From positions 36,360 to 100,359 of the forward strand of contig NZ_SULJ01000010.1 in the NCBI RefSeq assembly GCF_007115105.1: DNA of 64,000 nt. The letters run 5' to 3'. Made by a program: the position numbers and the translations under genes. The notes beneath the pieces were generated by a model that was not told the DNA's origin, did not search any database, and saw only the letters and a program-made list of their open reading frames with translations. The first letter of the stretch is position 1; each line of letters opens with the position of its first letter. Positions 1-64,000 of the stretch are shown one piece after another. Origin of the DNA: Clostridium sp. HBUAS56010 (lineage in GTDB: Bacteria > Bacillota > Clostridia > Lachnospirales > Lachnospiraceae).

Positions 1-22
1 TATAAACTTTTTCACATAGTAA

Positions 23-52
23 TTGCCTTTTTGCTATATTATATAGTATAGT
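23..52 (+). promoter_or_regulatory. Candidate sigma-A promoter for mecA
   Basis: TTGCCT (23-28) and TATAGT (47-52) are separated by 18 bp in an AT-rich stretch 75-100 bp before mecA. The area is so AT-rich that other -10 choices are possible. Confidence 0.4.
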
Positions 53-124
53 TATGTTGAGAAAGTATGTAATATTCATTCACTATTTTTTAGAACAATT
101 TTTAAAAGAACAGGAAGTGATCCT

Positions 125-844
125 ATGAAGATAGAACGTATCAATGAAAATCAGATCCGTTGTACGCTTACCAGCTTTGATCTAAGTGTCCGCAACCTTA
201 ATTTAGGCGAGCTTGCTTACGGCAGTGAAAAAGCCCGCAACCTGTTCCGCGAGATGATTCAAAAAGCCTCTAATGAAGTGGGATTTGAAGCAGAAGACAT
301 TCCTCTTATGGTAGAAGCAATTCCGTTATCTAATGAAAGCGTTATGTTAGTCATTACAAAGATTGAAGATCCGGAAGAACTGGATACAAGGTTTGCTAAG
401 TTTTCTCCCTCGACGGATGATGACTTTAATACTGTTCCTGGGGAACTTGCCAGCGAATTGTTAGAAGGTGCTGATGGTCTGCTCAGCCTGTTGGGAATTG
501 ATAAAAAAGACGATATGGAAGAAGAGACAGCAAAAGAATCTGCCAGTGCTTCCTCCGTAAGAATTTATTGTTTTCAAAGTTTAGATCAGATCTCTGATGC
601 CGCCAAGACCATTGGACAGGTTTACGATGGCGAAAATACATTATATAAAAAGCCGAATACCAGACAATACTATCTGGTAATTCGTAACACCCCTGACAAA
701 AAGCTTAATTTCAGCCGTGTCTGCAACCTGCTTGCAGAATATGGCTCCAAGATCCGTCAGGATTACGCTTCTGAGGCGTACTACAGGGAACATTACGAGG
801 TCCTGATTGAAGGTCATGCCCTTCAGTCTCTCTCCAAACTTTAA
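125..844 (+). CDS. mecA: Adaptor protein MecA
   Basis: MecA-family adaptor that in Firmicutes delivers substrates to the ClpC unfoldase for ClpCP proteolysis and helps assemble ClpC hexamers in the cytoplasm. The 239-residue protein has the family layout: an N-terminal substrate-binding part starting MKIERINENQ, an acidic low-complexity linker (about residues 118-140, rich in E, K, A, S), and a C-terminal ClpC-binding domain (about 141-239) with the 'R.YCFQSLDQISDAAK' type start. AGGAAGTGA lies 5 bp before the ATG. It is monocistronic and closed by the hairpin at 882-925. The assignment is by family resemblance; no catalytic residues are expected. Confidence 0.9.
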   Translation: MKIERINENQIRCTLTSFDLSVRNLNLGELAYGSEKARNLFREMIQKASNEVGFEAEDIPLMVEAIPLSNESVMLVITKIEDPEELDTRFAKFSPSTDDDFNTVPGELASELLEGADGLLSLLGIDKKDDMEEETAKESASASSVRIYCFQSLDQISDAAKTIGQVYDGENTLYKKPNTRQYYLVIRNTPDKKLNFSRVCNLLAEYGSKIRQDYASEAYYREHYEVLIEGHALQSLSKL

Positions 845-881
845 TTCGTTCCTTTGTTTTCATATTACTTCATCACAGATC

Positions 882-925
882 AAAATAAGGTTCGGATCTC
901 TTAACGGAGGTCCGAACCTTATTTT
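882..925. terminator. Bidirectional terminator between mecA and the convergent esterase gene
   Basis: A 19-bp stem (882-900 with 907-925, one G-U) has A-rich flanks on one side and T-rich flanks on the other. It serves mecA on the plus strand; its right edge overlaps the stop codon of the convergent gene at 924. Confidence 0.8.
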
Positions 926-1814
926 AAAAGTTATTCTCTTCCCCTTTAAAAAACAGGGAAATCAGCTCCAGAGTCGCATCTGTTTCCTTACACGGAACCA
1001 TAATCCAGTTGTGAAACATACCGGCTCCTTTTTTGTAGATGATTTCAGTTTCTTCCAGTTTGCTTGCTTTCTCTGCTAACAATTCACAATCCGGTGTCAG
1101 TATCTCTTCTGTACCGGAAAAAATCAGAATAGGACCCAGATGGTTCCAATCTCCATGAATCGGGGAAACAAAGGGATTGTCTTCTTCTAACGTGCCGCAA
1201 TACCGTTTTCCTGCTACCCTTAATTCTTCTAACGGTAAGATATAATCCGTCTTCTGAGCAATCTTAATCTTAGGATTACTTAAAGTTATATCCAGCCAGG
1301 GGGACACAACTGCTGTCCTTTTCGGCATTGGCAAAGTCCCCATATCCCGCAGCTCCTGCAAAAAGGAAAGTGCAAGTCCTCCTCCCGAGAAATCTCCGAA
1401 CAGATAAAACTGATCCTCGGGATACTCCAAAACCAATCTGGTATATGCCTGAACCAGACACTGGTGAGCCGTTAGTGCCGTGTATTCCGGTGAAAGGGGA
1501 TATTGGAAAACGGATACCCGCATCTGTTCTTCCAAAGCAAACAGCTCTGCAATCTGCCGGATTCTCTCAGAAGGTTCCAGGGTATATGCACCGCCAGGAA
1601 GCATAAGAATATGGGAATTCTTCGGATAGCTTCCATTTACTGTAACTCCATAAAAACCATTTATATTCCAGGTCTTAACCCGGACCTTTTTTGAAAAATT
1701 CATAAGATCCAGTGCCGTGCTTCCTCGCTTTGGATGTTCTAAATCAAGCGCCATTTTCCTGTCTGCCTTGCCTGTCCTGGCAAAAAATCCAGACATTTTC
1801 ACTTTTAAACTCAT
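924..1814 (-). CDS. Alpha/beta hydrolase of the HSL esterase type with altered catalytic motifs
   Basis: The 296-residue protein aligns by eye with hormone-sensitive-lipase-type esterases along its whole length: oxyanion region (LPGGAY), 'SPEY' strand, nucleophile elbow (GDFSGGG), acid region (GTEEILTPD) and the histidine loop (GMFHNW). Three of the four diagnostic motifs are non-standard. HGG is PGG, the family GDSAGG elbow reads GDFSGG so that Phe occupies the nucleophile position with a Ser one residue later, and the acid aspartate is Glu. Only the histidine is canonical. It may be a weak or inactive hydrolase, or use the shifted serine. It is monocistronic and convergent with mecA. Confidence 0.75.
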   Translation of the reverse strand: MSLKVKMSGFFARTGKADRKMALDLEHPKRGSTALDLMNFSKKVRVKTWNINGFYGVTVNGSYPKNSHILMLPGGAYTLEPSERIRQIAELFALEEQMRVSVFQYPLSPEYTALTAHQCLVQAYTRLVLEYPEDQFYLFGDFSGGGLALSFLQELRDMGTLPMPKRTAVVSPWLDITLSNPKIKIAQKTDYILPLEELRVAGKRYCGTLEEDNPFVSPIHGDWNHLGPILIFSGTEEILTPDCELLAEKASKLEETEIIYKKGAGMFHNWIMVPCKETDATLELISLFFKGEENNF

Positions 1815-1847
1815 GGTCTAAAACTCCCCTTTCCTGCCTTTACGGCA

Positions 1848-3236
1848 TTAAGAATCTTTACAGATTTTATTAAGCTTTTTCAATTCAAATATCACAAACT
1901 GACTGACAATTATTGCCGATGCAACATCTGCAACCGGTCCCGCATACAGAATTCCTTGCAGACCATAGCGGAGAGGCAGAAGTAAAATCAGGGGAATCAG
2001 AAGCAGTAACTGGCGCAGCATAGACAGAACAGATGCCTTCAGGGGCTGACCTGTAGACTGAAAATAGCTGGTTACAACTACTTGAAATCCTGCTGTAAAG
2101 ATACCAAGCATATAAATTTTCAAACAGCGAATTGCAAAAAATGTGAACTCACCGTCCTGAGTGCCAAACATACTTAGAATCGGTCCCGGGAATAACTGGC
2201 AGGCACCCCATCCTACCACAGAAACCATCGTAGATGCAAATGCGGCAAGGAGAAACGTCTTTCTTACTCTCTTTGGCTGATTGGCACCTTTATTAAATCC
2301 AAGAATTGGCTGGGAACCGATTCCCACACCAATGCAGATGGATACAAGGGTCATGCTGATTTTACTTACAATGCCCATGGCACTTAATGCCACATCCCCG
2401 CCTACTTCTGAATGATTTCCGTAATAAACCAGGGAATTATTCATAATAACCTGTAAAATCGTAGCTGCCACCTGGGTGATTCCGCTGGAAAGTCCCAGAG
2501 GTACCGCAGAACGAAAAATCTCAAGATTCACACGCATATTCACTCTTTTAAATCTCATATTTTTTCCCTTGCGGACAAAATATAGGATCAGAAATGCGGC
2601 TGATATAAACTGAGAAGTTATGGTTGCAATTGCAGAACCACGTACTCCCCAGTCCAGTACAAAGATGTAGATAGGATTTAAAATTGTATTTAAAATTGCT
2701 CCAACAATAATGGCATACATGGACAATGCAGGACTTCCATCAGTTCTTGCCATATTGCTCAAAACAACTGCAGCCATATTAAATGGAGTACCAAGCAACA
2801 TGATAGAAGTGTACTGTCTTGCATACTCCATGGTGTTTTCTGTAGCTCCAAACAGCTTTAACATCGGGTCCAGAAACAGAAATCCCAAAATCATTACCAC
2901 AGCACTGAAAATAAGAGTCAGCATAAATACTGTTCCAAGTGCCTTTTCTGCCTCCTTCTCCCTTTTCTCTCCCAGCTTGATCGCTGCAAATGCACTTCCG
3001 CCTGCACCCAGTAAAGTAGAAAGTGCCAAGACAATGGTGACAATGGGAAATGCAATGGTAGTTGCTGCATTTCCCAGATAACCGATTCCCTGTCCTATGA
3101 AAATCTGGTCAACAATATTATAAATTGAATTCACCAACATAGAGACAATTGCCGGCATGGCAAACTGCAGCAAAAGCGTTCCGACTGGTTTATAGCCCAA
3201 GGGATTCTCCCCTTGTTTTATCATTTTTTGTTCCAT
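1848..3236 (-). CDS. MATE family multidrug efflux transporter (MepA-like)
   Basis: This is a 462-residue polytopic membrane protein with about 12 hydrophobic segments. The N-terminus (NPLGYKPVGTLLLQFAMPAI) and the internal two-fold repeat are typical of MATE/DinF-type Na+- or H+-coupled drug exporters. It starts 8 bp after the stop of a MarR regulator, in the same order as the MepR-MepA pair of staphylococci, so it is probably repressed by that regulator and induced by toxic compounds. The substrate cannot be read from sequence. Confidence 0.85.
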   Translation of the reverse strand: MEQKMIKQGENPLGYKPVGTLLLQFAMPAIVSMLVNSIYNIVDQIFIGQGIGYLGNAATTIAFPIVTIVLALSTLLGAGGSAFAAIKLGEKREKEAEKALGTVFMLTLIFSAVVMILGFLFLDPMLKLFGATENTMEYARQYTSIMLLGTPFNMAAVVLSNMARTDGSPALSMYAIIVGAILNTILNPIYIFVLDWGVRGSAIATITSQFISAAFLILYFVRKGKNMRFKRVNMRVNLEIFRSAVPLGLSSGITQVAATILQVIMNNSLVYYGNHSEVGGDVALSAMGIVSKISMTLVSICIGVGIGSQPILGFNKGANQPKRVRKTFLLAAFASTMVSVVGWGACQLFPGPILSMFGTQDGEFTFFAIRCLKIYMLGIFTAGFQVVVTSYFQSTGQPLKASVLSMLRQLLLLIPLILLLPLRYGLQGILYAGPVADVASAIIVSQFVIFELKKLNKICKDS

Positions 3237-3244
3237 AACTTTTG

Positions 3245-3694
3245 TTAATCCTTTCCTTTGCGTCCAATCATATGATTGCGGGCATTATCTGCCATTCTTT
3301 TTAGAATCTGCTCCGCATCATCACGTTCTTCTTTTGTAAATCCCTCCAATATAATATTCTCCCAGTCTTCTACACACACCCATGTCTTCTCTACTACTGG
3401 TTCTGCTTTTTCCGTAATATAAATCTTACGGACCCTGCGGTCACTAACTTCAGTTTTTGTTATAACATACCCCTGCTCTTCCAGCTTTTTGACCGCACGG
3501 GTGGCAGTCGCCTTATCAAAATGGCCAAAGGATGCCAGTTCCTGCAGACTCATTCCCGGATTTTTAAAAATCTGCAATAAAAAAAACTGTTGTCCACAGC
3601 CTATTTGATAAGAAGATAATTCATTTCCATAATATATGTTCTTAAGCCTCTGGATGATCGAGATGTTTTTCCCGATTTCCCTCTGTCGGCCCAT
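3245..3694 (-). CDS. MarR family transcriptional regulator
   Basis: A winged-helix MarR repressor of 149 residues. The recognition region (SLQELASFGHFDKATATRAVKKLEEQGYV) and the wing (SDRRVRKIYITEKA) are clear. I chose the ATG at 3694 because GGAGGT lies 7 bp before it; a longer frame reaching 3754 has no ribosome site and would run into the -10 region. It is transcribed with the downstream MATE exporter. A perfect inverted repeat at 3759-3776 overlaps its own -35, so autorepression is likely. Confidence 0.88.
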   Translation of the reverse strand: MGRQREIGKNISIIQRLKNIYYGNELSSYQIGCGQQFFLLQIFKNPGMSLQELASFGHFDKATATRAVKKLEEQGYVITKTEVSDRRVRKIYITEKAEPVVEKTWVCVEDWENIILEGFTKEERDDAEQILKRMADNARNHMIGRKGKD

Positions 3695-3744
3695 GTATCC
3701 CACCTCCAGTTCTATCTTATTCCTTTTAATAAGTGATGAAAAAT

Positions 3745-3776
3745 AGCATATCACAAAGTAGTTGCATACGCAACTA
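3745..3776 (-). promoter_or_regulatory. marR promoter with overlapping MarR-type operator
   Basis: On the minus strand a -35 TTGCGT (3768-3773) and a -10 TATGCT (3745-3750) are 17 bp apart. The palindrome TAGTTGC-ATAC-GCAACTA (3759-3776) covers the -35. Its AGTTGC/GCAACT arms match the common MarR operator type. Confidence 0.7.
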
Positions 3777-3817
3777 TTTTTTTCTTTCCGCCAAATTTTT
3801 CTATAAAATGAAAAATA

Positions 3818-3843
3818 GGAGGCAGGTCCTACGGACCGCCTCC
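3818..3843 (-). terminator. Terminator of the DUF1858 gene
   Basis: Arms GGAGGCaGGTCC (3818-3829) and GGACCGCCTCC (3833-3843) pair with one bulge, followed on the minus strand by a T-rich tract. It separates this gene from the marR promoter. Confidence 0.75.
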
Positions 3844-3858
3844 TTAAAAATCATCGGA

Positions 3859-4059
3859 CTATCTGTCTGCTAACACTTCATTGATCTGGGAAACTAAAAC
3901 ATTACAGTCTATTCCATGAACCATACAGGCTTCTTCTAAAGACTCGCCCTGAGATGACGGACAGCCAAGGCAGTGCATTCCTGCACGCATTAAAATCGGT
4001 GCAATACAGTCATCAACCTGAAGCAAAGAACCGATTAACATATCTTTTTCGATCTGCAT
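3859..4059 (-). CDS. DUF1858 domain protein
   Basis: A 66-residue protein fully covered by DUF1858: a short helical domain with the signature '[19 protein letters not shown]' containing the CxxC pair. Such domains occur alone or fused to redox and hybrid-cluster proteins; no biochemical role is established. AAGGAGGT lies 7 bp before the ATG. It is monocistronic, divergent from the pyruvate formate-lyase operon, which hints at a role in anaerobic or redox metabolism (inference only). Confidence 0.85.
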
Positions 4060-4098
4060 CTTGTATACCTCCTTAAACGTTGTACATATCTTCTTTCT

Positions 4099-4127
4099 AA
4101 TATAATACTTTTCTATCTTTTTTTCAA
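4099..4127 (-). promoter_or_regulatory. Promoter of the DUF1858 gene
   Basis: The minus strand reads TTGAAA (4122-4127), 17 bp, TATATT (4099-4104), about 40 bp before the start codon. Confidence 0.6.
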
Positions 4128-4183
4128 TAGGTAAATAATTATCCTTAAAAGGCCTTTTTATAAATTTTTCTCAATAAGAAGGA

Positions 4184-4249
4184 TTGACATTGTATACAGT
4201 ATTCATATATAATGTATTCATACAAAGATTGTAGGAATTATAATCTTTG
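4184..4249 (+). promoter_or_regulatory. Promoter and 5' leader hairpin of the pyruvate formate-lyase operon
   Basis: A consensus TTGACA (4184-4189) and TATAAT (4208-4213) are spaced 18 bp apart. Just downstream, CAAAGATT (4223-4230) pairs with AATCTTTG (4242-4249) and would form a hairpin near the 5' end of the long (about 90 nt) leader. Such a 5' hairpin could stabilise the mRNA; I saw no terminator in the leader. Confidence 0.7.
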
Positions 4250-4306
4250 CCGACACTTGTTTATCAATTATACTTATAAAATGAATTTCTATGGAGGTAC
4301 AATACT

Positions 4307-6367
4307 ATGAACCAAGAATGGAGAGCTTTTAACGGCGGTGCCTGGGAACGCGAAGTCAACGTCAGAGATTTTATCCAGAAGAACTACACTCCTTATGACG
4401 GCGACGATTCTTTCCTGGCTGGTCCTACAAAAGCAACCAATGAGCTTTGGGCACAGGTTCTTGAATTATCAAAGAAAGAAAGAGAAGCTGGCGGTGTATT
4501 GGATATGGATACAAAGACTGTTTCCACCCTTACTTCTCACGGACCAGGATATTTAGATAAAGAAAAAGAAACAATTACAGGATTCCAGACGGATAAGCCT
4601 TTTAAGCGTTCTCTTCAGCCTTATGGCGGAGTCCGTATGGCTGAAAAAGCCTGTGCAGACAATGGATACACCCTTGATCCTGAAATCAAGGAATTCTTTA
4701 CCACTCATAGAAAGACACACAACGCCGGTGTATTTGATGCTTATACACAGGAAATGCGTGACTGCCGTTCCAGCCATATTATTACAGGACTTCCAGACGC
4801 ATATGGCCGCGGACGTATCATCGGTGACTACCGCCGTGTAGCTCTTTATGGAATTGACCGTCTGATTGAAGATAAAGAAAATCAGAAAAATTCCACTCCA
4901 AGCATTATGACAGAAGAGGTGATCCGTGACAGAGAAGAACTTTCCGAGCAGATCCGTGCACTGAAAGATTTAAAGAAACTGGGTGCAATCTACGGTTATG
5001 ATATCTCCAAACCAGCAACAAACGTTCAGGAAGCAATCCAGTGGACTTATCTGGGTTACTTAGCTGCTGTTAAGGATCAGAATGGTGCTGCAATGTCCTT
5101 AGGACGTACTTCAACCTTTATTGATATCTACGCAGAAAGAGATCTGGCAGAAGGAACCTTTACCGAAGAACAAATTCAGGAATTTGTAGATCACTTTGTT
5201 ATGAAACTTCGTCTGGTGAAATTTGCCCGTACTCCAGAATACAATGATTTATTCTCCGGAGATCCTACCTGGGTTACAGAATCCATCGGTGGTGTTGGCA
5301 TTGACGGACGTCATCTGGTATCAAAAATGTCCTTCCGTTACCTTCATACTTTAAATAACCTTGGAACTGCTCCAGAGCCAAACTTAACTGTTCTCTGGTC
5401 CACCAGACTTCCAGAAAACTTCAAACGCTTCTGTGCAAAAACCTCCATTCAGTCCTCTTCCATTCAGTATGAGAACGATGATCTGATGAGAGTTACCCAC
5501 GGTGATGATTATGCCATTGCCTGCTGTGTATCTTCTATGAGAGTCGGTAAAGAAATGCAGTTCTTCGGAGCCCGTGCCAACCTTGCAAAATGTCTCTTAT
5601 ATGCAATCAACGGCGGTGTAGATGAGATCACAAAGAAACAGATTGGACCAAAATTCCGCCCCATCACTTCCGAATATCTGGACTATGATGAGGTTATGGA
5701 TTCCTACAAGCAGATGATGAAATGGCTTGCATCTGTTTATGTAAACGCTTTAAACATCATTCACTACATGCATGATAAATACAGCTATGAGCGCATTCAG
5801 ATGGCTCTTCATGATAAAGAAGTAACCCGTTGGTTTGCAACCGGTATCGCTGGACTTTCCGTTGTGGCAGACTCCCTTTCCGCTATTAAATACGCAAAGG
5901 TAAAGACAATCCGTGATGAGAATGGAATTGTTACTGACTATGAAATAGAAGGTGACTTCCCAAAATACGGCAACAACGATGATCTGGTTGATCAGATTGC
6001 CCACGATCTGGTTCACACATTTTTAACTTATGTAAAGGAAAACCACACCTATCGGAACGGTATTCCTACAACCTCCATCTTGACAATTACTTCAAACGTA
6101 GTATATGGTAAGAACACAGGAGCAACTCCTGACGGACGTAAGAAGGGCGACGCATTTGCACCTGGTGCAAATCCAATGCACCACAGAGATTCTCATGGTG
6201 CTGTTGCATCTTTGGCATCCGTTGCAAAACTTCCATTTAAAGATGCACAGGATGGAATTTCCAATACCTTCTCCATTGTTCCAGGTGCTCTTGGTAAGGA
6301 AGATCAGATTTTCACAGGAGACTTAGAGGTTGATTTAGAGCTGGCTTTAAACGAAGACCAGAAATAA
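4307..6367 (+). CDS. pflB: Formate C-acetyltransferase (PFL) core subunit lacking the glycyl-radical domain
   Basis: Catalyses CoA + pyruvate to acetyl-CoA + formate. The 686-residue chain matches PflB from its N-terminus ([10 protein letters not shown]) through the active-site cysteine pair ([20 protein letters not shown]) to the region '[17 protein letters not shown]'. It then stops, exactly in the linker before the glycyl-radical domain; classical PFL continues for about 70-80 residues to RVSGYAV. The missing domain is encoded separately at 6643-6888. The stop is followed at once by a good ribosome site and the next gene, so this looks like a designed split rather than a sequencing frameshift. 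GGAGGT lies 9 bp before the ATG. The activating enzyme is in the same operon. Confidence 0.92.
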
Positions 6368-6379
6368 GGAGTGGCTGTT

Positions 6380-6607
6380 ATGGCAGATCCGAAAGAAAAA
6401 CAAATTGATGATATTGTCTCCATGCTTGATGATTTCATGGCAGGAAACGGTGGACATATGAACATTCGTGTTGCCGGAGACGGTACCATAAATGCCGATA
6501 AAACAATGGCAAAAACAGTAACTACACTAAATTCCACTGACTGCGCAGACGGAGATCAGGCATGTAAGGTGCCGACTCTGTTCCTGGGTCTTGATGGAGA
6601 AGATTAA
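6380..6607 (+). CDS. Small protein related to the start of the glycyl-radical subunit, radical loop absent
   Basis: A 75-residue protein placed between the PFL core and the glycyl-radical subunit. Residues 6-30 ([25 protein letters not shown]) resemble the N-terminus of the next protein ([25 protein letters not shown]), so the two are probably paralogues. The rest is unrelated: there is no RVSGYAV and instead two cysteines ([11 protein letters not shown]). It cannot carry a glycyl radical. The ATG at 6380 is preferred because AAGGAG sits 8 bp upstream; the GTG at 6371 overlaps that ribosome site. Role unknown; possibly an assembly or regulatory partner of the split enzyme. Confidence 0.75.
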
Positions 6608-6642
6608 CTAACGTGCAACAATCACATAAGGAGGAACCTACT

Positions 6643-6888
6643 ATGGCAAATATCAGTACAGCTCAGATTGACAATCTTGTAAACTTATTAGACGGTTATG
6701 TAGCAGAAGGCGGACATCACTTAAATGTCAATGTCTTCACCCGTGAAACTCTTTTAGACGCACAGCAGCATCCAGAGAACTATCCTCAGCTTACTGTACG
6801 TGTTTCCGGTTATGCCGTTAACTTTATTAAACTGACAAAGGAACAGCAGGATGAAGTAATCTCCCGTACGTTCCACAACAATATGTAA
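6643..6888 (+). CDS. grcA: Autonomous glycyl-radical domain subunit of pyruvate formate-lyase
   Basis: An 81-residue protein equal to the C-terminal domain of PflB: helix '[23 protein letters not shown]', then '[15 protein letters not shown]' with the radical glycine, ending 'TRTFHNNM'. In E. coli the similar YfiD/GrcA repairs damaged PFL, but there the main enzyme keeps its own glycyl domain. Here the core has none, so this subunit should be required for activity. AAGGAGG is 8 bp before the ATG at 6643. The activating enzyme follows after 26 bp. Confidence 0.9.
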
Positions 6889-6914
6889 ACAAAAGCAAAG
6901 AAGGCGAATCAATC

Positions 6915-7682
6915 ATGACAGGACGTATCCATTCCATTGAAAGTTTTGGTACCGTTGACGGACCAGGGGTACGCATGGTAGTTTTTTTCCAGGGCTGCCC
7001 CATGCGTTGCCAGTACTGCCACAATCCGGATACCTGGAAGATGGCTGGCGGTACAGAAATGACAGTTGAGGAAATTTTAAGACAATATGAGTCGTCCCGG
7101 CACTTTTACCGGGGCGGCGGCTTAACAGCCACAGGCGGTGAGCCTCTGATGCAGCTTGAGTTTGTAACTGAACTTTTTGAAGCAGCAAGAAAGAAAGACA
7201 TTCATACCTGTCTGGACACCTCAGGAATTACATTCCGGCGAGACGACAAGGAACTCCTTGCTAAAATGGAGAGGCTTTTAAAGGCTACCAGTCTTGTCAT
7301 GCTTGATCTCAAACACATTGATGACAAAAAGCACAGACCTCTGACAGGTCAGTCCAATGAGAACATCTTAGACTTCGCCAGATACTTAGACGAGCTGTCT
7401 GTTCCTGTCTGGGTCCGCCATGTTGTGGTTCCAGGACTGACCGATTACGAGCCTGATTTATACCGTCTCGGACGTTTTATCGGCGAATTAAAGAATGTAA
7501 AGGCTCTGGATGTCCTTCCCTATCATGACATGGGTAAGGTGAAGTATGAAAGCCTTGGAATGGACTATCCGCTTAAAGATGTCCCTCCTATGGAGAAAGA
7601 AGGCGCCATTACCGCAAAGAAAGTCATTCTAAGCGGAATCAGAGACTCACGATTAGGCATTCCTAACCCGCCTTGCTCCTAA
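6915..7682 (+). CDS. pflA: Pyruvate formate-lyase activating enzyme (radical SAM)
   Basis: A 255-residue radical SAM enzyme that uses a reduced [4Fe-4S] cluster and S-adenosylmethionine to place the radical on the PFL glycine. The cluster motif CPMRCQYCHNP (Cx3Cx2C) is at about residues 29-39, followed by the SAM-binding 'TATGGEPLMQ' region and a family-typical C-terminus. It is the fourth gene of the pfl operon. Its target is the small subunit at 6643-6888, so recognition must work on a non-covalent domain. Confidence 0.93.
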   Translation: MTGRIHSIESFGTVDGPGVRMVVFFQGCPMRCQYCHNPDTWKMAGGTEMTVEEILRQYESSRHFYRGGGLTATGGEPLMQLEFVTELFEAARKKDIHTCLDTSGITFRRDDKELLAKMERLLKATSLVMLDLKHIDDKKHRPLTGQSNENILDFARYLDELSVPVWVRHVVVPGLTDYEPDLYRLGRFIGELKNVKALDVLPYHDMGKVKYESLGMDYPLKDVPPMEKEGAITAKKVILSGIRDSRLGIPNPPCS

Positions 7683-7711
7683 AATTATACATGAAATGCA
7701 GTGTTTTCTAC

Positions 7712-7740
7712 TTGATTAATTTTTATTAATAGTATAAAAT
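7712..7740 (+). promoter_or_regulatory. Promoter of the ferredoxin gene
   Basis: TTGATT (7712-7717), 17 bp, TAAAAT (7735-7740), 38 bp before the start codon. No terminator separates it from pflA, so read-through from the pfl operon is also possible. Confidence 0.5.
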
Positions 7741-7777
7741 ATAGAAAAATGTATAGAATATAAGGAGGTAATTTATC

Positions 7778-7948
7778 ATGGCACGTGTTATTAGTGATGC
7801 TTGTGTTAGTTGCGGAACATGCGAAGGCGAATGCCCAGTAAGTGCAATCAGCCAGGGTGATTCCCAGTTTGTTATTGATGCAGATTCCTGTATCGATTGT
7901 GGCGCTTGTGAAGGTGTATGCCCAACAGGAGCTATTTCCGAAGCTTAA
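7778..7948 (+). CDS. 2[4Fe-4S] clostridial-type ferredoxin
   Basis: A 56-residue bacterial ferredoxin with two CxxCxxCxxxCP motifs (Cys 9, 12, 15, 19 and Cys 38, 41, 44, 48), the standard two-cluster fold and no extensions. It carries low-potential electrons in anaerobic metabolism (pyruvate:ferredoxin oxidoreductase, hydrogenase, radical SAM enzymes). AAGGAGGT lies 8 bp before the ATG. Its position directly after pflA suggests it might reduce the activating-enzyme cluster (inference). A strong terminator follows. Confidence 0.95.
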   Translation: MARVISDACVSCGTCEGECPVSAISQGDSQFVIDADSCIDCGACEGVCPTGAISEA

Positions 7949-7960
7949 TTAAGAATACAT

Positions 7961-7990
7961 AAATACCTCTTCCGTAAGGAAGAGGTATTT
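7961..7990 (+). terminator. Terminator after the ferredoxin gene
   Basis: A near-perfect hairpin AAATACCTCTTCC / GGAAGAGGTATTT with a 4-nt loop, followed by TTGTTTT. It probably ends the pfl-ferredoxin transcription unit. Confidence 0.88.
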
Positions 7991-8039
7991 TGTTTTATCA
8001 TAAAACGTTTGCCACGATCTAAGAAAGGATGATTCTACT

Positions 8040-8762
8040 ATGAGAAAACCTCTCATTGGTCTGACTCCCTATCATGATACGGATAATCATGATATCAAAA
8101 TGCGTCCTACTTATTTAAGGGCACTAAAAGCCGCAGGAGCGATTCCTGTGGTCATGCCTTTAGAAGCTTCCAAAGAAGATTTAGAACAGCTTGCCAAGGA
8201 ACTGGATGGCTTCTTATTTGCAGGAGGTCCTGATGTACACCCTTTTTTATTTGGAGAGGAAACACAGGCACACTGTGGGAACGTATCTTACGAGAGGGAT
8301 GAGATGGAACTTTCTCTGCTTCCCTTAATACTGGACCTTAAAAAACCGATTCTTGGAATCTGCCGGGGAATTCAGATTCTTAATATTGCACTGGGAGGAA
8401 CGATCTGGCAGGATATCCCTTCACAGATCAGGCAGGACTTTCCCATAGCCCACACCCAGCCATTCCGCTATCAGATCCCCAGCCACACCGTCACATTGAC
8501 CGCTGGAAGCCTTTTATCAAAGATTGCAGGGAAACAGACCTTAGAGGTAAACAGCATGCACCATCAGGCAGTAAAGGACCTTGCTCCTGATCTGGTGGCG
8601 ACTGCTTATTCTCCAGATCATCTGACGGAAGCTCTGGAAATGCCTGGTTACCCCTTTTTTCTTGGAGTCCAGTGGCATCCGGAATATCTATGGGAAAAAG
8701 ATGAAGCAGCATATGGAATATTTCAGAATTTTGTAAATGCCTGCAGAAAATCAATGATTTGA
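8040..8762 (+). CDS. Peptidase C26 family gamma-glutamyl hydrolase (PuuD-like class I glutamine amidotransferase)
   Basis: A 240-residue class I glutamine amidotransferase-fold hydrolase. The nucleophile elbow GICRGIQ (Cys near residue 108) and the C-terminal catalytic WHPE are present, as is the 'FAGGPDVHPFLF' N-terminal motif of the gamma-glutamyl-GABA hydrolase group. The family cleaves gamma-glutamyl amides in cytosol. There are no putrescine-pathway neighbours, so the physiological substrate is open. AAAGGA lies upstream of the ATG. It is monocistronic between two terminators; I saw no convincing own promoter in the short gap. Confidence 0.85.
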   Translation: MRKPLIGLTPYHDTDNHDIKMRPTYLRALKAAGAIPVVMPLEASKEDLEQLAKELDGFLFAGGPDVHPFLFGEETQAHCGNVSYERDEMELSLLPLILDLKKPILGICRGIQILNIALGGTIWQDIPSQIRQDFPIAHTQPFRYQIPSHTVTLTAGSLLSKIAGKQTLEVNSMHHQAVKDLAPDLVATAYSPDHLTEALEMPGYPFFLGVQWHPEYLWEKDEAAYGIFQNFVNACRKSMI

Positions 8763-8765
8763 ACA

Positions 8766-8808
8766 AAATCCGCAGTTTTCACTTTCAGTGGCAACTGCGG
8801 ATTTTTTT
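8766..8808. terminator. Terminator between the C26 hydrolase and the convergent MerR-type gene
   Basis: Stem AAATCCGCAGTT / AACTGCGGATTT with T7 on the plus strand and A-rich flank on the other, so it may serve both convergent genes. Confidence 0.82.
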
Positions 8809-8852
8809 GCCTGTGCAGGGTTATCTGCTTTTTATCTGAAAGTAGTGTGTGA

Positions 8853-9512
8853 TTATAACTTTTTTCCATTTCTCCCGAATTTTTTCTTGCGGTTAAAAAA
8901 TGGAATTTTGGAAGCAGCTGCTTCTGCACGGCCTTTATTGTCCTTTTGATAGGTTCTCATAAGCTCGTCCAACTGTTTATAGCGCTCTTCCTCTTTTTCT
9001 TCTTTTAAGTTCATTAAGTACTGCATTTCCTTAATGACCTTATCATTCACAAGACAACTCACATCCTGGCTCAACTGCTCATTGTTTACCTCTAAAGCCC
9101 GTCCAATGATGTGATTCATAATTTCCTGAAACTGTTCCATCTTCTCCTGAGCAATGGAAACCTGCGCTGTATTATGTATGTCCAGGCCCGTTTCGCCCTC
9201 CTGACCAGACAATCCCCCCTCTTTTAGTTCCTGGGTAATTTCACCTTCCAGTAAGTCATCGGGGATGATAGGGTCTTCGCTGTTCTCAATTACCTTATCA
9301 AGCGCTGTTTTAATGGCTTTTAACTGATATCCCTTTTCCTTCAAGTCCTTAATCTGCTTGAATAAACGGATGTGTGCCTCGGTGTAATACCGATGTCCCA
9401 TCTCATTTCTGGGAATGTCTAATTGAAGCTCGTCCTCCCAGTATCGAAGGACATGGGATTCCACATCGACCTTTCTCGATGCATCCGATATTAAGTAATG
9501 TATCTCAGCCAT
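8853..9512 (-). CDS. MerR-like helix-turn-helix regulator
   Basis: A 219-residue protein with an N-terminal MerR-type winged helix: 'HVLRYWEDELQLDIPRNEMGHRYYTEAHI' followed by the dimerisation start 'LKEKGYQLKAIK'. The middle (about 75-120) is acidic and the C-terminal half is a long charged coiled coil ending in a Lys/Arg-rich tail. No effector-binding cysteines or ligand domain are visible. AAGGAGAGG precedes the ATG. Genes like this are common single regulators in Lachnospiraceae; the target is unknown. Confidence 0.75.
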   Translation of the reverse strand: MAEIHYLISDASRKVDVESHVLRYWEDELQLDIPRNEMGHRYYTEAHIRLFKQIKDLKEKGYQLKAIKTALDKVIENSEDPIIPDDLLEGEITQELKEGGLSGQEGETGLDIHNTAQVSIAQEKMEQFQEIMNHIIGRALEVNNEQLSQDVSCLVNDKVIKEMQYLMNLKEEKEEERYKQLDELMRTYQKDNKGRAEAAASKIPFFNRKKKFGRNGKKL

Positions 9513-9636
9513 AGCTATATCCTCTCCTTTGGTTCGTTTAATTTCATAACCTTACTATTTATATCTTATGCTGGTCTGATACAGATTATGAATGGAAAAT
9601 GGAATTTTTTTTAGGATGGTGAGAGAAAGTTTGAAT

Positions 9637-9701
9637 GGGGGGGCTTGAGGGAGGGAGGACCATGAGATAAGATGGACTTAAAAAAGAGGACCATGAGATA
9701 A
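9637..9701 (+). repeat. G-rich tract and short direct repeat in an otherwise empty 260-bp gap
   Basis: A run of seven G, then GGG and GGG (9637-9655), fits a G3-loop quadruplex pattern. It is followed by two copies of GAGGACCATGAGATAA (9655-9670 and 9686-9701, period 31 bp). The rest of the gap 9513-9770 contains only the dnaB terminator. Confidence 0.5.
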
Positions 9702-9758
9702 AAGCAGGCCAGCGGCAAAAAACAAATGGATTCGTTTTTTGCCGCTGGCCTGCTTTTA
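9698..9758 (-). terminator. Long terminator hairpin of the gdpP-rplI-dnaB operon
   Basis: A perfect stem of about 25 bp (9698-9722 with 9734-9758) containing GCAGGCCAGCGGC, loop of about 11 nt, followed on the minus strand by a T-containing tail. It starts 12 bp after the dnaB stop codon. Confidence 0.85.
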
Positions 9759-9770
9759 TTTCTATCCTGC

Positions 9771-11105
9771 TCATTGCCGTGCCATATTTGCAAACTTCGT
9801 ATACTCCGGTCTCCAGACCAGATTGACGGTTCCTATGGGGCCGTTTCTCTGTTTGGCAATAATGACTTCTGCAATGTTGGGCATGTCTGTATCTTTGTTA
9901 TAATAATCATCACGATATAAGAACATAACTACGTCGGCATCCTGCTCAATGGCTCCTGATTCCCTCAAATCGGACAACATGGGGCGATGGTCAGGTCTTG
10001 TCTCGCAGGCACGACTTAGCTGGGATAAGGCGATTACAGGGGCATTGAGTTCTCTTGCAAGGGCTTTTAAGGACCTTGATATCTCGGAGATCTCCTGCTG
10101 ACGGTTCTCTCCGCCTTTTCCGCTTCCGCTCATGAGCTGTAAATAGTCAATGATCACCACGTTAAGACCGTATTCCAACTTCATCTTCCGGCATTTAGAG
10201 CGAAGCTCCATAATAGAAATACCGGGCGTATCGTCAATAATCAGCTTTGAATTGCCGATCACTCCAATTCCTTCTACCACTGCATCCCAGTCTGTATCAG
10301 ACAGGGTTCCGGTTCGAAGCTTCTGGGAATCTACGTTGGACTCCATTGCTAACATACGGTTTACAAGCTGTTCCTTTGACATCTCCAGGCTGAAAACCAT
10401 GGCTGGCAGACCTTTTCTTACTGCGATATGATCTACCAGATTCAATACAAATGCCGTCTTACCCATAGAGGGACGGGCGGCAATGAGCACAAAATCGGAA
10501 GGCTGTAAGCCGGAAGTCTTATAATCAAGATCAATAAATCCGGTTGGAATACCCGTAACAGTTCCCTGATTCTTTGACGCTTCTTCAATCTTTTCTAACA
10601 CATTCATGGCAACCTGACGAATGGGTACAAATTCACCGGAATTCCTGTTCTGAAGAAGATCGAAAATGGTCTTCTCTGTGGTTGCCATAATGGTCTCTAA
10701 GGACTCTTTTCCCGCATAACAGGTATTGGCAATCTCTTCGTTGACTTTAATGAGGCGCCTTAAGACTGCCTTGTCCCGCACAATATTAGCATAAGACTTT
10801 ACATTGGCAGAGGTTGGTACTGTAGTAATGATATCTCTTACAAACTCAAGACTGGATACTTCCGGAGGTACATCCTTTTCCTTTAAACGATTCTGAAGGG
10901 TTACCAGATCGACAGGCAGATTCTCATTAAAAAGCTCCAGCATGGCTTCAAACATGATGCCATACTGGTGCTGGTAAAAGTCTCCTGCTGTCACAATCTC
11001 GGAAGCCGCGATGATTGCATCCCTGTCCATAAGCATTGAACCGATGACAGACTGTTCTGCTTCAATACTATGGGGAAGTACCCGTTTAATCAGGGCGTCA
11101 TCCAT
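9771..11105 (-). CDS. dnaB: Replicative DNA helicase DnaB
   Basis: A 444-residue hexameric replicative helicase. It has the N-terminal DnaG-interacting domain (PHSIEAEQSVIGSMLMD, about 10-110), linker, and RecA-like C-terminal domain with Walker A (ARPSMGKTAF), Walker B (LNVVIIDYLQLMSG) and the arginine-finger/loop region (FLYRDDYYN). Length and motifs are standard. AGGAGG is 7 bp before the ATG. It is the last gene of gdpP-rplI-dnaB, an order conserved across Firmicutes. Confidence 0.97.
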   Translation of the reverse strand: MDDALIKRVLPHSIEAEQSVIGSMLMDRDAIIAASEIVTAGDFYQHQYGIMFEAMLELFNENLPVDLVTLQNRLKEKDVPPEVSSLEFVRDIITTVPTSANVKSYANIVRDKAVLRRLIKVNEEIANTCYAGKESLETIMATTEKTIFDLLQNRNSGEFVPIRQVAMNVLEKIEEASKNQGTVTGIPTGFIDLDYKTSGLQPSDFVLIAARPSMGKTAFVLNLVDHIAVRKGLPAMVFSLEMSKEQLVNRMLAMESNVDSQKLRTGTLSDTDWDAVVEGIGVIGNSKLIIDDTPGISIMELRSKCRKMKLEYGLNVVIIDYLQLMSGSGKGGENRQQEISEISRSLKALARELNAPVIALSQLSRACETRPDHRPMLSDLRESGAIEQDADVVMFLYRDDYYNKDTDMPNIAEVIIAKQRNGPIGTVNLVWRPEYTKFANMARQ

Positions 11106-11116
11106 GGTTTTGCCTC

Positions 11117-11563
11117 CTAGCTTTCTACAACTTTAACAATTAATTTTGCAGTTACTTCTTTATGCAGTTTAATCGGTACTTCATGAGAACCAAATGTCTT
11201 TAACGGTTCTGGAAGAACCAGTTTCTTCTTATCAATTTCATATCCAAGCTGACTTTTAATAGCCAGTGCAATCTCTTTACCTGAAACGGAACCAAAAGCT
11301 TTTCCGCCCTCTCCTGCTCGAATGGATAAAGTAATGGAGGTCTCTCCAATCTTGTCTGCAAGCTGTTTTGCTGCTTCCAACTGCTCTGCCTGGAGTTTTG
11401 CTTCGTTGGCTTTCTGCAGTTTTAAATCATTTAAATTCTTACCTGTTGCTTCAATTCCAAGCTTCTTTGGGAGAATAAAGTTTCTTGCATATCCGTCGTT
11501 TACGTTAACGATTTGTCCCTTTTTTCCCAGTGCTTTTACGTCTTCTAATAATACAACTTCCAT
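11117..11563 (-). CDS. rplI: 50S ribosomal protein L9
   Basis: A 148-residue L9 with the N-terminal rRNA-binding domain ([29 protein letters not shown]), long connecting helix rich in K, A, E, and the C-terminal domain ([12 protein letters not shown]). Its ATG shares one base with the stop codon of gdpP (TAATG), so translation is probably coupled. dnaB follows after 11 bp. Confidence 0.97.
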
Positions 11564-13623
11564 TATGATACGTCTCCCTTCTCTATCATCTCTTTGATAA
11601 CCGCTTTTACACGGGTTTTGGCTTCTTCAATTGTGGCATCTGCAAGCTGTGCGCCTGCAATGGTCCGGTGACCTCCGCCTCCCAGCTTCTCCATCATAAC
11701 CTGAACATTAACCTCATCAATGGAACGGGCGCTTAAATACACTGTATTGTTAAAATGTGACATCACTATGGAGGCCTTAATTCCCGAAATATCCAATAGC
11801 TCGTTAGCCGCCTGAGCCGCAACCACTGTAGGGCTTCCGACTCCTTCTGACGGACAAACACTGATTGCAAAATACCCTTCAAAAATCTCTGCCTGACGGA
11901 CTGCTTCTGCTTTCGCCTTATAATCTCCCAGATCATCACGGAATAACTTTCTCACACGAACCACATCTGCGCCATTCCGCTTTAAAAATGCAGCCGCCTC
12001 AAAAGTTCTTACTCCTGTCTGATTGGTGAAATTATGGGTGTCGATTACAATTCCTGCATACAGTGCATCTGCTTCTGCAGATTTAATCTTAATTCCATCT
12101 GCAATGTACTGGAGCACTTCTGCAACCATCTCGCAGGCTGAGGAAGCATAAGGCTCTACATAGGACAGAACCGCATTGTCAATAATCTCACTGCTTTGCC
12201 GGTGATGATCTAAAACCACAATGGTCTTAACCAGACGCAAAAGCTCCGGCGCATCGGTAATGCTTGGCCGGTTCACATCCACCACTACCAAAAGTGTATT
12301 GGCATCCACCAGTTCCGCCGCTTTTGCTCCTGTTAAGAACAAATCTTCCGGATAATCCGGATTCCCCATAAACCGTTCCTGCATGGGGCGGACAGAAGTT
12401 GTGACTTCATTGATAACAATATTTGCTTTTTTATTCATGGCTGTAGCAATCCGGTAAATTCCCACGGCAGCACCGAAGGAATCCACATCTGTAAGCCGGT
12501 GTCCCATAATTAAAAGCCGGTCTTTTGTCTCCATCAGTTCCCGCAGGGCATGTGCCTTTACACGGGCTTTTACACGGGTGGTCTTCTCTACCTGAGGCGC
12601 TTTTCCTCCAAAGAACTGGATTCGTTCTCCGTCCTTGACCACCGCCTGGTCTCCGCCTCGTCCCAATGCCATATCAATGGCGATTCTGGCAAATTCATAG
12701 TTCCGATAATAGCTGTCCCCATTCATTCCAAGACCAATGCTAAGTGTAACTGCCATCTCATTGCCGATATTCACAGTCTTCACCTCTTCCAGAATGGAGA
12801 AGCGATTCTCCTTAAGTTCTGCAATATAAGACTGCTTAATGGCTATAAAATACTTATCCTTTTCCAGCTTTTTCACAATTCCGTTCATATTAGTAATGTA
12901 CTTTGTGATCTTACGGTCAATTAGTGCTGTGAGAAGGGATCGGCGAACTTCTTCTACGCTCTCCAGAGCTTCATCATAATTATCCAGATAAATCAGACCA
13001 GCAACCATCTTCTGATCATCTACCATCTTCTTATAGCTTAGAATCTCTGTCTCATCAAAAAGGTAAACGGCTACCAGAACCTGTTCATCCCCATCAGTCT
13101 CCACCACCTTGGGCCCATTGTGGATGGAGTTATCCATGGAAATTGCCTTTAACCGGATCTGATAGTCTCGTTCATTGCGTGTAGTATGAAGAACAGCTGT
13201 GCCGTTCTTAAGCTTTAATGCTTCTTTTGTTACTTCCGGGAAAATGGTAATCAGGTTCTTTCTCGTCACCTTTAAGGGCTTCTCTTCCCCCAGCACTTCT
13301 GAAAATGCTGCATTCCCCCAAAGAACATGTCCATCTTCGTCTGCAATCCCATAGGGAAGTTCCAGACCGTCGATAAAGTTCTTCTGCATCCAGGAATATT
13401 CTGCCGAAAATTCTACAAGACCACTAAGCAGGCCTTTTCTTTTGTAAAGGTAGAGCCAGACTGCGACTCCAATATACAGAAGCGTAAACAGGGCCATAAT
13501 AATTCCCGCTTTTGCACTGACTGCACCAATCATTACATTGGCTGCAATCCACAGTGCGCTCAGATAAAGCGGCCACTGCATATAAGTTCCCAGCTGCCCC
13601 CTTATTTTAAACTTCTCTTTCAT
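11563..13623 (-). CDS. gdpP: Cyclic-di-AMP phosphodiesterase GdpP (DHH/DHHA1)
   Basis: A 686-residue membrane phosphodiesterase that hydrolyses c-di-AMP to pApA. Two transmembrane helices are at about 16-62, followed by a PAS domain (about 80-180), a degenerate GGDEF domain (about 190-340) and the DHH domain: [17 protein letters not shown] and VLDHHRQSS carry the metal ligands, and the DHHA1 motif [11 protein letters not shown] is near the C-terminus. All catalytic motifs are intact. AAGGAG precedes the ATG. First gene of the operon with rplI and dnaB; a TATAAT-like -10 at 13671-13676 on the minus strand may drive it. Confidence 0.95.
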
Positions 13624-13634
13624 GTCTCTTCTCC

Positions 13635-14093
13635 TTATGGAAAAAAAGGGTCTTTTTTCATTATCTTCTTATTATAACATAGGAAATATAGTTCGTCCAT
13701 TAAAATGCAAAACACAGTCCCCACAGACCCAGGCAGATCCCCCCCCAAAAGCTGATTTTCTGTTTTATGTTCCCGTTTATACCAATCAGCCATTTTTATG
13801 ATTTGTGCTTTCGTATATGGTTTTAAAATGAATCCATAAGCACGGATCTTCCATACTTCCAGAGAAAATCCAGGTATACCGGAAAGCAGAACTACTTCCG
13901 GAGGTTCCAGTAATTCATAGAGTTTTGCCGCAAGTATAATGCCGCTGATGTCCGGCATCACAACGTCTGAAAACACCAGGTCTATCCGATTCTCTTTTCT
14001 ATACTACATGGCTGTGGCTGCCTCACGGAAGCTTCCGCACAGTTCTATGTCTCTTATTCCCAAAATATTTCCCTGAACCTTGTACAAACCTTC
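13635..14093 (-). pseudogene. Broken response-regulator receiver domain
   Basis: Minus-strand translation gives a receiver-like series: 'GLYKVQGNILGIRDIELCGSFREAATAM', a TAG stop at 14004-14006, then in the same frame 'YRKENRIDLVFSDVVMPDISG', 'PEVVLLSG' and 'GFILKPYT'. The phospho-acceptor Asp (FSDVVMPD), the Ser and the Lys-Pro of the fold are recognisable. The start is missing (another TAG at 14094-14096), and after the receiver domain the frame runs into unrelated residues with no output domain. It resembles LytTR/AraC-type response regulators. Two stops plus truncation make it a pseudogene remnant. Confidence 0.7.
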
Positions 14094-14096
14094 CTA

Positions 14097-18291
<4,195 letters not shown>

Positions 18292-18331
18292 GTGGAAATA
18301 GATAATGCAATTTAAAATATTATTATAAATA

Positions 18332-18376
18332 AGGGTATCGCAAAATTACTTAAATAAAGTGATTAAGCGATACCCT
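18332..18376 (+). terminator. Terminator after the collagen-like gene
   Basis: AGGGTATCGC (18332-18341) pairs with GCGATACCCT (18367-18376); the interior also pairs partly (AATTACTT with AAGTGATT). It is followed by CATTTCAATTTT. Confidence 0.7.
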
Positions 18377-18550
18377 CATTTCAATTTTCATATTAGTTAT
18401 GTCAGTATTTTATTATCATGTACTTTAGATAAACCATAATTATAAAAGTTCTTTATAGTTATCGCTTTATCTATATTGAAATTAAGCTCTTACAGATTTT
18501 TACTTATATCATGCTACCAAATGTTTATAAATTCTTTTTTCTTATACTCA

Positions 18551-18799
18551 TTAAGCAGACTGATAAAGGTAATATCGCATATAATATTTTTCAAATATGA
18601 CTGGGAGCAAAAGGTTTGTAACCATTTCACGGCTGACAAAATCTTTGATCCCATTTAAAAATCCAAACCTTTTTCTTTGCAGGATCAAAATGTTATTGGA
18701 TTCATAGCCGCTGTCAGCAATAAGAATGATTTGCTTGTTAAGTGAGAAACGTTTTATCATGACAATTAATGCATCTGCTTCATCAGGGGACAGCCTTGA
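18551..18799 (-). pseudogene. Fragment of an IS4-type DDE transposase
   Basis: The minus-strand frame reads 'LSPDEADALIVMIKRFSLNKQ' followed by 'IILIADSGYESNNILILQRK', the second DDE-block of IS4-like transposases (usually I/V-ADRGYESYN...). A stop at 18800-18802 precedes the fragment, and both the N-terminal half and the final Glu block are missing. No flanking inverted repeats were found. The remnant lies between the collagen gene and glnK, with nothing else recognisable in 18377-18890. Confidence 0.65.
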
Positions 18800-18890
18800 T
18801 TACAAGTGTTTCAGATAGATGCGATTCTGTAGATCATTTCACTTCATGGGCGGTTTTATACCAGACCGTAAGGAACTTGCTGGTAAAAAA

Positions 18891-18929
18891 TAAGGCAGTG
18901 CCAGGATTCAACTCCAGCTCACTGCCTTA
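18891..18929 (-). terminator. Terminator of the amt-glnK operon
   Basis: TAAGGCAGTG (18891-18900) pairs with CACTGCCTTA (18920-18929); on the minus strand it is followed by TTTTTT. It is 15 bp after the glnK stop. Confidence 0.82.
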
Positions 18930-18944
18930 CTATTATAGAAGAAA

Positions 18945-19289
18945 CTATTTAATTGCATCTTCTCCCCGTTCTCCGGTTCTGATTCTGACTGCATCCTGTA
19001 TTTCTGAAATAAAAATCTTTCCATCACCATATTCACCGGTATATGCCTTTTTAGTAATTGCTTCGATCACAGATTCTGCACGGTCATCGGTAACTACCAG
19101 CTCTACCTTTATTTTGGTCAGAAAGTTATAATCCACTTCGGCTCCCCGGACAAATTCCGTCCAGCCTTTCTGATTTCCGCAACCCATAACCTGGGTCACA
19201 CTTAATCCATTTAATTTCAGTTCTTCCATAATGGATTTAATATCTTCTAATTTTTCTGGTCTGATAAATGCTTCAATCTTTTTCATCAT
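18945..19289 (-). CDS. glnK: P-II family nitrogen regulatory protein (GlnK-type)
   Basis: A 114-residue trimeric P-II signalling protein that binds ATP/ADP and 2-oxoglutarate and blocks the AmtB channel when nitrogen is ample. Landmarks are 'MKKIEAFIRPEKLEDIK', the T-loop 'QKGWTEFVRGAEVDYNF' and the C-terminal 'GDGKIFISEIQDAVRIRTGERG'. In the T-loop the residue equal to Tyr51 of enteric GlnB/GlnK is Val, so classical uridylylation is not expected. The gene follows amt after 14 bp, the widespread amtB-glnK pairing. Confidence 0.92.
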   Translation of the reverse strand: MMKKIEAFIRPEKLEDIKSIMEELKLNGLSVTQVMGCGNQKGWTEFVRGAEVDYNFLTKIKVELVVTDDRAESVIEAITKKAYTGEYGDGKIFISEIQDAVRIRTGERGEDAIK

Positions 19290-19303
19290 GATTCCCCTTT
19301 CCT

Positions 19304-20539
19304 TTAATCCATTCCGTTAAATGCAGGATATGCCGTTTCCCCATGTTCAGAAGAATCAAGACCTGTCACTTCGGCTTTATCGGAAACTTTGATTCCCTTT
19401 GTAATGAGGGAAGCAATCTTTGCTGCCACCAGAGTGCCTATAATTGCAATGACAATGGTGATTAAAATGGCGGCAATCTGGCGGAGGAATAAAGTCACAT
19501 CTCCATACACAAGACCATTCCACGGTGCTGCGGAATTAATACTTTTATTGGCAAAAATTCCGGTTGCAATTCCACCCCAGATTCCACCGATTCCGTGGCA
19601 TCCAAATACGTCAAGTGCATCATCATATGCAAATTTAGGTTTTATCACATTGATAAAGAAATAGCAGATCGGACTTACCAGTGCACCGATCAGAATGGCT
19701 GCCCAGATGGGCACAAATCCCGCACCAGGAGTAATGGCAACCAGGCCAATTACCATTCCAGTGGAGGTTCCGACCAGGGTTGGTTTTCCATTCTTAATTA
19801 CTTCAATGAGAATCCAGGAAAGCAGTGCGGAAGCTGCTGCTGTATTGGTTGTCATAAAGGAGTGAGCCGCCAGTTCATTCGCTGCCAGGGCGCTTCCTCC
19901 ATTGAATCCAAACCAGCCAAACCACAAAAGAGCTGCACCGAGAAATACCATTGGTACATTATGAGGATGATATGGCGCCTTTCCTAAATTCCTGCGTTTT
20001 CCAAGAAGAATGGAAAGCACCAGGGCACTGACACCAGAACTGATATGAACTACGTTTCCTCCTGCAAAATCAATGGAACCGATCTGGGCAAGGTAACCGC
20101 CTCCCCAAACCATATGTGCCAATGGATAATAGACAATGAGGGACCACACTGCCAGAAAAATTAGCAGAGCGGAAAATTTCATACGCTCAGCAATTGCACC
20201 GGTAATCAGCGCAGGAGCGATGATTGCGAACATCATCTGGAAAATAGCAAAAACAAGAGTATTGGGATAAGGATGGGTCGTATCCCCAAATGTATCAAAG
20301 TTAAGACCAAACCAGTTAAGATTACCGATAACCCCGCCAATATCTCCGCTAAAAGAAAGGGAAAAACCAAAGAGAACCCACATCACTGAGCCAAGCCCCA
20401 TCATAATGGCTGATGACATAATGGTATTAACAACATTTTTTCGTTTTACAAGTCCCCCGTAAAAAAATGCCAGCCCAGGGGTCATGATAAATACAAGAGT
20501 AGAACTAACAAGCATCCATGAAAAATCTCCGTGATCCAT
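19304..20539 (-). CDS. amt: Ammonium transporter
   Basis: An Amt/AmtB ammonium channel of 411 residues with 11 hydrophobic segments. Signature parts are visible: 'FFYGGLVKRKNV', 'DFAGGNVVHISSGVSALV' with the first pore histidine region, 'GWFGFNGGSA' and 'FGCHGIGGIWGGIATG' with the second pore histidine. I chose the ATG at 20539 because AGAGGTG lies 7 bp before it; an upstream in-frame ATG at 20605 falls inside the leader terminator. It is cotranscribed with glnK, and a terminator in its leader suggests nitrogen-dependent antitermination. Confidence 0.95.
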   Translation of the reverse strand: MDHGDFSWMLVSSTLVFIMTPGLAFFYGGLVKRKNVVNTIMSSAIMMGLGSVMWVLFGFSLSFSGDIGGVIGNLNWFGLNFDTFGDTTHPYPNTLVFAIFQMMFAIIAPALITGAIAERMKFSALLIFLAVWSLIVYYPLAHMVWGGGYLAQIGSIDFAGGNVVHISSGVSALVLSILLGKRRNLGKAPYHPHNVPMVFLGAALLWFGWFGFNGGSALAANELAAHSFMTTNTAAASALLSWILIEVIKNGKPTLVGTSTGMVIGLVAITPGAGFVPIWAAILIGALVSPICYFFINVIKPKFAYDDALDVFGCHGIGGIWGGIATGIFANKSINSAAPWNGLVYGDVTLFLRQIAAILITIVIAIIGTLVAAKIASLITKGIKVSDKAEVTGLDSSEHGETAYPAFNGMD

Positions 20540-20570
20540 AAAAAAGCACCTCTTTCTTGATTTTTGGGTA

Positions 20571-20618
20571 AAAAAATTAAGCCATAACATTGTGCGACAC
20601 TGCACATCGTTATGGCTT
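20571..20618 (-). promoter_or_regulatory. Terminator-attenuator in the amt leader with an ANTAR-type hexaloop
   Basis: On the RNA (minus strand) the outer stem AAGCCATAAC/GTTATGGCTT (20609-20618 with 20579-20588) encloses a TGTGC/GCACA stem capped by the hexaloop AGUGUC, followed by TTAATTTTTTT. It lies between the promoter and the start codon, so it must be overcome for expression. A1 and G4 of the loop match the conserved ANTAR-target pattern. A preceding small hairpin (UUUCA/UGAAG around loop AGGCAA) could be the first of the usual pair, but it lacks G4. Confidence 0.65.
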
Positions 20619-20665
20619 CATTGCCTTGAAAAATATTCGAAACTTCTTTTATAAAAGATATAGCT

Positions 20666-20694
20666 AGATTAAATCATCAGATTGAATTTGTCAA
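20666..20694 (-). promoter_or_regulatory. amt promoter
   Basis: The minus strand has consensus TTGACA (20689-20694), 17 bp, TAATCT (20666-20671), about 130 bp before the start codon. Confidence 0.75.
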
Positions 20695-20750
20695 GTAAAT
20701 TTTTCAAAGTCAAGACCTTACTTTTTTGACAGATTGGTGAGGACTGCCTT

Positions 20751-22274
20751 TTATTGGCAAAAGACAATCCCTCCGTTTTGTCTGACTTCCACAATCGGGT
20801 GTTTTTTTAGATACTCCAGTGCAAGTTCCGGAACTTCCCTGCTGATCCGCGTTACAATTTCACAGGTTTTGTATCCCTCATATCCTCCGGTGCCGCTGGC
20901 TCTGTAATCACTCATACAGAGAGTTAATCTACGCCCGTCTAATGGTTTTCCTTTGAATAAAATCCGCCTTACACGGCTTCCCACCGGTTTATGGAGATCA
21001 ATCTCATAGGTAATTCCTGCGAAATAATCGTAATTGTAGTGTTCAATTTTGGGATTTAAAAATACATCGGATATTTCTACGGCTCCGTCATTTTTTATGG
21101 TGAAATACTGGGCACACCGTTCTAATGCCCGCTTTAAAATCTCCTCGTCCAGGGACAGCACCACAAGAGTATTCGAAAATGGATAAACCCTTACCAGATC
21201 TCTCATTGTAACATGGGCAGGAAGACTCATGGGCGTATTGCCAAGACCTACGCAGGAGATATCGGCACCGGAATAGGCAAGCTGGATCTGATTGAAAAGA
21301 TCTGCTACCCCTGAACCATACATTGCCATGGAAAGCTTATCCTTTTCAGGAATGGGGGTCTGAAGCTGCCCGATGCTCACATCCAGCCATTTCTGCACCT
21401 TCTCTTCCAGAAAAAGCAATGACTTATAGGGTTCTTTTTCATGGAAATTCCCAGCAGGGCAGATGGCAGATTCAATAAATACATTCCCATTCTCAACTGT
21501 AATCTGAACCTTCGCATACTGTACTGCATTGGGCATCAACTGCAGGGTATGGGTTCCTGATATCTCTCTTCCAGCAACCGGCATGTGCTGATGGGCGGTT
21601 AATAAAAGATCGTAATCCAGTTCTTTTAATATACGATAACCTGCGTTTTCACTGCTGGTGCTTAATACTTCTCCTGTATTTAAGTCACATTCGTAACCTC
21701 CATGGTAGATGCAGATTGTAACATCACATTCCTTCTTTAAGGCAGAAAGTTCTTCTTTTGCCGCCTGAAATGCATCCGTAATCTGAATCTGCTTTAAATG
21801 CTCTGGCTGTTCCCAAACGTTGACATAATCTGTGACAATGCCTGCAACACCAATCCGAAGTCCATTTTCCAGGGTAAATATATGGCTCTTTTTAAGGTTT
21901 GTCTTCCCTCCAAGGTCCTTGGCATTGGCACAAAGGCACTGACCGGAAAGGGCATTGAAATACCGGGACAGGCGGTCATAACCAAAGTTAAAGTCATGAT
22001 TGCCTGGAACAACAGCATCATATCCGGCAGTATTGTATACAAGGGCAAAGGGGTCCGCCTCAGAAAGTTCCGCCCCCTTTGCTTCAATATAAGATGCCAT
22101 AGGAGAACCCTGAAGCGTATCTCCTCCGTCAAATATCAGTGTGTTTCCGTCTTTTTGAAATTGGGAAATACAGTTTAAAAGTCCCATGGGTTTCTCCTGT
22201 GTATCCCCATATGACGTAGGGAACAGGTATCCATGGACATCAGAGGTATAATAAATAGTTACCTGATCTTTCAA
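20751..22274 (-). CDS. Metallophosphatase / 5'-nucleotidase family protein (UshA-like)
   Basis: About 507 residues. The N-terminal calcineurin-like domain carries 'TSDVHGYLFP', 'FDGGDTLQGSP', 'VPGNHDFNFG' and 'LLLTAHQHMPV' metal-binding motifs. The C-terminal 5'-nucleotidase domain (from about residue 315) includes 'SGADISCVGLGNTPM' and 'SDYRASGTGGYEGY'. No signal peptide is seen, unlike secreted UshA, so it may act in the cytoplasm. I chose the TTG at 22274: AAGGGGGT is 6 bp upstream, and the TTG at 22292 lies before that site within phnE. Last gene of the phn-type transporter operon, so it may release phosphate from the imported compound or its product (inference). Confidence 0.82.
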   Translation of the reverse strand: MKDQVTIYYTSDVHGYLFPTSYGDTQEKPMGLLNCISQFQKDGNTLIFDGGDTLQGSPMASYIEAKGAELSEADPFALVYNTAGYDAVVPGNHDFNFGYDRLSRYFNALSGQCLCANAKDLGGKTNLKKSHIFTLENGLRIGVAGIVTDYVNVWEQPEHLKQIQITDAFQAAKEELSALKKECDVTICIYHGGYECDLNTGEVLSTSSENAGYRILKELDYDLLLTAHQHMPVAGREISGTHTLQLMPNAVQYAKVQITVENGNVFIESAICPAGNFHEKEPYKSLLFLEEKVQKWLDVSIGQLQTPIPEKDKLSMAMYGSGVADLFNQIQLAYSGADISCVGLGNTPMSLPAHVTMRDLVRVYPFSNTLVVLSLDEEILKRALERCAQYFTIKNDGAVEISDVFLNPKIEHYNYDYFAGITYEIDLHKPVGSRVRRILFKGKPLDGRRLTLCMSDYRASGTGGYEGYKTCEIVTRISREVPELALEYLKKHPIVEVRQNGGIVFCQ

Positions 22275-22278
22275 TTCA

Positions 22279-23088
22279 TTACCCCCTTGCAAGTTTTACA
22301 CGAATCTTTGTGGATATAAATTCCACAATCAATACGAGAATAATCAGTCCTACCAGGATAGCTCCCGCCTCATTCCAGCGGTAAGCATTCATGGCAAAAA
22401 TAAGGGGAGCGCCGATTCCGCCCGCCCCTACCAGTCCAAGAACCGTAGCGTCTCTAAGATTAATATCAAACCGGTAAATCACGGTTGACGCAAAATTAGG
22501 GATTAACTGAGGAAGAATTCCATACCGGATCTTCTGAAAAGTGGTACAGCCACAGGCATCAAGGGATTCCAGAATTCGGGTATCCAGGTCTTCGATGGCT
22601 TCAATGTACATCTTGGAAACCATACCGATGGAGCAGACAGACATGGTCAAAAGTCCCGTAAATGCTCCGGGTCCGCTGACACGGATAAACATAAGACCAT
22701 AGACGAATGCCGGGATCGTCCGCACTGCCATAATTACCAGACGCCCAATATAAGCCACTGGTCCTGGCATCAGATTAGAAGCAGACAAAAAGGACAGGGG
22801 AATGGCTAAAAATGCACCTACCAGAGTCCCTAAGAATGCAATACATACCGTCTCGAGAAGCAGATAAGGAACGCCTTGGGAGGTGAAATTAAACAATAAC
22901 TTTGCATCCGGATGGAAGATTCCATTTAAGATGTTGCCGGCAATGGAAAGGCCGCCTGTACCTCCCTTTGTTATCTCCACAGCAGAACCGGACCATAAGA
23001 TACAAGCCACTACGATAACGGATATTACAATCTGATATACCGTATTCACCGGTCTCTCAGCATATGCTTTTTCAATTTGCTTATTCAT
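22279..23088 (-). CDS. phnE: Phosphonate-type ABC transporter permease (second PhnE)
   Basis: A 269-residue inner-membrane permease with about six helices and the EAA loop 'SLDACGCTTFQKIRYGILPQLIPNF' that contacts the ATPase. It is homologous to the next upstream gene, as in two-permease PhnCDE1E2 systems. AGGAGGT precedes the ATG. The metallophosphatase begins 4 bp after its stop. Confidence 0.9.
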   Translation of the reverse strand: MNKQIEKAYAERPVNTVYQIVISVIVVACILWSGSAVEITKGGTGGLSIAGNILNGIFHPDAKLLFNFTSQGVPYLLLETVCIAFLGTLVGAFLAIPLSFLSASNLMPGPVAYIGRLVIMAVRTIPAFVYGLMFIRVSGPGAFTGLLTMSVCSIGMVSKMYIEAIEDLDTRILESLDACGCTTFQKIRYGILPQLIPNFASTVIYRFDINLRDATVLGLVGAGGIGAPLIFAMNAYRWNEAGAILVGLIILVLIVEFISTKIRVKLARG

Positions 23089-23100
23089 CCAAAAGACCTC

Positions 23101-23922
23101 CTATACCAGTTTTTTACGGCAGTAACGGCTTACCGCTTCAATGAGAAATACAGTAACAAACAACATAATCAATATCATGCCTACGCTGGGATATTCTCTC
23201 CAGCCCAGTTTTTCATTGAGAATCAATCCAAGTCCGCCGGCTCCCACATAACCAAGAATTGCAGCATAGCGTACATTTCCCTCGAAACAGAATAACCCAT
23301 TGGATATATAAGAGGGAAGAACCTGGGGAATGATGGCACTCACAAATGCCCGTACCTTAGTGGCACCGATTGCCTCCATCGCCTCAAACGCTCCCATATC
23401 TGCAGTCTCGATCTCTTCGTAAAGGATCTTACCCATATAGGCAAAGGTAAACACTGCAATCGCAGTGGTTCCTGCCAGTGTTCCCAGACCAAATACATAG
23501 GTGGCAATAAGGGCGGTAACAAGGGTTGGAAGGGTTCTTACAATGCTTAAAAACAAACGAACCACGCTCACTGCCACAGAGTTTTTAATAATATTGGTAG
23601 AAGCCGCCATTGCGAAAGGAATGACCAATACTGCCCCCACAACCGTACCAAGCAGTGACATCTTTACCGTATCAAAGAGCGGTTCCCACACCTGGGAACT
23701 ATAGGAAAATGCAGGAGGAACCATCATTCCAAGAATTACAAAAAACTGTTTTCCCCGTTCTGCCAGCACTTTCATATCAAATCCTGTAATCTTCACAGAA
23801 ATAATGGTAAAGAGTATGAGAATCAGAGCGACCAGGGGAAGGCGGGAAGCTGGTTTAGAGACCGTCTTTCCATTTGACAATTCCATTTTCCTGGGGGGAA
23901 ATACCTTGTCATATATGCTCAT
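23101..23922 (-). CDS. phnE: Phosphonate-type ABC transporter permease (first PhnE)
   Basis: A 273-residue permease with the EAA motif 'EAMEAIGATKVRAFVSAIIPQVLPSYISN' and the family's 'GYVGAGGLGLILNEKLGWREY' C-terminal segment. Its ATG overlaps the stop of phnC by 4 bp (ATGA), indicating translational coupling. It forms the membrane channel with its paralogue at 22279-23088. Confidence 0.92.
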   Translation of the reverse strand: MSIYDKVFPPRKMELSNGKTVSKPASRLPLVALILILFTIISVKITGFDMKVLAERGKQFFVILGMMVPPAFSYSSQVWEPLFDTVKMSLLGTVVGAVLVIPFAMAASTNIIKNSVAVSVVRLFLSIVRTLPTLVTALIATYVFGLGTLAGTTAIAVFTFAYMGKILYEEIETADMGAFEAMEAIGATKVRAFVSAIIPQVLPSYISNGLFCFEGNVRYAAILGYVGAGGLGLILNEKLGWREYPSVGMILIMLFVTVFLIEAVSRYCRKKLV

Positions 23923-24674
23923 TGTGCCGCCTCCTTCTGCTTCCCTTCATAAATCTCATTTAAGATCTCCTCGGTTACATTGGCAGATGGTCCGTCATAG
24001 ACAATGGCTCCACCCCGGATTCCGACCACACGGCTTGCATATTGAAGTGCCAGATCAACGTGGTGAATATTTAAAAGAATGGTAATATTCATCTCCTGAT
24101 TAATCTTTAAGAAATCACCCATGACCTGTTTTGCAGTTACCGGGTCAAGAGATGCCACCGGTTCATCTGCCAGAATAATCTGCGGATTCTGAGCAAGGGT
24201 TCTTGCCAGAGCAACCCTTTGCTGCTGACCACCGGAGAGCTGGTCTGCCCGGACAAATGCCTTGTCTAAAATCCCCACTTTATCAAGTGCCTCTAATGCC
24301 TCCAGCTTATTTTCCTTCGGATATATTCCAAACAAAGCGCGGAAAAAAGAGAGTTCCGGCACTTTTGACATCAATACATTATTAATGACTCTGGTTCTGG
24401 TCACCAGATTAAAGGACTGGAAGATCATACCGATTCTTCGTCTGAACCGGCGGAGTTCCTTCCCCTTTAGCTGCATTACATCGGTTCCATCAACGGTAAG
24501 GCTTCCTTCTGTAATGTCGTGCATCCGGTTAATGGTCCGCAAAAGTGTGGATTTTCCTGCTCCTGACAAGCCGATAATTGCAACAAATTCACCCTGTTCT
24601 ATCTTAAGATTAATATTTTTCAAGGCTTCAAAGCCATTGGGATACTTTTTATTCACCTGATTAAATTCAATCAT
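23919..24674 (-). CDS. phnC: Phosphonate-type ABC transporter ATP-binding protein
   Basis: A 251-residue ABC ATPase: Walker A (GLSGAGKST), Q-loop (MIFQSFNLV), signature (LSGGQQQRVALARTL), Walker B (IILADEPVASLD) and H-loop (NIHHVDLAL). The closest type is PhnC. The ATG at 24674 has GAGG 7 bp upstream; a longer frame to 24716 lacks a ribosome site. Confidence 0.93.
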   Translation of the reverse strand: MIEFNQVNKKYPNGFEALKNINLKIEQGEFVAIIGLSGAGKSTLLRTINRMHDITEGSLTVDGTDVMQLKGKELRRFRRRIGMIFQSFNLVTRTRVINNVLMSKVPELSFFRALFGIYPKENKLEALEALDKVGILDKAFVRADQLSGGQQQRVALARTLAQNPQIILADEPVASLDPVTAKQVMGDFLKINQEMNITILLNIHHVDLALQYASRVVGIRGGAIVYDGPSANVTEEILNEIYEGKQKEAAQ

Positions 24675-24755
24675 ATTTTTCCTCGTTTCCGTGCACAAAG
24701 AGCGGAGGCGCCGCAAATGAATTACCCTTACGACGCCCCCGCCAGCCTGTATTAT

Positions 24756-25853
24756 TTATTTCGCATTTAATTCCTTAATCATCTGCTGTGCTTTTCTTTC
24801 ATTATCATAATCAGCACTGTCGGCAATCTGATAACCTTTATGGCTGTAGATTGCGATGACTGCCTGGCCTTCTTCGGTGTTGCCAATATTGATAAACGCA
24901 TTCTGAATGGCTTTTTTGAAATCGTCATCCATGATTTTGGAAGTCTTGCTCACGCTTACTGTATCATTAAAGATTGGAGGAGTCACACCGATTACACTGG
25001 TCTCTTCCCAGATAGATCCACTTCTTCCGTACTCGGAATTCCATTTATCCACATAATCTCTGCGGGCATCTGCATAGGTACAAAGAACATCTACCTGACC
25101 GGAAGCAAGTCTTGCAAATGCACTTCCGTAAGAATCAGACTGAACCACGTGGGACAGATTTAAAATATTCTTCTCAAAATTATCCTGAACCCATAAAGAT
25201 GGGTAGATATATCCGGCTGGAGAAGAAGATGACATCACGCTCCAGTTTGCGCCGTCTAAATCATCAAAAGTCAGTTCTTCACCGTTATTGATCTTTGCAG
25301 CCAGTTCCTGTCCTTTTTCGGAAGGTCCTGCAACAATGAGGGCACGGTAGGAAGTTGCCTGATCTTCTGTAGGATCGGTTGCTTTTCCATCATTCCAGTC
25401 TTTTGCAGTATCAGAGTTCTTACTTAAACCATCTCTGGTGGCTGTAAGAATTACATCTGCACCGTCATCATAGAGAACGTATGTTCCTCCAGGAATCATA
25501 CCAACATCTGCTGTTCCTGCGGAAAGTGCTTCTCCAACTGCTTCATAGCTGGTTCCAACAGTGATCACTACTTCACCGATGTCATAACCTTCTGTTGCAA
25601 GTTCTTTCTTAAGCATGTCCTTTAATGGTTCTGTTGCAGTTACGATCTCCTGAGGTTCTCTGGAAGGTACAAAGTATACATTAAGTTTTTCAATCTTTTT
25701 GTTTTCTGCAGATTTGTTCTCTCCTGCTGCTGTGCTTTGTGCACCTGCTTGGGTTGCTGCTGTTGTTGCGTCTGTCTGTTTGCTGCCGGAACAACCGCTG
25801 ATCATTGCTGCACAGAGTGCTGCTGCCATTAATACAGAAACTGTTTTTTTCAT
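24756..25853 (-). CDS. phnD: Phosphonate/phosphite-type ABC transporter substrate-binding lipoprotein
   Basis: A 365-residue lipoprotein: positively charged start, hydrophobic core and lipobox ISGC with Cys 21, then a Thr/Ala/Ser-rich linker. The PhnD fold is marked by 'YFVPSREPQEIVTATEPL', 'GEALSAGTADVGMIPGGTYVLY', 'YRALIVAG' and the anion-binding loop 'SSSSPAGYIYPSLW'. Ligands of this family include phosphonates, phosphite and hypophosphite; the sequence alone does not choose. No phosphonate-degrading gene is present in the window. Confidence 0.9.
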   Translation of the reverse strand: MKKTVSVLMAAALCAAMISGCSGSKQTDATTAATQAGAQSTAAGENKSAENKKIEKLNVYFVPSREPQEIVTATEPLKDMLKKELATEGYDIGEVVITVGTSYEAVGEALSAGTADVGMIPGGTYVLYDDGADVILTATRDGLSKNSDTAKDWNDGKATDPTEDQATSYRALIVAGPSEKGQELAAKINNGEELTFDDLDGANWSVMSSSSPAGYIYPSLWVQDNFEKNILNLSHVVQSDSYGSAFARLASGQVDVLCTYADARRDYVDKWNSEYGRSGSIWEETSVIGVTPPIFNDTVSVSKTSKIMDDDFKKAIQNAFINIGNTEEGQAVIAIYSHKGYQIADSADYDNERKAQQMIKELNAK

Positions 25854-25902
25854 ACTGCTCTCCTTTTTCGTGTGATTCCTCGGTTCTCATGTTCATGGTT
25901 CC

Positions 25903-26877
25903 TTACGCACTGTCACCGATTTCCAGTTTGGTTGGAAGATAAATCGTCATGTTGTCTCTTCTGCCTTCCCTGATCTGCTCTAACAGAAGCTTGATGGCAG
26001 TCTGCCAGACAATATCGGGAAACATGCGGACTTTGGTGTAAGTGGGCCATCTGGATTCCAGCGTCTCAATGTCCTTATAGATGACAACTGCCACATCTTT
26101 GGGAATCCGCAGACCTGCATCCAAAAAGGCTTCCATGGCACCTTCTGCCACTTCCTCACTTCCTAAAAGTACTGCCTCCGGCAGACAGCCGGTCGCTACT
26201 GCCATCTTCGCCTGCTCATAACCGCTCTCCTTTGAGATCTCTCCCACAAAGAAATATTTCTCTTCATAAAGTTCTCTCTGAGAGAAAGCAGTCCGGATCC
26301 CTTCCAGTCTCCGGTATCCGATCTTTACCTGACCTTCTTCGTAAAGACCGCCGATATAGCCGACGCTGCGGTACTTCTTCTGGTCCACAAGATAAGACAG
26401 CATCTCCTGAATTCCCTTATTAAAATCCATTACAATACTGTCGTATTCATAATCCTTTGGATCTGAATTAATGAATACAATGGCATAGCTCTGCATCCGC
26501 AGAAATTCCATCTCATCCTCTGTAAACACACCAAACGCTATGATTCCGTCGTACTGGGACGGCTCTCCCTTGTCCAGACGCTCAAACCGGACATCACTTC
26601 TTGCCGACATGGACTGTACAATGAAGTCCAGGGAAGAAAGCCTGATGTTGGTTCTGTCTTTTCGGATAATGTGCCAGTCAGCCACTCCTATGACAATCTC
26701 TTTTTTCTTTTGCGTATGACGCCTCCTGGGTGGGACATATTTCAACTCGTGGGCAATCTTGAATATCCTCTTTCTTACTTCCGGACTTACCACAATTGTG
26801 TCATCCTGATTCAATACCCGTGACACGGTTGTGATGGAAACACCCGCAAGCTGTGAAATCTCTTTAATTGTAGCCAT
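25903..26877 (-). CDS. LacI family transcriptional regulator
   Basis: A 324-residue LacI-type regulator: N-terminal helix-turn-helix 'TIKEISQLAGVSITTVSRVLN', hinge near residue 50-60, then a periplasmic-binding-protein-like effector domain ending near 'YLPTKLEIGDSA'. It precedes phnD by 49 bp on the same strand and probably heads the operon. Control of a phosphonate-type transporter by a LacI protein rather than by PhoB/PhnF is unusual and suggests that an organic ligand (for example a nucleotide- or sugar-phosphate-like compound) is sensed. Confidence 0.92.
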   Translation of the reverse strand: MATIKEISQLAGVSITTVSRVLNQDDTIVVSPEVRKRIFKIAHELKYVPPRRRHTQKKKEIVIGVADWHIIRKDRTNIRLSSLDFIVQSMSARSDVRFERLDKGEPSQYDGIIAFGVFTEDEMEFLRMQSYAIVFINSDPKDYEYDSIVMDFNKGIQEMLSYLVDQKKYRSVGYIGGLYEEGQVKIGYRRLEGIRTAFSQRELYEEKYFFVGEISKESGYEQAKMAVATGCLPEAVLLGSEEVAEGAMEAFLDAGLRIPKDVAVVIYKDIETLESRWPTYTKVRMFPDIVWQTAIKLLLEQIREGRRDNMTIYLPTKLEIGDSA

Positions 26878-26904
26878 AACCTATATCCTCACCTTTCAGT
26901 TTTC

Positions 26905-26933
26905 ATTATAATTGTACACGCATGTACCGTCAA
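26905..26933 (-). promoter_or_regulatory. lacI-phn promoter with operator in the spacer
   Basis: The minus strand reads TTGACG (26928-26933), 17 bp, TATAAT (26905-26910). The spacer contains the near-palindrome GTACATGCGTGTAC (26914-26927, 12 of 14 positions symmetric), a good candidate for autoregulation by the LacI protein. Confidence 0.72.
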
Positions 26934-26985
26934 TAAGCAAAGTAAAATTTTACTAAAGTTTTACCTGTCTTATATGATAAAAAGG

Positions 26986-27023
26986 AAATACCAGGAAGAA
27001 CGAGTCCATTCTTCCCGGTATTT
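26986..27023 (-). terminator. Terminator of topB
   Basis: AAATACCAGGAAGAA (26986-27000) pairs with TTCTTCCCGGTATTT (27009-27023), followed on the minus strand by CCTTTTTATC. Confidence 0.85.
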
Positions 27024-27030
27024 GCTTCTT

Positions 27031-29235
27031 TTATGAATCCTTTTTGTCAATTTGAAGCTTTGCAAATGCAGCAGCAAATGGAGAATTGATTGGCTCCTTT
27101 GCTTCTTTATTCTGCTGATTCAAATATTTTGCCACATCTTTTTTGGATACTCCTGCACCCTCTTTTGCTCTGCGCTCCTTGAAGTTTGACAGTTTCTCTT
27201 TGTAGCCGCACCGGCATACAAAGATCTGGGCATCCCCTTTTCCATGAAGCTCCAGCTTTTTATGGCAGACAGGGCATCTGGCGTTGCTGGTTCTTGATAA
27301 AACCTCTCGGTGTCCGCATTCCCGGTCCTGGCATACTAACATCTCACTGTTTTTCCCCTTGACAGAAAGCATACGTTTTCCACAGTCCGGGCATTTTTTA
27401 TTGGTTAAATTATCATGGGTAAAACTGCCTTCCCCTGCCCGGATCTGACGGATCAGCTCGCTGGAGTAGGTTCTGATGTCCTTCATGAAAGCACCCCGTT
27501 TTCTCTTGCCCGCTGCAATTTCAGAAAGCTTCATCTCCCAGTCAGCCGTAAGTTCGGGTTTCTTTAAATCTTCAGGAACCAGCTGAAGAAGCTGTTTTGC
27601 CTTAGATGTAACAAAAATATCTTTTCCTTTTTTCTCCAGTAAAAAGCTGGAGAATAATTTCTCAATGATATCTGCTCTGGTGGCTACGGTTCCAAGACCT
27701 CCCGTCTCTCCTAAGGTCCTTGCCATATCCCTGTCTTTGGTTTCCATATAGGAAACGGGATTTTCCATGGCAGAGAGTAATGTAGCTTCATTAAACGGTG
27801 CCGGGGGCTTGGTCTTTCCTTCTGTTATGGAAACAGAAAGATTGGCAATCCGGTCTCCCTTTTTTAAAAGAGGCAGGTTCTGTTCCCTTAATTCCTGCTC
27901 TTCATCCTCTTCTGCCTGGTTTTCATAAACTTCTTTCCAGCCTATGGAGGTTACAGCTTTTCCACGTGCCGCCAGAATTTCTCCGCCTAAATCCACAGTC
28001 AGTTCGGTCTGTTGGTACTCAAACGGTGGATAAAGAACTGCAAGGAACCGTCGGACAACCAGATCATATATCTTTCTCTCATCAACCGTCATATGGTCTA
28101 ATTGTACAAACTGTTCTGTGGGTATGATGGCGTGATGGTCAGTAACTTTTTTGTCATCCACAAAAGAGGGCTTTGCCTGTATGTTCTGTCGGACCAGCCT
28201 TCCTGCCAGTTTCCGGTACGGTCCGATGCTGCATGCCTCCAGTCTTTCTTTGATAGAGGGGACAATATCCGAACTTAAATATCTGGAATCGGTTCTGGGA
28301 TATGTGAGTACTTTATGATTTTCATAAAGTCTCTGCATAATATTCAAGGTTTCCTTGGCGGAATAGTTAAACCGCCGGTTTGCTTCCCGCTGCAGCTCTG
28401 TCAGATCATAAAGCTGGGGAGAATAGGTCTTCTTGGGCACACTTTTTACTTCTGTAATGACCCCTTCTTTTGCTGCTTTCAGTTTTGAGAGAATGGCTTC
28501 TGCACGCTCCCGGTCAAAAGTCCGGTAACTTTTTGATTTCTCATCTCTCCAGGTAAAATTAAGAGATGGTTCCGGGCAATTTGCAGTAATACCGTAGTAT
28601 GGTTTTGGCACAAAACGTCTGATCTCCTCTTCTCTGGCGGCAATGATCGCCAAGGTAGGCGTCTGTACCCTTCCGCAGCTTAACTGGGCATTATATTTGC
28701 AGGTAAGTGCGCGGGTGGCATTGATTCCCACCAGCCAGTCGGCTTCCGCACGACACATGGCGGCATCGTATAAATGGTCATACTCATGCCCGTCCTTTAA
28801 GCGTGCAAATCCTTCTTTTATTGCTTTATCCGTAACAGAAGAAATCCAAAGACGTTTGATAGGCTTTTTATTCCCTGCTTTTTCTAAGATCAGCCTTGCA
28901 ACCAGCTCTCCTTCCCGTCCGGCATCGGTTGCGATAATAATCTCACCGATATCACTCCGGTGAATCTGGGATTTCACCACCCGGTACTGCTTACCAGTCT
29001 GTTTGATAACTTCTAATTTAAACTGGTCTGGCATCATGGGAAGGTCTTCCATCTTCCATTCTTTATATCTTACATCGTAATCTTCCGGGTCTGCCAGTGT
29101 GACCAGATGCCCCAGCCCCCAGGTAACTGCATATTGAGGACCTTCGATTACACCATTTTGTTTTCCGGTGCAGTGAAGCACCCGGGCAATGTCTCTGGCT
29201 ACAGAAGGTTTTTCTGCTATAATTAAAGATTTCAT
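27031..29235 (-). CDS. topB: DNA topoisomerase III
   Basis: A 734-residue type IA topoisomerase. The Toprim domain starts 'KSLIIAEKPSVARDIARVL' and has the DxDxE-type 'IATDAGREGELVARLI'. The catalytic tyrosine is in 'VLTYPRTDSRYL'. The decatenation-type core is followed by two zinc-ribbon motifs (CPDCGKRM...CQDRECGH and CPVCHKKL...CRCGYKE) and a basic tail. I chose the ATG at 29235 (GGAGG 6 bp upstream) over an in-frame upstream ATG. It is monocistronic and relaxes negative supercoils and resolves replication or recombination intermediates. No conjugative-element genes surround it, so this is the chromosomal copy. Confidence 0.95.
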   Translation of the reverse strand: MKSLIIAEKPSVARDIARVLHCTGKQNGVIEGPQYAVTWGLGHLVTLADPEDYDVRYKEWKMEDLPMMPDQFKLEVIKQTGKQYRVVKSQIHRSDIGEIIIATDAGREGELVARLILEKAGNKKPIKRLWISSVTDKAIKEGFARLKDGHEYDHLYDAAMCRAEADWLVGINATRALTCKYNAQLSCGRVQTPTLAIIAAREEEIRRFVPKPYYGITANCPEPSLNFTWRDEKSKSYRTFDRERAEAILSKLKAAKEGVITEVKSVPKKTYSPQLYDLTELQREANRRFNYSAKETLNIMQRLYENHKVLTYPRTDSRYLSSDIVPSIKERLEACSIGPYRKLAGRLVRQNIQAKPSFVDDKKVTDHHAIIPTEQFVQLDHMTVDERKIYDLVVRRFLAVLYPPFEYQQTELTVDLGGEILAARGKAVTSIGWKEVYENQAEEDEEQELREQNLPLLKKGDRIANLSVSITEGKTKPPAPFNEATLLSAMENPVSYMETKDRDMARTLGETGGLGTVATRADIIEKLFSSFLLEKKGKDIFVTSKAKQLLQLVPEDLKKPELTADWEMKLSEIAAGKRKRGAFMKDIRTYSSELIRQIRAGEGSFTHDNLTNKKCPDCGKRMLSVKGKNSEMLVCQDRECGHREVLSRTSNARCPVCHKKLELHGKGDAQIFVCRCGYKEKLSNFKERRAKEGAGVSKKDVAKYLNQQNKEAKEPINSPFAAAFAKLQIDKKDS

Positions 29236-29375
29236 CTGTTTCCTCCATGATAAATAATGCTTTTTAGCGATTGTTTCTTTACACATAGTATCACAGATCC
29301 TTTTAACCCACAATCCTTTTCAAAGGGCAGATACAAACGGGAACCAGACACATTTGACCTCTGTCTCTAACAGCA

Positions 29376-29410
29376 AAAGAGACGGAGATTCTGTCATCAA
29401 CCGTCTCTTT
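29376..29410 (-). terminator. Terminator of the nik-like operon
   Basis: AAAGAGACGG (29376-29385) pairs with CCGTCTCTTT (29401-29410). The tail on the minus strand is short (TTTTGCTG). Confidence 0.65.
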
Positions 29411-29421
29411 TTATTTTTCCT

Positions 29422-30369
29422 CTACTCTCTCATGCCATATGCAATCAGGGAGTCGCCGGCATTTACGCCCATGGCAACAGTCTCATAAAGAACAATCCCA
29501 TCATATTCCCCATGGCACTCCTGTAACTTATTTCCCCACACGTCTGTAACAATTCCCAGCAATTCTCCTTTTTTAAAGCAATCACCTGGTCTTTTCTTAT
29601 AATACCAGAAACCTTGATGTTGGCAGTCCACATAGGTGGCTGTGACTATCTGGGACTGGGGAATCTCCGCTTTATCTTCCTCTCCCTCTAACACCCCTAA
29701 ATGAATCAGGACATTACTGACCTCTTTTTTATAACTTGTAACCTCTTCCTGGGAATACACTCCGCCTCCGCCCCGTTCCATCAAAATGGACGGTACCCCT
29801 TGAATAGCGGCATAGTTATAGGAGCCAGTTGTAGCAGACGACCTCACCCGAACTGGCATTTTCGTAGCTTCTGCCATCTTCCTGGAGATTTCACAGACCT
29901 GTTCTTTTGCTGTTCCGGCATAGTAAACAAAAGGCATTACCTGTTCATGGGTATCTCCTGCATGTAAATCAATGTAATAATCTGCCTGACTGTGCAGCTC
30001 TTTCTCAATGGTATACGCAATTTTTTCTGACAGGGTCCCTTCCTTTTTTCCTGGAAACATCCGATTTAGATTTTTACCGTCTTCTGGTACAAAAAGGCGG
30101 GTAAAGCTATGAACTGCCTGCGGATTGGCTGCCAGAAGAAAAATCAGGGTTCCGTTTATCCTTGAAGGTTCTATCTCTCTGGACAGTTCCATAGCCGTCT
30201 GAATTCCGATGTATTCTGCACCATGAATCCCTGCGGATACGACTGCCACAGGACCTTTTTGTTCTCCGCAGATGGCACAAAAGGGCAGTTCCAATGAATG
30301 GTTATATACCGGAAGCATTGCATGAAGCTTTGTTCCTTTTTTTAACTGGTGTGTTCCGATCTGAAACAT
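29422..30369 (-). CDS. M14-type zinc hydrolase (succinylglutamate desuccinylase/aspartoacylase family)
   Basis: A 315-residue protein of the AstE/ASPA branch of the M14 carboxypeptidase fold. Zinc ligands are in 'GIHGAEYIG' (His and Glu) and 'YIDLHAGDTHE' (His). 'LNRMFPG' matches the substrate-binding Arg motif, and the C-terminal beta domain is typical. Family members remove N-acyl groups or C-terminal residues from small amino-acid derivatives. It is the last gene of the NikABCDE-like operon, 2 bp after the second ATPase. It may therefore process the imported molecule, or the metal chelator, in the cytoplasm (inference). Confidence 0.82.
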   Translation of the reverse strand: MFQIGTHQLKKGTKLHAMLPVYNHSLELPFCAICGEQKGPVAVVSAGIHGAEYIGIQTAMELSREIEPSRINGTLIFLLAANPQAVHSFTRLFVPEDGKNLNRMFPGKKEGTLSEKIAYTIEKELHSQADYYIDLHAGDTHEQVMPFVYYAGTAKEQVCEISRKMAEATKMPVRVRSSATTGSYNYAAIQGVPSILMERGGGGVYSQEEVTSYKKEVSNVLIHLGVLEGEEDKAEIPQSQIVTATYVDCQHQGFWYYKKRPGDCFKKGELLGIVTDVWGNKLQECHGEYDGIVLYETVAMGVNAGDSLIAYGMRE

Positions 30370-30371
30370 GA

Positions 30372-31187
30372 TTACTCTCCTTCTTGGATTGCCAGAGGTT
30401 CTCCCTGCCCCATGGATTCCACATCAAAAATAGCATGCAGAAGTTTTCTGGCATAGGGATGGGTTATCTCTCCGATTGTTTTTACATGTTGTATCTCCGC
30501 AACCTTTCCTTTATATAGAAACAAAACATGGCTGCAAAGATAAGTGACAGAGGTCAGATCATGGGTGATGAACAGATAAGTCAGTTCTTTTTGTTTCTGG
30601 ACTTCTTTTAATAAATCCATGATCTGCACCTGGGTATGAGCGTCCAGGGAACTGATCGCTTCGTCAAAAAGAATCACCGACGGATTTACCGCCAGAGCAC
30701 GGGCAATGCAGACACGCTGCAACTGTCCTCCGCTCAGTTCATGAGGAAGCCGCTCCTTGTATTCAGGTAAAAGCCCTACCAGGCTAAGAAGATCATCGGT
30801 CTCGTTTTCCCGGTCAAGGCGGATTCCTTCCCGTCTTTCCCTTGCACGAAGCCCTTCTCCAATTAGCCCCCGCACAGTAAATCTTGGATTGGCAGATGTT
30901 GTGTAATCTTGAAACACCACGCTGATGACAGCCTTTTTCTTACCTTTTCTTCCTTTAAAATGTTGTTCTCCTTCCAGATAAACGGTTCCCCGATCCGGCT
31001 TTAAAAGCCCGCACAACACACGGCCAAGCGTGCTTTTCCCACTGCCGCTTTCTCCCAGAATTCCCAGGCACTCCCCTTTCTTCACATGAAAGGACACATC
31101 GTGTAGAATCTGCTGCCGTTCTGTTCCAAAGATGGTTGCCTGATTCTCCTTCTTAAAACTCACGTCAATATGCTCTGCCCGGATCAT
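30372..31187 (-). CDS. Nickel/peptide-type ABC transporter ATP-binding protein (NikE/OppF-like)
   Basis: A 271-residue ABC ATPase with Walker A (GESGSGKST), Q-loop (VVFQDYTTSANPR), signature (LSGGQLQRVCIARAL), Walker B (VILFDEAISSLD) and switch His (FITHDLTSV). The length matches NikE (about 268). Its start overlaps the stop of the partner ATPase gene by 4 bp. Confidence 0.9.
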   Translation of the reverse strand: MIRAEHIDVSFKKENQATIFGTERQQILHDVSFHVKKGECLGILGESGSGKSTLGRVLCGLLKPDRGTVYLEGEQHFKGRKGKKKAVISVVFQDYTTSANPRFTVRGLIGEGLRARERREGIRLDRENETDDLLSLVGLLPEYKERLPHELSGGQLQRVCIARALAVNPSVILFDEAISSLDAHTQVQIMDLLKEVQKQKELTYLFITHDLTSVTYLCSHVLFLYKGKVAEIQHVKTIGEITHPYARKLLHAIFDVESMGQGEPLAIQEGE

Positions 31188-32014
31188 ACAAGAACCTCCT
31201 CCTTTCCATGAATAGCTTCATGGTATTTCTTCATAACTGCCTTTTTCTTATCCACCAGTAACCGGGTATAGGAATCCTTGGGATTCTCATAAATCTGTTC
31301 AAAGGTTCCTTGATCTGCCGCCTTTCCCTGATTCAACACTAAAACCTGATCCGAGATGGCTGATATTACCCCCAGGTCATGGCTGATAAAAATCATGGCA
31401 GTCCGAAACTCCCTTTTAATCCTCACAAATTCCTTCATAATCTCATACTGGGTAATGGCATCAATGGCTGTTGTCGGCTCATCAGCAATCAAAAGATCTG
31501 GTTCCATGGACATGGCAAGACCAATCATAATTCTTTGAAGCATTCCTCCGCTTAACTGATGTGGATACTTTTTTAAAACCTCTGCCGGAGAATGAATCTT
31601 CATGGACTCTAGCATTTCTAAGGATTTTTTCAGAATCTCCCCCTTTTTCAGCCCCTGATGTTCCCGGTATGTCTCCCCAAGCTGTTCATCAATGCGGGTA
31701 AGAGGATCAAAACAGGTCATAGGATTTTGAAGAATCATCCCAATCTTTCCGCCTCTGATCCGGCGAAGCTGTTCTTTTGACTTGCCTATCAGATTTTCTC
31801 CCTGAAAAACCGCTTCACCTTTTGTCTGAAAATCCGTACCAAGAAGTCCCATTACCCCTTTTAAGCTCATACTCTTCCCGCTTCCGCTTTCTCCCAGAAT
31901 CCCAAGACACTCTCCAGGCATAACCTCAAAATCAATGCCATGAACAATGGGTGTCACCTTCTTTTTCCGGTGGTGTTCCACCTGTAATCCTTTTACTTTT
32001 AAAACTGGTTCCAT
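31184..32014 (-). CDS. Nickel/peptide-type ABC transporter ATP-binding protein (NikD/OppD-like)
   Basis: A 276-residue ABC ATPase with Walker A (GESGSGKSM), Q-loop (MILQNPMTCFDPL), signature (LSGGMLQRIMIGLAM), Walker B (LLIADEPTTAID) and His switch (FISHDLGVI). NikD and OppD lengths are both compatible. Its ATG shares a base with the stop of the upstream permease (TAATG), so translation is coupled. Confidence 0.9.
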   Translation of the reverse strand: MEPVLKVKGLQVEHHRKKKVTPIVHGIDFEVMPGECLGILGESGSGKSMSLKGVMGLLGTDFQTKGEAVFQGENLIGKSKEQLRRIRGGKIGMILQNPMTCFDPLTRIDEQLGETYREHQGLKKGEILKKSLEMLESMKIHSPAEVLKKYPHQLSGGMLQRIMIGLAMSMEPDLLIADEPTTAIDAITQYEIMKEFVRIKREFRTAMIFISHDLGVISAISDQVLVLNQGKAADQGTFEQIYENPKDSYTRLLVDKKKAVMKKYHEAIHGKEEVLV

Positions 32015-32838
32015 TAATCCTGTACCTCCTTTGGATCAAGGGCATCTCTTAACGCATCACCCAAAAGGTTAAATGCAGCCACAAGCACTACAATGGCAAT
32101 ACCAGGTGCAATCATCTGCACCGGATTGGTGGTCATCACGTTCTTTGCTTCATTCAGCATGGCTCCCCATTCGGGAGTCGGAGCCTGTACCCCAAGTCCC
32201 AGGAAAGAAAGGGTAGAGATATTTAAGATTGCCCAGCCAATATCCAGAGTTGCAAGCACTGCCATCTCCGCCGCAACACTGGGAAGTAAATGACGTACCA
32301 TGATAAACCGTTCGCCGCTGCCGATACAACGGGAGAACAAAATGAAATTCTTGTCCCGGTATTTCATTACATTGGTCCGGATCATGCGGGCATACCATGC
32401 CCATTTAATCAGAACATTGGCAAGAATTACATTTCTCACATCAATGCCCAGAAGCGCTACCACTGCAAAGACCATGATCTGGCTGGGAAATGACATCATC
32501 ACATCAACGGCACGCATAATAATTTCATCCACAGGTCCCCGGAAATACCCAGCCAAAAGTCCCATGATACAGCCAAGACCAATGGTGCCTGCCATGGTAA
32601 CAAGGGATAAAAACAGGGTCGGACGAATTCCATAGATCATTCTGGATAGAATACATCTGCCTAACTGGTCCGTGCCAAGAGGATATTTCAGACTGAAACC
32701 TGCAAATTTATTTAAAATATCGTTTTCATAAGGATCATTGGGGGCAAATACCGGCGCAAATATGCCTAAAACCGCCACAAGAACAATCAGGCTCATCATG
32801 ACCACAGCCATCTTATTTTTAAACAGCCGTTTCCACAT
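32014..32838 (-). CDS. Nickel/peptide-type ABC transporter permease (NikC-like)
   Basis: A 274-residue membrane permease (NikC of E. coli is 277) with the 'LGTDQLGRCILSRMIYGIRPTL' motif of the DppC/NikC group and a C-terminal 'WGAMLNEAKNVM' segment. I chose the ATG at 32838, with GGGAGGT 8 bp before it, over an upstream frame that would overlap nikB. It pairs with the product of 32840-33781. Confidence 0.9.
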   Translation of the reverse strand: MWKRLFKNKMAVVMMSLIVLVAVLGIFAPVFAPNDPYENDILNKFAGFSLKYPLGTDQLGRCILSRMIYGIRPTLFLSLVTMAGTIGLGCIMGLLAGYFRGPVDEIIMRAVDVMMSFPSQIMVFAVVALLGIDVRNVILANVLIKWAWYARMIRTNVMKYRDKNFILFSRCIGSGERFIMVRHLLPSVAAEMAVLATLDIGWAILNISTLSFLGLGVQAPTPEWGAMLNEAKNVMTTNPVQMIAPGIAIVVLVAAFNLLGDALRDALDPKEVQD

Positions 32839-32839
32839 A

Positions 32840-33781
32840 TCAAGATACCTCCCTTCGAAGTCTGGGATCTGCAATACACTGAATGATATCAAACAGCAAA
32901 TTAAATACCACAAATAATGTACCAATTAAAAGTACATACGTCTGGATCACAGGATAATCACGATTAAATATGGAAGTAATGCAAAGCTTTCCAAGTCCTG
33001 GCCATGCAAATACATTTTCCACTACAATAGTACCTGCCATAAGCTGGGGGACACTCATTCCGATTGCTACAATACAGGTATGCAGAGAGTTTTTTAAGAT
33101 GTGCTTCACCAGTATGGTCCGCTGTTTTAACCCTCTTGCATTGGCATAAAGCACATAATCCTCTTTCATATTTTCCAGCATGTTGTTGCGGATCAGGCGG
33201 ATATAGGTGGATATGTAGGTTAAAGATACGGTAAATGCCGGCAGAATCAGGTGCTTTACACTGCCGCTTCCGCTGGTGGGAAGAAGATCCCACTTAATGC
33301 TCACCAGCCAGATCAGTAACAGACCGATCCAGTAGGCGGGCATGGCGGTTGTCATAAATACAATTCCCCTCACCACCCGGTCAAACAGGCTGTCTTTATA
33401 TACTGCACACAAAAAGCCAATAGGAAGGCTTAATATAATAACAAATACCAGAGATGCCATGGAAAGAGCAAAGGTTGCCGGCAGGCACCGTGTAATCTCT
33501 CCTAATACGGTTCTTGAGGGATTGGTATAGCTTACTCCAAAATCCAGCCGCAGACAGTCTGCTACCCACCGGACATACCGGATTAAGTAGGGAGCATTTA
33601 ATCCCATCTCTTCCCGAACCTGCTCAATTGCCTCCTGGGTGATAACAGGAGTCTGGCGCACTCTCAATGCCACCTCTGCCGGATCTGACGGAATGAGATT
33701 GATAAATACAAAACACAAAAACGAAATCAGCAGCAGCAGCGGAATGGCTGAGAGCGTTCGTTTTACAATATAAGATTTCAT
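32840..33781 (-). CDS. Nickel/peptide-type ABC transporter permease (NikB-like)
   Basis: A 313-residue permease (NikB of E. coli is 314) starting MKSYIVKRTLSAIPLLLLIS, with the family loop 'DFGVSYTNPSRTVLGEI' and EAA-like 'YANARGLKQRTILVKHILKN'. GGAGG lies 7 bp before the ATG at 33781. A longer in-frame extension to 33952 crosses the intergenic hairpin and lacks a ribosome site. Confidence 0.9.
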   Translation of the reverse strand: MKSYIVKRTLSAIPLLLLISFLCFVFINLIPSDPAEVALRVRQTPVITQEAIEQVREEMGLNAPYLIRYVRWVADCLRLDFGVSYTNPSRTVLGEITRCLPATFALSMASLVFVIILSLPIGFLCAVYKDSLFDRVVRGIVFMTTAMPAYWIGLLLIWLVSIKWDLLPTSGSGSVKHLILPAFTVSLTYISTYIRLIRNNMLENMKEDYVLYANARGLKQRTILVKHILKNSLHTCIVAIGMSVPQLMAGTIVVENVFAWPGLGKLCITSIFNRDYPVIQTYVLLIGTLFVVFNLLFDIIQCIADPRLRREVS

Positions 33782-33840
33782 CTTACTTCCTCCAAAATAA
33801 GCGGAGCAAAGAACTTTTCCCTTTAAATTCATATGAGAAA

Positions 33841-33871
33841 AGAGGGCGAACCAGCCTCTGGTTCCCCCTCT
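33841..33871 (-). other. Intercistronic hairpin between the binding-protein and permease genes
   Basis: AGAGGG-GAACCAG pairs with CTGGTTC-CCCTCT without a strong T-run directly after it. Such hairpins behind binding-protein genes usually protect the upstream mRNA and give partial termination, favouring high binding-protein levels. Confidence 0.6.
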
Positions 33872-33917
33872 GCTGCTTTCCCTTAGGATTTCGGCAAAAG
33901 TCTTTCCTCTTTTGTCA

Positions 33918-35555
33918 TTACTCGAAATACATCTGTCCAAAAGGAACTTCATACTGGGTCTGGGTAAACCCGACTTCCTTTAACTTTAATGTATAGATGG
34001 CTTTATTGCATTCATAAGTCAAGGGAATATATACAGCATCTTCATGAAGTCTGGTAAGTACAAAACTGTAAAGCTCCTGACGCTTCTCCTCATCGGTGGA
34101 AACCAGAATCTCTGTAATTGCCTCATCAATCTCTGCTTTATCCGGCAAGCCCTGCTGTGCCGCATAGTCTCCATATACCGGCTGTCTCATGGCTGACAGG
34201 GAGGACTGTGGGTCATAAGGGGTTCCCCAGCAGATATTAAATACCATATCAAAATGTCCTGCCTTCATGTTATCCCGGTAAGATTGTTCTTCTTCCCCTT
34301 TGATCTCCAGTCCAATCCCCAGCTTACCATATTCTGACTGGAGATACTCTGCAATGGTCTTTTCCGTTACACTGTCACTGTTGTATAAAAGAGAAAGTTT
34401 CATCTCTTTTCCGTCTTTTTCACGAACACCGCTGCTGTTCTTTACCCAGCCGGCTTTTTCCAGAATCTCCTCTGCTTTTGCAGTATCAAATTCATAGGCT
34501 TTTAAACCGATGTTGCTATATGGAACAGAGGTTGCAAACAGAGTATCTGCTGGCGCCTCCAGACCATAAAATACACCGTCTGAAATCGCCTGACGGTTGG
34601 TGGCATGCTGGAGTGCCTGACGGACAGCCGTATCCTTTAAGATCTCATTGGTGGTATTTAATACAATCTGTCTTGTAGAAGTCGGATTTGATAATGCAAC
34701 ACCAAAATCACTGCTTTCCTTGTATTTATTCACTGCATCGGCATCAATCATGTTTTTGCCGAAAATCAAATCAATCTCTCCCTTTTCAAGAGCGAGAATT
34801 CTGGTCTGGTTGTCCGGAATAACCTTTACCGTAATCTTCTTTACCTTCGGTTTTTCTCCCCAGTAATTCTCATTTGCTTCAAAAACTGCATATTCATCGG
34901 TTACAGACTCTTTTAAAATATACTGCCCGGTTCCTATGTATTCACTCACCCCATCCTTGGTGCTTCCATCTTTCATTGCCTTTGGAGAAATCATGGCAAA
35001 TGGTCTGGTCACTCCAAGTTCTGTCAGCATAGGATAATAAGGTTTTGATAACTCGATGACAAAGGTTTCATCGTCGGGTGCGGAAACTCCTACTAAAAGA
35101 TTCATCATCTCAAGCCAGGTATGGCGGTCTTTATTCTCTAAAATCGCATCAAAGTTTGCCTTGATCGCATTCGCATCACAGACCTCTCCATCCGAGAACG
35201 TGACACCTTTCCGGATCTTAAAGGTATAAATCTTTCCATCATCGCTAATGGTCCAGCTCTCAGCCAGACATGGGGCATACCCATCTTCTGTAATTGTGAC
35301 CAGAGTCTCATAAAGCATCTCCTGGGCATACATTTCTCCAGCATACAGGTGTGGGTTTAAATCTCTGATATCCCGGTAATTAACAAATACTAGTTCTTCC
35401 TTTACGGCCTCTTTGGAACCGGCCGCCTGGCTTTCCCCTGCCTGAACCGTTCCTTCTGATGCCCCCTTTGTTCCGTCTGCTGGTTTGGAACATCCGGCTA
35501 ATACAGCCGCACTCAAAAGACCTGCAAGGCAGGTATATAATAACTTTTTCTTCAT
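33918..35555 (-). CDS. NikA-like ABC transporter substrate-binding lipoprotein
   Basis: A 545-residue cluster C binding protein with a lipobox (LAGCSK). The similarity to E. coli NikA that I recall runs along the whole chain: 'LNPHLYAGEMYAQEMLYETLV', 'RHTWLEMMN', 'TRPFAMISP', 'ANENYWGEKP', 'CWGTPYDPQSSLSAMR' and 'AAQQGL'. The aromatic and arginine residues around the NikA site are kept (W of RHTWLE, R of TRPF, W and Y of WGTPY). The position of His416, the direct nickel ligand of E. coli NikA, is Tyr. The ligand is therefore either a chelated metal held differently or another compound. AGGAGGT is 6 bp before the ATG at 35555. Confidence 0.85.
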   Translation of the reverse strand: MKKKLLYTCLAGLLSAAVLAGCSKPADGTKGASEGTVQAGESQAAGSKEAVKEELVFVNYRDIRDLNPHLYAGEMYAQEMLYETLVTITEDGYAPCLAESWTISDDGKIYTFKIRKGVTFSDGEVCDANAIKANFDAILENKDRHTWLEMMNLLVGVSAPDDETFVIELSKPYYPMLTELGVTRPFAMISPKAMKDGSTKDGVSEYIGTGQYILKESVTDEYAVFEANENYWGEKPKVKKITVKVIPDNQTRILALEKGEIDLIFGKNMIDADAVNKYKESSDFGVALSNPTSTRQIVLNTTNEILKDTAVRQALQHATNRQAISDGVFYGLEAPADTLFATSVPYSNIGLKAYEFDTAKAEEILEKAGWVKNSSGVREKDGKEMKLSLLYNSDSVTEKTIAEYLQSEYGKLGIGLEIKGEEEQSYRDNMKAGHFDMVFNICWGTPYDPQSSLSAMRQPVYGDYAAQQGLPDKAEIDEAITEILVSTDEEKRQELYSFVLTRLHEDAVYIPLTYECNKAIYTLKLKEVGFTQTQYEVPFGQMYFE

Positions 35556-35591
35556 AATCGTACCTCCTGATTTTATCACGCTATCTACTAT

Positions 35592-35622
35592 ATCATAGTT
35601 AGTTACAACTTACCAATATCAA
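35592..35622 (-). promoter_or_regulatory. nikA-like promoter with LysR-type operator
   Basis: On the plus strand AGTTAG-TTACAA-CTTACC (35597-35614) is a degenerate copy of the inverted repeat seen twice upstream of lysR. A minus-strand -35 TTGATA (35617-35622) with a -10 TATGAT (35592-35597) has a 19-bp spacer; TTGGTA with TATAGT at 18 bp is an alternative. Either way the operator lies in or next to the spacer. Confidence 0.55.
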
Positions 35623-35637
35623 AACATGGAGGCTTGG

Positions 35638-36564
35638 CTATAACGATTTGTTATACTCTGTTAATCGTTTCTTCAATTCACTGATATAATAACTGGCTTC
35701 CGGGGAAAGCTCTTTTTTCTTCTGCTTCACATATCCAAAGGTCAAAAACCGGTCACAGTCTTTCACTTTTAATGCCTTTATGCCCTGAGCTGCATACTCC
35801 TGTGAAACGAAATCAATACCCATACAACATACATCTGTATGCTTTAACATACTTTGAATCATGTAGTCACTGTTGGTGCACACTGCATTATTTAAATGCT
35901 CTGTGTCCAAAACCCCCACATTGATCCGTTCAATATGATGCTCCATGGCAAAGAAATCTTCGGTCCCCTCTACAAACTTCAATTGTTTTAACTCGTCAAA
36001 CTCCAGATACTCTCTATCATACCAAGGGTGGCTCTCTCCCATATAAATACAGATTCCTCTATCATCAAGGGGATGGTATTCCAATTTCTTATGCCACATG
36101 ATATGGCGAAAACATGGAAGCTGGGCATGTGCCAGATAAACAATTCCAATCTCTGATACATGTTCTGTCACATCGTCTGTTATTTCTTCCACCGTCCCTT
36201 CCCGATATCCAAACTGAATCTCTCTGTCCTGGTATTTATTATAAATTTCCGCCATCAGTCTGGTTAATATGCTGCTCTGATAGCCAGATACACAAAAATG
36301 ATTGCCGGTCTGCTTCTGAACAAGAGCCTGAATCATATTGGAATTTTTCAAAATAGAACGTGCATAGCCATACAGAAGATTCCCCTGCTCCGTAATCTTC
36401 ATTCCCCGGCTGTTTCGTTCAAATAACTGTACTCCCAGTTCCTTTTCCAGATTTGCAATCACCTTGCTCACATTAGGCTGGGAGGTGTATAACTGTTCTG
36501 CTGCCTTATTTAAACTTCCATGGTCAGCTGTTGCCACAAAGTATTCTAACTGTTTGATTTCCAA
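35638..36564 (-). CDS. LysR family transcriptional regulator
   Basis: About 308 residues: N-terminal winged helix 'IKQLEYFVATADHGSLNKAAEQLYTSQPNVSKVI' and a LysR effector domain from about residue 90. I chose the TTG at 36564, which has AAAGGGG 8 bp upstream and gives the family-typical start just before IKQLEYF; the ATG at 36618 has no ribosome site. It lies 82 bp before the NikA-like gene on the same strand. A structured leader ending in a terminator precedes it, and the shared inverted repeats suggest it controls itself, the tandem leaders and the transporter. Confidence 0.88.
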   Translation of the reverse strand: MEIKQLEYFVATADHGSLNKAAEQLYTSQPNVSKVIANLEKELGVQLFERNSRGMKITEQGNLLYGYARSILKNSNMIQALVQKQTGNHFCVSGYQSSILTRLMAEIYNKYQDREIQFGYREGTVEEITDDVTEHVSEIGIVYLAHAQLPCFRHIMWHKKLEYHPLDDRGICIYMGESHPWYDREYLEFDELKQLKFVEGTEDFFAMEHHIERINVGVLDTEHLNNAVCTNSDYMIQSMLKHTDVCCMGIDFVSQEYAAQGIKALKVKDCDRFLTFGYVKQKKKELSPEASYYISELKKRLTEYNKSL

Positions 36565-36620
36565 CTGGAGTTCCCCTTTCTCATTGCAGTATTGGTCCTT
36601 ATATCGTATAAGAATCATGC

Positions 36621-36760
36621 AAAAAAAGCCGATCCTGTCATGCGGTTACAGGAGCGGCTCTTTCGCAGGAGTCATGATCCCTCATGGGTCAAATGAAGGA
36701 TGCGATCAGAGGATTAGTCTGATTAGAATATTCACACGCAGTTAGCTAAAACTAACTGTT
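36621..36760 (-). ncRNA. Structured leader, copy A (lysR-proximal), ending in a terminator
   Basis: Minus-strand RNA of about 137 nt. In order: an AGUUAG/CUAACU hairpin coincident with the operator; a UCAGA/UCUGA hairpin with loop CUAAUCC; an AUCCUUCAU/AUGAGGGAU hairpin with loop UUGACCC; and a terminator AGCCGCUCCUGU/ACAGGAUCGGCU followed by U7. It is nearly identical to copy B 205 bp away. It lies between its promoter and the TTG start of lysR, so it can act as an attenuator. I recognise no known riboswitch class. Confidence 0.65.
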
Positions 36761-36763
36761 AAT

Positions 36764-36792
36764 ATAGTAACACAGCCAAAGAAAAAAATCAA
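36764..36792 (-). promoter_or_regulatory. Promoter of copy A / lysR
   Basis: The minus strand has TTGATT (36787-36792), 17 bp, TACTAT (36764-36769). The operator CAGTTAG-CTAAAA-CTAACTG (36739-36758) begins at the expected transcription start. Confidence 0.6.
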
Positions 36793-36825
36793 GGATTTAT
36801 AGAGAAAAGAATTATCATCTAACGG

Positions 36826-36966
36826 CAAAAAAGCCGATCCTGTCATGCGGTTACAGGAGCGGCTTTTTTGTAGGAGTCATGATCCTTCACGGGTCAATGA
36901 AGGAGAATCTCAGAGGGTTAGTCTGATGTATAGAATATTCACACGTAGTTAGTATCAACTAACTGA
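36826..36966 (-). ncRNA. Structured RNA, copy B (free-standing), ending in a terminator
   Basis: About 139 nt, with the same order of hairpins as copy A: AGUUAG/CUAACU (different 6-nt loop), UCAGA/UCUGA, UCCUUCA/UGAAGGA with loop UUGACCCG, and an identical terminator (36832-36864). Differences between copies sit mainly in loops or keep pairing (a U-G pair in copy A is U-A here). It ends in its own terminator before the copy A promoter and encodes no protein, so it is a candidate small RNA. Confidence 0.6.
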
Positions 36967-36970
36967 CTAT

Positions 36971-36999
36971 ATATTAGCACAGGACAAACTAAAAATCAA
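36971..36999 (-). promoter_or_regulatory. Promoter of copy B
   Basis: The minus strand has TTGATT (36994-36999), 17 bp, TAATAT (36971-36976), the same arrangement as at copy A. The operator AGTTAG-TATCAA-CTAACT (36947-36964) starts at the expected +1. Confidence 0.6.
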
Positions 37000-37035
37000 G
37001 GATTCCTGTTGAAATCATTTCTCATTTACCCGTTA

Positions 37036-37875
37036 TTATCCTTTTAAGCCTGTTGTTGCAATTCCTTCCACAAAATATCTCTGTGCTGCAAAGAAGAGCA
37101 GAATCAGAGGAATCACAGAAACAAGAGCCATTGCCATGACGCTGTTCCACTGAACACTGGACTCTAAATCCAGACTCATACGAAGTGCCAGGGACAGAGG
37201 ATACTTTGCAACGGTATTGATGTAAATGTTAGTATTAAAGAAATCATTCCAGGTCCATAAAAACTGGAACAAACCTGCTGAAAACAATGCCGGTTTTAAC
37301 AGTGGCAAAAGAATCTGCCAGAAACACTGGAATGGTCCGCATCCATCCATATGAGCCGATTCATCAAGATCTCTTGGCAATCCTCTGAAAAACTGTACCA
37401 TCATGAAGATGAAAAACGGATAACAGCCTAGTGCCGCCGGTGCAAAAAAGGTCAGATAAGAATCCAGCCAGCCAAGTTTATTAAATAAGGCATAACGTGG
37501 AATGATGATAATGGCGTTGGGAAGCATCAAAGTAGATAATAAAACCATAAACAACTGTTTATTTCCCGGAAAATCAAACCTGGCAAAGCCATAAGCCACG
37601 ATGGAACAGGAGGCAAGGGTCAGCAGAGTGGTGGGCATAACCAGTTTAAAAGTATTTAAAAAGTAGGTGGTGTAGGTAAAGGTTCCCGAAGTCTTCCAGC
37701 CTTTGATAAAAGCATCCAGACTCCAGCTTTCCGGAAGAAAATTCAGACCTCCGAAGATTTCGCTGTTTGTCTTAAAGCAGGCCAGGAACAGCCACACAAC
37801 AGGAAACAGCATAATGATCCCTACCAAAAATAATCCGATGTAGATCCATATGAGATTGAGCCGTTTTTTCGTCAT
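37036..37875 (-). CDS. Carbohydrate ABC transporter permease (MalG type)
   Basis: A 279-residue permease with six helices and the EAA loop 'ESAHMDGCGPFQCFWQILLPLLKPAL', ending 'FVEGIATTGLKG' as in CUT1 MalG-like proteins. AGGAGG precedes the ATG. Last gene of a three-gene importer operon; the ATPase is not encoded here and is probably a shared MsmK-type protein elsewhere. Confidence 0.9.
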   Translation of the reverse strand: MTKKRLNLIWIYIGLFLVGIIMLFPVVWLFLACFKTNSEIFGGLNFLPESWSLDAFIKGWKTSGTFTYTTYFLNTFKLVMPTTLLTLASCSIVAYGFARFDFPGNKQLFMVLLSTLMLPNAIIIIPRYALFNKLGWLDSYLTFFAPAALGCYPFFIFMMVQFFRGLPRDLDESAHMDGCGPFQCFWQILLPLLKPALFSAGLFQFLWTWNDFFNTNIYINTVAKYPLSLALRMSLDLESSVQWNSVMAMALVSVIPLILLFFAAQRYFVEGIATTGLKG

Positions 37876-37887
37876 GGTTTCCTCCTC

Positions 37888-38805
37888 TTAGTTATCGTAA
37901 TAAACCCATTTTTTTGATGTGGCAAACAAAATCACAGTCATAACCATGATCAGGGCAAACATCATCCAGGATGTGGCACAGGCGTATCCCATTTTATAGA
38001 ACTTGAATGCGTCGGTATACAGCTTCATTCCCAGTACATACGTCGCCTTGTTTGGACCGCCTCCGGTGATAACGAAAGCAGAGGTAAAGTTCTGAAGGGC
38101 TGTAATAAGCTGCATGATGATGTTAAAGAATGCAATGGATGTAATCATTGGCAAAGTAATCTTAAAGAATATCCGAAACCTGGAGGCCCCGTCAATTCTT
38201 GCTGCCTCATATAAAGACTGAGGTACCTGCTTTAACGCAGATAAGAATAATACCATGGAAGAGCCGAACTGCCAGATCTCTAACAGGCAGATGGTTATAA
38301 TTGCGGTATCGGGATCACCCAGCCACTGGACGGAGGGGAGATGAAGAACATTTAAAATGCTGTTGATGAATCCGTCACTCATGAACAGAACCTTCCATAA
38401 AATGGACACTGCCACACTGCCGCTTAACAGAGACGGAATGTAGTAAATGGTACGGGTAAGGTTTATTCCCTTAATATCCCGGTTTAAAATCAGTGCGATG
38501 ACCAGAGCAAGAACCACTTTGCCCGGTACGGTCACAAAGGTATATACTAATGTTACTGACACGGAATTCCAAAACTCTTTATCCTTTGTAATCAGCCTTA
38601 CATAATTAGAGATTCCAACAAACTGGGGTGCATGAAATAAATCATAGTTGGTAAATGAATAGAAAAAGGAACTGACAAACGGATAAAGCTGAAAAATTAA
38701 AAATCCGGCAATCCAGATACACACATATGAAAATCCAATTTTATTTCGTTTGGTCCATCCGCCATGATTTGCCTTTTTCTTTACGACTGCTGCTGTTTTT
38801 GCCAC
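37888..38805 (-). CDS. Carbohydrate ABC transporter permease (MalF type)
   Basis: A 305-residue CUT1 permease with the EAA motif 'EAARIDGASRFRIFFKITLPMITSI' and the start 'KIGFSYVCIWIAGFLIFQLYPF'. Translation probably begins at GTG 38805 behind AGGAGG. It pairs with the MalG-type protein 12 bp downstream. Confidence 0.9.
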   Translation of the reverse strand: MAKTAAVVKKKANHGGWTKRNKIGFSYVCIWIAGFLIFQLYPFVSSFFYSFTNYDLFHAPQFVGISNYVRLITKDKEFWNSVSVTLVYTFVTVPGKVVLALVIALILNRDIKGINLTRTIYYIPSLLSGSVAVSILWKVLFMSDGFINSILNVLHLPSVQWLGDPDTAIITICLLEIWQFGSSMVLFLSALKQVPQSLYEAARIDGASRFRIFFKITLPMITSIAFFNIIMQLITALQNFTSAFVITGGGPNKATYVLGMKLYTDAFKFYKMGYACATSWMMFALIMVMTVILFATSKKWVYYDN

Positions 38806-38838
38806 AGGTATATCCTCCTCTCGTAAAAGCGGACAACA

Positions 38839-38867
38839 GGCAGCCCTTCCCTTCTGGTAAGGCTGCC
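38839..38867 (-). other. Intercistronic hairpin behind the sugar-binding protein gene
   Basis: GGCAGCC (38839-38845) pairs with GGCTGCC (38861-38867) between the binding protein stop and the first permease. There is no T-run, so an mRNA-stabilising or partial-termination role is likely. Confidence 0.55.
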
Positions 38868-38880
38868 CATCCCCTTATCC

Positions 38881-40224
38881 TTATTGCAGCACGCTTAAAT
38901 AATCTTCAATTAAGTCAATGGCATTGTCTGCTGCTTCCTCCGGACTGCTCTGTCCGTATACAATGCTTTCAATCATATCTTCCTGAATGGCATATACTTC
39001 ACTGCTGGTGGTCAGTCCTTTGTCGCTCTTTCCATTTAAGTCCATGGCAAGGTCAACGGCATTTACCACTGCTTCGCTTAATAAGCCTTTATCTGCGCAT
39101 ACCTTCCGGCTGGAAGCAACCGGAGGAATGGAACGGACATCTTTTAATGTCTCTGCTGCTTTTTCGTTATTATAGAAATAATTTAAGAAATCCAGTGCTT
39201 CATTTACATGCTTTGAATTCTTATTTACGGTCAAATACTGAGGAGTATCAGCAAAGTAGCCGTCATTAACCCGTTTCTCCATCATGGGCATCTGAACTAC
39301 CGTAAAATCACCCTGGGTGTTTGCTTCTGTTAAAAGGTTGATTCCAGAGGAAGGTGCAAATCCAAATACGAACTTTCCATCAATCCATTTTGGATTGGTC
39401 TGGGTCGCTTCCTTAAAGGTGGCACTTTCACTGGCTGGCTGGAATACGCCGGAATCATAACAGTCCTTGATATAAGTAAGGACTTCCACAAGCTGTTCTT
39501 TTGTAAAGCTCATCTTCTTTTCCTCGTCAATAATAAAGGACTTTCCTGTCATCTGTCTTAAGTAAGGACGAAGAACATATTCACACATCAGTTTTGTATC
39601 TACATTAAAAAGATAATAATCCGGGTTTTCCTTATGAACTCTGGTTCCTTCTTCTAAAATGGAATCCCAGGTAAGAGGTTTTGTCAAATCCACCTTGGTA
39701 ACCTCTGCTGCCTTTTTATCTGCAACAGTTGCCAGACAGGAAATTCCGGTAGGAAGTGCCAGGAGCTTGCCATCCCAGGTACCAAAGTTTGCAATAAAGT
39801 CCTGATCAAATCCGCTGGTATCAAAAACCTCCGGATAGTCAAGAATATTAACAAAGAAATCTCCTCTGGAAACATAATCCGGCATAGCATCTACATTCTG
39901 CTGCATGATATCAGGTGCTGTTCCATTGGCAAGCATGGTAGAAGTCTTGTCAATGTATCCATCCGCACTGTTCATCTCTGCCTCAATCACCACGTTGGGA
40001 TGATCTTTCATATACTGGTCGATCACTGCTAATGTAGCTTCATTTCTCGTATCGCCGCCCCACCACATAAAGCGAAGGGTTACTTTCCCTCCATTGTCTG
40101 TCTTTGCATCTGAAGACTGACCTTTATCCGGTGTTTTTGTTCCCCCACTGGAACAACCTGTAAGTGCTCCAAAAACCATTACCCCTGCCAGCAAAGCTGC
40201 CATGATTTTTTTTGTCTGTTTCAT
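38881..40224 (-). CDS. Carbohydrate ABC transporter substrate-binding lipoprotein
   Basis: A 447-residue CUT1 binding protein with lipobox LTGC (Cys 24) and a Ser/Lys/Asp-rich linker. It opens with 'VTLRFMWWGGDTRNEATLAVIDQY', the usual start of oligosaccharide-binding proteins, and 'YLTVNKNSKHVNEALDFLNYFYNNEKAAE'. It is homologous to the protein at 51165-52541 in this window. The sugar is unknown; the divergent YesNM system next to it probably regulates it. Confidence 0.88.
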   Translation of the reverse strand: MKQTKKIMAALLAGVMVFGALTGCSSGGTKTPDKGQSSDAKTDNGGKVTLRFMWWGGDTRNEATLAVIDQYMKDHPNVVIEAEMNSADGYIDKTSTMLANGTAPDIMQQNVDAMPDYVSRGDFFVNILDYPEVFDTSGFDQDFIANFGTWDGKLLALPTGISCLATVADKKAAEVTKVDLTKPLTWDSILEEGTRVHKENPDYYLFNVDTKLMCEYVLRPYLRQMTGKSFIIDEEKKMSFTKEQLVEVLTYIKDCYDSGVFQPASESATFKEATQTNPKWIDGKFVFGFAPSSGINLLTEANTQGDFTVVQMPMMEKRVNDGYFADTPQYLTVNKNSKHVNEALDFLNYFYNNEKAAETLKDVRSIPPVASSRKVCADKGLLSEAVVNAVDLAMDLNGKSDKGLTTSSEVYAIQEDMIESIVYGQSSPEEAADNAIDLIEDYLSVLQ

Positions 40225-40265
40225 CTCCCTCTCCCTTTCTCACTCAATCATTGGTTGATTACTTT

Positions 40266-40295
40266 ATTTTAAGCCATGTTCCCTATTTTGAACAA
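40266..40295 (-). promoter_or_regulatory. Promoter of the sugar ABC operon
   Basis: The minus strand has TTGTTC (40290-40295), 18 bp, TAAAAT (40266-40271), about 40 bp before the binding protein start. It is divergent from yesN. Confidence 0.45.
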
Positions 40296-40447
40296 GGGTT
40301 TCCAACTACACTTAGGTATCAAAAAGTACAAAGCTTGGAAAAATAGTATCATTTCTTACGTTATCGCTTCTTTACTTCCGATTTTTCTCAATAAATAATG
40401 AATCTTGTCCTAAAATCCTTTATAATAAAGAAAATGGAGGGGTAGCT

Positions 40448-41182
40448 ATGTATAAAGTAATTATTGTAGACGATGAGACCAAGATCAGGAATGGTCTGGC
40501 ACACATTTTCCCCTGGAAACAGTCAGGATTTGAAGTAATCGGGGATTTCTCCAATGGAAAAGCAGCCTATGACTTTGCCATGCACCATACCGTAGATCTC
40601 GTCCTCAGCGACATCCGTATGCCTGTGATGGATGGATTGGAACTTTCCGAACAATTGTTAAAGAAAAAAGAGATCAAACTAGTTCTGTTCAGTGGGTTCC
40701 AGGACTTTGATTATGCCCGGCGTGCCCTTAGAAACGGTGTGTTTGACTATCTTTTAAAACCTGTAAAATACGAGGATCTGCTTAACTGCCTGGAGCGGGT
40801 TAAGGCTTCCTTAGACTGCTTAAAACCTTGTGAGAAGCAGGAAGAAAATTTAAGCTATTACGACAAGATGATTGAGACGGTGAGAAATTATATTGAACAG
40901 GACTATCAGAATGCCACGCTGGAACGGGCAAGCCAGCTAGTAAATTTAAGTCCTAATTATCTGTCAAAGATTATGAAAGAACGGTCTGATTCCAGTTTTT
41001 CCGATTATCTGTTTGAGACAAGAATGAAGAATGCTGCAAGGATGCTGCGGGATATCCAGTTTAAGCATTACGAAATCGCTTACCGGGTGGGGTATGACAA
41101 TCCAAAGAACTTTTCCAGGGCTTTTAAGCAATATTATCATATGTCTCCAAGAGAATACAGAGACTGTCAGAAGCCATGTTAA
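40448..41182 (+). CDS. Response regulator with AraC-type output (YesN-like)
   Basis: A 244-residue two-component regulator. The receiver domain (1-120) has 'IIVDDETKIR', phospho-acceptor 'DLVLSDIRMPVMDG' and 'LLKPVKYEDLL'. The AraC helix-turn-helix domain (about 140-240) has 'LERASQLVNLSPNYLSKIMKE' and 'IAYRVGYDNPKNFSRAFKQYYHMSPREYR'. It overlaps the kinase gene by 7 bp. By position it should activate the divergent sugar transporter operon. Confidence 0.93.
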   Translation: MYKVIIVDDETKIRNGLAHIFPWKQSGFEVIGDFSNGKAAYDFAMHHTVDLVLSDIRMPVMDGLELSEQLLKKKEIKLVLFSGFQDFDYARRALRNGVFDYLLKPVKYEDLLNCLERVKASLDCLKPCEKQEENLSYYDKMIETVRNYIEQDYQNATLERASQLVNLSPNYLSKIMKERSDSSFSDYLFETRMKNAARMLRDIQFKHYEIAYRVGYDNPKNFSRAFKQYYHMSPREYRDCQKPC

Positions 41183-42978
41183 AGAAGAATTTTTACCGAC
41201 GGTTTGTCTATTATTCCTGCTTAATCACCCTGCCCTTGACCCTTATTTTTCTGGCATTTATTTTGAAAGTCTCCGTAGACATGAAAACGGATATTGAAAA
41301 GAAGACCCAGAGTTCCCTCTACACCATCCGAGACAGCTATGATCTGATTCTTGACAACGCCATGGTACAGTATGACAATCTCACCAGAAACCCCCGGCTT
41401 GCCATTGCAGTAAAGAAAATGCTGGCTCATAACAGCTTTACTTATACTGATGTGCTTCTTACCAATAACGTAATGCAGAACTTCTCCACCATGGTAAACT
41501 ACACGCCTTACCTGACGTCTGTTTACTATTACATGGATAACAACGAGAATTTCCTTACCTCCACCGATGGAATTCAAAGGATTCATACTTATCCGGATAA
41601 AAGCTGGCTGGATTCGTACGAAAACTCAGATAAGAACACATGGATTGAGCGGCGGACCATTAAGTTTTTCTCCTATGCCAATTCCTATCCCGTAGTGACC
41701 CTTTATAAACGCCTTACCATGTTTGACGGAGTGCTGGCACTGAATATTAACCCGGAACGTTTTCAGGAAACGCTAAATTATCAGCAGTCCGTCAATTCTG
41801 AATATCTGTATATTGTAGACAGCAAAGGCAATTTACTCTTTAACAGCAGTCAGGGCAAACGGTTTTATGAAACCTGCAAAGACCACCTGTCTCCTCTTAT
41901 TTTAGAACCGGAAGAGGCAGAATACCAGAAAAGCTGGGTTACCATTGACGGAGAAAAGTACCTGATATCCCGTTTAAGCGGCAAATACGGGACTGTGCTG
42001 ATCTCCTGTGTCAGCCGTCAGAGCCTGTTTTCCAAACTGTATCACAATATGGGACTGTTTTCCATTGTAATATGCCTGGTTATCGGAAGCAGTCTGTGGC
42101 TGGCTTATGACATAACTACCCAGAACTTTAAACAGATCGACTATATGGTACAGCTTTTTGCCGATGCGGAAAAGGGCATCTACCATATTAAGAAACCAAA
42201 GGATTTAAGGGATGAATATCATGTGATTTTAAATAATATCATTCAGATATTCTTGAAATCCACGGTCATAAAAAACCAACTTGCACTGAAAGAAGAAAAA
42301 CAGAAACTGGCTGAATTTGCAGCTTTGCAGCTTCAGATCAATCCACATTTTCTGTTTAATACCCTTCAAACCCTGGATTTTAAGGCGCTGGAGCAGGAAA
42401 AGGATTCCACTGCCATGCACGAGATCATTACAGACCTTTCCGACATCTTAAAGTACTCCCTGGAGAATCCCAAACGCATGGTATCTCTCTCCGATGAACT
42501 GGACCACTTAAGAAAATACGACCGGATCCAGCATGTACGCTATGAAGACAAATACATTCTCTACCTGGAATATGAGGATGAGCTCCTGTCCCATCCCTTT
42601 ATGCGGCTTCTCCTACAGCCTCTGGTGGAAAACAGTTTGTATCACGGAATTAAGCCCTTAGATGGAACCGGGTATATCAAGTTAAAGATTCACTCCAGAC
42701 ACGGGAAGATTCAGGTTGCAGTCATTGATACTGGTGTTGGAATGACAAAAGAGGAGATTGAAAATCTTTATTCCAGAATCAATGACAGTGCCGATCAAAA
42801 CATCGGGCTTACCAATGTGAATCTCAGGCTGATTCTGCAGTACGGGGAAGACAGCCGGCTTCATATCCAAAGTAAACCCGGAGTGGGAACCTGCATCTCG
42901 TTTCAATTACCCATTGATTCCTGTTTCCAGGAATTCTCTAAAAATCCAGAAACAGATCAGGCGTCTGAACCCTTTTAA
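41176..42978 (+). CDS. Sensor histidine kinase (YesM-like)
   Basis: A 600-residue membrane kinase. TM1 is at about 12-33, an extracytoplasmic dCache-like sensor follows to about 285, then TM2 (about 290-312) and a HAMP-like linker. The His_kinase domain carries the phospho-acceptor 'LQINPHFLFNTLQTLDF', and the HATPase domain has 'LLLQPLVENSLYHGI' (N box) and 'DTGVGM' (G1). It works with the AraC-type regulator upstream to sense extracellular sugar, possibly via the binding protein. Confidence 0.93.
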   Translation: MLKKNFYRRFVYYSCLITLPLTLIFLAFILKVSVDMKTDIEKKTQSSLYTIRDSYDLILDNAMVQYDNLTRNPRLAIAVKKMLAHNSFTYTDVLLTNNVMQNFSTMVNYTPYLTSVYYYMDNNENFLTSTDGIQRIHTYPDKSWLDSYENSDKNTWIERRTIKFFSYANSYPVVTLYKRLTMFDGVLALNINPERFQETLNYQQSVNSEYLYIVDSKGNLLFNSSQGKRFYETCKDHLSPLILEPEEAEYQKSWVTIDGEKYLISRLSGKYGTVLISCVSRQSLFSKLYHNMGLFSIVICLVIGSSLWLAYDITTQNFKQIDYMVQLFADAEKGIYHIKKPKDLRDEYHVILNNIIQIFLKSTVIKNQLALKEEKQKLAEFAALQLQINPHFLFNTLQTLDFKALEQEKDSTAMHEIITDLSDILKYSLENPKRMVSLSDELDHLRKYDRIQHVRYEDKYILYLEYEDELLSHPFMRLLLQPLVENSLYHGIKPLDGTGYIKLKIHSRHGKIQVAVIDTGVGMTKEEIENLYSRINDSADQNIGLTNVNLRLILQYGEDSRLHIQSKPGVGTCISFQLPIDSCFQEFSKNPETDQASEPF

Positions 42979-42996
42979 AAGGATTTCAGACGCCTG
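42958..42996. terminator. Terminator between yesM-like and the convergent glucosidase gene
   Basis: CAGGCGTCTGAA (42958-42969) pairs with TTCAGACGCCTG (42985-42996), followed by TATTTAAAATT. The yesM stop codon lies inside the loop. Confidence 0.75.
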
Positions 42997-43018
42997 TATT
43001 TAAAATTCCCCTTATTTC

Positions 43019-44476
<1,458 letters not shown>

Positions 44477-46342
44477 TTAAACAATGGTTAACAATGTATC
44501 TCCAGCTTTTACCTGACTCTTTTGGCTGGGTTTCAAACTAACAAAGTTTGTCATATTGGATACTAATACAGGAGTTGTCAGGGAACATCCGGCTTTCTTA
44601 ATCTTTTCCATGTCAAACTCCAGCAAAAGGCTTCCCTTTTTTACCGGATCACCCATCTTGCAGTGCAAAGTAAACCCGTCTCCATTGAGCTGAACCGTAT
44701 CAAGTCCTACATGAATGAGCAGTTCCAATCCATGACTGGTGGTAATTCCAATGGCGTGCCTGGTATCAGTAACTGCGTCGATCACTCCGTCTGCGGGAGC
44801 AAATACTTTTCCCTCTTCCGGGATAATTGCCACACCTTCCCCAAGGACTCCACCGGAGAATACGGCATCTTCCACCTCCGTTAACGGAAGAACGGTTCCA
44901 GTAAGTGGACTGGATAATTCAATAGTTTTAATCAGAACATCTTTTTTCGGTTCCTGGACTTGCAAAACAGGTTCCGGCTCTTCTGTCTCCGGTTTATAAA
45001 GAATGAGTGTCATGATAAATGTCACAGCAAGGGAAATTACCAATGTAATAACTCCATTTATTACGTTGCCAAAACCTTCCCCGCCAATCATCTGTATCAG
45101 AGATAAGGAAGACGGGGAACCTCCCATGGAATAAGCTACCACATGGGTAATTCCTGCGTAGAAACCTGCAACACCTGCACCGATGACACTGGCAACCATG
45201 GGTGTCTTATACTTTAAGGTTACACCATACATGGATGGTTCTGTAACTCCGGCTATGATGGCAGAAATTCCTGCTGCAGAAGCCGTTGATTTTATATCTC
45301 TGTTTTTATTTTTAACTGCAACAGCCAGGGACGCGGCACCCTGTGCCAGGTTGGAACAAAACATGGTAACAACCAGCACTGCATCAAATCCAAGACTTGT
45401 AATCCCAATGGTTGCAATGGGAAGCAAGGCATAGTGCATACCTGTCATAATAATAAAAGGCATTCCTGCAGAAAGGAGCATAATGGCAAGCCAGCCAGCT
45501 TTGCTGTATAAAAGGCTGATTCCATTGGCAAGATAATTGCCAAGAACGCTTCCAATTGGTCCGACTACAACCAGTGCCAGAGGAACGGATATAAAGATTA
45601 CAATCAGCGGTTTTAAAAACACTTTTACCAGACTGGGACAGATTTTATCTGCAAACCGTTCAATATAGCCCATAAGAGGAACAATTAATAAAACAGGCAG
45701 AACAGAGGAAGAATAAGTGGCAGATGTTACAGGAAGTCCAAAATAGGAAGCATTTCCTGCGCTTAACAGTCCGCCAATATCCGGATGAATTAAAAATGCG
45801 CCCACTACCATGGCAAGATAAATATTAGATCCAAGGCGTTTGGCTGTGGTCATTGCCAGCAGAACAGGCATGAAATAAAAGAACGCATCTCCTGCTGCAT
45901 TTAAGATCACATAAGTACTTCCTGTGGTATCAACCAGATGGAATGTGGTCAGAAGAATCAACACCACTTTAATCATACCACACCCCAGCATGGCAGGAAG
46001 AAGAGGTGTCATACAGCCTGCAACAAAACCGGACAGCCGGGAGAATATATTTTCCTTTGGTCCGTCTCCTTTTGCTACGGTGGTTTCTTCAAACTTTCCG
46101 ATCTTCACCAGTTCCCTGTATACATTTGACACTTCATTTCCGATAACGATCTGATACTGTCCACCCTGGCGGACCACCCGCAAAACTCCTGGTATTTTCT
46201 CAATTTGAGCATCTTTTGGAATTTTTTCGTCTTTTAATACAAATCTCAAACGGGTAATGCAGTGGGTAAGTCCTTCCACATTCTTTTCTCCGCCCACCTC
46301 TTCTAACACCATCTGAGCGGTTTTCGCATAATCAAATGCCAT
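44477..46342 (-). CDS. Beta-glucoside PTS transporter EIIBCA
   Basis: A 621-residue fusion of EIIB (1-90, phospho-Cys in 'GLTHCITRLRF'), EIIC (about 105-455, ten or so helices, 'AGVTEPSMYGVTLK') and EIIA (about 475-621, phospho-His in 'LELLIHVGLDTVQLNG'). The order B-C-A is that of BglF/BglP. It imports and phosphorylates aryl- or alkyl-beta-glucosides. The upstream leader carries a RAT element and terminator. Confidence 0.95.
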   Translation of the reverse strand: MAFDYAKTAQMVLEEVGGEKNVEGLTHCITRLRFVLKDEKIPKDAQIEKIPGVLRVVRQGGQYQIVIGNEVSNVYRELVKIGKFEETTVAKGDGPKENIFSRLSGFVAGCMTPLLPAMLGCGMIKVVLILLTTFHLVDTTGSTYVILNAAGDAFFYFMPVLLAMTTAKRLGSNIYLAMVVGAFLIHPDIGGLLSAGNASYFGLPVTSATYSSSVLPVLLIVPLMGYIERFADKICPSLVKVFLKPLIVIFISVPLALVVVGPIGSVLGNYLANGISLLYSKAGWLAIMLLSAGMPFIIMTGMHYALLPIATIGITSLGFDAVLVVTMFCSNLAQGAASLAVAVKNKNRDIKSTASAAGISAIIAGVTEPSMYGVTLKYKTPMVASVIGAGVAGFYAGITHVVAYSMGGSPSSLSLIQMIGGEGFGNVINGVITLVISLAVTFIMTLILYKPETEEPEPVLQVQEPKKDVLIKTIELSSPLTGTVLPLTEVEDAVFSGGVLGEGVAIIPEEGKVFAPADGVIDAVTDTRHAIGITTSHGLELLIHVGLDTVQLNGDGFTLHCKMGDPVKKGSLLLEFDMEKIKKAGCSLTTPVLVSNMTNFVSLKPSQKSQVKAGDTLLTIV

Positions 46343-46434
46343 AATATTCTCCCCCTTTACAATAAGGTACTCTTATAAATCTATCTGAAAAGATACTTTT
46401 CCCAATCATAAAGCACCTTGTCATTCAATAAGAA

Positions 46435-46525
46435 ACCCTGCAAAAAAGTAGTCTGATGTTAATAATTCAGACAACCTCTATGCAGGGTCCTGCCCGGATG
46501 CAATCTCTCTGTCCGGTAACAATCC
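46435..46525 (-). promoter_or_regulatory. RAT antiterminator and terminator in the PTS gene leader
   Basis: On the minus strand GGATTGTTACCGG ... CCGGGCAGGACCC (46485-46525) matches the LicT/BglG RAT layout: conserved strands either side of a stem. Its 3' end overlaps the arm ACCCTGCA (pairs with TGCAGGGT, 46435-46442 with 46481-46488). An inner stem GTCTGA/TCAGAC (46451-46472) is followed by TTTTTT. Confidence 0.72.
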
Positions 46526-46531
46526 CATCTC

Positions 46532-47377
46532 TCAGTTTTCATAAAAATCTCTGGTGACTTTCTCAATGTGAATCATCAGGTACATCATTTCTTCCCGGTC
46601 CATCTCATAATGGTACCGTTCATAAACATAGTCCGCAACCTTTACAATGCAGTTATAAGACTTCTTATACTTTTCCTTTAAGACCTGAAACCAGTTCTCA
46701 TCGGTTGTCTCATATTGTTTGTTCTGCAGCATACGCTGTGCAAAGAAACGGATGTGGGTAACAAACCTCCGGTAATCCCAGGTCTCCGCATTCAGCTTCA
46801 CCTGATAAGCCGATTCCACAATCTCTATAACATCCCGGATCATGGTTGTAATCAGCTCTAAATCTTCCGGTTCCTTTCTATTTAACTGACCATAGACAAA
46901 GTGAAAGGCGAGGAACATGGCTTCATCTTCTTCCATATCCAGATTCAACCTTCTTTTTATCAGATCAAGGGCATAAAGACCCACTTTAAACTCATTGGGG
47001 TAAAAACGCTTTCCTTCCCAAATCATGCCGTTGCGGAGTATCATTCCATTCCGGTAACGGTCTGCGGCTCCTGCAATGTGGTCGCAGACCGTTAAAATGG
47101 TTCGTTCATTTAATGGTATTCCCAGCTCCTGTTTTGCGTAGTCCACAATCTGTTCGCTGATCTCCCAGTATACCTGGGGAAGCTTTGCGAAATATTCTTC
47201 AAAATGCCTGGCATCCTTTTTATCATTCTGAATAAATACCCGTTCCACCAGCTTTCGGTCCAGTTTCTCACCTTTCTTCTTACCAAACCCAATCGCCCTG
47301 CCTTTCAGGATTACTTCTTTTCCTTCTGTATTATAGGCAAGGACCATATTATTATTTAATACCTTTTCAATCTTCAT
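46532..47377 (-). CDS. licT: BglG/LicT family transcriptional antiterminator
   Basis: A 281-residue antiterminator. The CAT RNA-binding domain (1-55) starts 'MKIEKVLNNNMVLAYN', followed by PRD1 (about 70-170, with 'DHIAGAADRYRNG') and PRD2 (about 175-281, with 'HIRFFAQRML' and 'YLMIHIEKVTRDF'). PTS-dependent phosphorylation of PRD histidines decides whether the dimer binds RAT RNA. I chose the ATG at 47377 (AAGGGGAAT upstream). RAT elements lie before and after the gene, so it controls its own expression and that of the PTS/GH1 genes. Confidence 0.93.
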   Translation of the reverse strand: MKIEKVLNNNMVLAYNTEGKEVILKGRAIGFGKKKGEKLDRKLVERVFIQNDKKDARHFEEYFAKLPQVYWEISEQIVDYAKQELGIPLNERTILTVCDHIAGAADRYRNGMILRNGMIWEGKRFYPNEFKVGLYALDLIKRRLNLDMEEDEAMFLAFHFVYGQLNRKEPEDLELITTMIRDVIEIVESAYQVKLNAETWDYRRFVTHIRFFAQRMLQNKQYETTDENWFQVLKEKYKKSYNCIVKVADYVYERYHYEMDREEMMYLMIHIEKVTRDFYEN

Positions 47378-47395
47378 ATTCCCCTTTTTTAAATC

Positions 47396-47478
47396 AAAAA
47401 AAGACAAGACCAGAGTACCATCACATCGTGTCATGTGATTCCATCTCTGTAGACCTTGCCTGCTTAACCAGTCACAAA
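47396..47478 (-). promoter_or_regulatory. RAT antiterminator and terminator in the licT leader
   Basis: The minus strand reads TTTGTGACTG-GTTAA-GCAGGCAAGGTCTA (47450-47478), close to the LicT RAT consensus. It overlaps a terminator whose arms are CAAGGTCTACAGAG and CTCTGGTCTTG, followed by T7 (ending at 47396). Confidence 0.72.
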
Positions 47479-47501
47479 CTACATATCTATTTTGTATACC
47501 A

Positions 47502-47530
47502 AGTATAACATATTGAAATATAAAAGTCTA
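47502..47530 (-). promoter_or_regulatory. Promoter of the licT operon
   Basis: The minus strand has TAGACT (47525-47530), 17 bp, TATACT (47502-47507), directly upstream of the RAT leader. Confidence 0.5.
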
Positions 47531-47706
47531 TTTGTAATCCTGTTCAATCTTATGGCATGTTTTTGTACAAAACTTATAAATTACAGATTGAAATACCCTC
47601 GTTATCTCACGATAAGTCCTATCAAACAAATAAAACAAACGATAAAATACTTCTTTATGGAAACAAAATGATGTTGAGTGCAGTCAAATTCCAGCACAAA
47701 ACTTTC

Positions 47707-47735
47707 TTGACAAATAACCTTGGCAGAGCTATTCT
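47707..47735 (+). promoter_or_regulatory. Promoter of the arsR-MATE operon
   Basis: TTGACA (47707-47712), 17 bp, TATTCT (47730-47735), about 50 bp before the ArsR start. The remaining gap 47531-47706 shows nothing else. Confidence 0.7.
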
Positions 47736-47787
47736 GATTAAGGAATTGCTTAATTAGATTTAATGGAATGAAGAGAAAGGAGGTTTC

Positions 47788-48129
47788 ATGGATTATATCC
47801 AGGCACTGCATGTGATCACAGATCCTACCAGATATCAGATCCTGCATCTTTTGATGGAGCGACATTACTGCGTCCGGGCTGTATCAAAAAAACTGGGAAT
47901 CAGTGAGCCTGCAGTCTCCCAGCAGATGAACATTCTGAAAAAAACCGGTATTATAACCGGATCTAAAATAGGTTATCATATGCACTATGTTGTGAATCTT
48001 GATGTGGCAGCACAGATATTCCGGCAGTTTTCAGAGGAATTCCATCTGTCTGCTCCAGAAAATTTCATGACAACGGAATGTATCTGCGAATACGAATGTG
48101 AAAGAAAAAAAGAATTACCTGAACGTTAG
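47788..48129 (+). CDS. ArsR-type winged-helix regulator
   Basis: A 113-residue ArsR/SmtB-type protein: 'ALHVITDPTRYQILHLLMERHYCVRAVSKKLGISEPAVSQQMNILKKTGII'. The metal-binding ELCVCD motif is not present, but the C-terminal tail is cysteine-bearing (TECICEYECERKK), so a thiol or metal sensor is possible. AAAGGAGGT precedes the ATG. The MATE exporter follows after 9 bp and is its probable target. Confidence 0.88.
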   Translation: MDYIQALHVITDPTRYQILHLLMERHYCVRAVSKKLGISEPAVSQQMNILKKTGIITGSKIGYHMHYVVNLDVAAQIFRQFSEEFHLSAPENFMTTECICEYECERKKELPER

Positions 48130-48138
48130 GAGTTTAAA

Positions 48139-49476
48139 ATGGACAAAGAATACCTGATTCAAGACAAGCCTGCCAAAGCGCTGGCTATCTTTACCCTTCC
48201 GATGATTATCGGCAATCTGTTCCAACAGTTTTATACGATGGCGGACTCAGTCATTGTCGGCCGCTTTGTAAGTGAAGATGCGTTGGCAGCAATTGGTGCC
48301 TCCTATTCCTTTACCAATGTATTTATCTGTATCGCCATTGGCGGCGGAGTCGGTGCCACAGTTATTACAAGCCGCTATTTAGGCGCACGAAACTACAAAA
48401 AGATGATACAGTCCACGTGTACAGCTTTAATTGCGTTTCTTTTATTAAGCGTTGTTTTAGCAGCTATCGGCCTGATCTTTGGAAGAACCTTTATGATTTA
48501 TCTAAACACACCGGAGAACATTCTTGATATGGCTTCGGATTACCTCGAGATTTATTTCTGGGGACTTCCATTTTTATTTATGTATAACATTGTGGCAGCT
48601 ATCTTTAACGCCATTGGAAAGTCAAGAATTCCCCTATACCTTTTGATCTTTTCTTCTATATTAAACATATTGCTGGCTGTGTTTATGGTATATAACCTGG
48701 GACTTGGGGTAAAAGGAGCCGCATGGGCCACCTTTATGGCACAGGGAATCTCCGTTGTCTTATCCTTTTTCCTGCTGTTTAAAGAATTCAAAAAGTACTT
48801 TAGTTATTTAGAGAAGCCCGTTGACATGCCTGTTCTGGGTGAGATGTCCAGAGTTGCACTGCCCTCCATCCTCCAGCAGTCCACCGTGGCAATTGGTATG
48901 CTTCTCGTTCAGTCTGTGGTAAACAGCTTCGGAAGCGAGGTTCTCGCCGGATTCTCTTCTGCCATGCGTGTAGAGAGCATCTGCATCGTTCCGATGGCTG
49001 CCATCGGTAATGCCATGTCCTCCTACACGGCACAAAATCTGGGTGCCGGAAAACAGGACCGGGTCAAAAAAGGATTTCTGGCAGCTAACGGATATGTTCT
49101 TCTTTTTGCCGTTGTAACCTGTGTCATCCTGGAATTATTCTACACACCGATCGTAGGATTATTCCTTGGGGGAACCGGAACAGACCTGGCTTTTCAGACA
49201 GGAACCGGATACCTGCGTTTCATGGGATTCTTCTTTGTTATCATCGGACTGAAGATGACCACCGACGGACTGCTGCGGGGAGCCGCTGATATGAAGATGT
49301 TTACCATTGCCAACTTTGCAAACCTGGCGCTCCGGGTTATCATCGCCCTTTCCATGGCTCCCCATTATGGCATTGCCATGGTATGGTTTGCAGTTCCTGT
49401 AGGCTGGCTGGTGAATTTCATTATATCTTACCTCCAGTACCGGACCGGGAAATGGAAAACAATAAAAACCGCATAA
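48139..49476 (+). CDS. MATE family efflux transporter
   Basis: A 445-residue exporter with 12 hydrophobic segments, N-terminus 'KALAIFTLPMIIGNLFQQFYTMADSVIVGRF' and the repeated half 'LGAGKQDRVKKGFLAANGYVLL'. It belongs to a different subgroup from the MATE protein at 1848-3236 (little visible similarity beyond the fold). It is cotranscribed with the ArsR-type regulator. Confidence 0.9.
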   Translation: MDKEYLIQDKPAKALAIFTLPMIIGNLFQQFYTMADSVIVGRFVSEDALAAIGASYSFTNVFICIAIGGGVGATVITSRYLGARNYKKMIQSTCTALIAFLLLSVVLAAIGLIFGRTFMIYLNTPENILDMASDYLEIYFWGLPFLFMYNIVAAIFNAIGKSRIPLYLLIFSSILNILLAVFMVYNLGLGVKGAAWATFMAQGISVVLSFFLLFKEFKKYFSYLEKPVDMPVLGEMSRVALPSILQQSTVAIGMLLVQSVVNSFGSEVLAGFSSAMRVESICIVPMAAIGNAMSSYTAQNLGAGKQDRVKKGFLAANGYVLLFAVVTCVILELFYTPIVGLFLGGTGTDLAFQTGTGYLRFMGFFFVIIGLKMTTDGLLRGAADMKMFTIANFANLALRVIIALSMAPHYGIAMVWFAVPVGWLVNFIISYLQYRTGKWKTIKTA

Positions 49477-49535
49477 AAACATGTTGGGAAAGAATCACAT
49501 GTATGAAATCTGTGTACCCGTTAAACCATCATGTA

Positions 49536-49584
49536 TAAGACAAAACAGCAGTAGATTATGACAATCTACTGCTGTTTTGTCTTA
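49536..49584. terminator. Bidirectional terminator with a perfect 22-bp stem
   Basis: TAAGACAAAACAGCAGTAGATT (49536-49557) is fully complementary to 49563-49584 around a 5-nt loop. Both strands have T-rich 3' arms (TTTTGTCTTA), so it can end both the MATE and the convergent GH43 transcripts. Confidence 0.85.
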
Positions 49585-51165
49585 TGGTGCTCCAGTTTCT
49601 TCTTTTCCTTCATATGAAAACCAGTCAAAATCCACAAAATTGCTGCTCTTATTTCCATTGGAAGATGCATACAGACCCAGGACTGTTCCGGTATATCCTC
49701 CTGCCGTTTCTCTGCTTAAAAATGTTCCATCCATATCAGAACCCAGCGCCGAATAGTCCTCCCCATTTTCCGAAAAGGAAAAAGAAAACTTCTGATTTTT
49801 CCCGTTCACCCTGAAAAAAAGTCGTTTTCCTATCCAGGAAACCATTCCAGATACTTCCTCCTGTCCATTGATACATTTTGTTACACGTATTTCTTTTCTT
49901 CCACCAAACTGCCCATATTCCAGGCGTATATGATACCGGTGATTCATAAGCAATGCCATACCTGCTGTTTCCCCTTCCAACGGTTCAAATTCCATAACCG
50001 TATCCATCTGAAAGCAGAAATGCTGTTGTCTGCGTCCCCAAAAGGAGGAGAACACCTCTTCTTTTATGGTATTTGGATGCAGAAACAAACGAAGGCAGCC
50101 TGCCCGCTCTGTCAGGCTATAGCTCTCATAAGTTGGTGTCCTGACTGTAATCCAGTCATTGCCCATGCTGGTATTGTTAAAATCATCACGAGCATATTTC
50201 TGTGTCCATACGAATTCTTCTAAATCCGGAGCCGGATAAGAGAATTCCACTCTTCCAGTATCGGGGCTGAACACAGGCCATTCCTCTTCCCATATGACAG
50301 GTACCGCAAATGTCTCTCTTCCAAGACTGCTGTAGCCATTTAAAGAGCGAACCCCCAGTAAAACCGCCCACCATTCTCCATTATGAAGCTGAATCAGATC
50401 CGCATGACCGGGATTGGTGATGGGATAATCCTTCCTTAGATTTCGATGCGTAATTAAGGGATTCCTTGGATTCGATTCATAAGGACCTGTAACAGACCGG
50501 CTTCGAAACACAGTCGCTGCATGATTGCGGAACGTTCCTCCCTCTGCAATCAACAGATAATACCAGTCCCCAATCTGATAAATATGGGGTCCCTCCGGAG
50601 CTGCAGCATTGACAAATGCTCCCTGTGTTAAAAGTACATGACGCTCTCCCTTTAACTCTCCTGTCTCCAGATCAAGTTCCTGCATCCAGATATGCCTGCC
50701 TCTTTCTGGCTGATCTGGATATGGACGGCAGTTTCCAAGATAGTAAGCCTTTCCCTCATCGAATACCAGCGACGGATCAATTCCCTCCGCCCCCTTTACC
50801 TCAACAGGGTTTGACCAAGGTCCTGCCGGATCCTTGGCGTAGACATAAAAATTAACATTATCCCTGTAATTTCCATTCTTCACCAGAGTTGTAATCACAT
50901 AAAAACAATCATCTTCTTTTCTGTAAAAAATGGAAGAGGCATAGATTCCCTTTGAATCACTGACCCCTGATAAATCCAGTTGTTCCGGTGTGGATAATAC
51001 ATGACCAATCTGATGCCAATGGACAAAATCCCTGGAATGAAAAACCGGAATTCCAGGAAAATATTCAAAGGTGGAGGTCACAAGATAATAATCCTCCCCC
51101 TTCCGGCAAACGGAAGGGTCGGGATAAAAACCAGGGAGCAGCGGATTATGAAGACATTTCTCCAT
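49582..51165 (-). CDS. Glycoside hydrolase family 43 (beta-xylosidase / arabinofuranosidase type)
   Basis: A 527-residue cytoplasmic GH43 enzyme. The five-bladed propeller (1-310) has the catalytic base in 'LLPGFYPDPSV', the pKa-modulating Asp in 'GIDPSLVFDEGK' and the acid Glu in 'APEGPHIYQIGDWYYL'. A C-terminal beta-sandwich (about 330-520) fits the XynB-type GH43 subfamily. No signal peptide is seen, so it acts on imported oligosaccharides. Its ATG shares a base with the stop of the binding-protein gene upstream. Exact specificity (xylose, arabinose or other) is not decided by these motifs. Confidence 0.92.
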   Translation of the reverse strand: MEKCLHNPLLPGFYPDPSVCRKGEDYYLVTSTFEYFPGIPVFHSRDFVHWHQIGHVLSTPEQLDLSGVSDSKGIYASSIFYRKEDDCFYVITTLVKNGNYRDNVNFYVYAKDPAGPWSNPVEVKGAEGIDPSLVFDEGKAYYLGNCRPYPDQPERGRHIWMQELDLETGELKGERHVLLTQGAFVNAAAPEGPHIYQIGDWYYLLIAEGGTFRNHAATVFRSRSVTGPYESNPRNPLITHRNLRKDYPITNPGHADLIQLHNGEWWAVLLGVRSLNGYSSLGRETFAVPVIWEEEWPVFSPDTGRVEFSYPAPDLEEFVWTQKYARDDFNNTSMGNDWITVRTPTYESYSLTERAGCLRLFLHPNTIKEEVFSSFWGRRQQHFCFQMDTVMEFEPLEGETAGMALLMNHRYHIRLEYGQFGGRKEIRVTKCINGQEEVSGMVSWIGKRLFFRVNGKNQKFSFSFSENGEDYSALGSDMDGTFLSRETAGGYTGTVLGLYASSNGNKSSNFVDFDWFSYEGKEETGAP

Positions 51166-52541
51166 TACTCAACCCTCTTGGCAAGTTCCAACTGTTTGTT
51201 GATATCGCTGATTAGATAATCAGCCACAGTATCCGCATCATCCACACCATAACTTAACATCTGCATTGCCATAAAATAAGTTCCATCCGGATTTTTCAGT
51301 GCAGACCTCTCAAACACAGGATCAAATTTAAAGGAATTCCATTCCATAACCTTCTCATTGGCAATTGCCGTAATGCTTCCAGATAAGTCTAAAGCTGCCA
51401 GACCATTTTTATTTGCAGGTATGCCACGGGTATCTTTTAAAAGTTCTGCCCCTTCCGGTTCACCGAATAAGAACTGAATTAATGCAGCCGCCTCTGCCGG
51501 ATGAGATGTGTTCTTTGGAATGGCAAATACCATGGCGGCTTTTGTCATACCACCTTTATGATCACCCATTTTAATGTAGTCCCCTACCTGGAATTCAAAA
51601 CCTGGTGCTGCCTGAATATATTTTTTCAAGTTGCTGTCCCAGATATACATACCCGCATAGTGACCATCAATCCATCTCTGATTGGTATCCACCAGTTCTG
51701 ATCCATCTCCTGCAAGAACTTCCAGAGTGGGAATTACATGACGCTCTTCTAAGAGACTGAGCCATTCCAGACCTTCTTTTATTTCTTCTTTACTGTATTG
51801 AAGCTCATTATTCTCTACCCATGGCTTTCCATAGACACTCTGCAGATAATATACCATCAGCGTCATACGATCTAAAGGATTTAAAATCAAAGGATAGTAA
51901 GTTCCATCTTCATAGGAAGCAAAGGCATCACCAACTGCGTACAGTTCCTCTAATGTGGTAGGAATCTCTACTCCCACCGCCTCCAGTCTGGTGGTATTCC
52001 AGAAGAACACCCTTCCAGTATTGCTGGCAGGCAGTGCCTGAAGCACGTTATTCGTTGTATAATAATCCAGATCAGACGAATCATAAGCAGTTAAATCAAT
52101 AATATCCGATAATTTATTTAAATCATAAAACATGCTTCCATCTGGAGAGTAGTTAAATACCCAGTCCATGTTAAGCTGAATTACATCAGCCGCATTGCCT
52201 GATTTAAGGGCAAGAGCCACCTTTTCTTCATGACCAGTAAAGGACTCATATTCTGCCTCAACCTTAATGTTCGGATATTTCTTCTCAAATGCCTTGATTC
52301 CTTCCAGTGTTGCCTGATGTCTACTATCTCCGCCCCACCAGTTGATACGAAGCGTAATCGGATCTTTGGTATTGACGGTCAGTCCCTCCGCTTTTGCCGG
52401 CTCTGAACTTTCACTTTTCTCTGCCGCCTGGGTTGGTGCTGCTGTTTCTGCTTTCTGTGTAGGCATACAGCCTGCCAAAGAGCCAATCATTGCTCCTGTA
52501 AGTAATAATGCTATTCCCCTGTTCCATTTTTTCTGTTTCAT
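51165..52541 (-). CDS. Carbohydrate ABC transporter substrate-binding lipoprotein
   Basis: A 458-residue binding protein with lipobox LAGC (Cys 24), an Ala/Thr/Glu linker, and 'ITLRINWWGGDSRHQATLEGIKAFEKKYPNI', closely similar in pattern to the protein at 38881-40224. It is the third importer component of the GH43 operon. Confidence 0.9.
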   Translation of the reverse strand: MKQKKWNRGIALLLTGAMIGSLAGCMPTQKAETAAPTQAAEKSESSEPAKAEGLTVNTKDPITLRINWWGGDSRHQATLEGIKAFEKKYPNIKVEAEYESFTGHEEKVALALKSGNAADVIQLNMDWVFNYSPDGSMFYDLNKLSDIIDLTAYDSSDLDYYTTNNVLQALPASNTGRVFFWNTTRLEAVGVEIPTTLEELYAVGDAFASYEDGTYYPLILNPLDRMTLMVYYLQSVYGKPWVENNELQYSKEEIKEGLEWLSLLEERHVIPTLEVLAGDGSELVDTNQRWIDGHYAGMYIWDSNLKKYIQAAPGFEFQVGDYIKMGDHKGGMTKAAMVFAIPKNTSHPAEAAALIQFLFGEPEGAELLKDTRGIPANKNGLAALDLSGSITAIANEKVMEWNSFKFDPVFERSALKNPDGTYFMAMQMLSYGVDDADTVADYLISDINKQLELAKRVE

Positions 52542-52588
52542 TTTACCCCTCCAACATTTTTAAGAGTTTTCATTTCCCATCTGATCCT

Positions 52589-53437
52589 TTACCCCTTAAC
52601 TCCCCCTGCTGCAATTCCATCTACAAAGGAATTCTGTGCTGCAAAGAATACCACCAAAGAAGGAATGATTGCAATCAATGACATGGCAAGAACCCGGTTC
52701 CATTCAAATCCCACATCCGCATCCATTGACATTCGCAGAAAGATGGATACCGGATATTTGGCAACTGTATTCACATAGATGAGGGGACCCATAAAGTCAT
52801 TGGACGCCCACATAAACTGAAACAGTGCACAGGATACAATGGAAGGTTTCAGCATGGGTACGATCACATAACAAAGCGTCTGCATCACATTACACCCATC
52901 AATTTTTGCCGCTTCCTCCAGCTCTCTTGGAATTCCCCGAAGAAACTGGATCAGCATGTATACAAAATAGGTATCGCCCGCAAAAAGAGACGGTATAATC
53001 AACGGAAAATACGAATCCAGCCAGCCAAGCTGATCAAATAAGATATACTGAGGTACATTTAACACTACCTGAGGCAGAAACAAGGTAGACAATAACACGG
53101 CAAATGAAAAACGTTTACCAACAAAATGAAACCTTGCAAACCCATAAGCAGTAAAAACAGCCGAAGCCACAGTTACAATTACTTTTGGTATGACAAATTT
53201 ATAAGTATTTGCCATAAAATGAAGAAGTGTCATTCCCTCATAACCTTTAAACCCTCTTATATACCCCTCAAAAGTAGGTGCCAGAGGAATGAATCCAATG
53301 CTTGAGAAAATCTCTGCATTAGTCTTAAAGGAAGCTCCAAACATCCAGATCAGCGGATATACCATAACAATTCCTACCGCAATCAGAATAAAATATCGGA
53401 GAAAGGTATTAATTATCAATCTGTTTTCTCTTGTCAT
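52589..53437 (-). CDS. Carbohydrate ABC transporter permease (MalG type)
   Basis: A 282-residue CUT1 permease with the EAA loop 'EEAAKIDGCNVMQTLCYVIVPMLKPSI' and C-terminus 'FVDGIAAGGVKG'. GGGAGGT precedes the ATG. It is paralogous to 37036-37875. Confidence 0.9.
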   Translation of the reverse strand: MTRENRLIINTFLRYFILIAVGIVMVYPLIWMFGASFKTNAEIFSSIGFIPLAPTFEGYIRGFKGYEGMTLLHFMANTYKFVIPKVIVTVASAVFTAYGFARFHFVGKRFSFAVLLSTLFLPQVVLNVPQYILFDQLGWLDSYFPLIIPSLFAGDTYFVYMLIQFLRGIPRELEEAAKIDGCNVMQTLCYVIVPMLKPSIVSCALFQFMWASNDFMGPLIYVNTVAKYPVSIFLRMSMDADVGFEWNRVLAMSLIAIIPSLVVFFAAQNSFVDGIAAGGVKG

Positions 53438-53442
53438 CGCTC

Positions 53443-54381
53443 CTACCTCCCTTCCTCATCACTATAGTACACCCAGTACTTCTGGCTCATAAATGCAATA
53501 ATTGTGAATGTCGTTATAATCAGGAACAAAAGCCAGGCAATCGCACTTGCCATACCCATCTCATAACTCTTAAACGCATTGTTGTACACCAGCAAAGATA
53601 CCAGCGTAGTGGAGCGAAGCGGACCTCCCTGAGTGATGATAAAAGGACCATTAAACTCCTGAAATTTATGACATAACTGGGTTACAAAGTTATAGAATAT
53701 AACCGGTGTAATCAAAGGAACTGTAATGCTCAAAAACTGTCTCCATTTCCCTGCTCCATCAATGGAAGCTGCCTCATATAATTCCTGGGAGACTCCCTTT
53801 AAGGCTGCAAGGAAGATAACCATAGGAGAACCAAACTGCCAGATTCTAAGCAAAACAATGGCAAAGAACGCTCCTGATGGATCACCCAGCCAGTTAAATG
53901 GTTCTAATCCAAATCTGGAAGAGATCATATTGATGAGACCTTCCGTCTTAAACAAGAAACGCCACAGCACTGCAATAGATACGGAACCTCCTAAAATCGA
54001 AGGAATGTAGTAAGCTGTACGAAAGAAATTAACTCCTCTGGTCTTAAAGTTTAATATGTACGCAATAAACAGGGCAAAGATCAGCTCAAACGGCACTGTA
54101 ATAAATGCGTATTTAAAAGTCTGTATAAATGCTTTCACAGTCATCTTATCCTGCAGAATGGAAATATAATTTTCCAATCCAACAAAGACAGGAAGCCGGA
54201 ACAAGTTGTATTCATGAAAGCTATAGATAAACGATGCCATAAATGGATAAAGCTTAAATATTGCAAAACCAATCCACCATGGAAGAATAAAGAAGAAGCC
54301 AAAATTTTTCTTTATAAAATCTTTTGGATTCTTATATCTGGGTAATTGCATTGCTTTTGATGTTTTCCGGTCATTTCCCAC
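53443..54381 (-). CDS. Carbohydrate ABC transporter permease (MalF type)
   Basis: A 312-residue CUT1 permease with the EAA loop 'EAASIDGAGKWRQFLSITVPLITPV'. The start is probably GTG 54381 with GGGGAGGT upstream. It forms the channel with the MalG-type protein encoded 5 bp downstream. As for the other importer here, no dedicated ATPase gene is present. Confidence 0.9.
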   Translation of the reverse strand: MGNDRKTSKAMQLPRYKNPKDFIKKNFGFFFILPWWIGFAIFKLYPFMASFIYSFHEYNLFRLPVFVGLENYISILQDKMTVKAFIQTFKYAFITVPFELIFALFIAYILNFKTRGVNFFRTAYYIPSILGGSVSIAVLWRFLFKTEGLINMISSRFGLEPFNWLGDPSGAFFAIVLLRIWQFGSPMVIFLAALKGVSQELYEAASIDGAGKWRQFLSITVPLITPVIFYNFVTQLCHKFQEFNGPFIITQGGPLRSTTLVSLLVYNNAFKSYEMGMASAIAWLLFLIITTFTIIAFMSQKYWVYYSDEEGR

Positions 54382-54402
54382 CGTAATACCTCCCCTTATC
54401 TT

Positions 54403-55548
54403 TTACTTGTCAGCTAAAAAGATCTGTTTACTTTCCAGCAGTCCGTCCTTCTCCAGTTTTTCAATATTCATCCGCTGCGGATTGCCTGGCAGATCTGGCT
54501 GGCAGTAGAATCTGCCATTTCGTTCTTCTGGCTGGAACATGGTGTAAGCTCCCACCGGACGACTGATCGGCTCATGGTATTCAATCTTTTCATCTTCATT
54601 ATAAAGACAGCCAAATATGGCATTGAGATAAATTCTTCCCCCAGACGAAAAAGTAACCCCTTTCTCTCTCGCCAGATCACGAATCTTAATAATATCATCA
54701 ATCCTTGTCATACGTCCGATGGAAGGCTGTAAGTGATCCACTCCTTTTTCCACATAAGTTTCATACGCATAATAGATCCGCATGGATTCCCCAAAAGCAA
54801 GTGGTGCAGATATTCCCATTTCCTTTAACTGCTTAATCCCGTTCATATCATGGGAATGAATGGGTTCTTCAAACCATGCCAGCTTATACGGTTCTGCCAG
54901 TTTTGCAAACTGAAAAGCATCGGAAACGTCCCATCTCTGATTGGCATCCACCGCAATTCCAATCTCTGTTCCAACTGCTCCTCGGACCTTCTCAAGCCGT
55001 CTGATGTCCCGTTCCATGTTGGTGCCATCATCACTTCCCACTTTAAACTTAACTGTCTTATACCCTTCTTCCACATACCTTGTCATATCTTCTACCAGTT
55101 CTTCATCAGAAAGCAGCAGTGATCCGCCTCCTTTATAAGTGGCTGCCCAGTCCTTTTCTGCCCCCAGAAACCGGTGAAGAGGCTTACCAGCCCTTTGTGC
55201 CAGAATGTCCAGCATCATCAGATCAAGCTGACCTACCTCTACTGCCTGCCCGCTTTGAAACCCTGCATTACGCACCTTCCAGTAAAGAGTGTCCCGCCAC
55301 TGGTTGTAAGTCAGCTTCTCTCCGTTAAGGATCATAGGGAGGATATTCTTTACAAAACTTCTGCCTACTGTTAAGTGTGCACATGCACCTTCTGAATCGT
55401 AAAGTTCAATACAGCCCTGTTCCGGTGCATTCTTTCCCATACCTCCGGTTCCGTCTTTGAATGGCTTTGGAAGCGGAATGGGGTGGAAATTATAGTAAAC
55501 CGCCTTAACAAATTGAATGGTATCCTGATAGTCAAATATGTTGTTCAT
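54403..55548 (-). CDS. Enolase-superfamily dehydratase/cycloisomerase (mandelate racemase/muconate lactonizing type)
   Basis: A 381-residue enolase-superfamily enzyme. The capping domain (1-130) is followed by a TIM barrel with the catalytic 'TVKFKVGSD' (KxK), metal ligands in 'VDANQRWD', 'WFEEP' and 'FGESM', and late-barrel 'HLQPSIGRMT'. Members dehydrate sugar acids or isomerise sugar-acid lactones. It heads the operon with a sugar importer and GH43, so the pathway probably handles an aldonic or uronic acid-containing oligosaccharide (inference). Confidence 0.87.
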   Translation of the reverse strand: MNNIFDYQDTIQFVKAVYYNFHPIPLPKPFKDGTGGMGKNAPEQGCIELYDSEGACAHLTVGRSFVKNILPMILNGEKLTYNQWRDTLYWKVRNAGFQSGQAVEVGQLDLMMLDILAQRAGKPLHRFLGAEKDWAATYKGGGSLLLSDEELVEDMTRYVEEGYKTVKFKVGSDDGTNMERDIRRLEKVRGAVGTEIGIAVDANQRWDVSDAFQFAKLAEPYKLAWFEEPIHSHDMNGIKQLKEMGISAPLAFGESMRIYYAYETYVEKGVDHLQPSIGRMTRIDDIIKIRDLAREKGVTFSSGGRIYLNAIFGCLYNEDEKIEYHEPISRPVGAYTMFQPEERNGRFYCQPDLPGNPQRMNIEKLEKDGLLESKQIFLADK

Positions 55549-55596
55549 GAGCTCCTCCGTTGTGCTTTTTGTAGATTTCTGCTACCTTTTATCCAC

Positions 55597-55625
55597 AGTA
55601 TAACTGGAACCTCTAAGCCATACAA
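55597..55625 (-). promoter_or_regulatory. Promoter of the enolase-ABC-GH43 operon
   Basis: The minus strand has TTGTAT (55620-55625), 17 bp, TATACT (55597-55602), about 50 bp before the start codon. Confidence 0.6.
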
Positions 55626-55643
55626 TTGACAGAATCACCTAGA

Positions 55644-55679
55644 AAAGGCATGCACAATTTACATATTATGCACGCCTTT
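55644..55679 (-). terminator. Terminator of the amidohydrolase-MBL-regulator operon
   Basis: AAAGGCATGCA and TGCACGCCTTT pair (with wobble) and separate this operon from the enolase promoter. The T-run on the minus strand is short (CCTTTTCT). Confidence 0.6.
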
Positions 55680-55754
55680 CATTTATCACTGTATTTCTTT
55701 CATTTAATCCTCAATCCCTTTCAAAACTATTTCATTTTGAAATAATACAGCCGT

Positions 55755-57689
55755 TTATTCTACATCAATCCCATATTTCTTCATTTTTCGCCAAAGTGTG
55801 GTTGTACTGATATCCAGTTCCTTTGCACTTAAGGTACGATTTCCGTTATACTTCTTTAAAACCGCCTTTAACCGGAGTCGTTCCGGGTTTTCTTCTGTCA
55901 CCGGCATCCTGTTTTCTTCCAGTTCCTGTTCTTCCAATGTGGATTCGTAGATGCTGGTATCCCTGTGATAAAGTTCATCCAACAAATCTCTGACATACTC
56001 CTCAGTAATTGATCTTTTTCCCACTGTCAGAATCATCCGCTCACAAAACGCCTCAAGCTGAATGCTGTTTCCCTCCCAGGGATACTCAAGGAGCACCCGC
56101 CTTGCTCCCGCCGTCATAACATGATACCGGCTGTACTGTTCCATGTATTTATGGGTAAAAAGGGTTAAAAGATATTCTACGTCTTCTCTTCTGTCTTTTA
56201 GATTGGGAATCTTGAGTTTTAAGGACTTAAAGGTAAAATAAAGATCAGAACGGAACTGGTACTTCCTGCGCAGTGCTGTTAAGTTCTTGGCTGTACAGGC
56301 AATAATCCGGGTATCAATCATCTGGGTATCCTCAATCCGGCTGCTTCTCATAAGCCTTCTGGTTCGGATTACCCGTGCCAGATTATACTGAGTTGGCAGG
56401 GTCAGCTTATCCACGCTTTGAATCACAAGGGTCCCGTGATTGGCTTCTGCAATGGCACCTGATTCCTGCTTCCCCCCTTCCTCTCCCATCGTTCCAAACA
56501 GGGTGCGCATCTGCTGATCCTGGGATAATCCCGCCATATTAATCATAATAAACGGTCCGTTTTTTCTCATACTGTAATTATGTATTCCCTGTGTGATTGC
56601 TTCCAGCTCTGGTCCTGATATGGCTTCAATCAGCATGGGGCTGGAAGACTGGGCATATAATTTTGCCAGTTCCACCACCTTCCTCATGTCTTTTAAATTC
56701 TTGCTGATGTCATCAAAGGTTCCGTAAGCTACATATCCTCGTAAATACTGCTCCTTCATCACTGCCTTATCGTTCATATCCATCCGCTTTAAGCGGCTAC
56801 AGGAGATAATCGCCCCATCTACCCGTTTCCCCACCACAATGGGTTCCATGGATACCACAACCGACTGATCCTGCAAAGTAAGAAAGGTGGAGTAGTTATC
56901 CATATTTCCTGCCAGAATCTGATTCAGCTTTTCTTCATCCAGTCCATGTAAAAACTGTTTCACCGGCTTTCCCATGCACTCTTCGGTTTTACAGCCCAGA
57001 ATCTGCTCCATGGCACGGTTTAAAACCAGAATCTTTCCTGTTACACTCACCTTAATGATTCCATTAAAGGCACTGTCAAGAACCGTAGAAAACTGGGCAT
57101 AGTTATGCTGTTCAATCTCTGCCATATAGTAAAGAGACTCTGCATTGCCAAGCGCCACCCGCAGTGCTTCTCCTGTTGAGGACATGTAAATTCCCGGAAT
57201 TCCCATCTGATACGCCCCGTCAAGAGCCGCAGTTCCTCCAATAATAATATCCAGATTATCGTTCCTGGCCCTTTCTATGCTGGTTCTCCATTCTTTAAAA
57301 TCCTTTAGAATATATCTCCTTAAATCCACATGATACAACTGGTTGAAATATGTGGTATCACTAAGCATATGTCCCCACCCGAAGATACCGATTCTTGGAC
57401 AGTCTTTCCCCACAATATCCTTGGCGCGGTTCACCAAAAGTCCCAGCTCCTGTGCCGTCATTACAACTTCTGCCACTGCAACATTAGTATGCCGTTTAAT
57501 TTCTGCCGCCTGCCGCCCTCTGGCAATAATAATATTGACCCCTTCCGATATCGCCTTTTGGGCTTCCGTTACCGCATCTTCCGTTGTTATCTTTTTAACA
57601 ATCAAAACATGATTTTCTTTCTCTTTCAATATCTGTTTTGCCTGTTCATACATCTCATCACTGGGAACAAATATTGCAATCCCTGACAT
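55755..57689 (-). CDS. PrpR-type regulator with a degenerate sigma-54 activator domain
   Basis: 644 residues. PrpR_N sensor domain (about 1-190, 'IARGRQAAEIKRHTNVAV', 'RIGIFGWGHMLSDT'), PAS (about 205-315), AAA+ region (about 330-560) and Fis-type helix-turn-helix (about 600-644, 'LKKYNGNRTLSAKELDISTTTLWRKM'). The AAA+ region keeps the scaffold but has lost its function: the Walker A position reads 'EAISGPELEAI' (no GK), the GAFTGA loop is replaced by 'FGTMGEEGGKQESGA', and Walker B reads 'GTLVIQSVD' instead of GTLFLDE. It is unlikely to hydrolyse ATP or to contact sigma-54. It is the last gene of an operon with two hydrolases and may sense their substrate. Confidence 0.85.
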   Translation of the reverse strand: MSGIAIFVPSDEMYEQAKQILKEKENHVLIVKKITTEDAVTEAQKAISEGVNIIIARGRQAAEIKRHTNVAVAEVVMTAQELGLLVNRAKDIVGKDCPRIGIFGWGHMLSDTTYFNQLYHVDLRRYILKDFKEWRTSIERARNDNLDIIIGGTAALDGAYQMGIPGIYMSSTGEALRVALGNAESLYYMAEIEQHNYAQFSTVLDSAFNGIIKVSVTGKILVLNRAMEQILGCKTEECMGKPVKQFLHGLDEEKLNQILAGNMDNYSTFLTLQDQSVVVSMEPIVVGKRVDGAIISCSRLKRMDMNDKAVMKEQYLRGYVAYGTFDDISKNLKDMRKVVELAKLYAQSSSPMLIEAISGPELEAITQGIHNYSMRKNGPFIMINMAGLSQDQQMRTLFGTMGEEGGKQESGAIAEANHGTLVIQSVDKLTLPTQYNLARVIRTRRLMRSSRIEDTQMIDTRIIACTAKNLTALRRKYQFRSDLYFTFKSLKLKIPNLKDRREDVEYLLTLFTHKYMEQYSRYHVMTAGARRVLLEYPWEGNSIQLEAFCERMILTVGKRSITEEYVRDLLDELYHRDTSIYESTLEEQELEENRMPVTEENPERLRLKAVLKKYNGNRTLSAKELDISTTTLWRKMKKYGIDVE

Positions 57690-57702
57690 CTTCTACCTCC
57701 TT

Positions 57703-58566
57703 TTATGATACAACCAGATCTGTCCCCTTTGCCTCATCCTCAATCATGGTATCAAACCGGTTCTTAACAAAATCCAGATACCGCTTCCATTCGGCTGGAT
57801 CAATAAACGGATTTGGCTCTCCTGGATGATCAAGCATAAACTGACGTTTCTCTAATGTCCTGTTATGTCCCGTATGATTCCCCAGCATTATGTCCACTGG
57901 TTCCTCATACACCTTTTGAAGACCTTTTATAAAATCCTCCCGGCAATGTTCCCTGTGATATTTCTCTATAAACGGGCGGCACATGGTATTCATCCCCGCC
58001 CCGCCATGCATTCCTGCAATCAGGCGTTTTCCCTGTTCTTCTATTTCCGTAAAAAAGGAGATAACTCCATCGGAATGTCCAGGTGTAGAAACGATTCGCA
58101 CACTGGTATTTCCTAACGTAATCACGTCCTGGTCCTTTAACACCTCGTCCGGTTCAAATGGTCCAAAAAACCGACAACCACTGCCTTCTGAAAGTGCCAG
58201 TTCCGGCATTTCCCGAAACATCCGCACATCCCCCTCTCCCAAATAGGTTCTGGCGCCAGAAAGTTCCTTAAGAAGAGCCGTTCCTCCAAAATGATCAAAA
58301 TGCCCATGAGTATGTACAATACAGCGAATATCTTTTGGCTGAAACCCCAGTTCCCAGATGGACTGAACCAGCATGGCGGCTGTGGTTGGATAAGTCGTGT
58401 CAATGAGCATCAGCCCGTCTCCTGTGTCAATCAAATGAGAGCCGACACTTTTATTTCCAACAAAATAAAGATTTCCATAGATGCGAAACGGTTCTACCCG
58501 GTATCGTTCCGGATGGCAGTAAAAATCTGCTCTGGCATTTACATCAAATTCATACTTTGATCTCAT
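57703..58566 (-). CDS. MBL-fold metallohydrolase
   Basis: A 287-residue metallo-beta-lactamase-fold hydrolase with the metal motif 'HTHGHFDHFGG' (HxHxDH), 'TPGHSDGVIS' (third His), and a C-terminal 'LGNHTGHN' histidine. The fold is that of glyoxalase II/lactonase-like enzymes; the substrate is unknown. Its start overlaps the amidohydrolase stop by 4 bp. A lactonase role would fit the sugar-acid neighbours (inference). Confidence 0.85.
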   Translation of the reverse strand: MRSKYEFDVNARADFYCHPERYRVEPFRIYGNLYFVGNKSVGSHLIDTGDGLMLIDTTYPTTAAMLVQSIWELGFQPKDIRCIVHTHGHFDHFGGTALLKELSGARTYLGEGDVRMFREMPELALSEGSGCRFFGPFEPDEVLKDQDVITLGNTSVRIVSTPGHSDGVISFFTEIEEQGKRLIAGMHGGAGMNTMCRPFIEKYHREHCREDFIKGLQKVYEEPVDIMLGNHTGHNRTLEKRQFMLDHPGEPNPFIDPAEWKRYLDFVKNRFDTMIEDEAKGTDLVVS

Positions 58567-59492
58567 GTTCTTTTACTCCTTTTTTTGAAAAATAATTGAT
58601 CTGCTGTATCATAGAATACCATCTGCTTTTCTTTTTCCGTAAATACGGCACTCTCCATCATGTAACTTATATAGTTCCCATAGGTTTCTTTTTTCAGTGC
58701 AGAGGGCAGGTCTGTTCCAAAAATCATCCGGTCTGCTCCCACAATCTCTTTTCCAATGCTTAAATAAGAACGGGCATTTTCATAAGGATATTGATCTGGT
58801 CCGCAATTGTGGGGCACCGATGACAGATCAAACCACACATTAGGAAGGGTCAAAAGTCCCAGCCCCCTCTTTAGCTCTTCCTCCTGAGTCATGTTTGCCG
58901 CCAGAAGATGGCAGACCACAAATTTCAAATGTGGATGCCTCAGCACTGCCCGCCGCAAAGCCTCCACCTGCCAGCTCTCGCTGCCGCATTTCCCAATATC
59001 AATGACAAATACAAGCCCCTTTTCATCTGCATAGGAATAAGCCTCCTCCATCATCTCCCCATCCAGAGAAAATGTATGGTGATTGCTCATAAGACCGGAA
59101 CCTGTGCTCACTTCAAATTTTACAATCTTAAACCCCAGGTCTTCAAATAAATATCTGCAGATGTCCGCCTTTTTTCTGGAAAACGGATCATAGGAAGCCG
59201 CTCCTGCAAACCGATCCGGATACTGTCTGACCGCTTCATAGGTATACAGATTTTGAAACCCATAATAATTTCCCTGCAGTAAAACCGCCTTTTCCACCTG
59301 ATTCTCATCCATAATGCGCAGCACCTGTTCTGCTGTAACCTGCTCTCCTCCAAACTGGGCTGGTATCATCTGAGACACAATCTCTCCATTTGCATAAATG
59401 GCATCCCCATTCCCACAAAAACGCAGTTCTCCCCCTGCACCCGTACCAGCAATGCACTGCACCAGATGCACATGACTGTCAATAATCTTCAT
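58563..59492 (-). CDS. Amidohydrolase family (Amidohydro_2) protein
   Basis: A 309-residue TIM-barrel hydrolase with the N-terminal metal motif 'IDSHVHL' (HxH), a mid-barrel His in 'FVVCHLLA' and the late Asp in 'IFGTDLPSAL'. Family members include sugar-lactonases and non-oxidative decarboxylases. It is the first gene of an operon with an MBL hydrolase and a PrpR-type regulator. Two putative hydrolases with one sensor point to catabolism of a lactone, ester or amide. Confidence 0.85.
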   Translation of the reverse strand: MKIIDSHVHLVQCIAGTGAGGELRFCGNGDAIYANGEIVSQMIPAQFGGEQVTAEQVLRIMDENQVEKAVLLQGNYYGFQNLYTYEAVRQYPDRFAGAASYDPFSRKKADICRYLFEDLGFKIVKFEVSTGSGLMSNHHTFSLDGEMMEEAYSYADEKGLVFVIDIGKCGSESWQVEALRRAVLRHPHLKFVVCHLLAANMTQEEELKRGLGLLTLPNVWFDLSSVPHNCGPDQYPYENARSYLSIGKEIVGADRMIFGTDLPSALKKETYGNYISYMMESAVFTEKEKQMVFYDTADQLFFKKRSKRT

Positions 59493-59531
59493 ACCGTCTC
59501 CTTTTTGATTGTGAATTTTGTATTTGCTTTT

Positions 59532-59560
59532 ATTATGGTATATGGAAAGGAAAATTTCAA
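59532..59560 (-). promoter_or_regulatory. Promoter of the amidohydrolase operon
   Basis: The minus strand has TTGAAA (59555-59560), 17 bp, CATAAT (59532-59537), 40 bp before the start codon. Confidence 0.5.
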
Positions 59561-59659
59561 CCAGGAGATTTTTAACACTTCCATTTAAGCTTTGCTAATA
59601 TGATAAATTAATCCGTTTTTTCAACGTATTTGTACTATAGAAAAACTTTCCATAAATAT

Positions 59660-59688
59660 TTGTAATCCTTAATGCCATATGTTATGAT
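59660..59688 (+). promoter_or_regulatory. Promoter of the YHYH protein gene
   Basis: TTGTAA (59660-59665), 17 bp, TATGAT (59683-59688), 31 bp before the ATG. Confidence 0.6.
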
Positions 59689-59719
59689 TAAGAAAAATTG
59701 ATACAGGGGGAATTTATTT

Positions 59720-60328
59720 ATGAGAGAGAAAGTTTCTAAGAAACTACGAAGAAATGGTGCAAAGCGGCTACGCCAACTACTCCTTCTTTTTGCTGCAATT
59801 TTAACAATCGGCTATGCCGAGACAAGATATGCCGGCGGCATCATTGTTGCCCAGGCACATTCCGGACGCACCGATGCCCAGGGCGGTCATCATGATTACA
59901 AAAATAAAAGCGGTTTGGGAAGCTACCATTATCATCACGGCTACCCAGCCCATTTACATCCAAACGGCGTATGCCCTTACAACAATGTAAACCCATCCTC
60001 TTCTTCCAGCCGCAGTACCACTCCGGCACCCCAAAAAGTTGTAAATCCAGCATTAAACCAGGCCGATTACAAACTTGTCTTCGATGCATCGTTCTATTAT
60101 GACAACAATCAGGACTTGCAGTCGGCAATTGGAAATGATCCACAAAAGCTTCTTGAACATTTTGTATCAAACGGTATGGCAGAAGGAAGAAAAGCCTCCA
60201 GCAACTTTGATGCTGCAAAATATAAAGAGAATAATTCTGATCTGGCAGCACTCTATGGCGATGATATGAAAAAGTATTACGAACATTTCATAAGCAACGG
60301 TTATAATGAAAACAGAATTCATAATTAA
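59720..60328 (+). CDS. Secreted YHYH-domain protein with two surface repeats
   Basis: 202 residues. A basic start and hydrophobic segment (about 15-35) form a signal peptide or anchor. Residues about 47-85 form a YHYH domain: 'HSGRTDAQGGHHDYKN', 'GSYHYHHGYPAHLHPNGVCPY', very His-rich and probably metal-binding. After a Ser/Pro linker come two copies (about 113-155 and 157-200) of the clostridial surface repeat 'FDASFYYDNNQDLQSA..NDPQKLLEHFVSNGMAEGR'. The function is unknown; it is likely extracellular or wall-associated. GGGGG precedes the ATG. Monocistronic. Confidence 0.82.
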   Translation: MREKVSKKLRRNGAKRLRQLLLLFAAILTIGYAETRYAGGIIVAQAHSGRTDAQGGHHDYKNKSGLGSYHYHHGYPAHLHPNGVCPYNNVNPSSSSSRSTTPAPQKVVNPALNQADYKLVFDASFYYDNNQDLQSAIGNDPQKLLEHFVSNGMAEGRKASSNFDAAKYKENNSDLAALYGDDMKKYYEHFISNGYNENRIHN

Positions 60329-60341
60329 AAACACATAAATA

Positions 60342-60403
60342 AAAAAAAGTCCTAATGTTCCATTTTGAATCTTTACTCTCAATGGGACATTAGGACTTTT
60401 TTT
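60342..60403. terminator. Terminator after the YHYH protein gene
   Basis: A 22-bp stem with an AAGTCCTAATGTTCCATT arm, loop of about 16 nt, and T7 on the plus strand. Confidence 0.88.
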
Positions 60404-60562
60404 ATATGTACTTATAGGAAACTAAATACATTATTATTCGTTTTTTTCTTACAGACTATATTGGTCTGTTTACGGAATTCTCTATAGGAATTGAGCAGGA
60501 GGGCAATTTAATGAATCAGCCTATTCATTTCCATGAAAAAAGACCCCACATTCTCATGTGAA
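60404..60562 (+). other. Possible small transcript with a 16-codon reading frame
   Basis: TTATTC-N17-TATATT could be a promoter. AGGAGGG then stands 6-7 bp before an ATG at 60511 that opens a 16-codon frame (MNQPIHFHEKRPHILM) ending at 60561. The frame overlaps the rpsR terminator hairpin. It may be chance. Confidence 0.2.
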
Positions 60563-60568
60563 GTCTTT
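60536..60568 (-). terminator. Terminator of the rpsF-ssb-rpsR operon
   Basis: AAAGAC/GTCTTT and CACAT/ATGTG stems, followed on the minus strand by T6. Confidence 0.75.
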
Positions 60569-60620
60569 CTATATCACGAAACTCTCTTACCCAACTAACA
60601 AACCCTTATAAAATAAGGAT

Positions 60621-60887
60621 TTATTCCATTGTATAAGGCATAAGAGCGATATGTCTTGCTCTCTTAATAGCAACAGTAAGTGCTCTCTGATGCTTTGCAC
60701 AGTTGCCAGTGATACGTCTGGGAAGGATTTTTCCTCTCTCAGATACATATCTTTTTAATTTATTTGCATCTTTAAAATCAATAACGCCGTTCTTCTCTCC
60801 ACAGAATACGCAAACTTTCTTTCTTCTGCGCATTCCGCCTCTTCTGAACTTAGCGCCATCAGCTTTATCATTCTTGTTAAATGCCAT
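60621..60887 (-). CDS. rpsR: 30S ribosomal protein S18
   Basis: An 88-residue S18 with a basic N-terminal tail ([21 protein letters not shown], two cysteines of a CxxC) and the conserved core '[42 protein letters not shown]'. The four Cys are partly kept (C+ type), suggesting zinc binding. It is the last gene of the S6 operon; AGGAGGT precedes the ATG. Confidence 0.97.
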
Positions 60888-60908
60888 TGGTGCTACCTCC
60901 TATTCGAT

Positions 60909-61361
60909 TTAGTTGAATGGAAGTCCTTCGTCTTCGACTCCATCCGGGATATTCATGAATCCATCGCCAATTGCGCTGGAAGGTGCTGGTCTGGAAGTTG
61001 GCTGATAACTACCGCCTTCTCCGGAAGCACTTCCCTTGCTGTCGGCAAATTCCTGATCATCTACTATAACATCTGTTGTGTAAACTTTTATGCCGTCTTT
61101 ATTCGTATAACTTCCAGTCTGGATCCTTCCGGAAATCAGTACTCTCATACCCTGGCGGAAATACTTTTCCGCAAATTCGCCAGCCCTGTCAAATGCAACA
61201 CAGTTGATAAAATCTGCAGTCTGTTCGTTACCGTCCTGGTTTCTGCGGCCTCTGCGGTCAACAGCAAGAGTATATCTTGCAATTGCCATAGCACGCTCAC
61301 CTTGGGAATATCTTACTTCTGGATCACGGGTTAATCTGCCCATAAGGATTACTCTGTTCAT
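60909..61361 (-). CDS. ssb: Single-stranded DNA-binding protein
   Basis: A 150-residue Ssb with the OB fold (1-110, 'MNRVILMGRLTRDPEVRYSQGE', 'FINCVAFDRAGEFAEKYFRQGMRVLISGRIQ'), a flexible Gly/Ser/Pro linker and an acidic tip 'DEGLPFN'. The extra final Asn after the LPF tip is slightly unusual, but the protein-interaction tail is otherwise intact. It sits between rpsF and rpsR as in most Firmicutes. Confidence 0.97.
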   Translation of the reverse strand: MNRVILMGRLTRDPEVRYSQGERAMAIARYTLAVDRRGRRNQDGNEQTADFINCVAFDRAGEFAEKYFRQGMRVLISGRIQTGSYTNKDGIKVYTTDVIVDDQEFADSKGSASGEGGSYQPTSRPAPSSAIGDGFMNIPDGVEDEGLPFN

Positions 61362-61383
61362 ACGATCACACTTTCTTTATCGA

Positions 61384-61671
61384 TTATGCCTCTTGTCTTA
61401 CGCATAAGTATCTGATAACCGGCTCCATAATACGAACGTTTTCTTCTAACTCGTTCGGAGTTGTGGATTCGCCATCAAATTTGATGAAGTAGTAAAATCC
61501 TTCTTTCATTTTCTGAATTTCGTAAGCTAATCTCTTCTTACCCCATTCATCAATGTTAGTTACAGCTCCGCCGAAACGAGTAATATAACCCGTAACTTTT
61601 TCAATGGCTGCTGCTCTCTCTTCATCTTCGAGCTTTGCGTTAAGAACAACGGCTAACTCATATTTGTTCAT
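61384..61671 (-). CDS. rpsF: 30S ribosomal protein S6
   Basis: A 95-residue S6 ('MNKYELAVVLNAKLEDEERAAAIEKV', 'WGKKRLAYEIQKMKEGFYYFIKFDGE'). I chose the ATG at 61671 with AAGGAGGT 7 bp upstream; an in-frame extension to 61722 would include the leader hairpin. S6 and S18 form a complex on the platform of the 30S subunit. Confidence 0.97.
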   Translation of the reverse strand: MNKYELAVVLNAKLEDEERAAAIEKVTGYITRFGGAVTNIDEWGKKRLAYEIQKMKEGFYYFIKFDGESTTPNELEENVRIMEPVIRYLCVRQEA

Positions 61672-61696
61672 GCTTTTTACCTCCTTGTGGTCTCTG

Positions 61697-61720
61697 GCCC
61701 CTGCTTTCAGTTTCAGGAGC
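61697..61720 (-). promoter_or_regulatory. Leader hairpin of the rpsF operon
   Basis: GCUCCUG/CAGGGGC pair around a 10-nt A-rich loop, 26 nt before the rpsF start. The position fits the S6:S18 autoregulatory element, but I do not see the diagnostic CCG bulge clearly. Confidence 0.4.
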
Positions 61721-61746
61721 AAGGATTCTATATGTCACGAGATAAT

Positions 61747-61788
61747 ATTATACCGGAAATATTATATAAAAGCAAGTCCTTTTGTCAA
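61747..61788 (-). promoter_or_regulatory. Overlapping promoters of the rpsF operon
   Basis: The minus strand has TTGCTT (61770-61775)-17 bp-TATAAT (61747-61752), and a second set TTGACA (61783-61788)-16 bp-TATAAT (61761-61766). Confidence 0.75.
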
Positions 61789-61820
61789 TTTCCAGTGTAT
61801 TTTCCGTGACTTTCTGGATT

Positions 61821-62018
61821 TTATGTCTTGGGAGTCCCGTCATGTGCTTTCAGACCTCTGGTATTTTTTTCTACCATCTTTCTTGACACCATCACCTGGT
61901 GTCCGCAGCCCATGCACTTTAGCCGGAAATCCGCACCAACTCTTAATATCTCCCATTCCTGACTTCCGCAGGGATGCTGCTTTTTCAGCTTTACAATATC
62001 TCCAACTTCGTATGCCAT
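61821..62018 (-). CDS. DUF951 domain protein
   Basis: A 65-residue protein fully matching DUF951: 'YEVGDIVKLKKQHPCGSQEWEILRVGADFRLKCMGCGHQVMVSR'. Three cysteines (HPCG and CMGC) look like part of a zinc site. The family is conserved near replication and ribosomal genes in Firmicutes; its function is unknown. It is upstream of the rpsF operon and downstream of the reductase gene on the same strand. Confidence 0.88.
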   Translation of the reverse strand: MAYEVGDIVKLKKQHPCGSQEWEILRVGADFRLKCMGCGHQVMVSRKMVEKNTRGLKAHDGTPKT

Positions 62019-62058
62019 ATCAATACCTGCCTGTTCATCAGACCGCCCCCATGTCTGA

Positions 62059-63051
62059 TCATTTTAAAATTTCATCTATCTCGTTCAACTCTTCCGCGGA
62101 AAATACTGTATTTTCCAGGCATGCCACATTATCTTTCAATTGCTTTACGCTGCTGGCTCCCACAAGAACGGAAGTTACTGCTTCTTCCCGAAGCACCCAG
62201 GCAAGAGCCATCTGAGCAAGAGTCTGACCTCTCTTTCCTGCCAGATCATTCAGCTTCCTTGCACGTTTAAGGTTCTCCGCAGAAAGGTAACGGCCACCTA
62301 CAGAAGTACCTGTTCTGGCTGCCCTGGAGTCTTCTGGAATGCCATGCAGATAACGGTCTGTCAGCGCTCCCTGTGCAAGAGGACTGTAGCAGATACAGCC
62401 TGTTCCACTCTCCAGCAATTCAGCAAAAAGACCATTCTCCGGCTCACGCTCAAACATGTTATAACGGGGCTGGGCAATAAGGCAGGGGATCTTGCTGTCT
62501 TTTAAAACAGAAATGGCTGTTTTTGCCTCTTGTGCACTATAATTGGAGATTCCCACATAGAGTGCTTTTCCCTGTCTCACGATGTCAGCAAGTGCCTCCA
62601 TGGTTTCCTCAATTGGTGTCTCAGTATCCGGTCTGTGGTGATAGAAGACATCCACATACTCAAGTCCCATTCGTTTCAGACTCTGATCCAGGCTCGCCAT
62701 CAGATACTTTCTGGAACCCCAGTTTCCATAAGGTCCTGGCCACATATCAAAACCTGCCTTAGTAGAAATAAACAGCTCATCCCGGTATTTTCCCAGATCG
62801 CTCTTTAACACGGCTCCAAAATTCTCTTCTGCTTTTCCAACTGCCGGAGAACCATAATTATTAGCCAGATCAAAATGGGTAATTCCCATGTCAAAGGCAC
62901 CCAGCAGAATCTCCCGCTGTGCGGATAATGGTTTTTCCAAACCAAAATTCTGCCATAATCCCAACGAAACCCTGGGAAGCAGAACCCCGCTTCTTCCACA
63001 GCGTTTGTACTTCATCTCATCATATCTTTCTTTTACCGCCTCATACATCAT
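62059..63051 (-). CDS. Aldo/keto reductase (YghZ/L-glyceraldehyde 3-phosphate reductase group)
   Basis: A 330-residue NADP-dependent TIM-barrel reductase. 'FDLANNYGSPAVGKAEENFG' carries the catalytic Asp and Tyr, 'DVFYHHRPD' the barrel His, and 'SVLVGASSVKQLKDNV' the NADP site. The overall pattern is the YghZ/Kv-beta-like group. Its ATG overlaps the stop of the sirtuin gene (ATGA), so the two are translationally coupled. Substrate not determined. Confidence 0.9.
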   Translation of the reverse strand: MMYEAVKERYDEMKYKRCGRSGVLLPRVSLGLWQNFGLEKPLSAQREILLGAFDMGITHFDLANNYGSPAVGKAEENFGAVLKSDLGKYRDELFISTKAGFDMWPGPYGNWGSRKYLMASLDQSLKRMGLEYVDVFYHHRPDTETPIEETMEALADIVRQGKALYVGISNYSAQEAKTAISVLKDSKIPCLIAQPRYNMFEREPENGLFAELLESGTGCICYSPLAQGALTDRYLHGIPEDSRAARTGTSVGGRYLSAENLKRARKLNDLAGKRGQTLAQMALAWVLREEAVTSVLVGASSVKQLKDNVACLENTVFSAEELNEIDEILK

Positions 63052-63803
63052 ATATTCTCCTTTCTCTCAACCATTATTGATACAGAATCAGAAAGCACCT
63101 GACCAATGCTTCCGCTGATAACCAGATCTGCCTTCTCATCCATTGGAGTAACTGTTTTATTAATCAGAACCATATGATCTCCGTGATAATAATCAATCAG
63201 CCCTGCTGCCGGATAAACGGTCAGAGACGTTCCGCCCACAATCAGCAGGTCCGCATCTGATATATAAGATACTGCTTTGCTTAACACCTTTTCATTCAGA
63301 CTCTCTTCATAAAGAACCACATCCGGTTTGATCAGACCTCCGCAGGCACACCTTGGAACTTCGCTATCTTTCATGGTCAGGAGCAGATCTTCTAATGTAA
63401 AAAACTTCATACACCTGGTACAGTAATTCCGCTTAACCGAGCCATGAAGTTCCAGTACCTCTTTGCTCCCTGCCTCCTGATGAAGTCCGTCAATATTCTG
63501 GGTAATCACTGCTTTTAATTTCCCCAGCTTTTCCAGCTTTGCAAGAGCTTCATGGGCTTTGTTCGGTTTTGCATGGGGGAAAAGCATCTTATTGCAGTAA
63601 AAACGGTAAAACTCCTTGGGATTCTTTACATAAAAACTGTGGCTGATAATGGTCTCCGGAGGGAAATCATACTGCTCATGGTAAAGCCCGTCCACACCTC
63701 TGAAATCCGGGATATTACTCTCTGTAGACACCCCTGCTCCTCCAAAAAACACAATATTCCGGCTTTTTTCAATCCATTCTTTTAACTGAATTGTTCCTTC
63801 CAT
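63048..63803 (-). CDS. NAD-dependent protein deacylase (Sir2 family)
   Basis: A 251-residue sirtuin: NAD site 'FGGAGVSTESNIPDFRG', catalytic 'TQNIDGLHQEAGS' and the general-base His in 'LELHGSVKRNYC', a zinc site of four cysteines (YCTRC ... CACGG), and 'VGGTSLTVYPAAGL'. The class looks like the bacterial/U-type deacetylases. AAAGGGTGGGG precedes the ATG. First gene of a two-gene operon with the aldo/keto reductase; it may regulate metabolic enzymes by deacylation. Confidence 0.93.
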   Translation of the reverse strand: MEGTIQLKEWIEKSRNIVFFGGAGVSTESNIPDFRGVDGLYHEQYDFPPETIISHSFYVKNPKEFYRFYCNKMLFPHAKPNKAHEALAKLEKLGKLKAVITQNIDGLHQEAGSKEVLELHGSVKRNYCTRCMKFFTLEDLLLTMKDSEVPRCACGGLIKPDVVLYEESLNEKVLSKAVSYISDADLLIVGGTSLTVYPAAGLIDYYHGDHMVLINKTVTPMDEKADLVISGSIGQVLSDSVSIMVERKENI

Positions 63804-63833
63804 ATCCCCACCCTTTCTCTTTAAAAAAACATA

Positions 63834-63857
63834 AGGCGGATTCCAAAGAATCCGCCT
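63834..63857 (-). terminator. Terminator of the gene entering from the right edge
   Basis: AGGCGGATTC (63834-63843) pairs with GAATCCGCCT (63848-63857) with a 4-nt loop, followed on the minus strand by TTATGTTTTTTT, just before the sirtuin gene. Confidence 0.82.
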
Positions 63858-63932
63858 GTAATCACCAGTCGAACTCCAATACCGGCGAATCTGTCAAGGG
63901 CATGTCTGAAAACTGCCTGTTTCAAAACAGCC

Positions 63933-64000
63933 CTACGTTACTTCATTAAAAAATACTCCTTTAAATGGACGAATCCGGTTTAACAGTTCCTTCTGCTCCG
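63933..64000 (-). CDS. 3' end of a gene cut by the window edge
   Basis: The minus strand carries an open frame from the edge that translates to 'EQKELLNRIRPFKGVFFNEVT' and stops with TAG at 63933-63935, 75 bp before a terminator on the same strand. Only about 22 codons are inside the window; the family cannot be named. Confidence 0.4.
   Translation of the reverse strand, partial: EQKELLNRIRPFKGVFFNEVT

Follow-up and report, generated by a model that had tools for sequence, protein, structure and literature searches.

The repeated unit analysed here is best explained as a trans-acting, iron-sparing small RNA (sRNA) present in tandem, predicted from its sequence to be controlled by a DtxR/IdeR-type operator and to pair with mRNAs of iron-rich proteins, a reading to which we give a probability of about 75%. 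It lies in a 64,000-nt stretch of the genome of Clostridium sp. HBUAS56010 (hereafter the window), and we infer that both copies are transcribed, that an iron-dependent repressor of the DtxR/IdeR family silences them, and that the RNAs pair with their targets and repress them.

Two units of about 138 nt, copies B and A, were both confirmed on the minus strand within positions 36621-36999 (Table 1). A repeat search aligned B with A in three blocks, with 93% identity in 71 nt on the terminator side, 81% in a block of 32 nt and 73% in one of 98 nt, at start-to-start spacings of 205, 204 and 207. Promoter spacing is equal in the two copies, and an 18-bp dyad begins 6 nt past each -10 hexamer. The initial annotation of this DNA had described a repeated structured unit with its own promoter, operator and terminator, in copies 205 bp apart with the same promoter spacing and an identical terminator; repeat search, alignment and folding bear this out, with spacings of 204-207. 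When folded in stretches that took in 8-11 nt ahead of the predicted +1, the full copies proved more stable than every one of 200 dinucleotide shuffles (z -6.3 for copy B, -4.6 for copy A), and without the terminator the signal was weaker (z -2.5 and -3.1, respectively). A generic promoter and terminator scan at the locus listed neither promoter and no terminator, which we ascribe to its cut-offs, since the promoter of copy B has 8 of 12 consensus bases where 9 are needed and the terminator loop has 9 nt where the maximum is 8. A dyad-like box, TGA(G/T)AA.TNNT(N)TC, is conserved 10-11 nt upstream of the -35 hexamer in most aligned copies.

Table 1. Predicted features of the two sRNA copies, the proposed ferredoxin target and the operator sites of the genome; positions are those of the window.
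Feature	Position	Strand	Basis and remarks
sRNA copy B, predicted transcript	36826..36964	(-)	+1 at 36964, terminator U-run end ~36827; alignment; covariance-model match 169 bits (model partly built from both copies)
sRNA copy A, predicted transcript	36621..36757	(-)	+1 at 36757; alignment; covariance-model match 151 bits (model partly built from both copies)
Copy B promoter	36971..36999	(-)	TTGATT, 17 nt, extended TAATAT; conserved CTTG / TG.TA..AT columns in alignment
Copy A promoter	36764..36792	(-)	TTGATT, 17 nt, TACTAT; alignment
Operator dyad AGTTAGTTGATACTAACT, copy B	36947..36964	(-)	Also first 18 nt (5' hairpin) of predicted RNA
Operator dyad AGTTAGTTTTAGCTAACT, copy A	36740..36757	(-)	Also 5' hairpin
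Seed core TGTGAATATTCTATACA, copy B, proposed mRNA pairing	36927..36943	(-)	Near-invariant columns; complement near Fe-S gene starts
Shortened seed TGTGAATATTCTA, copy A	36724..36736	(-)	Without TACA; alignment, sequence
Copy B hairpin 2, loop CUAACCC	36911..36925	(-)	Folding, alignment; helix altered or absent outside genus
Copy A hairpin 2, loop CUAAUCC	36707..36721	(-)	Folding, alignment
Copy B hairpin 3, loop UUGACCC	36884..36903	(-)	Two-sided changes in 6/7 pairs, 39 sequences
Copy A hairpin 3, loop UUUGACCC	36679..36699	(-)	Covariation; single-sequence MFE of copy A favours a different fold here
Copy B linker AUGACUCCU	36872..36880	(-)	ACUCCU is anti-Shine-Dalgarno-like; mean unpaired probability 0.85, 39 sequences
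Copy A linker AUGACUCCU	36667..36675	(-)	Alignment
Intrinsic terminator, copy B, loop AACCGCAUG	36827..36863	(-)	Two-sided changes in 12/12 pairs
Intrinsic terminator, copy A	36622..36658	(-)	Identical to terminator of B
Upstream box TGAGAAATGATTTC, copy B, candidate regulator site	37011..37024	(-)	Conserved; kept in most aligned copies
Upstream box TGATAATTCTTTTC, copy A	36804..36817	(-)	Alignment
Proposed target site ATGTATAGAATAT, ferredoxin 5' UTR	7749..7761	(+)	13-nt complement to sRNA segment; abuts AAGGAGG
Proposed target gene, 56-aa 2[4Fe-4S] ferredoxin	7778..7948	(+)	Pfam Fer4; same window as sRNA copies
Exact operator site			Before FecCD permease gene
Exact operator site			Before Peripla_BP_2 binding-protein gene
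Exact operator site			Before AraC regulator gene, then Peripla_BP_2 gene
Exact operator site			Before AraC-Peripla_BP_2 fusion gene
Exact operator site			Before Crp/Fnr-like regulator gene adjoining Peripla_BP_2 gene
One-mismatch operator sites			Before feoB; DtxR-family regulator; FTR1; DUF3793-flavodoxin operon
One-mismatch operator sites			Before Fe/Mn SOD; ABC ATPase resembling sufC; Peripla_BP_2 gene; AraC-Peripla_BP_2 fusion

The repeat is a conserved RNA family beyond chance, as judged from its full copies in congeners and from covariation. A DNA search found a third copy elsewhere in the same genome and matches in all 25 genomes of the genus, which we take to be Lacrimispora; 24 hold a full copy and one, G012, only a 3' remnant. 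Covariance-model searches, which the initial annotation had named as a check, recovered a family with homologues both in these congeners and in several other Lachnospiraceae genera. A first model (L053 and L062 were excluded from model building) placed the unit in 7 out of a sample of 299 genomes from the family, its own genome counted, and a second, broader one in 10 of 397, a count that takes in its own genome, one congener and a weak match in G066 (E 4.8e-4); on 391 genomes of the class the broader model returned its own genome and one congener only, all of these large searches having stricter filters by which weak matches may be lost. In the DNA search G043 gave a match of 34 nt. Using a pattern that itself requires the dyad, a scan of named genomes returned 39 stretches; the records include Lacrimispora, Hungatella and Brotaphodocola catenula, the last with two copies, as well as some labelled Clostridium.

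Across 39 distinct sequences, standard pairs fill 98.1% of the paired cells (90.4% when shuffled), 70 cells carry two-sided changes (11.5 shuffled) and 20 of the 30 pairs show such changes (6.5 shuffled), in an alignment fitted to the structure, which favours the structure. Covariation is found in hairpin 3 (6 of 7 pairs) and in the terminator (12 of 12); the 5' helix is invariant, with 6 of 6 pairs in 39 of 39 sequences, and in a wider alignment the 5' dyad differs in a single sequence out of 24 (L159:5441). On the first alignment RNAalifold proposed a long-range helix in which no pair had two-sided changes, and a hand-set structure was used instead. Two loops had been described earlier as conserved: UUGACCC is indeed mostly kept across relatives and CUAACCC mostly within the genus. 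Outside the genus the CUAACCC hairpin is changed or missing, and it was for this reason rejected as a universal seed. Conservation is strongest in the operator and in a segment without structure, rather than in any core resembling an aptamer. None of the 4227 Rfam families matched anywhere in the window at the gathering threshold, and at the locus the three matches below threshold are at chance level (best 18.4 bits against 55); a riboswitch or another RNA of a known Rfam class was accordingly rejected, in agreement with the initial annotation. A dual-function peptide was also rejected, the sole short frame seen by eye (ATGACTCCT...) being broken in members such as L034, L047, L054 and L099.

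The dyad AGTTAG-N6-CTAACT connects the units with iron uptake. It has 8 exact sites in the genome against 0 for a reversed-pattern control; three are the sRNA genes and the other five lie 25-37 nt before the genes given in Table 1. Thirteen further sites have one mismatch, eight of them ahead of iron-type genes (Table 1) and five not before a gene that could be tied to iron; in number they do not exceed the control (21, with the 8 exact sites included, against 18). The hcp gene was not counted as an operator gene, as its near-operator is nearby but not upstream. In the 25 genomes of the genus, 145 exact sites were found against 6 for the control (row sums, sRNA genes included). Seven of nine further operator loci in relatives have an ORF facing the site (L193 and L198 have none), and three of these seven ORFs begin, by eye, like binding-protein lipoproteins. 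Together, these sites suggest that the dyad is an iron-regulon operator common to the sRNAs and to siderophore-type, feoB and FTR1 genes.

Boxes of the IdeR/DtxR family are described as CCTAA repeats, two of which with a 4-bp spacer make up a dimer site, and repressed IdeR boxes overlap the start site or the -10 hexamer (PMC10317159, excerpt). The TTAG-N6-CTAA at the predicted +1 agrees with the consensus of that excerpt (PMC10317159) in spacing and in the outer bases; the operator lacks the inner C/G of these repeats as well as the full 19-bp box. Copies in other genera have another dyad of this kind that overlaps the -10 hexamer. That the metal would be iron rather than manganese is deduced from the membership of the regulon; for the DtxR-family regulator, encoded at L087:9569-9946, the nearest NCBIfam family is MntR, below the cut-off.

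Immediately after the dyad, the segment CRUGUGAAUAUUCUAUACA is nearly invariant across genera and partly unpaired, with a mean unpaired probability of 0.69 (0.80 for the UUGACC loop and 0.85 for ACUCCU). When 922 gene starts were ranked by pairing energy, the 16 Fer4-motif genes were not better than the 906 others (Mann-Whitney p 0.16-0.20), and this general target ranking was rejected as uninformative; within it, pyruvate:ferredoxin oxidoreductase (PFOR) and ferredoxin pair through the seed segment. A signal came from the seed alone, in a scan for exact complements of its core of at least 10 nt at -45 to +15 of gene starts. After dropping starts with a weak start score, and with 17 of the 922 being repeats from overlapping stretches, 6 of 905 distinct starts matched; over 300 shuffles of the core the mean was 0.71 and the highest count 6. 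They belong to ferredoxin, a monomeric [FeFe]-hydrogenase, PFOR, an EFR1-type ferredoxin, the adenylylsulfate reductase alpha subunit, whose gene stands in front of a Fer4 subunit gene, and one unassigned protein. Complements are thus found in 4 of 16 Fer4-motif genes and in 2 of 889 others (p 1e-6), in a test that is partly after the fact, as two of the four matching genes had been noticed first; leaving the repeats in, on all 922 starts, gives the same outcome. In the sense orientation, no match of at least 10 nt occurred at any of the 922 starts.

With the first core, a hold-out of 333 gene starts, which held no Fer4 gene, gave no match of at least 10 nt. The core was redefined once, after the first scan, to the CAUGUG variant that is common in the family, and with this variant desulfoferrodoxin and an elongation-factor-like gene appear in the hold-out. 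Over the 1238 pooled distinct starts the CAUGUG core has 5 matches of at least 11 nt against 0.37 expected from shuffles, 0 of 300 of which reach 5; they are the hydrogenase (15 nt), ferredoxin (13), PFOR (11) and desulfoferrodoxin (11), assigned by family searches, and the elongation-factor-like gene (11), named by eye. At 10 nt the numbers are 8 against 1.5 (reached by 2 of 300 shuffles) and at 12 nt 2 against 0.11 (3 of 300). The segment of copy B pairs better than 200 of 200 shuffled segments with ferredoxin, hydrogenase, aprA and desulfoferrodoxin; for PFOR the energy is unremarkable, 12 of 200 shuffled segments equalling that of copy B. Copy A, which lacks UACA, has a weaker predicted pairing to the ferredoxin mRNA (-12.9 against -19.9 kcal/mol for copy B) and a slightly better one to PFOR and hydrogenase, suggesting that the copies may have divided their targets.

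The sites themselves are widely kept. Among 29 genomes (counts that omit G180 for ferredoxin, its start not being found, and G020 for PFOR, which gave no match), the ferredoxin site persists in 21, with 13 nt in 19 of them and 11 nt in the other two; it is gone in seven, and G220 has a different match. Within the genus the sequence flanking the ferredoxin site is well conserved too. The PFOR site AATATTCACAT, 18-19 nt ahead of the start codon, keeps 10-11 nt in 21 of 29 genomes and 9 nt in six, and is lost in two. Outside the genus, 6 of 7 genomes retain all 11 nt of it, while the upstream 44 nt share 10-21 identities. Seven congeners (G002, G006, G008, G009, G012, G014 and G015) are without the ferredoxin site, and in the same seven the PFOR site is reduced to 9 nt in six and absent from G008. 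One full sRNA copy is present in each of the seven except G012, which has the remnant. A lone full copy is likewise found in G010, where both target sites are intact. The erosion in the seven congeners fits a decay of the proposed circuit there, and it also shows that the sites are not indispensable in them. The G012 remnant (L053:6988-7059) comprises only the 3' end of the RNA and stands, by eye, apparently directly behind an upstream reading frame, in a genome where the PFOR and ferredoxin sites are eroded as well.

An iron-regulated sRNA might also act otherwise, by binding a protein or by pairing to other mRNAs through UUGACCC or ACUCCU, the complements at Fe-S genes being secondary or accidental. 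Besides the seed, the UUGACCC loop and the ACUCCU linker are conserved and unpaired, ACUCCU pairs with generic Shine-Dalgarno (SD) sequences in many of the top predictions, the Fer4 energy ranking is not significant, and six of the seven congeners with eroded seed sites have retained the RNA. We nonetheless consider this possibility unlikely in view of the seed enrichment at Fer4 genes, the absence of sense matches and the conservation of the PFOR site amid diverged flanks. Highly improbable, in our estimate, is a second alternative, in which GUGAAUAUUCUAUACA would be a transcription-factor site at the DNA level and the matches before PFOR, ferredoxin and hydrogenase sites of the same factor. 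The self-complementary centre GAATATTC and the position of the segment just past a promoter would suit such a site, but the genes match different overlapping parts of it (ferredoxin nt 27-38, PFOR nt 22-31, hydrogenase nt 22-33) in one orientation only, and half of the would-be dyad is absent in PFOR and ferredoxin. Rex was rejected as a candidate at the PFOR site, where no dyad was seen by eye in a comparison with the Rex consensus.

The initial annotation had considered copy B a free small RNA and copy A the attenuated leader of lysR, and had suggested a ligand- or protein-sensing leader whose duplicate might serve as a decoy or sponge RNA or for graded termination. For copy B, its own promoter and terminator, as read from the sequence, support the proposal. 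The A-type copy is indeed followed by lysR in the window and in L038, L040, L046 and L050; in L036, however, the first gene after the copy is methyltransferase-like, and in L037 the copy is followed by a gene read from the other strand. The neighbours of other copies are, for instance, topoisomerase-like or DUF3793-like, and over the 31 listed copies the downstream genes differ in identity, distance and strand. No fixed place before a cognate gene, as a riboswitch or attenuator leader would have, was found among these copies. The promoter and terminator predicted from the sequence, together with the varied gene context, are as would be expected of a free-standing transcript. Judged by this variation, lysR is not bound to the RNA by any fixed relation in cis. 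In the stretch 36544-36618 of the window, an ATG at 36618 in the lysR frame nearly touches the terminator of copy A; lysR probably starts instead at TTG 36564, about 60 nt past the terminator, with its own Shine-Dalgarno sequence. The idea of a ligand-sensing leader or decoy likewise fits poorly with an operator that appears to belong to an iron regulon and with a conserved unpaired segment that matches mRNAs of iron-rich enzymes. Least probable of all is a copy A acting in cis as a ligand- or protein-sensing lysR attenuator with copy B as its duplicated decoy: the terminator, ending a few bases ahead of the in-frame ATG, could attenuate and the four relatives share the lysR order, but the same copy precedes other genes elsewhere, no alternative antiterminator pairing was seen by eye in the alignment, and conservation peaks outside any aptamer-like core.

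For an iron-sparing sRNA, the favoured reading, the following course can be proposed. When iron is plentiful, a DtxR/IdeR-family repressor would sit on the operator at +1 and keep both copies off. When iron is low, the repressor would leave and the two RNAs would be made alongside siderophore-type, FeoB and FTR1 uptake systems and flavodoxin. The exposed seed segment would then pair with mRNAs of iron-rich proteins in their 5' regions and so lower the synthesis of these proteins: just upstream of the SD in PFOR and ferredoxin, over the start codon in desulfoferrodoxin and farther upstream in [FeFe]-hydrogenase, the adenylylsulfate reductase mRNA probably being another target. Extra contacts might be made through the anti-SD-like ACUCCU linker and the C-rich loops. 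Much more tentatively, and at somewhat less than even odds, we suggest that this DtxR-controlled RNA, with the operator inside its own 5' hairpin, throttles the whole route from PFOR through ferredoxin to [FeFe]-hydrogenase in Lachnospiraceae fermentation at low iron while the same operator turns on flavodoxin, in a ferredoxin-to-flavodoxin swap, copy B being directed to ferredoxin and PFOR and copy A chiefly to sites of the PFOR/hydrogenase type.

Comparable strategies are described in other bacteria. PrrF1 and PrrF2 of Pseudomonas aeruginosa are tandem iron-repressed sRNAs that spare iron by repressing iron-containing proteins (PMC10597452, excerpt). The unit described here shares with them the tandem arrangement and, as proposed from sequence, iron sparing; they are Fur-regulated (PMC9410917, excerpt), whereas our unit has a DtxR-like operator and no Rfam match. 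In Gram-positive bacteria, IsrR of Staphylococcus, whose stem-loops have unpaired C-rich regions, and FsrA of Bacillus subtilis are iron-sparing sRNAs with iron-containing enzymes as targets (PMC9410917, excerpt). Both are Fur-regulated and use C-rich pairing motifs, in contrast to the AU-rich best-supported seed of 17-20 nt found here, again with no Rfam match. MrsI of Mycobacterium tuberculosis, also an iron-sparing sRNA, is predicted to be controlled by IdeR, which belongs to the DtxR family of regulators (PMC9410917, excerpt). Its likeness to our unit lies in the type of regulator, predicted in our case, and it differs in coming from another phylum and in the lack of an Rfam match here. 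MrsI is a single gene, and the LhrC family of Listeria has CU-rich pairing regions. LhrC is a multicopy sRNA family induced by cell-envelope stress via LisRK (PMC4132741, excerpt), LhrC5 being tied to ferritin in a 2026 paper (PMC13350326, excerpt). It resembles our unit in being multicopy and differs in its LisRK-dependent stress induction, as opposed to the predicted iron operator. As stated in the excerpt of PMC9410917, RyhB, PrrF1/2, MrsI and FsrA have targets in common and neither synteny nor sequence. No score here exceeded the gathering threshold for RyhB, PrrF, FsrA or any other Rfam family, and the unit is probably a new RNA alike in function to RyhB, PrrF, FsrA and IsrR without a relation at the Rfam level.

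The central fermentation of Clostridia relies on iron-sulfur enzymes. The iron-sparing sRNAs named in the excerpt of PMC9410917 (RyhB, PrrF, MrsI, FsrA and IsrR) include none from Clostridia, and a literature search for an iron sRNA in these bacteria found no report of such an RNA in Lachnospiraceae. If our reading is correct, an already known strategy would have a new instance in these gut and soil bacteria, in which an RNA links the iron regulon to the enzymes making acetyl-CoA and hydrogen, so that the output of fermentation would be governed by the supply of iron. Iron sparing would then have been invented independently once more, the tandem arrangement of PrrF included, with an AU-rich seed and fermentation targets as the distinct features of this case.

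Some observations concern the history of the copies. Thirteen congeners have two copies some 3.8 kb from each other, and in L036, L038 and L037 B and A are separated by an esterase-like gene and, on the other strand, a glycosidase-like one; the tandem in the window may accordingly be what remains after a deletion between two such copies. Its two terminators are identical to each other, yet unlike those of orthologous copies, which suggests gene conversion between the tandem copies. In Brotaphodocola catenula the copies L159:6456-6582 and 5441-5565 are about 0.9 kb apart with one gene between them, and the Hungatella effluvii copy (L155 near 7151) carries, by eye, an insertion of about 90 nt with repeat-like parts between the seed and hairpin 3. 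Finally, in L151, L165 and L148 the gene right behind the sRNA is, by eye, DUF3793-like, and in L151 and L165 a gene that by eye is flavodoxin-like comes next.
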